Source: Tubulanus polymorphus
Taxonomy: Eukaryota; Nemertea; Palaeonemertea; Tubulaniformes; Tubulanidae
Assembly (NCBI RefSeq): GCF_964204645.1
Contig: NC_134031.1
Span: 5,687,001 to 5,751,000, forward strand
Direction of reading: 5' to 3'
DNA: 64,000 bases
A program made the position numbers and the translations under genes. A model generated the notes under the pieces. It saw nothing but the letters and a program-made list of their open reading frames with translations. It was not told the DNA's origin and ran no database searches. Below, piece after piece: positions 1 through 64,000 of this stretch. Position 1 is the stretch's first letter; every line of letters begins with the position of its first letter.

Positions 1-2858
1 TCACGGAGTAGCACGTACGTGTGGTGTAAGAAATTTTTCCGAAAGAAATTTTTACATCTTTTTTTTGACGCCGTAAAAATATGTTTTAAAACTGCCCACA
101 TATTTTTTATATAGCTTTCAGATTTGAGTAATGAATTTTACGTAACTGATAACTAGATTCATATAGTTAGTTAAAGATGTCAAAATCCATCAAATAACTG
201 GTGGACACGCCTCAAAATAGTTTATAATAAAAAATAAAAATGACCCAACAATGAAGGACAAAAGTATACCCAACAAAATGGCGGCTAGCAACTGAAGTGG
301 GTTTCTAAACGTTTCTAGACCCTTTGCTTGAAAGATCCGAGCCTGATTTCTCAATTCTCAATGGGAATCATTCCGGCAAAAATCCGAGGATAATCTCCTT
401 ATTTTGGTGACATATGGCGATCACGTTGAGTTGTCGTATAAATCTTATTCAGTATTAATCATAATTCGTGTCGCGGATAATAGTTACAGCCTTGTTTTAA
501 TGTCGCAATCAACACCAGCTGTAGAATCTGTCTCTTTTACTGCAATCACGTATTACTCTAATGCTGCTGTGTTTCCTTCTTTCTTATACAAAATAATATC
601 GATCCGAATTTCGATTTTCAAATCGTTCATTCTCGCTCTCAGAGAGGGTAGTGCATAGAAGGTTATTATCGTGGCCAGCGCCTCGTATATAGCGCGATTC
701 ATGAAGTAAAGAATGCCATGACAATACTTCACACCGTGACCAAAATATGCCAGTATTTACAGAGCTCCCCGAGTGGCTAGTAACAGGTGTTTTTAGGTGT
801 AACATCTCGTCGTATATAAATATCTACAGTGGGCAGATTCGTGGTGGTCCGAATTCACAACTCAACGGGATCCTTTATCAACATCTCTCCGAACAAATAC
901 GGTCAAATGTTTTCTTTTGCTGTGGACTTTCTGTGCAAAATAAGTGAATGTAGATTGAAATGAACTGAACAATACCGTATAGTTATAGGCGCTTGAAGAC
1001 GATTTTGCTCAACAGAGAAATAATCATAAGTATATAATAGCAAGCCTCAGTGGCTTGAATCTCAAAGAAAGATGTCTCTTTGAAACTAGAAGTTAAATTT
1101 AGATTCGAATCTTGGACAATTCGGGCAATATCCACACTTGACTGTAAAGGCTAGCTTATGTCGGGAAAAATTCCCAAGGAAAAAGGCCAAGGAAAAAATG
1201 GCCTCGGAAAAGGCCAAGACAGATTATATAGAAAACTAGCTATCATTTCATTAACTGCCGCGAATCTAAATGCAACCTTTTGACATGTTTCTTTTTGAGA
1301 TTATTAGACCAATTCCAGAATTAGTTTAGGTATCGACACAACTGGATATTGGCAACTGATTGGACACATTGGACTGGGTGTGTTTTGGCTGGCCGAACAC
1401 ACCCGGCATTATTTCATTTAATCGCGAACGTTTAAGGAAATATGGACTCATAGTCGTTCAAAGTGTAATAAATACTTAAAGCTAGCAAACAGAAACTATT
1501 GAAAATATCACGTATTCGCCGATACATCACGCGAATCAACACTAAACACTTACATCTGATAAGATACTAATGGCCTCTCATTTAGGGATCTATCCGCGAT
1601 CGATTTCAAAGGATAGATCCGCAGAACGATTACATACAAATAGAATAAATGTCTCGTTTAGTGCAAAGATTAAGATCTCCACGGTGGGTTTCAAATATTA
1701 GCTCATTCTCGCCATGAATGAAAATCGTTATATAATAATTCACCTTTGGTCTACAGCAATTGTAGGTAATAAAGTAGTTATCAGGCCAATTGTCGCATTG
1801 AATATAAGGCGGCGATTATTTAATTTTAATACGTTTTCTTTCACGCGAATAGGACATAAGAGGGTTGGGGTGGGTTTATATGAAGAATTATGTAGACAAT
1901 GTTTGGATTATAGAATTTTCGTGTTGTCGATTATATCGTGATTAATTGCGTTTATAGAGATTGACTTACGTATCAGGCGTAGAAGCAGTTTATATCAGTC
2001 ACTTGAAAGCAAAAAACTGTAAATAAATATAGAAAAGTTCTTAACCCATTACAAGAAGACTGAGTTTAAGTCAAATCATTAGTTTACGTATTTGTGATAA
2101 TATGTTATTTCAGGTTTTCAGTGAGGACTGGTTTTTTCATGAAACTGCTCCCAAAACCAGAATTTGGCCTTCTTAACATTGTGTTACTTCACATTCTAAG
2201 GGCTTATGATCTTATGATCTGATCCGCAAGTAAGTCAAATGCAAATGCCAGTTCGACCACTTCTCGTACGAAATTGATGCGCGACTGGCTGCAAAACCAG
2301 AAATCGCTAATTTATAGTTTGATTGTGAAGTAATCGAAAGGTATGGAAATATATCCACTGATTTAATTATTGTTTTTCGTTCGGAAACAGCTACAACGCA
2401 GTGGCTTCAATACCTTTTTATACCCGTGTGATTCCGTTATCTAATGCGCATTTCATAAAGGACCACGTGTATAACGAAAACATTTTTCTGTTTTAGAAAA
2501 AACAACCTTATATCCAATTTATTTTACGCGTATCTGTGTGTGTATGTGTACGTGTAGCCCTCGAGGAATGTATATTTAAATACAGACTGACATGTGACGA
2601 AAACGTGGAACATCAAAGAAAACACGATCAAACGTAAATCCATACCCAGAAACACAGATACACGAAATATTTCACCCAGATATATCAGTTATACGCATGT
2701 GAATTACGTTATTAAACACGTGTTCAACAATACAAAGATAACACTTTGTGAATTATACGTCGGAGATTGCGGTGAACATTTGGTGAACAATCGTTGAATT
2801 ATGTAAATGTTCTATAGTAATATGATAAGCGATTCGTCTTGAAGGGAATCGAGGTTCC
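1..2858. other. AT-rich region without recognised gene
   Basis: Only short open frames with no recognisable domain and no consistent splice structure. Around 64-80 it holds the head motif GACGCCGTAAAAA that also begins the interspersed repeat found at 2977, 26559 and 30512, so part of this stretch is probably decayed repeat. I see no tRNA, long coding exon or clear promoter. Confidence 0.5.
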
Positions 2859-2859
2859 C

Positions 2860-2985
2860 ATGTCGGCTCTGACAAAAGACGCCGTAAAGGCTGCGACTGC
2901 GGCCTCGAAGAATCGCTTGTTGATCGTTCCCTATGAGATCAGCGATGACAACGATATCGATTTAGGCGAAGAGCAAGTTTTTTAA
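2860..2985 (+). CDS. Candidate short ORF or terminal exon, unknown
   Basis: An ATG at 2860 opens 41 codons ending with TAA at 2983-2985; the frame stays open upstream to 2821. The product begins MSALTKDAVKAATAASKNRL and ends with an acidic stretch (DDNDIDLGEE). Composition is more coding-like (GC at third positions) than the surrounding DNA, which is the only argument for it. No polypyrimidine tract and no upstream exon were found, and I do not recognise the family. Its end abuts the start of an interspersed repeat, so it could equally be a fragment of a mobile element or chance. Confidence 0.2.
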   Translation: MSALTKDAVKAATAASKNRLLIVPYEISDDNDIDLGEEQVF

Positions 2986-3262
2986 ACCGTAAAAACCGTT
3001 ACAATACCGTTTATGTACATTGATACCTAGTATGCGTTATTTAAGGGTATCTGTGTGAGTCTATGTGCACTACGTCATCAATATTGGCGTGTCGAACTAT
3101 CAATAACAATTGTGAATCTTGGCATTCATTCTATATATGATTAAGATATATTTCATAGTTCTTATTTTCGATTTGATAAATTATCATGTCTTTCTAATAG
3201 CGAATTTTGAGTAGATGTGTCGTACGTCATCAATATTGAGGCTATAGACTGGTTGCCGGTCA
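2977..3262 (+). repeat. Interspersed repeat R1, copy 1
   Basis: Aligns along its length with the complement of 26283-26559 and 30292-30512. Shared landmarks in order are CCGTAAAAACCGTTACAATA near the start, TGCACTACGTCATCAATATT in the middle, AATTGTGAATCTTGGC, a second ACGTCATCAATATT, and GACTGGTTGCCGG at the end. No coding capacity; probably a short non-autonomous element. Confidence 0.8.
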
Positions 3263-3423
3263 ATTCAATTCAATTTAAGATCTATTGATCGGTGTTATTA
3301 AGGAGGTGGGAGTGAACTTCCCGGGTAATGCATCATATCATTCATGTCGATATTTTTCTCCAAGGCGTCAATAAACATTCAAGTGTGTATTCTTGTTATC
3401 GTGCATAAGTATGTTTTTGGCGA

Positions 3424-3540
3424 GGCATTTTATGTTAGCCGTCTCGCCTTCTTATCAGTCTAATACCCGTTTCTAGAGACGGGCGAGTGTATTGAACGGT
3501 ACTGAGCCCGATAAGAAGACGCCGCATAAAAATGATGATA
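3424..3540. repeat. Imperfect inverted repeat
   Basis: Arms around 3430-3456 (ATTTTATG, CGTCTCGCC, TTCTTATC) and 3509-3535 (GATAAGAAG, ACGCCGCATAAAAAT) are imperfect reverse complements around a GC-rich centre. Likely a small foldback element. Confidence 0.45.
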
Positions 3541-4436
3541 TGACTACGCATATAATATAGTACACAGTTATCGGAATCTGTCGGAGAAAAAAAAATCAAT
3601 TGAGCAGATTTTCTTATCTAGAAGGATGTTGATCGTGATTTAGTCGGAATGAGTGTCACATTAGTTGTAGAATGTGAGAACGGTAAACAGGCGCGCTGCT
3701 GCAACTGGTTGACAGGTCTTTTATAAAACCGTCAACGCGTTTGACATCTGATATCAGATGCAGATCGTATAATCAGCCACCGGCAAGCAGCAACTCGCGT
3801 TCGATACCGATATCTCATATATTGAAGAAATCCATCTAGACTTATCTTTATTTATATCCGCGAACCGGAAAGAAAAATGAATGTCGAATACGATCCGATT
3901 GTCCAGCCATTAGAACTGACACGAGTCTTAATTCCGGTTTATAGCCAGGGTCCCTTTTCTGCAGCGTTCAAAATGTTATCAGTTTTTATATACGGCATTT
4001 TCAATACTCATATGGTTTACATTTGATTTGAAACATACGGTTTTCCTAAGGAAGTTATACGTACTCAAATCAACGAATTGAATTCTGGATTCATCCCCGG
4101 AGCAGGTCGTACTTTCTACTATAAGGTGCTTAAAATAGTTCGAGACCTGAGCCTGTGGGGCCCCTTTGTATGGGTATATAGTAGGATATATTGTTACCTT
4201 TCGATTTACCCGGAGTGTGGGCCAATTCCACTTATTCTGCAAAATCTTGAACCGCTCTTTAACATGCAGTCGGCCGCGGTGCCTCAATTCCGAATATTAC
4301 AAGGGCGTGATGAAGGTGGTCCGTTTAATACTTCCGGTCGTAAGAGAAATAGCATGCGATGGTTTTGTTAGCAGGTCGTACGTTCGGTGCTGATCGCTAT
4401 CGGTCGACGTTTAACCATGGACACTTAACGATTCGT
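3541..4436. other. No recognised gene
   Basis: Overlapping short frames of about 100 codons lie on both strands at 3979-4371. None shows a known motif, a signal peptide or splice support, so I do not call a gene. The remainder is unremarkable AT-rich sequence. Confidence 0.5.
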
Positions 4437-4508
4437 TTTAACCATGGAATATAAAACAAATCGTTACTATAATTTATAGTAACGATTCGTTTTATATTCC
4501 ATGGTTTA
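4437..4508. repeat. Near-perfect 70-bp palindrome
   Basis: The left arm from about 4439 (ACCATGGAATATAAAACAAA) is matched by the right arm ending near 4506 (TTTTATATTCCATGG), with the centre at TATAATTTATA. Related CCATGG-ended hairpins occur at 5343-5416 and 11199-11236, so this is a recurrent foldback type. Confidence 0.8.
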
Positions 4509-4539
4509 ACCATTGACTCTATAACGTCCTACAGTCCAT

Positions 4540-4645
4540 GATCCAGTTCTACAATTGTGTTAAGATTTGACTCTGAATTAACTCATTGAAAATGAACTCA
4601 CTTCACTCCAGAGTTAACTCTAACTCATGACTGTGGAACTGGATC
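4540..4645. repeat. Palindromic repeat family A, copy 1
   Basis: Ends in complementary CCAGTTCTACA and TGTGGAACTGG segments with several GAGTTAA/TTAACTC blocks between. Related copies lie at 20531-20643, 56289-56408 and 63003-63106. About 105-120 bp and non-coding; a MITE-like foldback. Confidence 0.7.
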
Positions 4646-4869
4646 ATTGACTCATCGTTTTAGAGTAACCTACAAGCAACTAGTTTAGATAATTGCTCGT
4701 AGGAGTAACTCACACACGTATAAGGCGACAAGAATATATTCACTTTTGAACTGTTTCTTTCACACGATATGAAGGGACTTATATGAAAAGTGGACGATGA
4801 CACTTTTGGACCGAGGATAATTCTAATGTATAATCCTTTTGGAAAAACTGTTAGGCATATCTATATATG

Positions 4870-4965
4870 GATGTTGATGGATATCACGATATCGAACTCC
4901 AAATCCAAAGCCGGGCTAGAAATTTCTATACTTCATAATTCCAGTGGATCAAGCTACCAAAATAA
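4870..4965. repeat. Degenerate repeat shared with 9450-9530
   Basis: Both places share GGGCTAGAAATTTC followed by an ATTCC, GTGGA, CAAGCTA pattern. It is an old interspersed repeat without coding content. Confidence 0.5.
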
Positions 4966-5249
4966 AGGATCCACCTCGCGGATCGGAACGGTGGCATAGC
5001 GCGGTTGCACATATTATTTTTCTCACGCGTGCGACAAAAAAACACCGACGCCGGATACAATTAATGGTATTACGCTCTATATTTTACGGTGTATGTAAAT
5101 AGATTAGCTGTTCTGTTTCCTGTCACCCGGCACCTTCTGATCTCAATTAATGTTTCCGGCTAGTCGTATTACCTTAGATATATAATGATAAGGCCTACGT
5201 TGTTTTCTTTGCATTTATGGAGGCGACATGTAAAAACACATAATATTGA

Positions 5250-5332
5250 TGATGATAACAACATGATAATAATGATTCTAACTTCTATAGCGCGCAAGTA
5301 TTGAAAAGTTGAAATGCGCTCTTTCGGAAAAT
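5250..5332 (-). repeat. SINE/LINE 3' tail fragment
   Basis: Read on the minus strand it gives AGAGCGCATTTCAAC, then GCGCTATAGAAG, then an ATT/ATC-rich tail. This is the tail structure of the SINE at 24048-24385 and resembles the 3' end of the LINE at 28893-29978. Confidence 0.6.
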
Positions 5333-5340
5333 GTTAGTCG

Positions 5341-5416
5341 CACCATGGACGTATAATCTAGTTTATACGTCCATGGTCGCACCAAGGACTCTCTAAAACG
5401 TTCGTTTTAGAGTCCA
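5341..5416. repeat. Two adjacent CCATGG hairpins
   Basis: The first hairpin pairs CCATGGACGTATAA with TTTATACGTCCATGG across TCTAG. The second pairs CCAAGGACTCTCTAAAACG with CGTTTTAGAGTCCATGG. Together they resemble the 4437-4508 palindrome. Confidence 0.75.
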
Positions 5417-5475
5417 TGGTAGCACGGATGAAACAGGAGTGTTTCAAGAGCTTGTTTGAATACATCGACGTTCCA

Positions 5476-5516
5476 ACTGGTGATGACTGTTTGTCAACAG
5501 CCGAAACGTTGTGGTT
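5476..5516 (+). ncRNA. Degenerate hammerhead-ribozyme-like motif
   Basis: TGATGA (5481-5486), a CTGTT/AACAG stem (5487-5500) and CCGAAACGTTGTGG (5501-5514) reproduce the order of a minimal type I hammerhead. The conserved C of CUGANGA is replaced by G and stem I is not formed. It is probably the relic of the element whose better copy is at 54236-54281; not expected to be active. Confidence 0.45.
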
Positions 5517-5559
5517 TCGTTTTAATGAATTATATATCGTATGAATATTCGAATTTTGG

Positions 5560-8330
5560 GACTTCTTCGATTATCTAGAGTGTACACGGATAAGAGTGTT
5601 TCATTCGACTAACTATCGACAGACATTGATGTATGCAAATAAATGCTCCAAATGATCTTAATATCGAGTTTCTTTCTCAATAGAGTTCGGCTCAGATGGT
5701 TCGGTAGATTCAGATACTACCTTCGCAACTTGTGAAAATCGTGACAGGTTTGTAAATTTCGCTATAAAGATATTGGGAAATTCCGTTACCATAGATACAT
5801 AAAAATAGGTGCAGCGAAGGCAAATTTGCCTGCTATCCCGAGAGAGGAGAATAGCGCGCTACGGTGACTGCCAACTTCAAAGGGCATGCTTTTAAGAATA
5901 TGTGCATTCTACGGAAAAGGTGTAAGGTTGTCAAATTCAACAATTACTATTAAAAAAATTATGAGTAGTGACATTTCAAATCATATCATTTCAACTCATT
6001 TCGGCTCATAGCATCAATATTCCCGTATATTCCCTAATAGTGTATATACATTATATACATTATGTTATTTCGGTTGCTCTGATGATGGAGTTTAGTCAAA
6101 AAATTTCAGAAAATGAATAATTTGAATCATCAACTTTGGGTTTTCACTTATCAACAAATTTCAAACAAAATTATAGGTTTTCTCTCTGAATTGAATCATA
6201 GACAGTCACCAAGTTTGGTTAATGTAGGCTAAGAATAGAATCTATGCATATATGGGAACATATAGCGAACGATTCGGTATAGAAAGAAATGCATGCAGAT
6301 AGTTTGTCACGGAATGCCTGTTGATTAGATTGTAGTGATGGGAATATTACGTGACTTGCGTCGCAAAATAACCAGACCAGCGCTTTGCGCTAATGAACGC
6401 GACCAATTACCCAAAATAACCCCTACGTTTTTCTATTGAACGTATGGCCAACTGAATATTGCCTGTTGTTAGAGTTGAGATAAATCACCTGTTCATCGGC
6501 GTTGCTTTCAAGTATTTGAAAATGTAGTTTGGCCCATTACTTTACCAGGATCAAACCAAACTCCTCTTCGGGCGCGTCGCGTCGCAGGAAGTACATGTAC
6601 AACTCACTGCGACTGGCGCTGGTGGTCGTGTCGCAGTGAGTCGCAAGCTGTGGTCCTTGTCGTCGTTTCAGGGAACAACTTGTCTTACAACTTTCATAAC
6701 ACACAAATATGATAAATGACGCTTAAGATGGCATCTTTTTCATCCATTAATAACTTATTGTTAGGATCCTCAGTATCCACCGTTGTTATCCTTTTTTTCA
6801 AAATACATAAAAAGAATTGATTCAAATTGTTTGTTTTAAAAGTAGTTCATAGTTTTCGTCGAAAAGCAAGCCTATATTGTTTGAATAAATATGAATTGAA
6901 TTGAATCAATCGTTAAACTATATACGGGCGGTTGGTGATTAAAGAATGGCTTCGGGTCTATGGATTAAGGGGAGTTTCGGGCCACGCCTCGGGTCATTCT
7001 GCCCTCCACTGCATCGATGATCTATTTTCGTCGGCATATCCCATCAAAGCCAACAATTGAACTATTATTCTGTGTTTTTGTTGTTGTTTTTCCATTGAAA
7101 ACGTCAGTTTGCGAAAATTGAAACTCGAAACTATGAATAAAACAAAGACGAGTGCGCCGCTAAAGCCCTGCCGATATGAAAACGGATATCTCAGAAAAAA
7201 ATGTTAATTTGATTGCTTTCCTCGGCCATGCATTGATCTGATAAATCTGACCGCCATACACAATGCAAAGACAGCCCGAGGATCGAGTGCCGCTCCGCGA
7301 ACGCCAGCTTTTCATTTTTGTATGCCATAGGCTTGAATTTTTTGATCGGGGTCTACATCTGCTACTTGCTTTTGATCTCATGAAACTATAAACGACAAGG
7401 AAATGATGTTTGGCATGGAAAGTAACATCGAGTATGTGAAGGAGAGGTCTCTCGCGCCGGGAAGGAGCCAATCAGCGTAAAGCATGAGCACGTATTAACT
7501 TCTACCTCGATAAACAAAATTGTCCCCATGTCACGCGTTATCATGGGCTAAGTCAGTTTCGAGTGCAAGTCAGACTTTATTTACCCCTTAACCTGTTCCT
7601 CAGTTGTGTATACATTTCGGTCCAGCTTGATTCAATTCTTCCCCCAGGTTGACCAACAGTTACCAATTTGATTTTGAATGGGCCAAGAGGGTCGTTTCAT
7701 AGAATGACTTAAGCTTCGTTTAAAGAAACCATTACCTCAGTGACAAGCACTTTCATCACGCGGGTCTTGAATTTCCAATCTATACAAACACGTGGCTTAC
7801 TAAAGCGTCGGCGATATATCTTAATCTTATAGCATTTACTTTTCTCTAGAGGTCAAAACTCGATGAGTTTAAACTGAAAGCAATTTTTCCCCGATCAAAC
7901 TGTTTCGGCGCGCGAAGGTTCGATGAACGCGCGATGAATAAACGATCAACACTTTTTAATCGTTCTACGAACACTCCGCCGCTATTCTCGTCTGAATTGA
8001 CGCGGAAAATCGCGATGAAAATCGCCGCCAAAAAATCGACGACTTCTGAGCAGCATTCGAGTTAAACCGAGTGGATAATTGGAACAAATTGCGGTAGACG
8101 TCTTACATCGCTTTCACCGGGGCAACACAACGACCCGAGCGGGAACGGCTCGTGCGTCAATTCTATACAGGGATAAATGTCTTTAATCACGAAGTCACAG
8201 AGAAACTCTTTTTTCTTCCGAACCATTTATGTATGAAATGTACAAGGCAAATGAATGACTTTGAGGTCGTAACAGATCAATGAAAATTGAGTTCGAATAC
8301 GCATTTTTCATTCTTAGGGGCCGGTTTAGT
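5560..8330. other. Mostly empty region with weak candidate exons
   Basis: No recognised gene. A plus-strand frame at about 7880-8067 follows an AG and ends in a stop; it is basic and serine/threonine-rich (for example ELTRKIAMKIAAKKSTTSEQ) and could be a terminal exon. A second frame ending near 7381 has a hydrophobic C-terminus (LIGVYICYLLLIS). Neither has a linked partner exon. At about 6610-6650 there is a short GCGAC-type inverted repeat (CACTGCGAC/GTCGCAGTG). Confidence 0.3.
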
Positions 8331-8361
8331 TTTGTAGATCGGTTTTAACTATAACCCAGTC

Positions 8362-8571
8362 GGTTTGATAGACTGATATTATCTTTAACCCGGGGGCTAA
8401 ATGCTTTCATTTCCAATTGAGTTAACCCCGAGGTTCAAGTTAATACCGGTCTATAAACCTTGCCCCAGGGTCAGTTTGATAGACAGGTATTTACTTACTC
8501 CGGAGGCCCACTGAATTCAATTGGTTAGCCAACGGGTTTGAGTTAATACCAGTCTATAGAACAGGCCCCAT
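8362..8571. repeat. Palindromic repeat family B, two tandem copies
   Basis: Each roughly 100-bp unit (about 8362-8466 and 8462-8571) starts with TTTGATAGAC, contains complementary TTAACCCGGGGGCTAA / GTTAACCCCGAGG-type blocks, and ends with a GTCTATA and GCCCC segment. A related copy lies at 61021-61123. A third, more decayed unit may follow to about 8645. Confidence 0.7.
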
Positions 8572-8659
8572 CGTTAACAAAACTCGTCAAGTCAATTTAG
8601 TTAACTCCCGCGTTAACGTTGAAATTATTCTATAAAACTGGTCCGAGAAGGGATGGTTG

Positions 8660-10728
8660 TGGTAATTCAACTCAAAGTTATGGAATGGAAAGGACAACTA
8701 CCGTATCGTATCGTATCATACCGTATCGTGTATTTGTGATGTAGGTGCTTGTCTTAAATAATTGCTCTTTGTAAGGATGCCGAAATAAAAAGAAGTATCA
8801 GTTAACGGTCATTTAGACGTGCTTCATAATCTAGAAACGTGGCACTAGTCGAAACAGTGTTTATCGTATTTCTGGGAGAATCACATATGATATGACATTC
8901 TACGAAGGTTAACCGCAAATTAGATACGTCCATCGGCCCCATTATCCAATCGGCTAGCTCCTCGGGCTCAAATTAATCAACTAACTCATTATGGGATACG
9001 GTGACGCAACGAATAAAAGTATATCACGTGGAGCAACAGTGCGCCCCTAGGTGTGAAACGTCGAAATCAAGCTCATTAGGCGCGGCAACAATGCTCGCAA
9101 ACTGAGACAAACTCGACAACTCGCGTCCTATAACAAAGTAGCAAATACGGCGTTAACGCCGGGATATTTGATGTAATTGTTCTTAACGTATAGGTGTTAA
9201 AATACCACAGGTGGAGTACTTCACATTACACGGCGCCCCGCTTCCAGGACGTCATGTTACCGATGGATTCCTCGGTGTCCATGGTAGAATCAACGGGTGC
9301 CTTATCTGGGATTCTAAAATCAACTAACACCTGGCATCCTATTTTTAAAGCCATCCTTTCGGAAAAACGTTTATATTAGCTATATAGATGAATACGGTGA
9401 TATTATGACTTTAGTGAACATTTCCAATTATTTTACGATGGTTTCTTATTGAGTTGTAGAAATATCTTCGAAACAAATTCAAAACCTGGGCTAGAAATTT
9501 CAATATATGTTATTCCGGTGGAACAAGCTATCAATAATGCCCCAAAATACGGCATAACATATAATCAAAAGGGCAAAAATAAACTTTTTGGAAATACAGA
9601 GAAAAGCTTATGAATTAAATTCGTTTAGGTATCGGTTTAATACGTATGTTTCATTTTGTCGTAACATTTCTGGGCAACTTAACATTTTAGGGGGAGAGTA
9701 CCCGCTGTCGCCCAGGACTCCCACTACGCGAGAGGGTTGACATGGTTTTGTTCTTGGGATTTAACATCTCCTGCAATGTTTCCGTTGAACCTATACAATT
9801 TTCCCATTCACTCTCTCCCCGTCTGATTACTATCCCACTCTCCTTCCCTCTCAACCCTCCTCTCTATCTCCCCTAGCCTCCCACATATACGCAGATACTC
9901 GTATATCCATATCGGATCGTTACGGATTAACGATTATTTTATGACGTCATAACTCGTGCTGGTGGGTACATATTTATAGCTTCACAGTTTCACACGACCG
10001 GTTTAAAGTACAGCGATCGCTAATGAAATGTATTCACGATCGATGCTACGTTTCGTAATGATAATTAACCTGTATCTATCTGTCATGGTTCATTCGGTGC
10101 CGGTTTAGCTCGGTTCCGATGGCCACGACACTTTCTGCAGTAAAATCGATTTCTAAAATTTACGATCTCCTATATATATATTCGAATCAGCGCGCGGCTG
10201 GGATCGAGTTAGAGATTAGTTCACTTTTAGTTGGAGTCGGATTTTGATCTTGAAATAGGGATTTCCATCGTATTCATTTGATTCAATTGCTTCGACCCAC
10301 CACACCTACCGGTAACAATGAAATAGGCTAATCGGAAAAAAAATGTACGGATATAATATAGTTGGATTTCTACCCACAGGCTCACAGTGAAATTGGAAAA
10401 TGGATTCCAATCGGTAATGCGTATGAGACATTATGATAGAAATTTCATAAGCCGAAGGGGGTCGCAAAATTGGATGTTCCATCCTGAGGATCACTAGCCC
10501 TGTGATGAGCACGCACATTATGCGAATACAGAGGGTAGCACCTGGCGCACGTTTACTCCGAAAATCCTTCCCGTAAAAGTTCGATCTGTAGGGCCTACAA
10601 TCTGAGGTCAGGGCTACTTATGTATTTTTCTTTGGTTGAAACTAGCCCAAATCCTTGAAAAATGACATCTACAGGGGCTTATCTTTACCTCTTCTTAATT
10701 GCCCTTTCGACTAGAACATAAAAATTCC
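8660..10728. other. No confidently recognised gene
   Basis: Contains a short CGTAT tandem run (8701-8732), a CRE-like ATGACGTCAT at about 9942, a TATATATATAT stretch near 10172, and a CCCACCACACCTACCGG block at about 10296 that recurs at about 22993. Apart from the weak minus-strand exon candidate at 9226-9305, I see no gene. Confidence 0.4.
9226..9305 (-). CDS. Candidate terminal exon, unknown protein
   Basis: On the minus strand a CCCAG acceptor is followed by 25 codons and TAA at 9228-9226. The product includes DSTMDTEESIGNMTSWKRG, which looks like an ordinary hydrophilic C-terminus with good codon composition. No upstream exon could be linked between here and the tRNA region, and the family is not recognised. 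It may be a chance frame. Confidence 0.22.
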
Positions 10729-10804
10729 AAAATTCATTTACCGGAAGTAGCTATTCTAAGGAACTATATATGATAATGAAAAAGTGGCTCATAAGCGCCA
10801 ACCC

Positions 10805-10825
10805 GTCTCTGTGGCGCAATCGGTC

Positions 10826-10871
<46 letters not shown>

Positions 10872-10878
10872 AGGGACG
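10805..10878 (+). tRNA. tRNA-Asn (anticodon GTT)
   Basis: A 74-nt cloverleaf. The acceptor arms GTCTCTG and CAGGGAC pair (one G-T), the D arm has GGCGCAATCGGTCAGCGC, and the anticodon loop CTGTTAA carries GTT at 10839-10841. The T arm has GGTGGTTCAAGCCCACC, which includes a good internal B box, and the discriminator base is G. No intron; CCA is not encoded, as expected in eukaryotes. Likely functional. Confidence 0.96.
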
Positions 10879-10916
10879 ACTAACTTTTTCTCTTTTGGCC
10901 ATTCTACCAACAACTA

Positions 10917-11063
10917 CAATGATTCCAGTGCCTAATATTGAAATACCATTTACATTAGACATTATCTTTAGAGGAAAATGCGATTCAGAGACTACGACTC
11001 CGAATCAAACCTACGAGGTGAGATACTTTTTCAGCAAAATCTTTTCGGTACAAGGGCTAAAAG
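10917..11063. repeat. Duplicate of the Dispatched-like exon 10 acceptor region
   Basis: Matches 12314-12468, which covers the first bases of the last Dispatched-like exon and its upstream intron (shared blocks: GAAATACCATTTAC, ACTACGAC, AGGGCTAAAAGCAA). The duplicate keeps the splice-site neighbourhood but not the exon body, so it is a non-functional copy lying between the two tRNA genes. Confidence 0.75.
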
Positions 11064-11410
11064 CAACGTTCTGTTTTCATATCTTAAAAATGGTAAGCCT
11101 AAAAAAATATATACCTTGTTTCTGATTTCTGCTGAGCATAAAACGTTGACTCAGCCGGACGCTTTTCCCTGTACATTACCTGTTTGAAATCATGATCAGG
11201 CTAGCCATGGACTCAAAAACAGAATCCATGGGCTAGCCATCTACAATTTAATACGGGCATATCATGAAATATCTACATAATAAATTGTAACACGCAATCT
11301 GATCTTTACACCAGTACCCGACTAGAAAAAAGTTCTTTATCATTTACCGGAAGTTGCTATTCCAAGGAAATATAAATAAGAATGAAAAAGTGGCTCATAA
11401 GCGTCAACCC

Positions 11411-11431
11411 GTCTCTGTGGCGCAATCGGTC

Positions 11432-11477
<46 letters not shown>

Positions 11478-11484
11478 AGGGACG
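11411..11484 (+). tRNA. tRNA-Asn (anticodon GTT), second copy
   Basis: Identical over 74 nt to the gene at 10805-10878, with the same acceptor, D, anticodon (GTT) and T arms. The flanks show several substitutions, so the tRNA itself has been kept identical by selection or conversion. Intronless, no encoded CCA. Confidence 0.96.
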
Positions 11485-11955
11485 ATTAATATTATCTTTT
11501 TTGGCCATTTTCTACCGACAAAAGTTTGTCAGAATCATTTCTAACTATTCGTTGACTGTTATTCTTATGTTTCGACATTCAATAAACGTTGATTTATGAA
11601 TGTTTCTGGTCGTGAGAGATATTACCTTGAGATAAACAGATATATATGTACATAAATATGCCATCATCTTACAATACCATTGATAAGGACAGGCATGCCT
11701 TGACTCAAATGATTAAACAAATGAACACGATATAACATATCAGTAACATCAATAAAATATAATGTCAAAAGAGAAAACACCAATTTACAAAAATAGAATA
11801 CATTTCGTATAACGTTAAACTTGCATAATCGTACGCCATCTAGTGGCAAATATTGCTCACAAACATCGAGATGCTAAACAAATTGTTACTGTTGTATGCA
11901 TTGAATATATATAACCTATAATTAATAAAAAAAAGAACGAATAGCACTTCTGAAT

Positions 11956-14900
11956 TTATCTTTTTAAGCAACATTTTTCTTTCAGAAAACGAAACAACGG
12001 TTTTATCGAACCCTTTTCCTTGTTAGGACCAGCTAGCGCCATGAAAGTGGTGAAAAAACCGATTGCAAAAACCCACGAAAATCCGATTGAGCAAAATAAA
12101 AACAGCCCGAACTGATAGTTGAACTGTATCCGGCAAAACAGCATGAAGAACGACGCGCCCAAGGTCGTTATGGCGCCAGCAGTAACCGAAATTCCAACTT
12201 CTTCCAGCATATTTTGAGTGCGCGACTTCCGGTCGTCGTACGGCGCGTAGTAATATCCTTCAGCGAGATGGACGATATAGTCCACGGATAGCCCGACTAC
12301 TAAACATAAATTCAATGATTCCAGAGCCTGAAATAGAAATACCATTTACGATGCTACCATATGTTCTCATATGAAACGGAGTGCTTAGACTACGACCTCG
12401 AATCCAACCTACGATGTGAGATATTTTTTACGCGAAATCTATTCGGTAAAAGGGCTAAAAGCAAAAATTGATACCATTATATTGTTTTATTAATTTTATC
12501 AATTCAAAATGTGACCCTGGACGATTATGAGAATCGAGGTATCATTTTATTTTAGCCTAAGTATTCGATAATCGCATGTTTGTATTAAAAAAAGTTTACC
12601 CCGATTTTCCAGCCCGCGAGAGGAATGACTCCTACGACGCACACGGTAGTGAATGTGATAGTCAAAGTTGCAACGATTCCCGTAATGATATTCATAGTTC
12701 CGATCACTAGCACCGGGCACGCGACCAATATACCTATACCCAATCCGTATATAGCCTGATACACTAACGTCTGGAATTTAAAAATACATATACACTATAC
12801 ATAGACAAATATTTCATGCAGTAACAGAAACGACTGTCAGACCAAGTCTGATACGAATAGATTCACGGTCTAGGCTCATATGGGGACAGATCAAACTGAA
12901 GCCAGTTGCTCTGAAGTTGGCTGAGATAGCCGGTGACGAATACCATATAAACGGGCGGCAGAATCGAAATTTAACGAGTCAAATGCATCCGAAAGACAAC
13001 CAAAATCTTTATCGTTTATATGATGGTTCATTTGTTGCCAATCATTTTTAGCAACAATGCAACAAAATACTTTAATAAAGATGGACTTTTAATAGTCACT
13101 ATATCCCAACGATCCGCTGGTTATTGTATAACCAACTTTTGTCGAATTTAAGCAACTGGCCCCTCAGTCTGATTGCGGGATTCTAGCCTCACCTTTTGAA
13201 TATTCATAGTGTGATACGCGTTCGGAGTGTCGGGAGTAGCGAGAAATCCGTTCTTCAATCCTGCGGGTAAATCATCATTCTAAAACGTGGTAGAAATGAG
13301 AACTCGTTAAAATGCGGCGGACGTATTATTTTTAAGGATTAACTTAGGTCAGAAAACAAATACACTTCTGAAAGCTGTCGGCGTATTTAAAGGACCTGGC
13401 CCGTAGCATGGGAGATAAGGGGGTTACGACGAACCACCCGAAGTCTGAAAAAGTCGGGTCAGCTTTTTAAGTGGATTCATTGAAATTTACTAAAATCTCA
13501 GACTTGTCCTATGAACCCCTGGTCTTGTAGGCCTTCGTGACTGACATTGGACTCCATAGCCTTGAACCGCATTTGCGTCACGAGGCGACGTCGTTACCTT
13601 CGTGAACAGTCGTTTCAAAAAGGTCCATCAACGAAAGGTCACGCTAAGACCCGGTGATTAACTTGAGTCAGAAACCAAATACCATGAAAGCGGTTTAGAG
13701 AATTCAGCTTTAGAATGCGGATACAAAATTGAGATGCTGCCGACTCACGATTTCGCGCATTAGATTTTCCCAATGTTGCATAATGGGTAAACCGGTTGCA
13801 TAGCTCATGCGTTTAGCGTTCAGTGTCGTGTTGAATCTGATGGCAAAATATTTCATTTGATTTCCGTAACTTTGATCTGAAAAGAAGCATGTATTATATA
13901 GGGTATTCGTTATATCTCGGAAACCTATACGTACGTTTACAAGGCACTGATTTTTCTGAAAAGAGATTTCTCGTGTGGCCTAGAACTTCAGAATCAGAAA
14001 ATAATCTCAGTAGATAGTTTAAAAGCCCCTTATTCCAATGGGATTTCTAGAAAAGAGATTTCTCGTGTGGCCTAGAACTTCAGAATCAGAAAATAATCTT
14101 ACTAAACAGTTCAAAAGCCCCTTATTCCAATGGAATTTTAGTAACCCGTTTCGCAATCAAACGTGTAAATGCATCCTTGGAATCGGTAGCAAAACTTGAT
14201 ACAAAAAGAAAACATACAAAATACTCACAAACGCTCTGTATCGTTAGCGTGTGATTGGTTTTCCAGTGACCCAGCAATTTGCTAAAAGTGCTGTAGTCGT
14301 CAAAATTCGTCATTTTATAACCGTTGGCTAACCAATAATCTAATCCAATCTGTAAAGGGTAAGGAAATGTATAATATATAGGTCTTATTTTAATATAACT
14401 AGGTATAAAGCACGAAATAAGGCATGATCTATGATGATGACGACATCACCTCTAGCCAGTTGGTGAAATCGTTACTGAAATTCGCGTTTCGATAAATCCA
14501 CGGCAGGTGATTCATAAAAACCGTCATTTTTTCTTTAGTGATCGGAATACTCATGTCGACATTCGGTGGAAATACTGTCACATTCGGCATGGCGTTATAC
14601 GTCCGAGTTTTCACATGATTCTTAAAAAAATTCACGATAAATGAAATTTGCTGGAAGCAAAAGAATTATTCTTGGTTTTAAATGAAAAGGTATAACTTAC
14701 CAACATATACGATTCGAACTTATCCATGAAACACTCGACTTCCGGTTCACCGGATGTCAAGTTAACCTTGATCTTCAATCGATCGATTTCCGACGCTGAA
14801 AGCTCGCGAAGTCGTTTACACAAATTCTGCAACGAAGAAATTAGAGCTGTGCATCCTTCGAAACATCACGATCTTATGAGGAGCATTGCTATTCACAGAG

Positions 14901-17900
14901 CCCATATACAGTCCAGTTACCCCGACTACGGACTTGATTGCCGATTCGGATCCAGCAGGTGGGCGATTGCGTAACTATGTGAATAGAATGGCCGGACTAA
15001 CTGATAAGTTTGTACTCCATTCTCTCCCTGTTCCCAGGACCATAGCAACCATTCATGTGGTTGTATCTGCACAGTGCTGCGATCTCTGTCGCTCTACGAT
15101 TGTACCCAACCACACACACGTAGGCCTTCACTCAAATTAACGTTATCACAATAAAATATGTCAATGTGTGGAAACTTCAGACACTAAGGTTTTTGGTGAA
15201 CTACAGACTTCGCAAAAAGTTGATCCATTTAATATAACTGAAATCATGGTATCTCCTAAAACCCAAAAATAAACGAATTCTTTTTAGATTCCATGCTGAA
15301 ATCTATATATATATATACATACCTTTAGAGCAATTTGGTTCTCAGGTTTATTCACGTTTAGCGTTTCATCCCAGACGACACTTCCGCTGCACTCATTGAC
15401 ATCTACGATATTCTTGTAATCGCACTTGGACGTGTCCAACGTTTTAAGGCCCCAAACGAAATAAACTCGCAATTTCTCGTCATTTTCCGACTCCCGGAAC
15501 CCGTACAGACGCAACCACGACGACTTGCCGTAGTTATGCCACGATGGGAAAACCTTTATCTGAAACAAAAGGAAAATCGAGGTTTAACACAGAAAATTCG
15601 AAAACACGACATGAACTTATTCGAAGGATTTAGCATACCTGTTCTTCGTCGTCTTCTAGTTGCGTACATGAATACGTAAATAGTCCGAGCATTGCTAGAA
15701 AAAGTAACAATATAATCCAGCGAAACACTTTATGATCGATCAACCTGAAATAAGGGCCGCCGAAAAATCGAACCAGAAGCATTTTCTTTTTTTCCGCGGG
15801 AACATCGGCAGTCGAATCCGCCGTATCCGGTACAACGTTCGGAAAGTCCACAACTGCGTTACTGTGCAGACAGGTTTCAATCGGTTCTAACTGTTTTTCC
15901 TGCGGCCGAGAGACGATCATTTCATCGAGGTTGAAAGCTTTATTTTCAATTCCAAACTTTTCCGTCGTTTCGTGGTCGAGCGATAATTTCTTGTACGCTA
16001 AAATCGACGGCAATTTAGATTGCGCATTTTTACCATCGGTTAATGAATATCGTTTTGTCCTCTGCTCTTCTTTCTGCGTTTTCCCTGAAAGCCGATTTTG
16101 GCCGATGTTTTCTATTTGATTCGAGTTAAGTTCGAAATTTGCGCACGGTCCTTTACAACAGCAACAACAACCGCATCGGCAGCAGCAACTACCGCACCTT
16201 CCTTCAAATTTTAGATGATAGATTATGATAACCGCGGGAAAGAACGTTATTACTGTTAAATAGTTAACTATTATTAGCAGCCCAGAAAATACGCCAAAAG
16301 ATTGGACCATCAACAGCGGTGAAAAAGCGCTGATGAAAAAAGCAATCATCGTTGTCAACGACGTAGCAAACATGGCGCCCGCCGCGCGCCTATACGCGTC
16401 GGACAGACGATGTTCCAAACTGGGATATCGTTTGAACTCCGTCGACCGCCAGGTGTCGTAGAATATGAACATGTCATCGGCGCCGATGCCGATAATGATG
16501 AAAATGGACAGAATATGGAACAAGCCGAAATACTGATAGCCGAACACGATTCGGTAAATCAGGTTCGAGATGACGAAACTGGAAAATACCCCGATCATAC
16601 CCCAGAACGATACCCAGGTTGACCTGGTATGAAACACAAGAAAGAATGCTATGAACAGAAAACTTCCGGCGGTCAAGGCCAAATCTTTATATGCTTGCGT
16701 TCGTATATCAGCAACGTATATCTTATCTTCAAAATAGTAAAGGCCTATGTGGCTCTCAAACCGATCCCTGAGATCTTCGATCAATGCGCGGAATTCTTTC
16801 TTCAGATAATTAAGGGCTATTTCTTTTAATTGAAACTGCGTGATCGAATGACGACTTCGATGTCCGTCGATCGGGGCTCCGGACGTGAAGAAACTTCTTA
16901 ACATTTTCGACCGGACCGGCGATCCCTCAACGACTTGACTATCGCTACCTAAATGCAATATAATTCCATTTCTTGTCTGGCTGTTGTTAAATGCCGATTT
17001 TATGACGTCATCGATATTATCGAAGTTTGGGTCGTAAAACACAGCGGATACTTTTTCATAAGTACCGTCGAAGAATCGAAGAACTGATGTAGGTTTGTCG
17101 CAGCTTTTATTCTGCAACAATCTACAATAGATTTTCCATTGAGGCTCATTGAATAGCTCGTTTTCAATATCTCGCATTCGTTTCAGCTGATCTCTAGTGA
17201 GCATGTTCTTCCGCACGGTCAGATCTTCGTAGTAAAGTTCGACGATTCTGTCCGGGAAACCCCGCGTCCACAGAGGCAACGACTTGTAATGGTCTATCGT
17301 GTATCTGTCGTGAAATCTGATTATGTCTCGGGAGTTGCGGTGGCGCCAGGTTTCGGCGGATTTGTAGGACTGGTGGTCGTGAAGGCTGACCGGAATCGAC
17401 TCGAAATCGATCGGCAGAACGTTGTATCCGATTCCGTAGAGAATTCCCGTGAACGCGGCGAAGAAAACGTGAAACGAAAGAAACAAAACTGCAACGAAAG
17501 AAACAGAAAAAAGCATGGTTATTTCATCATGAGTACAGCATGGGCGTCCCAGGGATTTTTTTTTTTTTGGGGGGGGGGGGTTCGTTTCTAGGATCCTGCC
17601 CCAGAAAACTTTTGAAAATTTCGTGCAAACAGGCGCGTTCTGGTGCAATCCGAGGCCGTCCGATCACGGGCCAATTTACCATTCGGCAGCAATTTCTATA
17701 GAGAGCGCTTATTCCAAACCGAGATCGCAGAATTGTGAAACGATAGGTAGACTGGTTCCCCTTTACTTTGCATGTATCGATTTCATTTTGCTTATTTAGC
17801 CATGTGCCGACGTTCGTCGACGTTTGAAAATTCATAAAAGGGGGTTCGTTCGAACTACCGAGCCCCGCTCGGGACGCCCATGACTCTCGACAAAGCTAAC

Positions 17901-18834
17901 GGGGTTTTCGGTACAGAATTCAGGCGGGGACATATTCCGAACAGGTTAATGAATATATGTATGTATAGCACACATGGGATTTTCTATACTAACGCCGTCT
18001 CTTTATCTTATATTCAAATTATCAATATGATGTCGCGTCTTGAGGAGTACCTACGATCCGGCAGACGATGTGCCGACGTTCGTCAACGTTTGAAAACTCA
18101 AAAAGGGTGTTCGTTCGTACTACTGGACCCTCCTAGGGACGCCCATGGTACGAGCACTTGAATTGAAATTCTTCGCGATTTCTCGCTTAGATAAGTTGAG
18201 AAATAAGCTTAAATGAATTACCAAAGAAAAGGACCGGTTTTCGTATCATCCATTTGCACAAAATCATAGCATCTTCGGTTTCCTCCGTAGCGGGATCGAT
18301 GATACTATCGGTACGATTGGGTTCGGTAGAATTTCGTGTCTGAGATTTCGTTTTAGTGGATGATTCATCGTTTTCTGTATCACAGTTTTTGACTAATACT
18401 TCCGGTATGAATACTGTGTAAACTGGAATATTTTCGTCAGCAGTTCCTCCCTGATCGCCTTCGTCCGACACTTTTACATCGCCTACGTTTACATGACCAT
18501 TTGCTGTATTTTCATTTGGATCTTTACTCTTGATTCCAGTAACTACCTCATTTTTTTCTACATCTGCGGATGTTCCATGATCTGAACTTCTGTTTACTAT
18601 ATCTCCCTCACGTTCACCGAGAGCACTATCAACGTCTTCGACATCTAGATCTCGTTCGATTGTCGGGACATGTATACGTGGTGCTATTTCTTTCACGGGT
18701 ACGTACGACATTTCATCGTCTACGCGGATTACGGGACATGCTGTACTAGCACCGACTCGCGCTTCATCCCGCAACGTGCTCTGAAAGACGGCGGTTTTAG
18801 TAGTTCGATCGTCTGTCTGACATGAAGACGCCAT
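11956..18834 (-). CDS. Dispatched-like RND-family membrane protein, complete
   Basis: Ten exons reconstructed on the minus strand: 18834-18222, 17488-15639, 15559-15323, 14826-14701, 14650-14450, 14349-14229, 13876-13749, 13279-13193, 12770-12600 and 12327-11956. All join in frame through GT-AG introns to 1301 aa. Exon 1 encodes about 200 residues of acidic, Ser/Thr-rich cytosolic tail and the start of TM1. Exon 2 carries the first extracellular loop and a sterol-sensing-type block of membrane helices with GIGADD (about residues 538-543), the paired acid expected in RND proteins. The second half has the matching GLSVDYIVHLAEGY in the last exon. Dispatched proteins release lipid-modified Hedgehog using cation gradients; whether this member does so is inference, since it could be a divergent DISP3/PTCHD-like paralogue. 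Oddity: a Cys-rich cytosolic loop (about 636-653). The start is the ATG at 18834; a longer frame upstream of exon 2 runs into a repeat. The exon 5 donor is GTGATG. Confidence 0.9.
12901..13163. repeat. Palindromic repeat family C, copy 1 (in intron)
   Basis: Begins GCCAGTTGCTCTGAAGTTGG and ends with CCAACTTTTG, AAGCAACTGGCCCC, with ATCCGCTGGTTAT near the right arm. The shorter relative at 58226-58338 has the same arms. It lies in an intron of the Dispatched-like gene, just outside exon 8. Confidence 0.65.
13959..14138. repeat. 92-bp tandem duplication in intron
   Basis: Two units (13959-14050 and 14051-14138) share AAAAGAGATTTCTCGTGTGG, CAGAATCAGAAAATAATCT and CCCCTTATTCCAATGG with only a few differences, so the duplication is recent. 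It lies between exons 6 and 7 of the Dispatched-like gene. Confidence 0.9.
17539..17882. repeat. MITE-like element with 12-bp terminal inverted repeats
   Basis: CATGGGCGTCCC at 17539-17550 is the exact reverse complement of GGGACGCCCATG at 17871-17882. Inside is a run of about 13 T then 12 G (17556-17580). It sits in intron 1 of the Dispatched-like gene immediately upstream of exon 2 and creates misleading open frames there. No transposase. Confidence 0.75.
18068..18147 (+). repeat. Partial second copy of the intronic MITE right end
   Basis: Matches 17800-17882: TGTGCCGACGTTCGT, ACGTTTGAAAA, TTCGTTCG and terminal GGGACGCCCATG. It is a truncated or solo end of the same element about 265 bp away. 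Confidence 0.75.
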
Positions 18835-18840
18835 TTTCAA

Positions 18841-20078
18841 AATAATTTCGGCGTCAAAACTACAAAAAAGGAGAGTTCAATCGCTTAGTCAGTGAGTGAA
18901 ATGAAACGCTTAACTTATTCATTATATAAAGAACGTTTTCGACATGTCTTGATCAATTACTTACATAATATCCCCCGACAGCGATCGCAAAAAAATACTA
19001 TATATATGTTTAATATCCAAGTCTAACGGACACCAAAAGCCCTGAAATAGCCGGTTATGTGAAATGGATTCTACTATACTGCGGTTCATAAATACTTAAC
19101 ATACTAGATTCGTTCGACGCGTGTCTATATATAACGCGTTCATGTTTACTGCAGTGTCGTCTATGTTCTCCACCCATAGATCGATCTCGTACTCAATTTA
19201 TAAATATACACAATGACTTGTGACTGTCACCGCCGGGCAACAGTTCACTAAAGTTCATTCATTCACCGTGAAAATTAGTGGCGCTGCTTTCTTTAAATTC
19301 TTATCACTTTTTAAGTGTTGTTTTTGTATAACAATAACAATAATATTTGTATGCATATATGTGCGTAATATTTTTCCTCCATATACCATGGAAATTGTAG
19401 GACTGTAAATAAAATCGTAATCGTAATCAAATGCAATTTTAATTATCTCTTATGTATATATTGTTGAATTTTATGTTTTAATCTTTAAAGTTTTATATGA
19501 AATGTTGTATCCTCTATATACCAATGCTTAGTCAGAGAGTGAAAACCTTTTGCATTTGTATTTGTATTTGCATGGCATTAAGAGATAAATCTGTTGAACT
19601 TCGTTTTAATATTTCATTTATTTCATTACTAAATTTACAAACAACATCTGCATATACGAATCTAAGATATTGAATAAGAATTCCCAACAGCAAACTAGAA
19701 TATCAATTTTGTAGTGAGACGTTTAGAAACCATTCAGGTCGTAGGTGAGGTGTCTACGAATTGTTCAATAGTGATTTGAATAAAAATTAGACCTTAGTTT
19801 AAACCGATTGAATTTAGAGTAAGCTTATTGAAAATTAATCATCAGATCAGGAGGGGATTGGGTAATCACGCTAGACTCTGATCAGAGATTTTCTTTTAAA
19901 AGAAAAAGAATGTATATTTGATTCACTCAGGATTCCATTCACGTTAATCTGCTGTTTTGCAACGGATATGCTTTCTATAAGTATTCTTGGAAAGCCCCCA
20001 AACCCGTTAGACAAATCCAATCATCGGCGACTGTTCTGAATGATTCAACAAACTTTACTTGGATTGTATACAGGGTCA
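18841..20078. other. Intergenic, no gene seen
   Basis: AT-rich sequence between the start of the Dispatched-like gene and the 3' end of the oxidase gene. The two genes are both on the minus strand, so this stretch should hold the promoter and 5' UTR of the former and the 3' UTR of the latter. I found no convincing individual sites. Confidence 0.5.
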
Positions 20079-20530
20079 TTAGTATAGATTAAACGCTGCT
20101 AAAAGCGTCAACAGTGAAAACAGTGGAGAGAAACGCGACGAAAATGACGACAACGCGCCCCCTGTGTACGGCAAGTCGGAACTAACACAATGCAACCCGG
20201 TAAAGAATCTATCCGGATCGTACTTTCGCTTGATAGCTAGCAATCTGGTGTAATGCGCGTCACCCCAATATTCGGTTTTCCAACTGACCAGGTCGGCATC
20301 GGTCCCGTTGTAATAAACGCCGTAACCCAACTTGTAAAACTCCGAGGAAAAGTCTTTCAGTACGCTTTTTAACCAGTATTTGCTTCTCTGATCGTACCAG
20401 CCATTGGTGAAACAGGTTAGGGCCATGAGAGCTGATCGGAATCCGGGATGTACAGCCGTGTCGTTCAAACCAGGTTCTGTTGTCTTCTCTGAAGGAAAAA
20501 AAGTTTATCATGTACGCATTTCAAGTTATC

Positions 20531-20643
20531 CAGGACCCAGTTACACAGTTTTGTAAGATTTGGCTCAGAGTTAACTCATTGAAAATGAACTAATTTTTAC
20601 TCAGAGAGTTAACTCTAACTCAAGAGCTTTGGAACTGGATCCA
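20531..20643. repeat. Palindromic repeat family A, copy 2 (intron)
   Basis: CCAGGACCCAGTTACACAG at the left and TTTGGAACTGGATCCAG at the right, with AGAGTTAACTC blocks between; related to 4540-4645. It fills about a third of the last intron of the oxidase gene. Confidence 0.75.
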
Positions 20644-23600
20644 GCAGATTTTTGAGGAATTTGGGCTAGGGAGTTCAAGTTATGGGAAAAATTATAAATA
20701 CAACGACGGTAACTATTTTATTAGACGCACGAGCTTTCGCTACTAATTGTACAGTAGCTCCGCCAGGTCGATAGAAATTAAAGAAGAATATAAATGTAAG
20801 GAGGCATTAAGACATCTCAACTTACTGCCTATTGTAATTGAGGTACATCCGAAGAACCGTGACGTCGGAAAATCTGGGTGTTCGTCAAATTTCTTTTTGA
20901 AAACAGCGGCTAGCGGTGACATGCCGGGACCCCGCAGGTCAGCGGGTTGTATCAGACGGTTTATCACATAATTACCGGTGTCTGCGGTCTCAACTACTTC
21001 TTAAGTATTATATTCGTAAAATGTTGATCTATTGGCTAAAGTTATAACTCCACTGACTCTCCACTCCGGGTGGAAGTCGACCAGTGGTTTGATCGATTCT
21101 GTGGCTTCGGTCCATCCGCCGTAATGTAGCAAGGCGAAACTGACCGAACCTCTGATCGTTTCCTTCGTGATCGGATGACTGTGATTTTTGTGATAAACGA
21201 TGACGTAGCCGCCCCAGTTTTCGGTGAGATTCGAAGCGAGGAGTTTGTTCCAGAAGTCGAGGACTTGTTCGCCGACATTGCCGTGTACAGCGTCATACCA
21301 GGGGAACGAGGTGGTCAGAGTAACGAAACCGTCTTCGGGAGCTGGATGCAATTGAAAGTGAAACTGCGTTATCATCGCAAACACTCCCCCACCACCTCTT
21401 AACGCCCAGAATAAATCAGTATCGCTGGAGAAAGTTCCATCTTCATAAACTAAACCTGAAATGATTAATGTCATGCATTGATGGGTATCGCTAAGTGAAA
21501 TCTTAGCCTCGGAACTGGGCCAAAATAGATTCACACACGGCTGTGGAACATGGCCCAGTGAGTCTAACCCAAACAACCTACCCTTAGGCCATTTATCAAT
21601 TACTTTAGTACGGATATTGTCACGCAAAAAGGAGGGGAAAGGAAAAATAGAAATAAAACAAAAATTATGGTAAAATTATGGTTTCAAAATAGAAGAGAAC
21701 AGAAAAAATATAAAAATGAAATTTTTTCTTTATCGTTTGAGTATTTTCCACTTAACCGAAAAAAATGAGTGAAAATTTTGATGAATTCGATTAAAACGAT
21801 GGGAGAAGTGAAAAATGACTAGATTGAAAATCAAGACGGGATGACAAAATATTGATGAAAACACAAAGGAGGACTAGAATTAATTCTTTTTGATGATTTT
21901 CGCAGAATTCTTGGAGGTGGGTCCGTTCTGCAAGTAATTAAGAAAAGGCCTTATATATTCTCGGTAATAATCTGAATTATTTCGATATACACTCACCATT
22001 TGCTGAAACGTTCACTTTCTTCCCATCAGCCAGGACAGCCGCGAACGATAAAATCTGGTCAACTCCCAGTCCAAACTTGCGACTTAAAGCGCTGTGTCCA
22101 CCGCCTAAAAACCAACCACCCATAGCTACCGAACGAGCTGCACCACCTCATCATATACTCATCAACCTAGAACAAAACATTTATTGCAACCATTTGATAA
22201 AAATTCAATTATGTAACATACATCTAGGTACGCTAGTCTATAAGCAAAATGATATGTCCACATTTGGTTGGTTTTAACATTTGACTTTTTAACTGGAATT
22301 GAATATTAGAGTTATGTGGAATTAGAGTCCGAAGTCAAAGGGATAGCGTATTTTACTACTATGTGTATTCAAAACCTATGTCAACGTTTACTTTTCAATA
22401 TAAAGAAATATGTATAAACAACGTTATCCGTTGATGGAACTATATTATAAGTTCGTGGCACAAAACTGCGCCAGAAAATGTAAAAACACGGTGTGTTGGT
22501 CTATCCTCGGTGACTCCAAGGTTTACCTTCTGATAAAGTAGGCCCCAGTTAACTCCTGTATCGGCAATAACTGAAGATCCCGTTGGGGAATTGGCATCGT
22601 TCAGTATATCGTAACCGAGTTCATTTTATCCATTCTGATCATCAGGGTTTGAAAGCCGGTACTTCTGCCTATATAGTCATGGCCAGACGACAATACGGAT
22701 ATTTGAATGTGATATTTACGGGCGAAGCGTATACTTTTCTGGACGTCGTCTGAAAATGATGAAGAAATGACGAGATATTGAAATTGATAATGATTCATTC
22801 ATGACAGGACTAATATAAAGCTCAGCAACTAACGATGCTTGAAGAAAATTGCACGCAAATGGCGTTGGTTGCGATTTGATTCTAACAGGGCGACAATGGG
22901 GAATGGCGTGACGAACTCTTACGTTGTCCATCTTATCTATTCGATTGGTATTGATTTGAATTGAATTGATTTGATTTGGTGTCCGTTATAAACCCACCAC
23001 ACCTATCGGAAGGGGAACGGGGTTATCTTAACGGCAGATACAAGGATAAAAATTGATTCCTTGATTTTCCCTTTCTGCTGAGCTTAAAAGTTGACCCGGC
23101 CGACCGGCTATCTACCCTGCCCTATCTACCCGTACATTTTTTTAAAATTCCGACCAAGCTAACCATAACACACCCGGCAGCTATAGAAATGAAATGATTA
23201 CAAATTTTTTTGTGATTTACAAAATGACCCGGCCGATCACGAGAAACAAGGTGTTTTTTTAGCCGAAGTATATGACTGTTTGTGTATCCAAACCATAGAC
23301 CTGGATCGCGTTGATTATCATAGAGATCCGGAATATCTCTTGTATTGAACATCCCGATTGTAATATGATAAACTCGAGTGACAGTTGCACACAGGGTGTG
23401 GTCACACGTGTGGGGTGAAGTCAATATCTCGTAGGACTTCAATTAAGAAAATTGTGTTCGGGTTATGCTGGGGTCATATTCACCAGCATTGCCAGATATC
23501 ACTTTCTCAAGATGTTACACGATGTGATTTACGAGTCGTATTCCCGTTCTTTCTTAATTCTATTCTAACTGATAGCAGTTTGATTCGAACGGGATGCCTA

Positions 23601-24047
23601 GCATGGATACGACGTATGAGCGACAAGTATTTCGAAAATTATCTAAATCAATTGAATTAGGTCCAAAAAAAATCACTGATTCGTTGCAACGAATCTACGT
23701 AAATGACAAGTGATATATATGAAGAAGAGTGATATATACACGCAAATGCATATTAAATTCAATGTAATTTGCCTAAAACTAAAAAAAAACTTCATTAGCA
23801 AAATGACGTATTTTCGTGATGAATGCACCAGCTAATCAAATTATGAGTTTGAAAAAATGATATTTATGTATATATCTTTATATATTTGCTTGATCCAGGG
23901 GTAGCTTTGGGTCCTAGAGCACCCCCTTGGGAGATTTCCTTCGTATCATTATTCATTTTCAGTTTTAACGCTATATTTCAGAGTACAAGGTACGATCCTA
24001 GATACATATAAGAGATGATTAAGCGTTGCCTAAAGCGACTAGAATGC

Positions 24048-24385
24048 ATGAAAATGATAATAATGATAATTGTCATTTATGTAGCGCACGTATCCTGACC
24101 AGAGTCAGCTCAGATGCGCTCCAAATTTGGTATCATTACCCCAAGCCTAAAAAACTTTTCCATGTATCAGTCATCTCTTCCTTGAGAGAAGTAACATCCG
24201 AGCAGCTGCTGGGCGTTCAGGAGTCATCTATCAGACCAGGTACCCACTTACTCCTGAGTGGAGAGAGGCAATGAGGATAGTGTCTTGCCCGAGGTCACTA
24301 CGGTAATGTACGGCGTTCGAACCCAAGAGCTGGATTCCCTGAAACGAAAGCTCTAACCTCTCGCCCACACCTCTCGCTCAAAATT
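24048..24385 (-). mobile_element. tRNA-derived SINE
   Basis: Read on the minus strand, the head (from about 24385) has an A-box-like TGGGCGAGAGG followed by a B box GGGTTCGAAC (24324-24314). A body with CGGGCAAGACACT and TCTCTCCACTCAGGAGTAAG follows. It ends with a LINE-type tail (GAGCGCATCTGAGC, GTGCGCTACATAAATG, ATT/ATC repeats). Its tail resembles that of the LINE at 28893-29978, as expected if the LINE machinery mobilises the SINE. It lies in the first intron of the oxidase gene. Confidence 0.8.
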
Positions 24386-25224
24386 GAGACTGATTTTTTT
24401 TCTGGGGGATGATGCGCCCCATTTAAAAACTCTATATCCGCCTCATCGATAAAGCATTTGCCGATAAAGCGGGATATACGATGAACATGACAAAATATGG
24501 TTACTTGCGCTGTAAGAACTTACCTGTATTTAGAGCGTCCACGATGAGCGCTGGTTCGGTTATATAATCCAAATTTTTCACGTAAGACGCGTTTTTGTAG
24601 CCGGTTATACCGGCCGAGTAAATCTGACCGGTAAGAGAAACTTTGAACTTCGATATTTCGGCGTCGCCGGGCCAGCAACGCTGACCGGTCCGACAATAAT
24701 CGCTTCCATTCGTTTTTGCCGCACGCAGACCGTACAATAAAGTCGTGATAAAAAACAACTGAAAGCTCGAGCTAGAAATCATCGTTTACTCTTGGAGGCC
24801 TGGAGAATTTTCTGACTAAGAAGTTTCTGAGGCATATTTGGGCGTTGTCCACGATGATGTCATGAAAAGTTCCATCACTCTAATTTTGTATCTCACGGAT
24901 GTGTTACACAAGTGCTGCATATCCAGGTACCCAGAATTAGTATCGCTTTCATAAGAGGGTCCCGCCTCATTGTTTACATCACTTCTACCACACTTTAACT
25001 AACGCATCGATAAGTATGTTTCTAATAATAACATTTCAGGATATCAGAACTGTGTAATCAATCCGTTTATCATAGTATCAAATACGAAGTGACCTTTTGG
25101 TCACCTATGGCGTGATGGAAATAACGAAATCGAAACCTGCATGGAAAGATACTAGTATTTCTGCGTACGTGTCAGGAAATATGATAAGGACATATTTTTC
25201 CAAAGCTATTGGAAATCAACTTCA

Positions 25225-25300
25225 CCCGTCAAGGGATTCGAACCCACTATGCTAAAGCTGTTCGCCGAACCCCTTGACCTCACGAGTCGTTGGAGTCGTT
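25225..25300 (-). repeat. tRNA-like sequence
   Basis: On the minus strand a perfect B-box-like GGTTCGAATCCC is preceded by GTCAAGGGGTTCGG, and GTCAAGGG pairs with CCCTTGAC. The spacing is too short and the arms do not form a normal cloverleaf, so this is a tRNA-related repeat or SINE head rather than a tRNA gene. Confidence 0.45.
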
Positions 25301-25317
25301 ACTAGCCGACCAGAATC

Positions 25318-25520
25318 CGGTCGTACCAATCACAGCGCCTGTAACAAACAACATTAGGCTTCTGTTTTCCCGTTAAATGGACCAATCAGCGAACGTTTTA
25401 CCGAACAAGGAAGTATTTCGCAAATCGATAAATGACGTCATGCGCAACAGCGCCAGTAATGAAATCACGCTTCGTGAGTCCAGGGGGCTAGTGGAAGCGA
25501 GGGCGGGAGCGATACCGGAC
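25318..25520. promoter_or_regulatory. Possible promoter-like block
   Basis: Locally GC-rich with two CCAAT boxes (ACCAATCACAGCG near 25335, GACCAATCAGCG near 25380) and a CRE-like ATGACGTCATGCGC near 25435. It lies upstream of the minus-strand oxidase gene and also upstream of the plus-strand secreted gene at 26807. Function is inferred from motifs only. Confidence 0.25.
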
Positions 25521-26282
25521 CACTGGCAAGCGAGGATGTTGGAAATCGAAACATAACGAAAGTTTAGAAAAATATGGTTGAAGATTTTTTGGATGAGTCC
25601 TTCGTTTGCCGCGCTTCGCGTGATATGTGCATATTGATCTGGTTTCATCTTCATATCAACTCTTGAATACGTACTGGGTACGGGTATATTTTGAAAACCT
25701 TTTCAGAAAATCAAAACCATGTCCTATGGATTCATAAAACGATAGAGAAAGAAACCCGCATTTACGGAATTTGAACGTTTTCATCATTTGCATTATCATT
25801 ATCAAACATTAGGCTAGAATTTTATACCTTGTTTGTCATTTCTGCTGATCTTAAAAAAAAATTGACCGGCCGCCTACACTGTATACTACTTTTCTAAATC
25901 GCGATCAAGCTAACAATTACAAACTCGGCAGTTATGAAAATGATCTGATTACAAATTTTAACAAAATCGTCTCTAGGGAATGAAATGATAATGAAATATT
26001 TCACATAAAATGGTTTAAATGGGGCGTGAAGTTTAGAATATTCCGATTTTATTACAGATTTTGCAATCACCGGTAAATGAAGTATTCAAATCGATAAAAT
26101 ATTCATTAAAACATTCATTTAAGAGGGATAAGATTATTAAATTCTGCAGAGGGAATGCTGTGCATATGTTACAGCGAAACTAGAAAGTTTATTGACGCCT
26201 TAAAGAAAAATAACACATGTATATATCGGCTAATAGTATCGACAATGAATGGAACAAAGTTATTTCAAATTTGAATATATTG

Positions 26283-26559
26283 GCAATCTCCTGCAACCAG
26301 TCTAACCAGACTAGCCCCGATATTGATGACGTAGGGCACATCCATTCAAAGTTTTATCAAAAAGACATGAAAACTAATCAAATAGAAAATAAGAAGATCA
26401 TGAAATAATTACAAAATGAACGCCAAAATTCACAATTTTTATTGTTATTTTGCAGCGCCAATATTGATGACGCAGTGCACATCGACTGACACAGAACTCC
26501 TTGAATACCGCATAATCAATGTAGAAAAACATAATTGTAACGGATTTTACGGCGTCAAC
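26283..26559 (-). repeat. Interspersed repeat R1, copy 2
   Basis: Reverse-complement match to 2977-3262 with the same ordered landmarks, including TTGACGCCGTAAAA at the head (near 26555) and two GTCATCAATAT blocks. It lies about 250 bp upstream of the secreted-protein gene at 26807, as copy 3 does for its paralogue. Confidence 0.85.
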
Positions 26560-26806
26560 AAGAGTATTGCCCAGAAGTGTGTAAGATAATGCACGGCTCC
26601 ATATGGATTGAAATGATATTTTCAAACATTTGCAAACTAAGTTTCGAAATGTCAAACGCAATTATGTGTGCAAAATAAGTGTATGATGATATTGCGTATA
26701 TCGGAGTGATTGATACGGAGCGAGACAACAAAAAAAAACGATTACGCGGTTGCTATATGAACTGAACGTCAACTGAACCGAAAACAAAGTCGACACCGAC
26801 GCCGAT

Positions 26807-27678
26807 ATGGAAAACAGGGGAAATAACCAACATTTTGTATGTCGGTACTTATTTTTGGCGTTGATCAGTTTCAATCTAGTGAAATCTGAACATCGGTATT
26901 TGAGGTTTAAAGAAAATTGTAGCGGAAATAGCTGCGGTTTAGAAGGCGCTTTTCAGATGATAGAATGCGCTCGGAATTGCGCAATGTGGCGAAATTGCTG
27001 GAAATTCAAAGTAGTTTCCGGCAAATGCGTCCCGTCGAATTCGCTAGCGCCAACCAATGATGGATACCGATTAGGTAAGTATAATTTTCTTAGGGCTTTA
27101 TCGCACGGCGGATTCTTTAAGTGAGATATGTTGATCACATATTTTCAGATGCAGCTCATGATACTATTGGTGTCACTGACTTATCTAAGCGAACCTTAGA
27201 ACAGGGAAAGCGTATCGTGGTTTTTTATGATTACATGTTCAAGGGGCAAGGTGTAGTGGTAAGATGGAATTTCTATCGAGCTCATCAAAATCGTTTTCCG
27301 TGTTACGCGGGGGTGTTCAGAAGAAACGCCACCGTTTCTGCCACTTCAAACCGATGGATAATCATCAGCCTATATCGACTAGAGCCTGGTCCGGTAGGTG
27401 TCACTACGAGAGATGTCCTAGAATCGGAAAGAGCAACTGTCGAATACGGTGACGTGATCGGATTGGTTCATTCCGGTGAGGGGGGAAATTCGTTTGTGAC
27501 TTACGATGATAAAGACATAGCGACCTCAACAGAGCCTGGCTGGACGAATTTCGGTTTCGTCAATGATAAAACTTACGATAATGTTCGAATAGGCGAATCC
27601 GTGTATTTAGAGCGACCTCACAAGATGCGCAGATACAGTCTGAACGCGATTGTGAAATATCGATGGTATCAAGAGTGA
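26807..27678 (+). CDS. Secreted Cys-rich protein, paralogue 1
   Basis: Two exons, 26807-27074 and 27149-27678, joined at phase 1 across a 74-bp GT-AG intron, giving 265 aa. Exon 1 encodes a signal peptide (hydrophobic core YLFLALISFNLV) and a small domain with CSGNSC, ECARNC, NCW and GKC spacing that resembles a PAN/apple-type module. Exon 2 encodes about 175 residues with alternating hydrophobic strands and a GDVIGLVHSGEGG turn, suggesting a beta-sandwich, but I do not recognise the family. Predicted extracellular. The neighbour at 30968-32092 is its tandem copy with the same intron position and phase. Function unknown; an adhesive, lectin-like or immune role would be only a guess. Confidence 0.8.
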
Positions 27679-28892
27679 TCGATTCGATTTCGATCTAATA
27701 GCTGTGCGCCATCAGATTATTTATAGCGTGGAAATTATAGATTTCAAATCGTAGTTGAAGACCTCACTAAATGGAAATATCGATTTTCGGTTGATCCGTT
27801 TCAAAGTCTGAAGTAACTAAAATATTGGCTGTTATGGATACTGTATGATTCTACGCGCGATCTAGCAATCTCAAAACATTTCCCTGATTCAATTCTGATT
27901 TTTTAGCATTTTTACAAAATTCCCTGACTATTCCAAAGAAAAGAAAATTTCCTGAATCTTGCCTCGGGTATATGATCCCGTTAATCGCGATACCATCGTG
28001 GTAAAAAGGTTCGAACTATGAGAGCGAATCGTGTGATTATGATCGATCCAACGGTGACACGGTGGTAAAGCAAACTTGATCAAGCATTTTTTATAACAAA
28101 TCGTCTGCGGAGCAATCAAAGCAGCCATATTGCGTTGCGTATAATGTTCATCAGGTGCACGCTGCAATCGTCACTGGGGAATGAAACTTGATTTTCGCAG
28201 CAAAGGAGCTTACGAGAAAACTGACTTCTTAAACGTTAATTGACGCCATGGAGAATAACGCAGTGCTTGATATTGTCGACATTGAACGACGGATACATAT
28301 CACATTATATTGATAATAACAACAGCATTTTTTTGATATACATATCGATAATTTCGATGTTAATAATCAACAAGTCCTCCACTTCGCGTAGAAATCTATG
28401 GATAATATACTCCCCAAGTAATACGACAATTTATTTAAGGTAAAAAGACTTGACCACAGCCACAATACTCGTTGATGTAAGGAATTAGATGTTTCTTACA
28501 CAAAGAATAATTATAGACAATTTATAATAATCTATACAGGCCCAAAACTCTGGATCTCCGTCCAAATAAAAATCTAAAATTATTTCATTCCATCACGTAT
28601 TTTGGAATTTCTGTAAAACTATCTCATTTTTCAATATGTTTAAATCAAATTATGTATTACTCTTTAATTCAATCTTATGTATCAAATATCCAGGATTTAT
28701 TTTCAATGTTAAATGTTTTTGTCATGTATCATGAGTGAACATGTTATTGTGTGGGCGACTGGGCCTTCCGAGTAATAAGGTTGTTTTGACTTCACTAGTC
28801 GTCTGACGTCCTGTTTTACAATATTTTATATTAACTCATGCTACTTCATATTGTAATTTAATTCGTGAATAAAACATTATTATCATTATTAT
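27679..28892. other. Intergenic without gene
   Basis: 3' flank of the first secreted paralogue followed by AT-rich DNA. The end (about 28830-28890) reads like a retroelement 3' end, with GTGAATAAAACATTATTATC and ATT repeats, directly before the LINE fragment. Confidence 0.45.
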
Positions 28893-29978
28893 TGAATTGA
28901 ATTTACCAGGTCATATCTTAGCAATAGGACTCAAAGTGTATGTATAAAGGGTAACTTTTCTGAGCAATTGGAAATCAAATTTGGTGTACCTCAGGGTTCC
29001 GTTTTGGGCCCTTTGCTTTTTGCAGCGTACATTACTCCTCTTGGTAACATCAGTCAACAGCATGATCTTGATTATCATCTCTATGCTGATGATAATCAAC
29101 TTTACATTGCGTTTAGTGTACCTGATTTGTTCCCGTCATGTCGAATTATGTCTGAAGGAGCTGATGATTTGAATTGCTGTTTGAGGAATAATGTCCTCAA
29201 ATGCAACCGGAATAAGACAGATGCGCTATTCGTGTATACTAGAAATATGTATAGTCAGCTTCAACAGTTACCTCATATCAGAATTATTGATTCTGATATC
29301 AGACCTTCTACTTCTGTTCGGAATCTTGGAGAAGTTTTTGACTCGGAGCTTACTTTCAAAGATCAAATATCATCCATTGTTAAATCCTGCAACTTTCATT
29401 TACGTAACATAAGCAAAATAAGGGGCTTTTTATCTGATGACGCTGCTCGCATTTATGTCCATGCCTTGGTTACTTCACGTCATGATTTCTGCAACTCCTT
29501 GCTTAATGGGCTCCCTGCAAAGTCCCTCAAACCACTTCAGAGAGTGCAAAACAATGCACCACGTCTATTTTCTCGCTCTAGCAAGTTTTCATCCATTTCA
29601 GCTCTTCTGCATTACCTACACTGGTTACCAGTTGCATACCGCATTCGTTTTAAAGTTATTATGCTAACTTTCCAGGCTATACATAATTTAGCTCCTCCAT
29701 ACTTATCTGAACTTGTTACACTTTACTCACCACCTCGTGCACTTCGATCAGCCAATCAGTTTCTGCTAGTTGTCCCTTTGTTTCATAGTCAATCTACAGG
29801 TAGTCAGGCATTTTCCAACAGCGCCCCAAAATTGTGGAACCAGCTTCCTCTTAGCCTTCGTGCTATCACTTCATTAGATCAATTCTGGAAGCAGCTAAAA
29901 TGCTCCCTTTTTAAGGAGGCATTTTATAATTTGTAAAGCGCTTTGAGCAGCTTAGCTGGATTTAGCGCTATATAAGAT
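28893..29978 (+). mobile_element. 5'-truncated non-LTR retrotransposon (CR1/Rex-like LINE)
   Basis: One open frame runs from about 28893 to TAA at 29934-29936. It starts inside the reverse transcriptase palm: SYLSNRTQSV, then motif B VPQGSVLGPLLF, then the catalytic YADD at about 29086-29097, then the thumb region (LTFKDQISSIVKSCNFHLRN, RVQNNAPRL). It ends at LFKEAFYNL, the usual C-terminus of CR1-like elements. The short 3' UTR ends GCGCTATATAAGATCC and passes straight into ATT repeats, the typical 3' tail of such elements. The endonuclease and fingers are missing, so this is a dead 5' truncation. It is inserted between the two secreted paralogues. Clade assignment (CR1 versus Rex1) is a guess from the C-terminus and tail. 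Confidence 0.9.
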
Positions 29979-30291
<313 letters not shown>

Positions 30292-30512
30292 CCGGCAACC
30301 AGTCTACCCCCGATATATTGATGACGTAGTGTGCATCCTCTAATCAAAAGTTATCTAAAATGAAATTATAATTATAAACGCCAAAATTCACAATTGCAAT
30401 TTTTTACTTGAAACGCCAATATCGATGACGTAGTGCACATAGACTCGCACAGAACCCCTTAAATAACGCAGCCTACGTATTTTGAAACGTTATTGTAACG
30501 GTTTTTACGGCG
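30292..30512 (-). repeat. Interspersed repeat R1, copy 3
   Basis: Minus-strand copy with TTTGACGCCGTAAAAACCGT at its head (near 30512), TGCACTACGTCATCGATATT, and GACTGGTTGCCGG at its end next to the microsatellite. It is shorter than copies 1 and 2 in the middle. It lies about 450 bp upstream of the second secreted paralogue. Confidence 0.85.
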
Positions 30513-30967
30513 TCAAATCGACAAAGCAGGTTTTGCGATTCAATTAATTATTCAAATTGATAAAAGACTAAAGCGTTCATTTTTGAAAATCACCCACTGA
30601 AACTATATTACACACAATCGATCATAACAAAACGCGTAAGAATCTCTCTAGAGAGACCAGCAATTATTGCTTCCCTCTCTAGAGATAGTTGCGTGCGCGC
30701 GATCTTCAAATAAACAATACAAAATGTATTGCCAAAGGGCCCGTACGATATCGCGCGTTTGTTTAGAATAGATTTTTATCTGACTTGTCATTTCAATTCA
30801 TTTGAGTTAATGTATCGGATTAAGTGCGCAGGAGTGTTAACTGATATTGCGTATATTGATTCGGCGTCAGCTAAAAACCGTCGGGCGGATGCCTGTATCA
30901 TCTGAATATCATTTTTGAAGCTTGCAATCTCGTATTCTTCTGCGCTGAAATCTACAACGACACTGAT

Positions 30968-32092
30968 ATGGAAATCAGGGGAAAATATCGACATTTCGTA
31001 CGCCATTTTTTATTGCTAGCGTTGATAAGTTTGGATCGAGTGAAATCTGAACGTCGGTATTTCAAGTTTAGAAACAATTGTAGCGGAAATAACTGCAGTT
31101 TAGAAGACACTTCACAGTTGATAGAATGCATACAGAACTGCGCATTGTCGCCATATTGTTGGAAAGCAAAAATAGCTTCCGGTAAATGCGTCCTTGTGGA
31201 TTCACTAGCGCCAACAAATGACGGATATAAATTAGGTAAATTTCTTCAATCGAAAGGGTTGATAACAAGGAGGATTCTTTGAGTAGGCTCTATCTAATCA
31301 ATTTACGATTAAGCTGTTGTGCGTGTGAAACCGACACAATCTCACATTTACTCAAATCCTCGGGATTCTAGTTTTGCGATGTGAAAATAGGCTTCACTCT
31401 AAAAACCGGTTCGATAGGTAAGGTGAGGTATACCTCACGAGTTCTGAGCGGTGCTCTTATATTTATCACGAGATTGCTCGTAGGAGGCACGGACAAAAAC
31501 ACGACACGACGAGTGATGAAAGAATTTCATAATTTTGAAAACTTATATATTTTCAGAGGCAATTGATGATACCATTGGCAACACAAACTTATCCATGCGC
31601 GCGTTACAACAGGGCTGGCGTATGGTGGTTCTTTTTGATTACATGTTCAAGGCGCAAGGTGTCGTGGTAAGGTGGAATTTCTATCGAGCTCATCAAAATC
31701 GTTATCCGTGTTACGCGGGGGTGTTCAGGAGAAACGCCACCGTTTCTGCCACTTCAAACCGATGGATAATCATCAGCCTATATCGACTAGAGCCTGGTCC
31801 GGTAGGTGTCGCTACGAGAGATGTCCAAGAATCGGAGAGCGCAACTGTCGAATACGGTGACGTGATCGGATTGGTTCATTCCGGTGAGGGGGGAAATTCG
31901 TTTCTAACGCACGATGATAAAGACATAGCGACCTCAACAGAGCCTGGCTGGACGAATTTCGGTTTCGTCAATGATAAAACTTACGGTAATGTTCGAATAG
32001 GCGAATCCGTGTATTTAGAGCGACCTCACAAGATGCGCAGATACAGTCTGAACGCGATTGTGAAATATCGATGGTATCAAGATGGTATTTGA
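30968..32092 (+). CDS. Secreted Cys-rich protein, paralogue 2
   Basis: Exons 30968-31235 and 31557-32092 join at phase 1 to give 267 aa. Exon 1 is exactly as long as in the copy at 26807 (268 nt), with signal peptide core LLLALISL and the same Cys spacing. The intron is longer (321 bp versus 74 bp). Exon 2 from about 31665 on is nearly identical at the nucleotide level to 27258-27678, including synonymous positions, whereas exon 1 has diverged widely. That contrast suggests gene conversion of exon 2. Function unknown, extracellular by prediction. Confidence 0.8.
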
Positions 32093-32930
32093 TTCGATCA
32101 TATTGTTGTTCGCCATCAGATTATTTATGGCGTGAAAATTATAGACTTTACATGCGGATTACATCATCGTATGGAAATATCGATTTTCCGTTCATCGGTT
32201 TCAAACTTGGACATGACATCAAATTTGGTTACATCTCTGGCCCATAGCCGTTGTAGGTAACGTCTATAGAAGTTGTTAAGAAACGTTTTATAGAGGTTAA
32301 GTTCGATATCATGTTTGAATCCCCTTGAATTCCAAACCGTTAAACTGCAGTTTAAGTAGTAATTCAGATAGTGGGTTTAATAGTGGGTTTTTATCTTATA
32401 AGTAATTCAGAAATCGCTTAAGATTTGTTGTCATTAAGTAACAAAGATAGCGTACATGCATGTATGTAAAAAATGGTCTCCAGACTCTGAAACGTCGTGT
32501 TTATTTATTTTCGAGTCTTGATAAATGAATGTTTAATCTGCTGAATTTGTAAATAGTTAGTTTTGATATCTCAATCCACATTAAATGATGGACTACGTTA
32601 TTTAAACCGGTCTAAATACGGTTCGTTCTAATTTGAACCGGAACGAGCGTTCACACTTCTATAAAGTTCGTTCAAAATTGGTCCGTTGCATTATAGACCG
32701 GTCCAATTCGGACCGACCTAAAATAACGAACCTTGTCCATGACCAAGCACCTCTCGGTGCGTTGATGACAGACCAGATGTACAAGACATAAGTCTATGGC
32801 GCATCAACACTACGTACGAAAACAAGGTCGAACCTGAAAGTAATCAGACGGATTACTGCGTTTTTACTGCATAGACGTGTTTCAAATCGCCGATGAGAAT
32901 TCTGAATCAAATGCAAGATTTTGAGTGCGA
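32093..32930. other. Intergenic between secreted paralogue and MATE array
   Basis: 3' flank of paralogue 2 (part of it resembles the flank of paralogue 1, with CGCCATCAGATTATTTAT). It then holds the ACCGGTC-rich inverted repeat at 32597-32735. No gene seen. Confidence 0.5.
32597..32735. repeat. ACCGGTCTA-ended inverted repeat
   Basis: GTTATTTAAACCGGTC on the left faces GACCGACCTAAAATAACG on the right, with additional GGTTCGTTC / GAACG elements between. A roughly 140-bp MITE-like foldback. Confidence 0.55.
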
Positions 32931-33383
32931 TTAATGTTTATTTTTTTTTGTTTCCGAACCATTTTCTATTTTTGACGATGAATCTCGCCTCAAGGTGACG
33001 CTGGGCGTTGAATTAAACGTGCTGTAATTTGATTCTCCCTCTCCGGTTCCGCCTCGTGACATTCCGCCCGTAAAATTCAGTGGCAGCAACAATAAACCGC
33101 TACAAATCAATAATAACAACCCTCTACGCGTAAATAACGATAGTTTTTGGCGCTGAAAGCTTGCGAGAATAGTCCTTCTATACCCATCGCCAAATGAGTA
33201 GAGGAGTTCAAAATACGTGCATACCAAATAAAAGGCAGCTTGCGAAATCAGATTCGATTGTGCAATCATTATGGTACACACTAAGAAAGGCGATTCGTTT
33301 AAAATGGGAACAGCTACAATCGTCCATGACGTCACAAGAAAGAAACGTAATTCCTCACGTAACCAATCCGGAAGTGGGTTCAT
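32931..33383 (-). pseudogene. MATE transporter copy with large internal deletion
   Basis: Starts like the intact MATE genes (MNPLPDWLREELRFFL, then SNLISQAAF) and ends like them (SRGGTGEGES, RRDSSSKIENG), but is only 150 codons. Against its neighbours an 11-bp deletion shifts the frame after LLYSFG, a second small deletion restores it before RGLLLLICSG, and about 1 kb is missing after LPLNFT, removing most transmembrane helices. The frame is still open, which is unusual, but a working transporter is not possible. It is the 3'-most unit of the array; its 5' splice-acceptor region is kept near 33482. Confidence 0.88.
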
Positions 33384-33443
33384 TTCCCCTTCCTGTTGCT
33401 TGTTGGTTTTTCCTATTTTACTGATCTTGTTCAAACCGGGCAC

Positions 33444-34883
33444 ACGAAATGCTGTAACACTGAATCAACGAGATTTATTGTCCTGACATTAACATAAAAC
33501 ACTTTCAAATGGTTTATTAAGATGTGAGCATTCACTAAAACGTGCTTAGTATTTGCAGATGCAAACAAACAAATTGTCTGCTTCAAACAAAGAAAAATTG
33601 TTTTTACGATCTCTCTCTCGCTCACTCGAAACTAGAATATAATATTTCTAAATATAAAGATTTCTGGTTTATTTTATACAATCATGATCTTCTTCTATCT
33701 ATTTACAGTATCTATATAAAAAGGCACTTTTCTCATATAGCGAACATCAAACACGCTATACGCGCTCTTTAAGTTCTTCTCTCCGTTTAGTATGTAAACG
33801 ACACCTTTTTCGGTAAATCGTGTTCCTCCCTCAGAAAACCGTTCGCTTTATATTATGCAAATACATGTCTAGTCGAAAATTTTTTTTCGAATATATATGC
33901 GTCATATTGATGACACACCTGATATTTCTGAATATGATATAATCTGATGATGATTAGCTATTGTCTAGCATATATGCGATATGTATATAAGTATAAATAT
34001 GCAGTAACATTAATCAGAGTCAGTTTATATCTAATCTTATTCTATTCATCGTTTTGCATGATTATGGATGCTAAAACCTATAATTCTGGTTCGTGTATGA
34101 ATGTGTTTAGAATCCTCTTACATTCCAAAAATTTGCATCGCAAATTGATACGTCACCATTATGTTTTAATCGTCTTTTTAAAACAAAACACTTAGTAACG
34201 GTCGAATGTTTGCAAATTTGGTGGGGATTCCGAGGTAAGGGGAAATAATCAATCAATCATGAATCACGAATCATCATTTTGGAGCGGCGAAAGAAATCAG
34301 TGAATATATGTCGATGATATTGATGATATGAAATGATATGATGAATCCATGTATGTGATGAATGTATACCAGTCGGGACAAAAGGGTGAATTGCATTGTG
34401 TAGTGGCAGTTACAGCTCTAGCACATAAAAGGAATGATTTAATGATGTTCTAACTTTCCAAACTTCGGTGAAAGATTCCTCAAACCCAAAATTTTATAAA
34501 AACAAGCTGCAGAATATCGTTGTATGTTGTTCTTTTATTTGTATCTCGCTCAAGAGTGTGGCGTGTGCGATAACCATCTCTTTACAGAAATCCCCTATAT
34601 CTAAAACTGCCGCGGCGCGTCCTAATCTAAATCCTATTGATTAACACTATTTTGGAAATATGCTTCTATTTGTTACGTCGATGTGCTGTTCTTGTGAACA
34701 TCAATTCCGGACATATCCCAAAAGGTGTTAAGTGTTTGTGCTAAGTTAGAGAGAATGCTGGAGTCAAAATCTGGCTTGAGCATTTTCTCAAGGTTGCAGA
34801 ATAGTTTTCCAAATCATAGTAAGTGCTAATTGCAATCCGGAGAAACCGAAGAGACGGAAGAATGAGTCAAAATTATTTTTGAT
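33444..34883. other. Flanks of MATE array units
   Basis: From about 33450 to 34880 the sequence corresponds to the 5' flank of the deleted copy (ACCTTTTTCGGTAAATCG, TCCTCCCTCAGAAAACCG at 33800-33845), followed by the 3' flank of the next gene. Much of it aligns with the spacers at 36430-38131 and 39720-41198. No other gene seen. Confidence 0.6.
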
Positions 34884-36368
34884 TTATTGTATGGTTTGTG
34901 GACCATTTTCTATTTTTGACGATGAATCTCGCCTCACGGTGGCGCTGGGCGTTGAATCAAACGTGCTGTAATCCGATTCTCCCTTTCCGGTTCCGCCTCG
35001 AATTGACTTCCGATCGTCTGTGGTTCTGTGACGCGCAAGTCTAGATTGTTCGTCCCAATCTAAAACAAATAGGGCGTACGGAACGAATATCAACGAATTT
35101 AAAACACATGAACTCTGGAATCCGATTATGACACTTATAGCACCTAACCGAGCAAAATACAATAGAATCAATCCTAACGATGTTCCTATTGTTAAATTCA
35201 CGAAACACGTTGTTGTTATTATGGATATTTTAGCGCATCCTCGAATTGCTGCATTAAACATCATGTCTACAGCAAATAAGGGCAAAGTTGCTCCAATGTA
35301 CAGAAGCATAACTTTCAGTTTGGCTTCGACCAAACTATTGCTAGCAAGTCGCAGAGCTAAAACAGCGTGAAGCGAACAAATCAATACACCGATAACTACA
35401 GCGACCATGATCGAAATACCCTGATAAAAGAACAAAGCTCGTTTGGCTGTACGACCGTCCCTGGATGATAACAGGAAACCAACTCTCATACAACACGCCT
35501 CCGATATGCCCCATAATATATTGTAGTTGAAGTAGATTACTTGCAACGAGACGCTCAACGCTACAAGTCCAATCACTCCAAAAGTGCCGGTCGAGAAAAC
35601 ACCGATTGTCAGAGCTGTCGTGATACACATTGTTGATACTGTAGACCCGAGAGCCATACTAGCGACCTCCCGTAGATTCTTAAATATGTCCATATTAGTT
35701 CTGTATATAGCGATAGTGTCTTTATTGGCCAGAGAAGATCCAATAGCCATGCAAACTGCATTGAGGACAAAAAATACGAGTAAAGAGATGGCCGCCCCTA
35801 GACTGGCCAAATGTAGTACAATAACCGTGACGTAACAGATTACCGCGGTGAAAACGCTGTTGAATATTGCTACAACAACGACCGGTTTAACAATATCCTG
35901 AGACATTAAAAAACGCGTAAAAATATCATTCGCGAGCACAAAAATGTTATCAGGTGACATCACCATCAGCATCCTTCCAGCTTCCTCAGCAACGGTTGCA
36001 TTTTGTCCGAAAAGTATGAATATTTTGTCGGCAGTGAAATTCAGTGGCAGCAACAATAAACCGCTACAAATCAGTATTAACAACCCTCTTTGTAACAACA
36101 AGCGTAAATAACGATAGTTTTTAGCGCCGAAAGCTTGCGAGAATAGTCCTTCTATACCCATCGACATACCCATGCCAAATGAGTAAAGAAGTCCAAAAAA
36201 CGTACTTAATAAAGAAAAGGCGGCTTGCGAAATCAGATTTGATTGTGCAATCATTATAGTGCACACTAAAAAAGGCGATTCGGTCAAAACGGGAACAACT
36301 ATAATCGGCCATGACGTCACAAGAAAGAAATGCAATTCCTCGCGTAACCAATCCGGAAGCGGTCTCAT
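34884..36368 (-). CDS. MATE-family multidrug/organic cation transporter 1
   Basis: An uninterrupted coding frame of 494 aa. MATE (SLC47-type) proteins exchange protons or sodium for organic cations across plasma or organelle membranes. About twelve hydrophobic segments are visible. The first half carries GLFSQAFGAKNY and LLLQRG, and the second half carries the equivalent ISEACCMRVGFLLSS, both characteristic MATE positions. The C-terminus is a cytosolic tail (WDEQSRLARHRTT and a Ser-rich end). I start at the ATG of MRPLPDWL (36368), matching both neighbours; the longer frame upstream opens only with GTG. A good acceptor, TTTCAG|GAC, lies just upstream at about 36462, so the gene probably has a 5' UTR intron. 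It is part of a tandem array with roughly 3.1-3.2 kb spacing. Confidence 0.93.
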   Translation of the reverse strand: MRPLPDWLREELHFFLVTSWPIIVVPVLTESPFLVCTIMIAQSNLISQAAFSLLSTFFGLLYSFGMGMSMGIEGLFSQAFGAKNYRYLRLLLQRGLLILICSGLLLLPLNFTADKIFILFGQNATVAEEAGRMLMVMSPDNIFVLANDIFTRFLMSQDIVKPVVVVAIFNSVFTAVICYVTVIVLHLASLGAAISLLVFFVLNAVCMAIGSSLANKDTIAIYRTNMDIFKNLREVASMALGSTVSTMCITTALTIGVFSTGTFGVIGLVALSVSLQVIYFNYNILWGISEACCMRVGFLLSSRDGRTAKRALFFYQGISIMVAVVIGVLICSLHAVLALRLASNSLVEAKLKVMLLYIGATLPLFAVDMMFNAAIRGCAKISIITTTCFVNLTIGTSLGLILLYFARLGAISVIIGFQSSCVLNSLIFVPYALFVLDWDEQSRLARHRTTDDRKSIRGGTGKGESDYSTFDSTPSATVRRDSSSKIENGPQTIQ

Positions 36369-36428
36369 TTCTCCTTCCCGTTGCTTGTTGATCTTTCTTA
36401 TGTCAATGATCTTGTTAGAATTGAGCAC

Positions 36429-38131
36429 ACTTCCGCCTCATGAATCTTCAAGACTAATCGTCCTGAAATGAGCATAACATACTTTCAAATGGTTTACTAA
36501 GATGTGAGTATTCACTTAAACCATTTTAATATTTGCAGATGCAAACACACAAACCGTGTCCTTCAAACAAAGAAAAACTGGTTTTGTGATCATTTCTAAG
36601 GATTTCAGAACAAAAATGACAGTTTTGGAAGACATGCAGGCAATTTGGCTTAAAAAAAGCGTGTCCAAAAAATCGAAAACCTCATTGGACTGAACATTTG
36701 ATTTGATTATTGTAAAAATTATTTTAGAATATAAAGATTTTATGGTTTACCTTACGATCAAGATCTCACTATTTAGAAAAGGCAGGTTTCTCGTATATCG
36801 AACGTCACACACGCCCAGCGCTCAAAAGCCTGGCTTTTGTCGACAAGCGACGCGACGCCTACCGACTCCTACCGACGCAACTGAGAACATACTGTACCTT
36901 GATATTTCTTCTCGCCATTTGGAATGTAAACGGTACCTTTTCGACGAATCATAGTCCTCCCTCTGAAAACCGTTTCGCTATTCGATAACACTGAACTATC
37001 GCTTTCGTTTGAACTTATTCCGTTATGAATTGCCCTATGCGGACAGTGAAAATCAATTTTGAATGTAGATTACGCCTACTGTGTAAATATTAAGTCGAAA
37101 AAACTTTTGGACTCTATAAGCGTCATATTGATGACACACCTGCTATTTCTGAACGTAATATCATCTGATGATTATCAGCTATTGTCAAGTGCGATATGTA
37201 TGTAATATATATTTGTAGTAACAGTAATAAGAGTCAGTTCGTAGTTTTTATCTAGTTTTATTTCACTCATCGTTTTACATGATTACGGATTCTAAAACCT
37301 ATTATTCTGGTTCGTGTATGAATGCGTTTAAAATCCTCTTACATTTCAATACTCTGCATGGCAAATTGATATGTCACATCGTGTTTAATCTTATTTTTAA
37401 CAAGTACAACACATACGTAACACAAAGAAACAGTCGACTGTTATCAAATTTGGCGGGGGGATTCCGAGGTGGGGAAAGATTCAATCAACCATGAATCATG
37501 AATCATAGTCTTGGACCAGTGAAAGAAATCAGTGATTTTATGATTTTATTAGGTATATGATATTGATGATATGAAATGATGAATCCTCGACTGCGATGAA
37601 TGTATACCTGTAGTAAGTCGACGTCATCGGTACGAAATAGTGAATTGCACTGTGTATAGAGGCAGCTACGACTCTACACATAAAAGGAATAATCATGATG
37701 TTTTCACTTATTAAACTTCGGCGAAAGAATCCTCAATGCCGAAATGATGTTAACACAGGCTGCAGAATATATATCATTAAATGTTGTTCTTATATTTGTC
37801 TATAGCTCGGAGCGTGGCGTGTTCAATTCTCATCTCTTTACAAAAATTCCCTAAATCTATACATCTATGGTGTGCCTAACTTCCATTGTTTATTTCTACT
37901 TCGAAAATATATTCCTATATGAAGGTCGATGTGCTGCTCCTGTGAACATATCCCAAAAGGGCTTAAGAGTGTGTGCCAAGTTAGATAGAATTCTAGAGAC
38001 AGTCTGAATCTGGCTTGAGCATTATCTCAAGGTTGGAGATTAGTTTTCTCAATCGTAGTTAGTGCTAATTGCAATCCAAAGAAACTGAAGAAAATGGAAG
38101 AATGATTAAATTCGGTTAGGCTATTTTTGAT
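36429..38131. other. Spacer between MATE genes 1 and 2
   Basis: 5' flank of gene 1, then 3' flank of gene 2. It holds the conserved GC-rich block described at 36790-36965. Long segments align with 39720-41198, showing that whole gene-plus-spacer units were duplicated. No other gene seen. Confidence 0.65.
36790..36965 (-). promoter_or_regulatory. Conserved upstream block of MATE gene 1
   Basis: A GC-rich island within AT-rich spacer (ACACGCCCAGCGCTC, GCGACGCGACGCCTACCGAC) followed by GGAATGTAAACGGTACC and TCCTCCCTC. The same block lies upstream of MATE gene 2 (40063-40250), and its AT-side half lies upstream of the deleted copy (33735-33850). On the minus strand it holds AAG|GT sites that could serve as donor to the acceptor near 36462, so it may combine promoter and 5' UTR exon. 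Confidence 0.45.
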
Positions 38132-39616
38132 TTATTGTATGGTTTCTAAACCTTTTTCTATTTTTGACGATGAATCTCGCCTTACGGCGGCGCTGGGCAT
38201 TGAATCAAATGTGCTGTAATCCGATTCTCCCTTTCCGGTTCCGCCTCGAATTGACTTCCGATCGTCTGTGGTTCTGTGACGCGCTAGTTTAGATTGTTCG
38301 TCCCAATCTAAAACAAATAGGGCGTACGGAACGAATATCAACGAATTTAAAACACATGAACTCTGGAATCCTATTATCACACTTATAGCACCTAACCGAG
38401 CAAAATACAATAGAATCAATCCTAACGATGTTCCTATTATTAAATTCACGAAACACGTTGCTGTAATTATGGCTATTTTAGCGCATCCTCGAATTGCTGC
38501 ATTAAACATCATGTCTACAGCAAATAAGGGCAAAGTTGCTCCAATGTACAGTAATATATATTTCAGTTTGGCTTCGACTAAACTATCAGTTGCAAGTCGC
38601 AGAGCTAAAACAGCGTGAAGCGAACAAATCAATACACCGAGAACTACAGCGACCATGATCGAAATACCTAGATAAAAAAACAAAGCTCGTTTGGCCGTAC
38701 GACCGTCCCTGGATGATAACAGGAAACCAACTCTCATACAACACGCTTCCGATATGCCCCAAAATATATTGTAGTTGAAATATATTACTTGCAACGAGAC
38801 GCTCAATGCTACAAGTTCAATCACTCCAAAAGTACCGGTCGAGAAAACACCGATTGTCAGAGCAGTCGTGATACACATTGCTGATGCTGTTGACCCGAGA
38901 GCCATACTAGCGACCTCCCATAGATTCTTAAATATGTCCATATTAGTTCTGTATATAGCGATAGTGTCTTTATTGGCCAGAGAAGATCCAATAGCCATGC
39001 AAACTGCATTGAGGACAAAGAATACGAGTAAAGAGATGGCCACCCCGAGACTGGCCAAACGTAGTACAACAACCATGACGTAACAGATTACTGCAGTGAT
39101 AACGCTGTTGAATATCGTTACAATAATGACCAGTTTAACAATATCCTGAGACATTAAAAAACGCGTAAAAATATCATTCGCGAGCACAAAAATGTTATCA
39201 GGTGACATCACCATCAGTATCCTTCCGGCTTCCTCAGCAACGGTTGCATTTTGTCCGAAAAGTATAAATATTTTGTCGGCTGTGAAATTCAGTGGCAGCA
39301 ACAATAAACCGCTACAAATCAGTAATAACAACCCTCTTTGTAACAACAAGCGTAAATAACGATAGTTTTTAGCGCCGAAAGCTTGCGAGAATAGTCCTTC
39401 TATACCCATCGACATACCCATGCCAAATGAGTATAGGAGTCCAAAATACGTGCATACCAAAGAAAAGGCGGCTTGCGAAATCAGATTGGATTGTGCAATC
39501 ATTATGGTACACACTAAGAAAGGCGATTCGTTTAAAACGGGAACAACTACAATCGGCCATGACGTCACAAAAAAGAAACGTAATTCCTCACGTAACCAAA
39601 CCGGAAGTGGTTTCAT
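38132..39616 (-). CDS. MATE-family multidrug/organic cation transporter 2
   Basis: A 494-aa intronless coding region starting at MKPLPVWLREEL (ATG at 39616). It has the same length and domain layout as the gene at 34884-36368 and is very similar to it, with both MATE signature regions intact (GLFSQAFGAKNY; ISEACCMRVGFLLSS). Differences are mainly conservative hydrophobic changes in the helices, so substrate range could differ slightly. The 5' acceptor TTTCAG|GACAATGAATC (about 39719) and the GC-rich upstream block are present. No frame damage. Confidence 0.93.
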   Translation of the reverse strand: MKPLPVWLREELRFFFVTSWPIVVVPVLNESPFLVCTIMIAQSNLISQAAFSLVCTYFGLLYSFGMGMSMGIEGLFSQAFGAKNYRYLRLLLQRGLLLLICSGLLLLPLNFTADKIFILFGQNATVAEEAGRILMVMSPDNIFVLANDIFTRFLMSQDIVKLVIIVTIFNSVITAVICYVMVVVLRLASLGVAISLLVFFVLNAVCMAIGSSLANKDTIAIYRTNMDIFKNLWEVASMALGSTASAMCITTALTIGVFSTGTFGVIELVALSVSLQVIYFNYNIFWGISEACCMRVGFLLSSRDGRTAKRALFFYLGISIMVAVVLGVLICSLHAVLALRLATDSLVEAKLKYILLYIGATLPLFAVDMMFNAAIRGCAKIAIITATCFVNLIIGTSLGLILLYFARLGAISVIIGFQSSCVLNSLIFVPYALFVLDWDEQSKLARHRTTDDRKSIRGGTGKGESDYSTFDSMPSAAVRRDSSSKIEKGLETIQ

Positions 39617-39719
39617 TTCTCCCTCCAGTAGCTCTGTCGCTTGTTTTACCGATTTTGTTCAAACCGAGCACACGAAATTCTGTTTCACTTCTGCCTCATG
39701 ATCAACAAGATTCATTGTC

Positions 39720-41198
39720 CTGAAATGAACATTACACACTTTCCAATTACTTATCAAGGTGAGAGTGTTCACTTTACGTGTCCTCCAAAGACAGAAAACC
39801 TTGTTTTTATTATTCTCTCTGACACTCGATACGAGCTTTATTTTCAATTATTGTATCTTATCATTTCTAAGGATTTCAGGACAAAAAAATACAGTTTTGG
39901 AAGACATGCAGGAAACTTGACTCAAAAAGTGTCTCCAAAAAATAGAAAACCTCATTGAACTGAACATATGAATTGATTATCATAAAAGATATAGTAGAAT
40001 ATAAAGATTTGCGATTTAGCTTATAATCAAAATATAACTATTTAGAATATATATAAAAGACACTTTTCTCGTATATCGAACGTCACACACGCCCAGCGCT
40101 CGAAAGCCTGACTTATGTCGACAAGCAACGCGACGCCTACCGACTCCTACCGACGCAACTGATAACAGTCATACGTTACCTTGGTAGATCTGCTTGCCAT
40201 TTAGGATGTAAACGGCACCTTTTCGTCGAGTCGTGGTCCTCCCTCAGAAAACCGTTTCACTATTTTGATAACACTGAACTATCACTTTCGGTCTAAGTGT
40301 ACATATTGGCGCCTAATAATACGTAAATGTCTAGTCGAAAAACATTTTCGACTATACCAGCGTCATATTGTGATAACACACCTAATACTTCTGAATGTAA
40401 TATTCAATCCGATGATAATCAGCTATTGTCATATATTTATATATGTACGTAGTTACAGTAATAAGAGTCAGTCAGTTTATATCTAATCTTAATTTATTCA
40501 TCGTTTTACACGATGATGAATTCTGAAACCTATTATTATGGTTCGTGTATGAATGCGTATAGAATCCTCAACGTTTCTATGCGGTGAGGGGAATTATTCA
40601 ATTGAATCTATCATGAATCGTGAATTATCATTTTGAACCGTTGAAAAGAAATCAGTGATTATTTGTATATGATATTGATGATATGATGAATACAGCACGT
40701 ATCGGAAGAAATGAATACCTCCAGTAAGTCGACGTATTTCCTTACTTGACTAAAAGAATCCTAAATCCCAAAATGATATTAACACAGCAGCAGATATATA
40801 GTTATATGTTGTTCTTTTATTTGTATCTCGCTCAAGAGTGTGGCATGCGCAATTCTTATCTGTTTACAAAATTACCCTATTATCTAAAACTCCCGCGACG
40901 CGTCCTAATCTGAATCCAATCGGTTAAATCTAATTCGAAAGTATGTTTCTATTTGTTGGGTCAATATTTTGCTCCTGCGAACATCATATGATTCTAGACA
41001 TAGCCCAAACGGTGTTAAGAGTAACGGTGTTAAGAGTTTGTGCCAATTTAGTTAGATAGAATTCTAGAGACAGCCTGAATCTGGCTTGAGCATTATCTCA
41101 AGGTTGGAGAATAGTTTTCCAAATGATAGTTTGTGCGAATTGCGATCCGAAGAATTGGAGGCGGATGAATGAAAAATGAAGTCAAAATTATTTTTGAT
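39720..41198. other. Spacer between MATE genes 2 and 3
   Basis: Aligns in long stretches with the preceding spacer, including the GC-rich block (40063-40250, with TCGACAAGCAACGCGACG) and the region just downstream of gene 3 (CTCGCTCAAGAGTGTGGC at about 40827). A short internal duplication of GGTGTTAAGAGT occurs near 41012-41036. No gene seen. Confidence 0.65.
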
Positions 41199-42686
41199 TT
41201 ATTGTATGGTTTCTGAGCCATTTACTATTTTTGATGATGAATCTCGCCTCACGGCGGCGCTGGGCGTTGAATCAAACGTGCTGTAATCCGATTCTCCTTT
41301 TCCGGTTCCGCCTTGAATTAACTTCACATCATGTGTAGTTCTGTGACGCGCTAGTTTAGCTTGTTCGTCCCAATCTAAAACAAATAGGGCGTACGGAACG
41401 AATATCAACGAATTTAAAACGCACGAACTCTGGTATCCGATTATCACACTCATAGCACCTAAGCGTGTAACGTATAGTAGAATCAGACCTAACGATGTTC
41501 CTAGTAGTAAGGTCACTAAACACGTTGTTGTAATTATGGCTATTTTAGCGCATCCTCGAATTGCCCCATTAAATATAACATCCACAGCAAAAAGGGGCAT
41601 AGTTGCTCCAATGTACAGAAATATAAATTTCAGTTTGGCTTCGACCAAACTATCAGTGGCAAGACGCAGAGCTAAAACAGCGTGAAGCGAACAAATCAAT
41701 ACACCGAGAACTACGGCGACCATCATCGAAATACTTTGATAAAAGAACAAAGCTCTTTTGGCTGCCTGACCGTCCCTGGATGATAACAAGAAACCAACTC
41801 TCATACTACACACTTCCGCTATGCCCCATAATATATTGAGGTTAAAATATATTACTTGCAACGAGACGCTCAATGCTACAAGTTCAACCGCTCCAAACGT
41901 ACCGGTCAAGAAGATACCGATTGTCAGAGCTGTCGTGATACACATAACTGATACTGTTGACCCGAAGGCCATACAAGCGACCTCCCATAGATTCTTAAAT
42001 ATGTCCATATTAGTTCTGTATATAGCGATAGTGTCTTTATTGGCCAGAGAAGATCCAATAGCCATGCAAACTGTATTGATGCAAAAAAATACGAGTAAAG
42101 AGATGGCCGCACCTAGACTGGCCAAACGTAGTACAACAACCATGACGTAACAGATTACCGCGGTGATAACGTTATTCAAAATTGCTACAACAACGACCGG
42201 TATAACAATATCCTGTGCCATCAAAAAACGCGAAAAAAGAGCATTTGCGAGCACAAAAATGTTATCGGGTGACATCACCATCAGCATCCGTCCAGCCTCC
42301 TCAGCAACGGTGGCATTTTGTCCGAAAAGCACGAATATTTTGTCGGCTGTGAAATTCAGTGGCAGCAACAATAAACCGCTACAAATCAGTATTAACAATC
42401 CTCTCTGCAACAACAAGCGTAAATAACCATAGTTTTTGGCGCCGAAAGCTTGCGAGAATAGTCCTTCTATACCCATCGACATACCCATACCAAATGAGAA
42501 GAGTAGTCCAAAAAGCGTGTCTATAAGAGAAAAGGCGGCTTGCGAAATCAGATTCGATTGTGCGACCATTATAGTACACGTTAGAAGAGGCAAATCGGCT
42601 AAAACAAGAACAGTAAGAACCGGCCATGACGTCCCGAAGAAGAAATGTAATTCCTCTCGTAACCAATCTGGAAGTGCTTTCATCAT
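41199..42686 (-). CDS. MATE-family multidrug/organic cation transporter 3
   Basis: A 495-aa intronless coding region starting MMKALPDWLREELHFFFGTS. It shares the array's MATE signatures (GLFSQAFGAKNY; a variant IAEVCSMRVGFLLSS) and Ser-rich C-terminus, but is the most divergent of the three, especially in the first 60 residues (ADLPLLTCTIM) and around helix 4 (LANALFSRFLMAQ). Its upstream DNA does not carry the GC-rich block or the TTTCAG|GAC acceptor of the others, so its promoter probably differs. It is the 5'-most intact unit in the direction of transcription. Confidence 0.92.
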   Translation of the reverse strand: MMKALPDWLREELHFFFGTSWPVLTVLVLADLPLLTCTIMVAQSNLISQAAFSLIDTLFGLLFSFGMGMSMGIEGLFSQAFGAKNYGYLRLLLQRGLLILICSGLLLLPLNFTADKIFVLFGQNATVAEEAGRMLMVMSPDNIFVLANALFSRFLMAQDIVIPVVVVAILNNVITAVICYVMVVVLRLASLGAAISLLVFFCINTVCMAIGSSLANKDTIAIYRTNMDIFKNLWEVACMAFGSTVSVMCITTALTIGIFLTGTFGAVELVALSVSLQVIYFNLNILWGIAEVCSMRVGFLLSSRDGQAAKRALFFYQSISMMVAVVLGVLICSLHAVLALRLATDSLVEAKLKFIFLYIGATMPLFAVDVIFNGAIRGCAKIAIITTTCLVTLLLGTSLGLILLYVTRLGAMSVIIGYQSSCVLNSLIFVPYALFVLDWDEQAKLARHRTTHDVKLIQGGTGKGESDYSTFDSTPSAAVRRDSSSKIVNGSETIQ

Positions 42687-42961
42687 CGTCTTATGCTCTT
42701 TTTTCTCCTCAATAACCGATGTTTCTTCAAGTATGTCCGTGTTTTGTTTATTTCAGAGATAGATTATCAGTTCAACCATGGACCCTGAAACTATTTGGAG
42801 TCAGTAGTTTTAATTTCGAGTACTGCTCGACGTCGTGTTCGCGCTCCGAATGTATATTGAATATATACAGAATGTATACACGCATTTCATTGGTCATAAT
42901 CGTTTAATGCGCCAGACAGCTCAAGGATAAAAATGGAATCCATATAAATCCTGACATCATC

Positions 42962-43345
42962 CATATTCATCCCAAACTAAAATGAATTGGGCGTATGGAA
43001 CGAATATCAACGAATTTAAAACACATGAAATCTGTAATCCTAATTATTACACTCAAAGCGCCTAACCGAGAAAATTCGGTACAGTAAGGTTAATTTCAGT
43101 TTGGCTTCGATCACCATCAGCATCAGCATTCTTCCAGCCACTTCAAAACGGTTGCATTTTCTCCGAAAAGAATAAACATTTTGTCAGCAATGAAATTCTT
43201 CGGTGGCAACAATAAACCGTTTCAAATCAGTATTAAAAACCCTGTCGTAACAACAAGCGTTAATAACGATAGTTTTTGGCGCCGAAAGCTTGCGAGAATA
43301 GTCCTTTTATACCGATCGACATTTTATCCATCCTAAATGAGTACA
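42962..43345 (-). pseudogene. MATE transporter remnant
   Basis: Fragments matching three separated parts of the intact genes in order: the C-terminal region (CATCCCAAACTAAAA, GTATGGAACGAATATCAACG), the middle (TTCAGTTTGGCTTCGA, then CACCATCAGCAT) and the N-terminal third (GTTTTTGGCGCCGAAAGCTT, GCGAGAATAGTCC). Large deletions and frameshifts separate them. A dead fifth unit at the 5' end of the array. Confidence 0.85.
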
Positions 43346-43407
43346 CCAACCTTTTTTCGTCCGTCATGCAATATGTTTCATAAGATGCGCAACCTTTGAA
43401 AAATCAA

Positions 43408-43755
43408 TGGGGTACCCGCAGTGCTACTGTGGCAATCGAGGATTCCACTTATGGCAGTCGAGGATCCGCCAGGTTCGCTAGTAGATAGTTGGTCGTCCGC
43501 GTTCTTTTTCATTCTACATTTCATTTAAATCTGAATGAACATTTCTCTTAAATGAATCAATGAAGACTATACCCATATCTGATCAGAAGAATGTAAGTAT
43601 TTCATATTTGATGAGTCCTGTGGTAGTATATGGATTCAGGAGTCTAAAAATCCAGTTCATAGTCAATTTAAAATGAACTAATGTTGACAACGACAACGAA
43701 CAACCAACTGCTCGTCACGCCACCTGACGGAATAGCTGGTTTTGCGGGTACCCCA
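43408..43755. repeat. MITE-like foldback with TGGGGTACCCGCA ends
   Basis: TGGGGTACCCGCA at 43408-43420 is inverted as TGCGGGTACCCCA at 43743-43755. Inner segments (GATAGTTGGTCGTCCGCG versus CGAACAACCAACTGCTCG) also pair. About 350 bp with no coding capacity; no clear target-site duplication seen. Confidence 0.7.
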
Positions 43756-44660
43756 GTAGGGTGGTAATATCTATAAGTACTAAAAATAAGAATTAATTGG
43801 GTAACCCATAAATGTACGCTCCAGCGCACACGAGTACATTTTTTAACTGATCCCTCAGATGCCTCATACTGTGTCTCATTTCTGTCTCTAGTTTCTTTTT
43901 TATCTTGAATATTTAATTATTAGGCCTAATATCGGGTAACTCAAAAAGCTCTGATTGGATAGGATTGGTAGCAATCATTAGGAGTCATTTCTATTTGACG
44001 CCGTAAAAACAGTTATGATAATACTTACATACATTGAAAACTGAATTTGAATAATAGCTTTGCTAGATAAATTATCTTTATTTTACTTTAGTTAATGAAA
44101 CGCCATTCTCTGCGTTACTGTATTTGTGTGCCTTGATCCTTGTGTGGGAAAACTGATACTGTTTGATTCGACCTACGAGCAGTTATCTGAACAATTGCTC
44201 GTAGATTCGACAAATAGTCGTTATTCTGAGGTCGTGCGTCTAAACCGGCTATTATCCGGTTGACTGACCTCTAATCTTGTGAGAACATATCTCAGACGTT
44301 GTACATGTACATTCCCTTTGCTATCTGATTGATCTTCGTACTACCACGTATACGTCTTATCAACATTCATTGTTAGCTCGGATTTTGTGTACCTTAAAAA
44401 AGATATCCGTTTACACCTCAGAATTGTTGTACATTTTCAAAAGCATTATAAAAATGATATATGAGAATGTTTTATGATTACTGAATATGTTCATGATAAT
44501 ATATAATATATACATAATAGACAATATAAAATATATGAATAAAATGAAATCAAAGTGAATAGAAATCTTTAACATCGAATTCATTTCTATTGATTCAAAT
44601 TCATAAATCATCTATCATCGTTGGTTATTACTGAATTATACTTGTAACTAGAAATAACTT
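43756..44660. other. Intergenic, no gene
   Basis: Contains the R1 head motif TTGACGCCGTAAAAAC at about 43997 and a hairpin at 44168-44210 (CTACGAGCA / TGCTCGTAG). A similar CTACAAGCAACTAG...TTGCTCGTAG hairpin lies at about 4671-4701. The rest is AT-rich. Confidence 0.55.
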
Positions 44661-45266
44661 TCAGGAAGAATTCACTGGATGTCCTGTTACGGTCGTTAGG
44701 TCGTAATAGAATTGAATCGCATCGACGTAGCCGTCTTGCCCTTTTAAGTTACCGACTTTCGGAAGGACGGCCAGTTCCGTGAATCCCAGTTTCCGCCATA
44801 ATCTAAGCGAAGCCACGTTGCTTACGTAGACGAGGTTGAATAGGCTGGCTCGGTAGCCCAGATCACGAGCTATGTACAGATAATTCCTGCCCATGAACTG
44901 TCCGACCCCTCGTCCGCGCGCCGCGTGGTCGACTATGAAACCCCCGTTGGAGTAATGCGACGATCGTCCCGGGTAGTTCGGTTTCACGTAGAACGCCCCG
45001 AACACTTTACCCGTATCGTAGTCTTTGCAAACAAAAACGTCAAACGTCGTATAAAACGCTCGGAATTCTTCGACCGAGTCCACGGATTCCTGCGGATAGG
45101 CATCGCCATCTTCTACGATGCGTTTCAATATTCTATGAAGATCGGCCTCGTGTTCTTCCGCTTTATATAGGTCTATAACCGCCTGGCGGCCATCTTTTAA
45201 TTCACCGATTATAGGTAGGTAGGGAATCGTAGCAGTCGACTGTCGAGGTTTCATATAGTATGCCAT
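44661..45266 (-). CDS. GNAT-family N-acetyltransferase
   Basis: A single coding exon of 201 aa. The acetyl-CoA site is clear: GGFIVDHAARGRGVGQ (about 108-123) with the R-G-R-G-V-G loop, followed by the helix and the VYVSNVASLRLWRKLGF motif of GNAT enzymes. Layout is closest to single-domain GNATs of the type related to fungal small-molecule acetyltransferases, so a small amine or amino-acid-like substrate is possible; the substrate cannot be read from sequence. The ATG at 45266 follows a strong CACTTTCAG acceptor by six bases, so there is a 5' UTR intron (or a trans-splice site). No signal peptide, so cytosolic. Length is normal and intact. Confidence 0.92.
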   Translation of the reverse strand: MAYYMKPRQSTATIPYLPIIGELKDGRQAVIDLYKAEEHEADLHRILKRIVEDGDAYPQESVDSVEEFRAFYTTFDVFVCKDYDTGKVFGAFYVKPNYPGRSSHYSNGGFIVDHAARGRGVGQFMGRNYLYIARDLGYRASLFNLVYVSNVASLRLWRKLGFTELAVLPKVGNLKGQDGYVDAIQFYYDLTTVTGHPVNSS

Positions 45267-45672
45267 GTTTGGCTGAAAGTGAAGAAATCAGACATCCAAA
45301 TTAAAATAGCAATTGATTTTCAAAAGAATTTCTTATCAGTAAATCTATATAATTTTACTCCTGCGTGATCTTGTCCCCAAATCACAAAACACAATTCAAT
45401 CGTTTGGATGTATAATGAAATATTGCATTGAAATAACGAGTGCAAATCTATAGCTTAGGTTTAGATGATTTAGGCTTCAAATATAGAGCCTTGACTAGTA
45501 AACGTTTTATATAAAACATCCATGCAAAGAAATCATTTCTGATTTATCGTTCATTACTATCGAATCCTTTACGTTTATCATGATAATATTTTGTACTTAC
45601 TCTTTGCAACGATTTTCCTTGCATATAAGATATTGAAATATCCGAATCAACAGATTATAGACACGTCGTCCG

Positions 45673-45933
45673 TTTAGTAACTCTCTTATAAGCAAAACTA
45701 CATTTTTTCTTTTGTACCGGTCACCAGTTATCGGTAGAAACCTACAAAGATAACAAGTATTATTTATACTTCACGGATTGCATTCGTACACATTTGGATT
45801 TTGGACATTGCATTTAGTAACTCTCTTATAAGCAAAACTACATTCTCTTTTGTACCGGTCACCAGTTATCGGTAGAAACCTACATAGATAACATGTATTA
45901 TTTATACTTCACGGATTGCATTCGTACACATTT
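45673..45933. repeat. Recent tandem duplication, about 140-bp period
   Basis: 45673-45795 and 45813-45933 are nearly identical (TTTAGTAACTCTCTTATAAG, TTTGTACCGGTCACCAG, TTCACGGATTGCATTCG). They lie upstream of the GNAT gene, possibly in its promoter or 5' UTR intron region. Confidence 0.92.
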
Positions 45934-46081
45934 TTGTGTACTAAAAAGTTAGCGATTTTCACAAATCTCATAGACGATAGACCTAGATGTTTGTTGTACT
46001 ATATCAAGCAGAGATAAACCGAGTGACAGACTGATATATATATATGTATATATATGATATCACACCGTGTTGAAAATTAAC

Positions 46082-46302
46082 AAAGTTTTTGGCGCCCTCC
46101 TAAGACGTAGGGCGTTGGAAGCAATTTTTTATTGCCGCGGCCAAATGCCGATTTTGGACAGATTGTAAATATTGCCGCGGCGAATTTACTTAATTTCTTC
46201 GATCAAAAACGCGGTATTCTAAGAAAAATAAAAAGTCATTCAATGAATTATTGCCGCGGCTTTCCCCGCTGCAGTCGCTGCGCTTCCAACGCCAAAACTT
46301 TC
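46082..46302. repeat. GCCGCGGC-containing inverted repeat element
   Basis: Left end AAAGTTTTTGGCG, then GCGTTGGAAGC, faces right end GCTTCCAACGCC, AAAACTTT. TTGCCGCGGC occurs three times inside (near 46132, 46173 and 46250). A roughly 220-bp foldback with strong GC contrast to its surroundings. Confidence 0.65.
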
Positions 46303-47840
46303 CATAAGCCACTACGAATGAGAGATGTTAAACAGTCACACAAAACGTCATCGAAAGTGCATTGTACTTTACGAAAGCAGTTAAAAAGTAATTAACCCAC
46401 TTAATACTGTAACCTACGAGGCACTGTTCATGCGGGTTCAAAGCAACAGGGTGCGGCAAACACGAAACAGCTGCTTCCTTCCTGTCATTCCTAAAAGCAG
46501 AAAATTTGATAATGACAAATTATTGCAAATAATATATAACCCATGGACTGACACCTAGTGAAAAGTTATAACATTTACTTAATGACAGCTGACGTATTGT
46601 GGGTGATGCCTAACTTTAATCTACACCATATCCGAAGTGACCATGGTGTCCCTGGACCCCTAGTTACATGAAAATAATCCCCAAATAAACAAACCTCCAT
46701 GTCACATTTCACCTATATGTATATATTACTACATTCCCCATTTTCCACCAGGCGCCAATATTTTCTTCGTAAGTATTTTTCTTGTTATTTCAATAGCTCA
46801 TTTTTCATTACCAAATTCGACAATCATCAGGGTCTAAATTGTGGTCTGATGGAATTGATCTCCAATGTTGTGGTATCGCGTTGTAAATATATAACTGTGG
46901 ATACTATTATAATACCATGGATTCTAAGGCCTAGCTATTTTTCCAGCATGGATAGTAGAAAGAAGGCCTGTTTCCACTATCCATGCTGACATCTATATTA
47001 TCTCTGTTATCCATCATCTTTGCACTAAATATTGTTGATTATGTACCTGTCAAGTTTTCTTTGACAACAAAGTTTCTATTGATACATGTTTTCGTGTGTG
47101 TTTATTCCTTTATCTTGAACTAGGGATTTATTTATTCCCTCTTAATATTTTTGGTTTATTGACTTGATTTGACTAAGGTTATTTTGCGCAAACGTTGTCC
47201 GCCACGAGGGTTCATTTGACTTAGGGTGACTTAACGGAACAAAACTAGAATACACAGTTATGTAATAATGCAAACCGGTGTTGAATAAAAATTGCCAATT
47301 TCATGTATTGAAACTGAATGAATCCATTTAATTTTCGGATGATCCGTTAGAACTTGTCTTAATTGCCTAATTTCGCAGACCCGTTCGGTCACAATGAGGG
47401 TTCCCGAGTAGACACGCATGATCAGGATAATGTGAGCAGAGACTATTGGACTTATACTCAAGAAGGCACTGAAATCGCTAATTTCAACTCAATTAATATT
47501 GATCATTAGACAACTAGTGTCACTTGCTCGAAACGAAATTGTATAGATAGATATCTATGCTGAGCATAACGCCAATAAATTTGAATTGGTTTGCCTCCCT
47601 GGCCAGCAGTACTGACTTCTTCCTCGACAGCAACACAAGTAAGTTTTTGAACATCTATCTGAACCGCGTTTTTCAGTGTGTAGTGTAGTTGATCGATTAA
47701 TAGTGATACAAGCAGCAAGTGCTTTTTAAAAGTACAAATTATCAATTATTTGTACTTTTTCCTTACAGCATATTCTTCGATCTGGCATAACCTCCTTTTC
47801 AGGCATTCGGTCTCTGACGCGATACACCTCAGATTACAGA
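46303..47840. other. Intergenic, no gene
   Basis: Small frames only. Contains a perfect short hairpin AAAAGTACAAAT...ATTTGTACTTTT (about 47727-47758). A CTCCTTTTCAG acceptor near 47802, just upstream of the TSP1 gene, suggests that gene has a 5' UTR intron whose first exon lies in this stretch. Confidence 0.5.
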
Positions 47841-47844
47841 AATC

Positions 47845-49476
47845 ATGAATACAGTGTGTTATGCAGTTTTATTAGTGGTTGTTGTAACTACCGTTCTAGC
47901 TATTCCGCTGCCCAAAGGTAAAATAGAGATTTCAGTTTTTCTCTATATTCTGTGTTCATCCGGTATCCTTCAAAATCTAGTCACGCATTACTAGACGTTC
48001 TTAAAAAACGCTTATGCTCCTCATTTCTGAAGATGACTCGACTCGTGGTACATGTCAGTATATTCATATCGCAAAATCTTATATTTTCAGGTGATGGCAA
48101 AAGCCATGAAAGTAATACGACGAAATATGAAAGGATTCTGAACGATTTGTTGTCAAAGCGGCGCTTGAGGAGTGAAAAAACAGCGAAACCAGAACAGACT
48201 GCTAACTACAAAATATGTAAGCGAACAAGAAACTAGAATCTATGACGATTATAGATAAAGTTGCATTCATTATTTTCCTTCGTTCCCGCGAGGGAAAGTT
48301 TGACGACGTTAACTAGTATGGTCGTCAGGTCGACAAGAGCCCGGTTTAACATGAATGATGGCGTATCGCGATATCACTAACTGGGATGGTTATCGGGATG
48401 ACAGTCATCGTAGTAATTACACTTAAGCATGACATATAGACGGTTTACGTCGATTTCACAGCGGGCAATTTCACTCCTGTCCAGAAATTACGCAAAACAC
48501 AAATTCAGATACTTCCGGCAGGATTTTTCGCCGGAATAAAGCCAGAAATATCCGGAACATCTATTTCCGGAAGATTTTTGGCCGTCTCAATTAATACTTT
48601 GTAGAAGACATTTTCCAATCCGCTTTATGAGATCAAGATGTCGTCTACATTTTTACATCAATACATGTATAAACGCTTGTACTTATTTCAATATGAAATT
48701 GCTACTTGGTTTTTATGATACAAACTTACATAGTAGGGGATGCGAATTCTTGTGAAATCATTATTTAAGTAAAAGCTGACTCAAATGAGGCAGCGTACAG
48801 TGAAAAAACAGTTATATAACACCGTTTATAAACAGTCGAAGTCTGTTATAACACCACGCTCTCTTAGCGCAGACGTGTTTCAGAGAACAAATTTGCTCAA
48901 TCTCAGTTTCGATGAAATACCATTCTTTACAATATGCCAGATTGGTTATAACGCCATATGTCTCAGGGTCCCAAATGGGAAATAAAAATGACTGACTGTA
49001 AATAACAACATCTCGTTCTAATTGTGAGTTTTCATTCAATCTATAAATTCTGGCCCAACGATGGCTGGTTATTGACGGTGGGTTGTTGGTGCACTATAAT
49101 CGTCGCGTTTATATCGTTTATTTTCATATTGCAGTGAATGATAATTCGAACGAATGGGGAAGTTGGTCGGCTTGTAGCGAAACGTTCGGCGAAGGCATAC
49201 AGGAGCGTAGACGGAAATGTCTGAATAATTGCGCGCGAGTTCTTCAAACCAGACAAACAAGACCTTGTACACATCTGAAATTTAACGTAAGATTCTAAAT
49301 TTTAATCCATGTTAATTCAAGTACAAAATGATATGATCAATATCCAATATCCAAACGTCAATGATACACCAGCAAACATTTATGTGAACATTTAAAATTT
49401 CATACTGTAGGCCCTATCAGACTTTTATTTTCTATTTCAGATTCTAATTGTCGACGGACAGTTAAAAGTTTACTAA
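47845..49476 (+). CDS. Small secreted thrombospondin type-1 repeat protein
   Basis: Four exons, 47845-47917, 48091-48216, 49135-49286 and 49441-49476, with consistent phases (1, 1, 0), giving 128 aa. Exon 1 is a signal peptide (core YAVLLVVVVTTVLA). Exon 2 is a hydrophilic, basic linker containing SKRRLRS, a possible furin-type site. Exon 3 encodes one TSP1 domain: EWGSWSACSETFGEGIQ, then RRRKC, then RQTRPC. The first CSxxCG is CSETFG, so one canonical cysteine and its partner are missing and the domain has four cysteines. Such single-TSR secreted proteins bind matrix or receptors; the partner is unknown. If the exon 3 donor is skipped the protein would end NVRF four codons on. The gene ends about 520 bp before POLR2D on the same strand. 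Confidence 0.82.
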
Positions 49477-49994
49477 ATGGTTCAGCTATTCCGCAATAAT
49501 GACCACAGATATACACCACCGCGAGAATTTCATATTACTTTCAAACCTCATAAATCCTTTCAATACTTTCTTTTCTCTAATTTGCCAAAAAGTTTGTTTT
49601 GCTGGTTTTCACATTACCGTTCCGTACAGTATGACGTATACAATCATCCGTATGCAGTTTGTTAATAAATCAGTTTTTGTCAAAAACCTTTCGTTACTCT
49701 TAAGTTTTAGGATATGGATTCGGAATTCACAATGATGATTCTAAAAGGGTTGACCCAAAATATTGCCAACGGGTGGCGATTTTTTTCGCTGGCACCGGAT
49801 GACAACAACAGTACATTCGAAACCCACGCACCCGAATCGTGTCGTGTCGCACCGCGAATTGATTGAAATTGGAAATCAGATGTGATATGTAACATAAAGA
49901 TTACTAAAGAATTGCATTTGAATTGAATTGATGGTGGCAGCACCTACGGGTATTAGGTCTGAGTCGTGCGAAATAGCTCCTACAACATTTAACA

Positions 49995-52900
49995 ATGGCG
50001 GCCGTGCCGAACGACACGCAAGAAGAAGATGCGTCAGAATTACAATTTCCAAGCGGTAAATATCGTTTCAATATTCAGAAGATGATACATTTGAATCGGC
50101 TGCTTCTGTTCAGTGCTGGTTCTATTTTAGTCGAGTGGATTTCTGCTAGAAATAAGCTATTAAGATCAAATCCGGATCGCACTTTCGACTTCCGGGTTCG
50201 TTTTCGGGGCTTTCGCCTTTCCGCTTTTTGATCCTCCTCCAGTGCAGTTGTAGATCTGATAGGAAACATGTGGGGTAAAGTAAGAGGACTTGGTTTCCAA
50301 TGTGGTGTCAGTACGCAGGGTTGTGGTTAGGAAAGGGATATAACCAGGACAGTCCAGAGAGGGACACCTAAAAACTGCCCTCACCCGCCCAATTCAAACT
50401 ACTGTCTGTCTGTCACACCTGCTCCCCGTGTTGGTCCGTAATTTCGTTAATAAACAGTTTATCTACCTTTATTAAGCATCAATTTGTTCAGCGAGGACTT
50501 TGCATTCAGAAATAAACAACAATTTCTACTAAAGTTGTTTTTGTTTTCATTTATAAACGATAGTTTACTCAGCATACACTCGCGTAATGCTGAAAAATCC
50601 GTTCCGCGGACGCTCGATCGGAAACGTTACAGTGACGTCATCCCCTGCTCATTAGCATATCAAAATACAGTAGGTGGCGCCACATGACGGGCCATAAAAG
50701 CCGTTTTTCAGCATTATGCGAGCGTATGCTAGGTAAACTATCGCTGATAGATGAAAATACAAACAAATCTATGCCACTTCATGATTTATTTCTGAATGCA
50801 AATTCCTTGCTGAACAAATTGATGCACAATATTTAGAGATAACCTGATTATTAACGAAATTACGAACGAAAACGTCGCACGGAGAGCAGGTGTGACAGAC
50901 AGTAACTAGTAGGGCCCAGGCAGGCAGGTGATATTTGTCGATTCCTGTTAACGCTGTTTTCCGGACAACTCATTCTTATTGGGTTATTTACATGGCACAC
51001 GTGCACTGGAGTGTGTGACTTTTAGAAAATAGTAAGAACCGAAATATTGCGGATAGAGCAGTATTTGAGCCCGGGCCAGCATATTGCTAGGCGTATCATC
51101 TCTACACTAGACCTCCGAGGGAATCCGACCAAATGATTTAACTACTAACTACATATAGCACTCGACCTACCCTCGCTCTAAAACAAACGGTAACCCCTAA
51201 ACATAATAAGACAATTTTATTGTTACTTTTATTAATATATGTTTTTACATGTAGATGTTAACAAAATTCAGCATTTACTAAAACGATGTGGCTCCAGTTA
51301 CGGTTTTCGACAGCTCCGGTTACGGAGTACGGTTAGCGCATGCGCAATACAGTAGAATTCTGACTTGCAATGGATTTGAAACCGAACGAAAAAATAGTAG
51401 AGTGCTTGCCCACTGAGCCACAGTACACGACTGGAAGCCGGATGAGTTCATTTATATATAGCCTCACCTAACCCTATTCTTTCACGCATGCGTGTATGTA
51501 GATATAGTGCAGATTCCCGCATAACAGGAGCCAGTTTGTTACTTAAATAATGCTGCATCGGCAAAATATCCTCTTCCATCTATCATAGCTCAAGCTAAAC
51601 AGCTTAGACCAAATAGAAAAAATTGTTGGTCTTTTTTTTTCCAAAAAAAAATCTTGGGTATGGCGGGAGGTTTTTAAAAGTTTTTTTGTTAAGATTGAGT
51701 GTCGTTTATGATATACGATCGATAAATAAAGCAGGTTTTCAATCGAAATGATTGAAAACCTGCTATTTTATTTTAACTTTATTAACTTTTTTATTTTAAC
51801 TCTTTATCTTAACTCCAACTGTGTTACTAACTAAGCGGACCAGCGATGATATTGAATAAAAATGTATTATGTTATATGATATTGTATTGTAGAATTTGAG
51901 AATGCTGAATCATTGCTCGTCTCCGAGGTGAAAATGTTACTGGAACATCGGAAAACGCAGAACGAAAGCGCGGAAGAAGAACAAGAATTATCGGAGGTTT
52001 TCATGAAAACGCTGAATTATACGCAACGAATCAGCCGATTCAAAAACCGGGAGACCATCGCCGCCGTCAGAAAGTAGGTCTTTTACCTCTTCGTCTCTGC
52101 TTTCGATGACTTCTTTTTCGAATGAGGATAATCATGGAATTCGGTACATGAACCCTTAAACCACGTCTACACTAGCGCGTTGAATATGGGTTTCGATGTA
52201 CCGGGGTTCGATGAAAACCTGCGTTTGCAGCGAGTAGCATCCACACTTAACGGTAGTAAGAATGTAAGAACCCATCTCAGTTCAAGGTCAATTGTGGCAC
52301 CCGAACGCTGCATTGAACACGAGTTTACCATCTATACTAGAGAAAATGTTTATTTACGCGAACGCGGGCTCAATGCGTTGTGTACCCTTCTTTATCAAGA
52401 AGGGTTTCCTAAAACCGGGGTTTCGCGGAAAACTCTGCATTGAACTTGTGTGCATTGGACTTATGTTACGAGCGTAGTAGAGATGCATAACCCGGGTTCA
52501 AAATTCTAGTGTAGACGTAGCTTATATCTAGAAATCTAATTAGATTAACATGAAGCTTTCAATCATCGTTGACTATGGCTTATATTCGAGTCAAGTACGC
52601 TTTGAATTTTGATAGGAAATCATGTACCAGGGATTTGAAATGATCTTACTCGAAGTTTTAGGATTATTTCAAATGGTGAAATGTGAAACAGAAAATAGGG
52701 GTCACAATTATTATCCTAGAATCTCTCTTTTAATCAATACTCTCTCATCAGGTTACAATTGTTTTCATTCATTCGATTTTCAGCACTTTAATGCAGAAAA
52801 AGATGTTACATAAATTTGAACTGGCGGCGCTGGCGAATCTATGTCCGGAAACTGCCGAAGAGGCGAAGGCGCTGATACCCAGGTTAGTAAATCCGAGTTC

Positions 52901-53479
52901 AGCAGGGTGGCTGCTGGCCGGAAAACTCAGGGAATCAGAAAAATCTTAACCAATTTTACCAAAAACCTTGAAAACTCCGGGAATTTGGATCTTGTTTTTG
53001 AGTGTGTGTTTCAATCAGTACGTTATTCACTGAAAAATGAATGAATTATGTAACATAAACCTAGAAATTTCTCCGATTTACTCAGGAATTTTACCAAAAA
53101 CCTGGAAAACTGGGGGAACTTGGATATTTATTGATTGACCATGTGTTTCTTTATCAGTACGTGATTCAATGAAAAATGAATGAATTGTAACAGCTTTTAC
53201 CTGGAGAAATTTTGAGTAATCACATAGTTAAATCGGGGAAAACGCAGGGGATTGGTAAATCCATGGGTGGAAAGTGAGCATCTATTCAATGCAAAGTGAA
53301 ATATTGCTTCGATGACCTTTCACTACCCGCGAGACGGTAGATGTGCAAATGTTCGAATTAGCTTCGGTTTATACGAATGCTGATCGTGTTTTCATTACAG
53401 TTTGGAAGGTCGTTTCGAAGACGACGAGTTACAAAGCGTGTTGGACGATATTCAAAATAAACGCAGTTTCCAGTATTGA
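49995..53479 (+). CDS. POLR2D: RNA polymerase II subunit RPB4
   Basis: Four exons, 49995-50055, 51893-52073, 52784-52882 and 53401-53479, joined at phases 1, 2, 2, giving 139 aa (human protein is 142 aa). Recognisable segments are [69 protein letters not shown] and the C-terminal [14 protein letters not shown]4 pairs with RPB7 to form the stalk of RNA polymerase II, acting in initiation, RNA export and decay. All splice sites are GT-AG. The start ATG (49995) gives the expected short acidic N-terminus ([20 protein letters not shown]). Intron 1 (1.8 kb) holds a 503-bp MITE. Complete, with no damage. Confidence 0.97.
50401..50903. mobile_element. 503-bp foldback MITE with possible AACT target duplication
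   Basis: Termini ACTGTCTGTC (50401) and GACAGACAGT (ending 50903) are inverted. The arms continue for about 200 bp (ACACCTGCTC, AATTTCGTTAATAA, TTTGTTCAGC, TTTGCATTCAGAAATAAA, GATAGTTTACT and their complements) around a unique centre near 50600-50690. AACT flanks both sides (50397-50400 and 50904-50907). Non-coding. It lies in intron 1 of POLR2D. Confidence 0.88.
51724..51773. repeat. Perfect hairpin in POLR2D intron 1
   Basis: AAATAAAGCAGGTTTTCAAT is followed after about 8 bases by ATTGAAAACCTGCT and ATTTTATTT, a stem of about 20 bp. Likely the remains of a small foldback element. Confidence 0.75.
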
Positions 53480-54140
53480 TCCGCATTCAACAAAACGTGA
53501 AAAATATTCAATTGGACTGATAGGTGTAAACGCATTTAACACGCAGCTGTAAGTTTCTCTCGAGGAAGGTTGCGCACTATTGATACTCGCACTTAACAGT
53601 GGTTTGAATGCACTGTGTTGGCGACTGTTCGTATTACTGTAAATATTTTGTAGAATAAATTTTTCATCGAATGAACTTTCGCGTGTTATTTGCTGGATTT
53701 TGCTCAAGTTCTTAATAATTGGAATATGAAAGCTTTTTCTGAGAACACCCAGTTTCTTCTTATGACGATTCAGTAGTTGGAGATAAAGGAAGCCATTAGT
53801 GCATGCACACTGCAAGGGGTAAGCGAGTGAGGGGTATGAATTCACAAGAACAAATTCACAATTTCTCGGCCATATTTTGGATAATTCACGATCCATCGCT
53901 GCGGAAGATGAAGCAAACTTCAACAAAACTTCAATCCTCTTAAAACCCGACGTATGTACCTTTTGACATGGTTTTGAAGGGTAAAACCGGCCACTCCACA
54001 TGTCGTTTAGGAAACTACCTTTTTAAGGACTGCCTCATACCGGTGTCATTTTAAAGTTTACAGGTTCGAATTTTGGTCGAGTAATAATCTGTGTGAAAGT
54101 TGTCAAATAAACACTATAATCCGTGTATACTGTAGATAAT
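53480..54140. other. POLR2D 3' flank
   Basis: 3' UTR and downstream sequence; AATAAA occurs at about 53654. A long open frame on the minus strand (53429-54001) overlaps POLR2D exon 4 but shows no domain and is treated as chance. Confidence 0.5.
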
Positions 54141-54334
54141 TGAAGAAATGCCACACTTCGAATTTAAATTATATGATCAAATTTATTATTATGAAACCAC
54201 AACGTTTCGGCTGTTGACTAACAGCCATCATCATTCCACCTGATGATGGCTGTTAGTCAATAGCCGAAACGTTGTGGTTTCCTAATAATAAATTTGATCG
54301 TATAATTTTAAGTTCGAAGTGTGGCATTTCTTCA
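54141..54334. repeat. 194-bp palindrome bearing two opposed hammerhead motifs
   Basis: The ends TGAAGAAATGCCACACTTCG and its exact reverse complement (ending 54334) bound arms of about 90 bp. Each arm contains GAAACGTTGTGGTTTC preceded by a GGCTGTTAGTCAA-type stem and TGATGATG. The hammerhead on the plus arm is near-canonical; the minus arm has the conserved C changed. Such units are known as parts of Penelope-like elements; no reverse transcriptase or GIY-YIG frame is nearby. Confidence 0.88.
54236..54281 (+). ncRNA. Minimal type I hammerhead ribozyme
   Basis: Stem I is CCAC (54236-54239) with GTGG (54274-54277). The core CTGATGA is 54240-54246. Stem II is GGCT (54248-54251) with AGCC (54262-54265) and a loop of about ten bases. 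GAAA is 54266-54269, and stem III is the self-complementary ACGT (54269-54272), with T at 54273 as the cleavage-site base. A loop-less, self-complementary stem III is the feature of minimal hammerheads thought to act as dimers. One extra base (T54247) sits between the core and stem II; the relative at 54437 has an extra base at the same place. Activity is inferred, not shown. Confidence 0.75.
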
Positions 54335-54436
54335 TTTAATCTGTGTGAAAGTTTACTGCAAAAACGTCAAGGCCAACATTTTGATCTTAAACATTAACTC
54401 CTAAAGCCCTACATGTTCACCATATTGAATCAACAC

Positions 54437-54471
54437 CTGAAGAAGACTTGTGTGACAGTCGAAACAGTTGG
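54437..54471 (+). ncRNA. Second hammerhead-like motif, diverged
   Basis: CTGAAGA (54437-54443), one extra A, stem GACT (54445-54448) with AGTC (54457-54460), then GAAAC (54461-54465) and AGTTGG. Core residues are intact, but stem I forms at most one pair, so activity is doubtful. Direct orientation with the motif at 54236, about 200 bp apart. Confidence 0.55.
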
Positions 54472-54768
54472 AAATAAATTGTTAAAAAGAAACCTAGAAA
54501 TCAATCACTCGCGACGAATAGAATTACACAAAGTTAGTATTTTATTGAAATATAAAGAATATTTCGTACGTACAACAATTTCAATTTTCATTCTCAGAAA
54601 TCATAGACCCGAATGGTTTTGCTTCGTCGCTGCTGGAGGTGTAAATATACTCAATGCAAGTAAATTAACCGAAGACCTGCCGAATAATGCTGCATGAAAA
54701 AAATCACGAATTACTACAACCATCAACAATAATCAATAACACAAAAAAAAAATATTCAGGGCTGCCAA

Positions 54769-54979
54769 CTTCTGAAAAGTGCTATCAGTAACGAATTGAA
54801 TTTTTTTCAGTAACATTTCATTGATGTATGAAAGAAAATCTTCGATTAATCATTAATCAATGATAAGACCTTCAGTAATATCTTTCAGATTTCTGTACAA
54901 ATCAAATTATATTTTTATAACGGTATTTCTCGTTATAAAATAGTGACAAATACCGAAAATCAGGGACAGGTGGCAGCTC
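54769..54979. repeat. MITE family D, copy 1
   Basis: Left GGGCTGCCAACTT and right GTGGCAGCTCC are inverted ends. The body (GTGCTATCAGTAACGAATTG, CAGTAACATTTCAT, TATTTCTCGTTATAAAAT, CCGAAAATCAGG) matches 61602-61806 in direct orientation. Confidence 0.85.
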
Positions 54980-55169
54980 CGAAAATGTGGAATTCTTTGC
55001 TCCTCCGAGGTAAAATGTTTGCGAAAAATGGCAAAATCTGCCTAGGCCTAGTTTTACGAATTGCATACATAATAACCACTATAACATAATACAATATTTG
55101 AGAACCACTTTTCAGTGATAATATATCACAAACTGCCGCAATAACCTAACCATTCTCTGAAATATATAT

Positions 55170-55171
<2 letters not shown>

Positions 55172-55225
<54 letters not shown>
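55172..55225. repeat. (TA)n microsatellite
   Basis: About 54 bp of uninterrupted TA dinucleotides. The surrounding 55.2-56.3 kb is AT-rich and shows no gene. Confidence 0.97.
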
Positions 55226-55231
<6 letters not shown>

Positions 55232-56288
55232 AGGCTAAGAATTACCCTTTAGACCAATTGAATAAAGCTCATACAAAAAAAATCCATTTTTAAATACAAT
55301 AGAATAACACAAACTCGTCACATCTTAAAGTAAAACAAAAAAATTCTTACAAGTTACCGGGTACTTCTTTAAAGAGTTAAAACAAAAAATTCTCATACTG
55401 GTTAAGTGAAAATGTACCTTGAAGGAATTGGGCAATTTCTTTCTAAGGTTTTCCGCCTGATAAGCGCGTTAGTATAAACTGTACAAAATATGAGTTAATT
55501 ACAGTACCCGACTGAATTGAGAATTTCTATATCGGAATATTTTTTTTCTTCTGAGAGAGAGAATGCATTAGAGACCAATGCGGTCGATTGACACGTTTTC
55601 ACAGATCTGATTGGTCAAGACACAACATAATCATGGACCGATTAAAAACCGTTTCACACAGAACACAAGAATTGGCACTAATCATACTATAAATGGTTAA
55701 AAATAAAATAAAAAAACAGTCATACCCGCTTAATCCGGATTATTTTGAACCATTGAAATTAATCTGCTTGAAGTAAGCATTCCTTTTGAATACATTTACA
55801 TAAATACAATAATCAACACCGCTTGGCTGCAGAATTGGTGGGACCGAAAAATCTTTTCCCCAAGGCAAACGAACTCCGGGTTGGTCCGAGCAATGATGGA
55901 TCGTCATCACAATGATTTTCAATAGAAATGTTTCAAATATTTTGACTTTGTGTACCCGATAATCTGAGGCAAAGCAGGAATCTACTGCAAATAAGATCTA
56001 CAATCTGAGGTGTTTTTAACCCTTTCAGTGCTGACTATTTAATACCCTATAGTGCTAGAGATAATTTGAAAATTTTAAAAAATTCCACCCTAGTGTGTTG
56101 AATAACGGGAATACCACTTTAGTGCGTCTACACCGTGGCGCGGTGTATCGTTAGTTACTAGTGCATCAAATTTGTCTTCTTGTTACATTTATGAACTTCG
56201 AGTAAATTCATTAACAAAATCAAACAGGAGTGATTCAATTCATGATATGGTCGCCCGTAATGACAGGGTCCCTACGGATCGGTCGTTC

Positions 56289-56408
56289 CTGGACCCAGTT
56301 CTGCAGTTGTTAGAGTTAGAGTTAACTCTTCTGAGTTAAAGTTCGCTAATTTTCTATAAGTTTACTCAGAGTTAAATCTTAACTCGGAACTGTGGAACTG
56401 GACCCTGG
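56289..56408. repeat. Palindromic repeat family A, copy 3
   Basis: CTGGACCCAGTTCTGCAGTT on the left and AACTGTGGAACTGGACCCTGG on the right, with GAGTTAACTC blocks inside. Confidence 0.75.
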
Positions 56409-56456
56409 ATATGAGGAGTTATAATAGAGATAATTTCAAGGAGTGTCTGCATCACT

Positions 56457-56752
56457 GCTGGACCCATATCCGCAGATATTGGTCAGACTGAAAGAAAATG
56501 AACCGTTGAACTGGGTGCTGGACCCTATCCGCAGATATTGGTCAGACTGAAAGAAAATGAACCGTTGAACTGGGTGCTGGACCCTATCCGCAGATATTGG
56601 TCAGACTGAAAGAAAATGAACCGTTGAACTGGGTGCTGGACCCTATCCGCAGATATTGGTCAGACTGAAAGAAAATGAACCGTTGAACTGGGTGCTGGAC
56701 CCTATCCGCAGATATTGGTCAGACTGAAAGAAAATGAACCGTTGAACTGGGT
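56457..56752. repeat. 59-bp minisatellite, five copies
   Basis: Units 56457-56516 (60 bp), then four of exactly 59 bp (56517-56575, 56576-56634, 56635-56693, 56694-56752), otherwise identical. The first unit starts GCTGGACCCATATCCGCAG; the others have CCCTATCC. One frame of the first unit reads DPYPQILVRLKENEPLNWVL, which is suggestive of coding, but the 59-bp period breaks the frame in later units. It lies between the convergent POLR2D and CDF genes. Confidence 0.97.
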
Positions 56753-56999
56753 GCTATAGGCCGCCATTCTCTCTGTTACAATCTTCACAATTGTTTTTAA
56801 CACAAATAGGCTGAGATTAGCAAATCTCAATTCATTGAACATCAAATCGAATTAAGAATTTTTATCGACTTGACTCTGTTGTAATACAACGTTTCTGGAT
56901 GAAAGCGATAATCTAGATTAAGCGGGTTTGACTGTGGAGGTATTCCGATATCAGTTACCGGCGCATTTCACATATAACATACAAAAACAGCATACCCAT

Positions 57000-57340
57000 C
57001 CTCCCGTCGGCAGGGATTCGGACCTGATGGCATCGCTAGACTCAGCCATGGTACGAAACCACGCCGCACTAGACCGAATGCGCAGGTATACACACACAGG
57101 TTTAGCGTAAGAAAACTAGCGACATGAAATCAGATTGACCGTTGTATAATCGCAGGGACAAATTTTATGGGTAAACTATAAATTGAAAAACCCGGGCTAA
57201 AATAAAACGGAATTGCTGATTGGCCAATAATGACATCATCCAAGCTGCGCACATGGGCTATCGTGGCAAGGTTTCGTACCGTGGCGAGTCTTGATGCCAT
57301 GATCAGGTTCGAATCCCTGCCGGGGGAGGATGCGGCTTAC
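57000..57340. repeat. Inverted repeat with tRNA-like ends
   Basis: The arm at 57000-57062 (CCCGTCGGCAGGGATTCGGA, CATGGTACGAAACCACG) is inverted at about 57265-57335 (TTTCGTACCGTGG, AGGTTCGAATCCCTGCCG). The B-box-like GGTTCGAATCCC is perfect in the right arm, but the distance to the A-box-like TGGCGAGTC is too short for a tRNA. A foldback formed by two opposed tRNA-related repeat heads. Confidence 0.6.
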
Positions 57341-57421
57341 CACAAATTAAAACTCATTTAGATTCACACACGATACAAAATACTGGTAGACGGTAATATT
57401 TTTGGTTCTGATATTTGATTC

Positions 57422-60400
57422 TCAAACGACTTTGTGTTCTTTCGTTGGATCGTGTTCGACCTCGTAGTCGAGGTGCACGAAACACCGTTCGACATTCGGA
57501 AGTTTTTCGATCTTCTGCTGCAGCGGCTCGCCGATGTCGTGCGCGTCCTTCAGCGACATGCCCTCCGGCAACACGATGTCAACCTCAACGAGGAAGTTCG
57601 TGCCAAAGTGGAACGCGCGCACCGTGTCGATGTAGCGAATGTCGTCGTGGTGATGCAAACACAGCCACGTGACGCGTTTGAGAAAGTCGGGCTGCGCCGT
57701 GTAACCGGTTAACATCTTGATTTGCTCTAAACATACGAGATAAAAATATAATCACATTTCATTTCGAAAATAAGATTTAATAACTAAAGGCCAATGTTAT
57801 CCAGTAGTCTTCACCTCACACTTCAGCAGTCAACTTGATAAATCACTCTGTCAGTTAAGAGAATGCTATCGTACCGGGTAACTAATTTTATATCTATTAA
57901 TTATGTCAATTTCATCTATTGTTAACAAGAGCTTTTTCTTAAAAATGTTGAGCGCTTTTTAAGAAATAAAACCATTATTCACAGATTCTATCCTTATACA
58001 TATACATATTCTGACCATATACTCTGGTATTCAAGAAGTTTCACAAATATTCTTCTCAATTTGAAAAAAAATATTGAAATTCATAAATTTTCAAGAGACT
58101 CTCTTCATTTTGTTTTCAGAAAAAACTCTTAGAGTTTAAGAAACCTGAATACTCATCAGTTTTACATGAGGTCAATCTAATTCAAGGAAGAGAAATGCAT
58201 CAATAACTCAACAGTTAAATCAGCAGCCAGTTGCTCAAAAGTTGGGTAGAGTTGTCCAGTAGTGACAATTTAAAGGTCATTGTTTCTAGGGTATTTATCC
58301 GCTGGTTATCTTAACCCAACCTTTGAGCAACTGACCCCTGAATGTTATACCATAGATATTTTGTTTGTACTCACTTAATCCAGTAGCCCACCACGTGATA
58401 AAGATGTATACACTGATTACTATAGCACCTATAGGATCTGCATACTTCCATAATTTAAAAGCTGCAAGTAAATTCATGAGAAACGTTCAATGCGCATTCA
58501 ACTTTAGCAGAGATTGCGCAAGGGCGGATCTAGGATTCTTTGAAGGGGTGGACCTTGAAATCGGAATATGCACTTAATTTGAAAAGGGTAGATTTGGCAA
58601 TGCGAGGGCTGCAAGCAAAACTTTGGTGTAGGTTCTGGTGGCTGTCCCATAGAAACTCAAGACAAACAGCAGCTTTTCTTTGCAGTTGTCTCTACAGTTC
58701 TTTAATTTGCGCAGGAACTTTTCTCTGCACTTTTTTATCAATCACTTACCTATATATCCACATACAAGCGCAACAATATTCGAGAGTACGTCGTTACGAT
58801 GGTCTTGAGCTAAAGCTTCCGATAACGGTGATTTCCAACGCTGACAAACCAAAAACAACACAAGTTTTGATACTGAAAAACAGAGGAACAAATTCAATCG
58901 AGACCTCAGATTTCTACCGTCGCAAGACCCACCCTTAAAGAAAGTACCGCAAATAGTGGTAAATAATTCCTGAAAATTTTCAGAATCACTCGAGATGCTC
59001 AGAAAATGATCCAATTTTTCAAATGTGTAGACGCACTAAAAGGGTTTAATAATACACAAATTGAATCAAAATTAGGATAAGACTGATTTAAACTGAGCAA
59101 GTTTGACTGTACATATACATGTATATGTATTCATAAATACAGTACAAGTATAGGCATACATAAATGGGAACAATCTGCTTTGATGCCAACTGTAATTCTG
59201 CTAACATTTCGCTATCCAGTACTACTAGTAGTTTTTTTCTTTAGTACAAATTGATTTTATTAAACAAGTCAATGGTATACAAAATAAATACATGCTAAGG
59301 TCCAGAGGACATTACAAGCAATTACAATTATAAATGAAATGACAGTGACATTTGACGGTGATCAAAAATTAATAAATGCACGTATACTGATAATTACACT
59401 AAAGGGTGATAATAATAATAGTAATGATAGTAGCAATGAGTTGTAACAATAAACGGAAAATAATAGTAAATGATAATAATAATGATAATAATAATAATGA
59501 TAATGATGATTATCATCATCAGTTAGATTCTTTGGTTTCTAGAAATGAATTTAGCGACAAGACAGATTACTGTTGAGTTTAAATCATAGTTATAGTTATA
59601 ATTATAGTTATACTACTAGTATTGAAAGCTGGTGCATCAAATAAGATAGTTAACCTATATAGCACCACTTGTTTCGTTGCATTTATTCTACACCCCGTTA
59701 ATAAGGCTCCTCTATGAATTTAAATACATGTATTACGGCTCCTCTACGAATTTTATTACATGTATTATTAGACTAAACTCCGGAAAAATGAAGAGCTAGA
59801 AAAGCTGTTGTTCATCAATATGCGCGTTGAGAAACTCCAACTCAACTCATTAGTCATAAATATAAGTATCAATTATTTCATTTACCTATTGTAAATACGA
59901 GAATAACTATAGTAGGAATATCCATGACAGGTGCGCCCTCTTGACCCGGAAGCCCGACCATTGTGACTGTAGTCTGTATCGACTGCCCGATCAACTGAAC
60001 GGAAGCTACCGACATGATGGCGGACAGGATCATAATACTAACAGGTTCAAGTCTTGTTCGTCCTGAAAAACACGACGAGCATATTCATAACGCACTCTAC
60101 AGGCAACAAACGATAAGAGGATAACTTCATAATATCATCGGCAAATACATAAGAAATACAGAAAAATAAGGGATCTTTTTCATCATAGAATGCTTTCAAT
60201 GAATGAAGCAAGCTTTATTGACAAGAGTAGTCCTTAGTAGGTCCCAACTAAGTACTTTTCAAAGCATCTGATTGCAATCAGATAAAGTTTTCCTATCTGA
60301 TTGCAATACACTGCTACCGGCACCAAATAAATCAGTAAACTACTTTCACAGTAGACTGTACCCAACTCGCTACTGCTAGTTAAACACGGTAAACTCTTTA

Positions 60401-63400
60401 TGTCAGTTGAAATTTTGACCCGATTGTAGTCCATAGGCTGCGCACTCGGTCCTAATCCAGAGTTCTTTGACATACCGGTACATAAAATCTGCAGGAGGCC
60501 AGTTGTGTGCAGTTGGGTACAGTCATGATTGCTGTACGGGATTAGTTTCAAAATATATTGAAAATGTCTTAAGAATGGTTTTAAAGTTAAATTTCCAGCA
60601 TTAAACTAACTTTATCGACATGACGTAGAAGTTTAATTTCAAACTTTATGGGCCTATAAAGCCAAGCTCAGGTCGACCAAGGCGCGATCAGATCGTCCGA
60701 TCGAACGGAAGCGAGTCTGCGATTCTTAAATCGGGAATGATTGACCGCAGACCGATTGTAAGCCACATCGTGAGGATAGATCAAGTTCTATTTTCTACCA
60801 CCGATCTTAATGTCGTAGCCAATCAGCGACGAGTGTTGCGTCACATGATTTTTTGGACTCGACAATGATCGAGACATAGTCGATCTGAGCGCTGTAACGA
60901 TCGCGAGACAAACAAATCGGCTATCAGCAGTCATGAGTTTACTACCGCTGTTCTTACGACGATCTGATCGGGTCGCAGGTCGACCTGTCGAGCTTGGCTT
61001 AAGCCAAGACCCACGGTTCTTTGTAGACCGGAATTACCTTTAACCCCAGGGCTAAATCAATTGAAAATGAATTAAGCTAGCCCCCGGATTAAAGGTAATA
61101 CCAGTCTATAAAACCAGCCCCGGGGTTTTTTTGTGCGATAATACGAACCTTGAGGATATGAGTAATGATTACGTTTTTTCACAGCTCTGCTCGTATACCA
61201 AATAACGATACCCGATATAAGATCAACAATACTGTCTACCAGACTAGATATCACAGACAATGAATTTGATAGAATCGCTGCGGCTAGTTTAGCTGCTAAT
61301 AACACCTGAAAAAACGGAGCAAAATTTCAAATACATACAAAAATGTCAGAGAAAGATGTTTTACTCGATGTAAGCCTAGAAAACCATATTCAGGGATAGT
61401 TTTTGACAGCTTAAACTCATGTCAATTCAATTTTCAATTAAATGGAGGCATCGTGAAGCTCGTAACAGCTCGAGATATTTCAATGGTGACATTTTTCTGT
61501 CATTTGCTCAGGGCTCATAAGCTGGCTTGGATTTTATTGATTGTTGATTGGGTTGTTGATACTGATCCTTGTTCAGTCAATTGTTCACTGGAACAACCTC
61601 TGGAAAGTGCTATCAGTAACAAATTGAATTTTGTTCAGTAACATTTCATCGAAATATGAAAGAAATGTTCAAATTAATCAGCAATCAAAATAGTAAGACC
61701 CTCAGTAATATTGTTCACATTTCTGTATGCATCGAACAAATCAAATCAGTATTTCTCGTAATAAAATTGTAACAAACACTGAAAATCAGGAACAGTTGGC
61801 AGCTCTGCTGTCATATTTTGAATTCATTTGCAGATTGAATTACCCGTAAGAACCCTCGTGGGATTATCAACAAACCAGAAGTAAAATTGAAGCCAGTTTA
61901 CGAAACTACTTCAATCAGCAAGGTTTTTGTCAATACTTCTCTACTTAAGTGTGTCCCGTATTTCAATTTTGGTACAAGATAATTTTTGCGTGTTGGGGCC
62001 AGTTGCGCGGTTAAGGTTTAGATCTAAGACCAGCCCCGAAGACCATTTTAGCTCGGTAGCTAATCTAAGAACTTCAGACCGACCACTTTTGAATTTCACT
62101 TTTGAAGTCTCAATTAAAACATTGAATCTCAAAGTTCATAACTTTTACCGAAAAAAACCGTTCATGTTACCATATATCAGAGCGGTGCTTTTGAAACCAT
62201 GCATTATAACACATGAAACACAAAATGCAAGTGCCAGCTTATTTTATTGCAGTGTAAAAAACGAATTAAAAATCGATGCGTTACTCCAGCTGCCATTCCT
62301 CTGTTAATGAAACCATTAATGAACAGGTAATATTGACAGCGTTATGGCTTCAAACATCTGTGCATTTGAAATGAAATACCGGTGTATAGACAGACAGTTC
62401 TCTTGTTCGGGCTTATTTTCAGCGTGTATCTCTCAAAGAATTCAGGATAGGCACTTTTATTTGATTCGCATTTTTCCTGACAATTCCCTTAATGTCCATT
62501 TCTTGAGTGACGTGTACGTTATTTACCCCGACTTGATCCGCTTAGAATCGATTCAATTAGGCCTCACACAATCAAATACGTAAAACTTGAAACGGAAACT
62601 GTTTCATTATACGCACAATCTAGCAATCTTAATAAATTTTCTCAGCTTTTCCTGTTTTTTCCAGATAAAAGTAGAACTTTCAGAACATCAGTAGGAGCGA
62701 CCAGAGTTTTTATTACGACAGACCCAAGTAGTTAGCTAGCCAAGTAAATATTCCGACTTTCAGCTCATATATTTTTAAAGGAATTCTAAAATTTCCCATA
62801 TGAAATGACAGGGCCGGATCCAGGCCACTGCTTGAGTGGTACTCAAGATTTGTAGAAGTGCCCTTCTATTTTTCAAGTTTGTCGTGAAAAAACCCGGTTT
62901 ACAAGGAAGAAATACCTCTGGCGAGTGAGTCATAATCGATGAGTTGATTTGACTTAGATCAGGGATATGTGATTTTGACTTGCACTGACATGTACGTTAT
63001 ATTCCAGGTTGTGAGTAAGGGTTAACTCTTGAGTTAAAATTAGTTCTTTTTCGATGAGTTAACCCCGAGTCAAATCTTAACACAGCACTGCGGAACTGGG
63101 TCCAGGCTAGTATTCTGGTAGTAGATGTAGTAATAAAGATGGTCAATTCGAATATCAAAATAATCGAGGTCAGCATCTCAACTAATTTCCCTGACGTTTC
63201 CCTAATTAAATTGTTAGCTTTCCTTTTAAACAAATTTTTTTGACTACTTCCTGACTTTTTTAAAAGGACAAAAATTCCTCAGTTCTTCCTCCTCCAGGTA
63301 AGTGGCGAAGGCTTTTATTTAATCTTACAGGCTCAAGAGATTTAGTCTCTTCCATTGCTAGCGGTACTTACTATATTGAGAACTAGTGACGCTTTCGCTA

Positions 63401-63613
63401 AAATCCCAGCCGTTCGTTCCATTTTACGCCGTTTGTCGTCGATGGCGCCATCGTCGTCGTTATCGGAGATGCTCGTTTTGAAACAGCGAATCAACTCGTC
63501 CTGGTCTTTGTAGTAACGACGAATTCTACGCGGCAGTTTCTTATCTTCTTTTTTCTTGCCGCGAAACTTCGACGTGAACGTCTCCAGACTCCAAAACGAA
63601 CGAATCGCATTCG
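57422..63613 (-). CDS. Cation diffusion facilitator (metal transporter), 5' partial
   Basis: Six consecutive exons on the minus strand: 63613-63372, 61305-61149, 60062-59886, 58872-58750, 58461-58375 and 57726-57422, all in phase, encoding the C-terminal 363 or so residues. Exon order gives a basic LPRRIRRYYKDQDE segment, TM helices with SSLVDSIVDLISGIVIW, YPQGRTRLEPVSIMILSAIM, ALAQDHRNDVLSNIVALV (the HxxxD half of the metal site) and YADPIGAIVISVYIF. The last exon is the cytosolic dimerisation domain (TVRAFHFGTNFLVEVDIVLP). The DxxxD/HxxxD layout and the YYKDQDE motif match the plant MTP-like, Mn-type CDF branch. It exports divalent metal from the cytosol by proton exchange; the exact metal is inference. 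N-terminal exons were not found by 64000. Confidence 0.92.
58226..58338. repeat. Palindromic repeat family C, copy 2
   Basis: CCAGTTGCTCAAAAGTTGGG on the left faces AACCCAACCTTTGAGCAACTG on the right, with ATCCGCTGGTTAT inside, as in 12901-13163. It lies just downstream of CDF exon 5, in the last intron. Confidence 0.8.
59405..59515. repeat. Imperfect ATA/ATG trinucleotide repeat in intron
   Basis: GATAATAATAATAG-type units interrupted by GTA and GAT steps, followed by TTATCATCATC. It lies in the CDF intron between 58872 and 59886. Confidence 0.85.
60659..61000. repeat. 342-bp foldback MITE
   Basis: AAGCCAAGCTC at 60659 faces GAGCTTGGCTT ending 61000. Internal GGTCGACC and GCGATCAGATCGTC / GACGATCTGATCG segments extend the arms. 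It lies in the CDF intron between the exons at 60062 and 61149. No coding frame. Confidence 0.8.
61021..61123. repeat. Palindromic repeat family B, copy 3
   Basis: GTAGACCGGAATTACCTTTA on the left and TAAAGGTAATACCAGTCTA on the right flank AATCAATTGAAAATGAATTA. Its right edge is only 26 bp from the donor of the CDF exon at 61149. Confidence 0.85.
61602..61806. repeat. MITE family D, copy 2
   Basis: Direct-orientation relative of 54769-54979 (GTGCTATCAGTAACAAATTG, TATTTCTCGTAATAAAAT, AACAGTTGGCAGCTC); the left terminus is missing. It lies in a CDF intron. Confidence 0.85.
63003..63106. repeat. Palindromic repeat family A, copy 4
   Basis: TCCAGGTTGTGAGTAAGG on the left and CGGAACTGGGTCCAGG on the right, with GTTAACTC and GAGTTAA blocks. 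It lies in a CDF intron; the left end is eroded. Confidence 0.65.
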
Positions 63614-64000
63614 CTGTTCAGAAAATGAAACATAAACAGACCGTATAAACTTCTTTATATATTTACCTGAACAATTGAGTCAAAATGGTATCCTTAAGTG
63701 GGAGAGAGTAAATGGGCGAAATAACACCTTCAAATACTTTTTGTCTTGGCTTTGGTAAACTATGCCCATTCTATAAAAACAAAACCTTCTAGGCCCTAGG
63801 GTCACTAGTGGCTTGCCTCGGATCAGGCAGGACCAATAAGGACCGACGATTATTATTATTATTATTATTATACAATATTTATATAGCGCCTTAATCCAAA
63901 AATGGCTTTACAAATAAAAACATTAAGCTAAAAACATCTTACAAAACATTTAAAAAAAGCACATGAAGAATTTAGTTAAAATGTCTGGTGAAAAGTTCAG
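63614..64000. other. Upstream of CDF exon; no exon recognised
   Basis: The intron upstream of the CDF exon at 63372-63613 begins here. A minus-strand repeat tail lies at 63850-63915: GGATTAAGGCGCTATATAAA followed by ATT repeats, as in the LINE at 29937-29990. No preceding CDF exon could be placed. Confidence 0.5.
63850..63915 (-). repeat. LINE/SINE-type 3' tail with (ATT)n
   Basis: On the minus strand GGCGCTATATAAATATTGTA precedes an ATT run, resembling the 3' end of the LINE at 28893-29978 (GCGCTATATAAGATCC then ATT). The rest of the inserted element would lie toward 64000. Confidence 0.7.

Follow-up and report, generated by a model that had tools for sequence, protein, structure and literature searches.

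Background

Hammerhead ribozymes are widespread in Penelope-like elements (PLEs). The closest described relatives of the motif reported here are the minimal PLE hammerheads of Cervera and de la Pena (2014), as they are portrayed in parts of two later papers (PMC6155905, PMC7229834), the first of which describes them as lacking helix III. The motif studied here comes from a 64,000-nt stretch of the genome of the nemertean Tubulanus polymorphus (contig NC_134031.1, positions 5,687,001 to 5,751,000, forward strand), referred to as the window. It has the same type I order, the same minimal form without a real helix III and the same location in a pseudo-LTR (pLTR), and is set apart from the published descriptions, to the extent of those parts, by an extra nucleotide and by a host belonging to the Nemertea. 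A very short or palindromic stem III is also found in the dimeric hammerheads of newt and axolotl, which, according to parts of the same two papers (PMC7229834, PMC6155905), are active mainly as dimers; these are tandem repeats with loop-loop contacts, whereas the Tubulanus copies are arranged head-to-head.

Inverted insertions have been described for the Penelope elements of Adineta vaga. Parts of PMC3846280 report an inverted pLTR pair in which the inverted copy is 37 bp shorter, a 31-bp tail on one inverted pLTR, duplications of 8-10 bp and palindromes at inverted junctions, and, of two-sided priming and self-priming on an antisense template, favour the latter. The Tubulanus locus has inverted pLTRs, a one-sided tail, duplications and junction palindromes in common with them; in contrast, the hammerhead goes unmentioned in those parts of the paper, and the insert in the window has no ORF. 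In PAc, a Poseidon element of Anolis carolinensis, the protein cuts and extends both DNA strands in vitro, the tail is the stretch between two reverse transcriptase (RT) start sites, and the hammerhead, placed at the pLTR/ORF junction, has been shown to cleave, with protein (PMC11167929). The hammerhead in a pLTR context and the tail recur in Tubulanus, where the architecture of the insertions would fit cutting and extension of both strands.

A limited literature search led us to recognise no report of hammerheads in nemertean PLEs. An extra core nucleotide, between A9 and stem II, reportedly occurs in the hammerhead of Chrysanthemum chlorotic mottle viroid, in work attributed to De la Pena and Flores in 2001; it is likewise a natural extra core nucleotide, in a viroid and not in a retroelement. 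Nemertea and hammerhead appear together in PMC10886601, the latter, in the part of that paper at hand, only in the title of a reference.

Results and Discussion

A minimal hammerhead in the window

The elements of a hammerhead core follow each other at 54236-54277 in the order claimed for them by the initial annotation of this DNA. They are listed here with a second, looser string.

54236-54277, plus strand: predicted minimal type I hammerhead (from sequence, genome pattern, chance control and covariation)
54236-54239 and 54274-54277, plus strand: stem I, CCAC/GTGG, 4 bp
54240-54246, plus strand: core CTGATGA
54247, plus strand: extra T between the CTGATGA core and stem II
54248-54254 and 54259-54265, plus strand: stem II, GGCTGTT/AATAGCC with loop AGTC, 7 pairs including one G-U
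54266-54269, plus strand: GAAA
54269-54272, plus strand: loopless self-complementary ACGT in place of stem III
54273, plus strand: T at the cleavage position, predicted cut 54273/54274
54437-54470, plus strand: hammerhead-like string CTGAAGA-A-GACT..AGTC-GAAAC, single copy

CUGANGA and GAAA stand in type I order with an NUH triplet at the cut site, and both stem I and stem II are paired. The earlier description of stem II as GGCT/AGCC was correct for its outer four pairs, the full helix having seven. A stem III with a loop is absent from the window motif, and the ACGT could pair only between two copies, in keeping with the earlier assignment to the minimal type I hammerheads of PLEs with a loopless self-complementary stem III. 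On both strands of 150 random 64-kb windows (first-order Markov) there was no motif in which stem II had 6 bp or more and stem I 4 bp or more; the real window contains one, that at 54236. Together with the genome-wide pattern count given below, this rules out a chance origin, and the sequence is a real hammerhead motif of the 3'-terminal pLTR of a PLE.

The string at 54437 had been put forward as a relative of this motif with A as its extra base. We found no support for that relationship: a genome search returned a single candidate, the string itself, and it lacks even a 3-bp stem I. By chance alone, motifs of such looseness should turn up 0.04 times per window, and a kinship with PLEs is unproven for the string.

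Families with an extra nucleotide

The whole genome (267.8 Mb) was searched with the degenerate core pattern ACCTGANGANGGYT-N10-ARCCGAAACGT, in which one extra base is included. This gave 202 exact matches (108+94) and none with the reversed control (0+0); the same pattern without the extra base had 0 matches. The proposal that the extra base is a lineage feature is upheld by these counts, and only the appeal made to the 54437 string has to be dropped from it. A looser pattern, in which position 7 could be A, C or G, stem II was free and the extra base optional, had 666 matches and its control 2, and the extra base was T in all of the matches listed except two, which carry C.

Most of the looser-pattern matches listed come from a second family, in which stem II is GATCTC/GAGATC and whose hammerhead in locus L093 combines ACAC/GTGT as stem I with a GTC cut site. 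A third family is represented by L072 (stem II GACTAT/ATAGTC, stem I TTATTC/GAATAA), where the motif has a tandem PLE copy on either side; the protein of these copies shows 62% identity to that of the intact element L032 described below. Two of these three nemertean families are tied to PLE proteins, and the third to the same insertion architecture. Positions 1-701 of L093 are a palindromic second-family copy with its own tail of about 40 nt and a 14-nt duplication, TAGAGTGCTGAGAT.

All three families have a complementary stem I, namely CCAC/GTGG, ACAC/GTGT and TTATTC/GAATAA, the first two helices having three of their four pairs in common. This complementarity argues against the reading that the hammerhead likeness is accidental, that the repeat needs only the hairpin of stem II (for protein binding or RT initiation) and that it never cleaves RNA, as does the cleavage of the Anolis hammerhead with protein (PMC11167929). 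The invariant core letters are no evidence on this point, being for the most part prescribed by the search patterns. An accidental likeness would suit loci L068-L070, in which stem I is weak or, by eye, essentially absent, as well as the extra base and the missing stem III loop, and it would also suit the blank Rfam result and the insertion ends away from the cut site that are reported below. Taking both sides, we regard it as unlikely.

Covariation was evaluated over 53 rows, made up of the 51 distinct 35-nt strings among the matches listed, the L072 motif and the window motif; two 33-nt strings from the looser pattern were left out. The search fixed parts of the outer stem II in first-pattern rows and did not do so in looser-pattern rows. 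Stem II was paired in 84.4% of cells compared with 66.1% in shuffles that ignore relatedness among rows, and double-sided changes numbered 114 compared with 43.9 ± 10.9, a value that 0 of 500 shuffles reached; slid controls gave at most 35. In 30 of the 53 rows the innermost of the seven pairs is not formed, and without it 91.2% of cells are paired. Two measures stayed within the shuffles, namely pairs changed on both sides (128/500) and pair types (93/500). Two large families account for most of the double changes, which leaves few independent events, and from these few events stem II appears to covary strongly.

Covariance models and phage contigs

The covariance-model check suggested earlier for this motif was negative: Rfam placed no hammerhead in 54231-54285 even at E values up to 10, nor at the other thresholds tried. 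With 73 of 34410 candidates in the genome scored, the best RF00163 match reached 22.4 bits, short of the cut-off of 34, and the L093 motif obtained 13.9 bits from the type I model, likewise under the cut-off of 34. Among viral contigs, the pattern with the extra T was present in 20 stretches (L073-L092) and the pattern without it in 22. In 14 of the 20 and in 13 of the 22, stem I was complementary over 5 bp or more, against 6% in the shuffled control for both; several of the 14 extra-T motifs are identical or nearly identical to each other. Since stem I is complementary in these phage-contig motifs, a full hammerhead fold can accommodate the extra T. In motifs of the L078 type (e.g. L078 4418-4451) stem III is closed by TTCG. 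At the gathering threshold, Rfam recognised no hammerhead at the motifs of 13 of the 20 extra-T viral loci, and its only hammerhead hit in those 13 was at L075 4638-4729, away from the motif; six extra-T viral loci were equally blank at E up to 1. Because Rfam is also blank at extra-T motifs of phage contigs with complementary stems, the negative result in the window carries little weight. No PLE relatives were found in the viral contigs.

What is new here is a predicted hammerhead whose extra nucleotide is, under the pattern searched, fixed across PLE families in a nemertean, an indication that ribozymes of this sort are under-counted with standard covariance models. A broader proposal, which we offer as a tentative one and consider rather doubtful, is that hammerheads with an extra nucleotide between A9 and stem II form a distinct, maintained subclass that Rfam tends to miss, present in at least three nemertean families and in phages; in PLEs they would stand at the 5' end of the RNA and have a role there other than template excision, perhaps only as dimers or with the PLE protein.

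A palindromic insertion with a one-sided tail

The window motif lies inside a palindrome, as had been noted, 54137-54338 matching its own reverse complement at 91%. The earlier description left out that the palindrome belongs to a PLE insertion, with a tail and a target-site duplication, and that it competes with the ribozyme fold.

54098-54338, no strand assigned: whole short PLE insertion, two inverted pLTR copies and a one-sided tail; its ends recur in other loci
54085-54101, plus strand: target-site duplication, left copy, 17 nt identical to 54337-54353, overlapping the tail end; 15 nt by script
54337-54353, plus strand: target-site duplication, right copy, identical to 54085-54101
54098-54134, minus strand: tail, an extension of about 37 nt at the 3' end of one inverted pLTR copy, on one side only
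54135-54233, minus strand: inverted pLTR arm, its hammerhead lacking C3 and the 5' strand of stem I and reading AATGATGA
54241-54338, plus strand: direct pLTR arm without a tail, hammerhead from U4 on

C3 and the 5' strand of stem I are located in the centre of the palindrome (54236-54240), and the minus-strand hammerhead of the left arm is incomplete. The insertion is short and has no ORF; as in PLEs, its pLTRs are direct and inverted, with a tail and a duplication. At least 81 matches to palindromic copies were found in the genome (40 of 639 candidates scored). In 17 of 20 other palindromic loci (L009-L028) the outer ends agree within 5 nt, the exceptions being L012, L018 and L025. Flanks outside the palindromes are unrelated in most loci; L021, L022 and L026 have flanks in common. 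By script, the target-site duplication measures 11-15 nt in 14 of these 20 loci and 7 nt in L021 and L026, and there is none in L009 and L027; L025 and L028, which do not have the end pattern used by the script, were not scored.

A pLTR partner on the opposite strand was present, within the stretch fetched, in 26 of the 39 loci behind 40 tail hits, and the tail is carried by either arm, depending on the locus. Among 41 adjacent inverted pairs, 11 have the same inner junction, arm start 250 joined to arm start 260 with a 3-nt overlap, and the remaining junctions differ, some having gaps of up to 120 nt. Since the junctions vary and either arm can be tailed, the palindromes point to repeated events in which two cDNAs were joined at their ends, and not to the copying of one master, with the reservation that some palindromes of the commonest junction (250/260) could descend from palindromic masters.

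Near-perfect inverted arms in a short non-coding unit are also what a foldback or MITE-type DNA transposon with an incidental hammerhead-like hairpin would present. A duplication of variable length (11-15 nt where scored in full) and a tail on one side only rule out a MITE origin, and, the arms being the pLTR of an element with RT and GIY-YIG domains, any such transposon is an extremely improbable source.

An intact element with the same pLTR

Locus L032 contains an intact ORF (2715-4856) for a 713-aa protein with the Pfam domains RVT_1 and GIY-YIG, that is, the RT and GIY-YIG protein of a PLE within the same element as the pLTRs.

L032, 2359-2495 and 5116-5252: direct pLTRs, before and after the ORF
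L032, 2190-2318: inverted pLTR, at the left end
L032, 2235-2265, minus strand, and 5115-5145, plus strand: hammerheads

The sequence CTTCCGGCAC is present on both flanks. In contrast to Anolis PAc, the sense hammerhead of L032, a predicted one, is found some 260 nt downstream of the ORF stop, and the upstream direct pLTR has a degenerate copy. The protein has at least 66 matches in the genome (63 of 1558 candidates scored); its nearest database relatives are at 55%, and crustacean ones at 36-39%. In L051, about 266 nt of the element's own 3' end are inverted at the left and joined to RT-coding sequence. A 39-nt stretch at the inverted-pLTR junction of L032 (2325-2363) is a 97% match to 1146-1184 in the left flank, about 1.2 kb off, inside an open frame that by eye resembles a GPCR; judged from this match, the junction stretch looks like templated end joining.

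Insertion ends and the predicted cut

We collected 40 tail-bearing insertions with a query lacking the 5' end and placed their 5' ends on a reference. Fifteen of the 40 fall at 250-252, at least one of them a duplicate since L021 and L022, both at 250, have common flanks; four fall at 259-262 and four at 286-291. The ends pile up at TCATTCC, 7-9 nt before C3, which we take to be a putative initiator. None of the 40 is at the predicted start of the cut product (292-294). The four ends at 286-291 (L036, L042, L043 and L057) start 2-6 nt upstream of the cut; they represent three events, because L042 and L043 have flanks in common, and could partly be explained by chance matches at the joint. With 0/40 ends at the predicted cut and 4/40 at 286-291, cleavage does not define the inserting RNA, and we reject the idea that it sets the insertion ends. 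Insertion would mostly have used RNA uncut at the hammerhead, often starting just before it, in agreement with in vitro work in which uncut RNA was the main substrate for insertion (PMC11167929). The genome provides several PLE hammerhead families and hundreds of copies in addition to this test of insertion ends.

The palindromic RNA folds freely at -150.8 kcal/mol (z -27.9), with 92 pairs in a long hairpin, and at -98.3 kcal/mol when stems I and II are forced, a cost of 52.5 kcal/mol. The isolated motif folds at -14.3 kcal/mol and the hammerhead stems alone at -12.1, the former value being lower because RNAfold adds non-hammerhead pairs between the core strands. In these models the arms swallow the ribozyme and the palindrome probably keeps the window copy from folding; the motif being locked into the long hairpin, cleavage of the window copy is unlikely. 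On PLE RNA, the motif of the family probably acts as a weak, dimer-forming or protein-assisted ribozyme.

The same results weigh on the reading of the palindromic insertion as itself a working, retrozyme-like mobile RNA that is cut and circularised by its hammerhead. Its size of about 240 nt, low GC content and long duplications resemble those of animal retrozymes, as presented in part of PMC7229834, and the palindromic copies are many. Tandem short repeats with a canonical type I hammerhead, the mark of animal retrozymes, are not what we see, the copies being head-to-head in the loci seen and the motif minimal; moreover, the motif is buried in the 92-pair hairpin, from which forcing the stems is costly, and no tail-bearing end coincides with the start of the cleavage product, against 15 at 250-252. 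We hold this reading to be highly unlikely.

A model for the insertion

The motif, the inverted architecture, the tail, the duplications, the intact PLE with the same pLTR and the stem covariation are, in our judgement, very probably explained by a PLE pLTR hammerhead in a short ORF-less insertion built from two joined cDNAs, the arms of which lock the window copy. The PLE protein, with its RT and GIY-YIG endonuclease, would cut the target on both strands, and both DNA ends would prime cDNA synthesis on the element RNA, one cDNA starting at the tail end and the other about 37 nt further in. Both cDNAs would stop just upstream of the hammerhead and then be joined, and the product would carry the pLTR twice, head to head, along with a tail on one side and a duplicated target site. 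We infer two-sided priming and end joining from the architecture and from the published in vitro work on the Anolis PLE; the present data do not set two-sided priming apart from self-priming on an antisense template.

Other features of the window

A decayed relative of the same palindromic insertion is found at 5463-5627, with 75-79% identity. Two tRNA genes of equal score (10805-10878 and 11411-11484) are 606 bp apart. Three long and one short similar open frames follow each other on the minus strand at 32931-42752; the frame at 34884-36434 codes for a MATE transporter, the close relatives of which, among the matches listed, are all from Tubulanus or the window. Finally, a 59-bp unit is repeated in five near-perfect tandem copies at 56456-56755.
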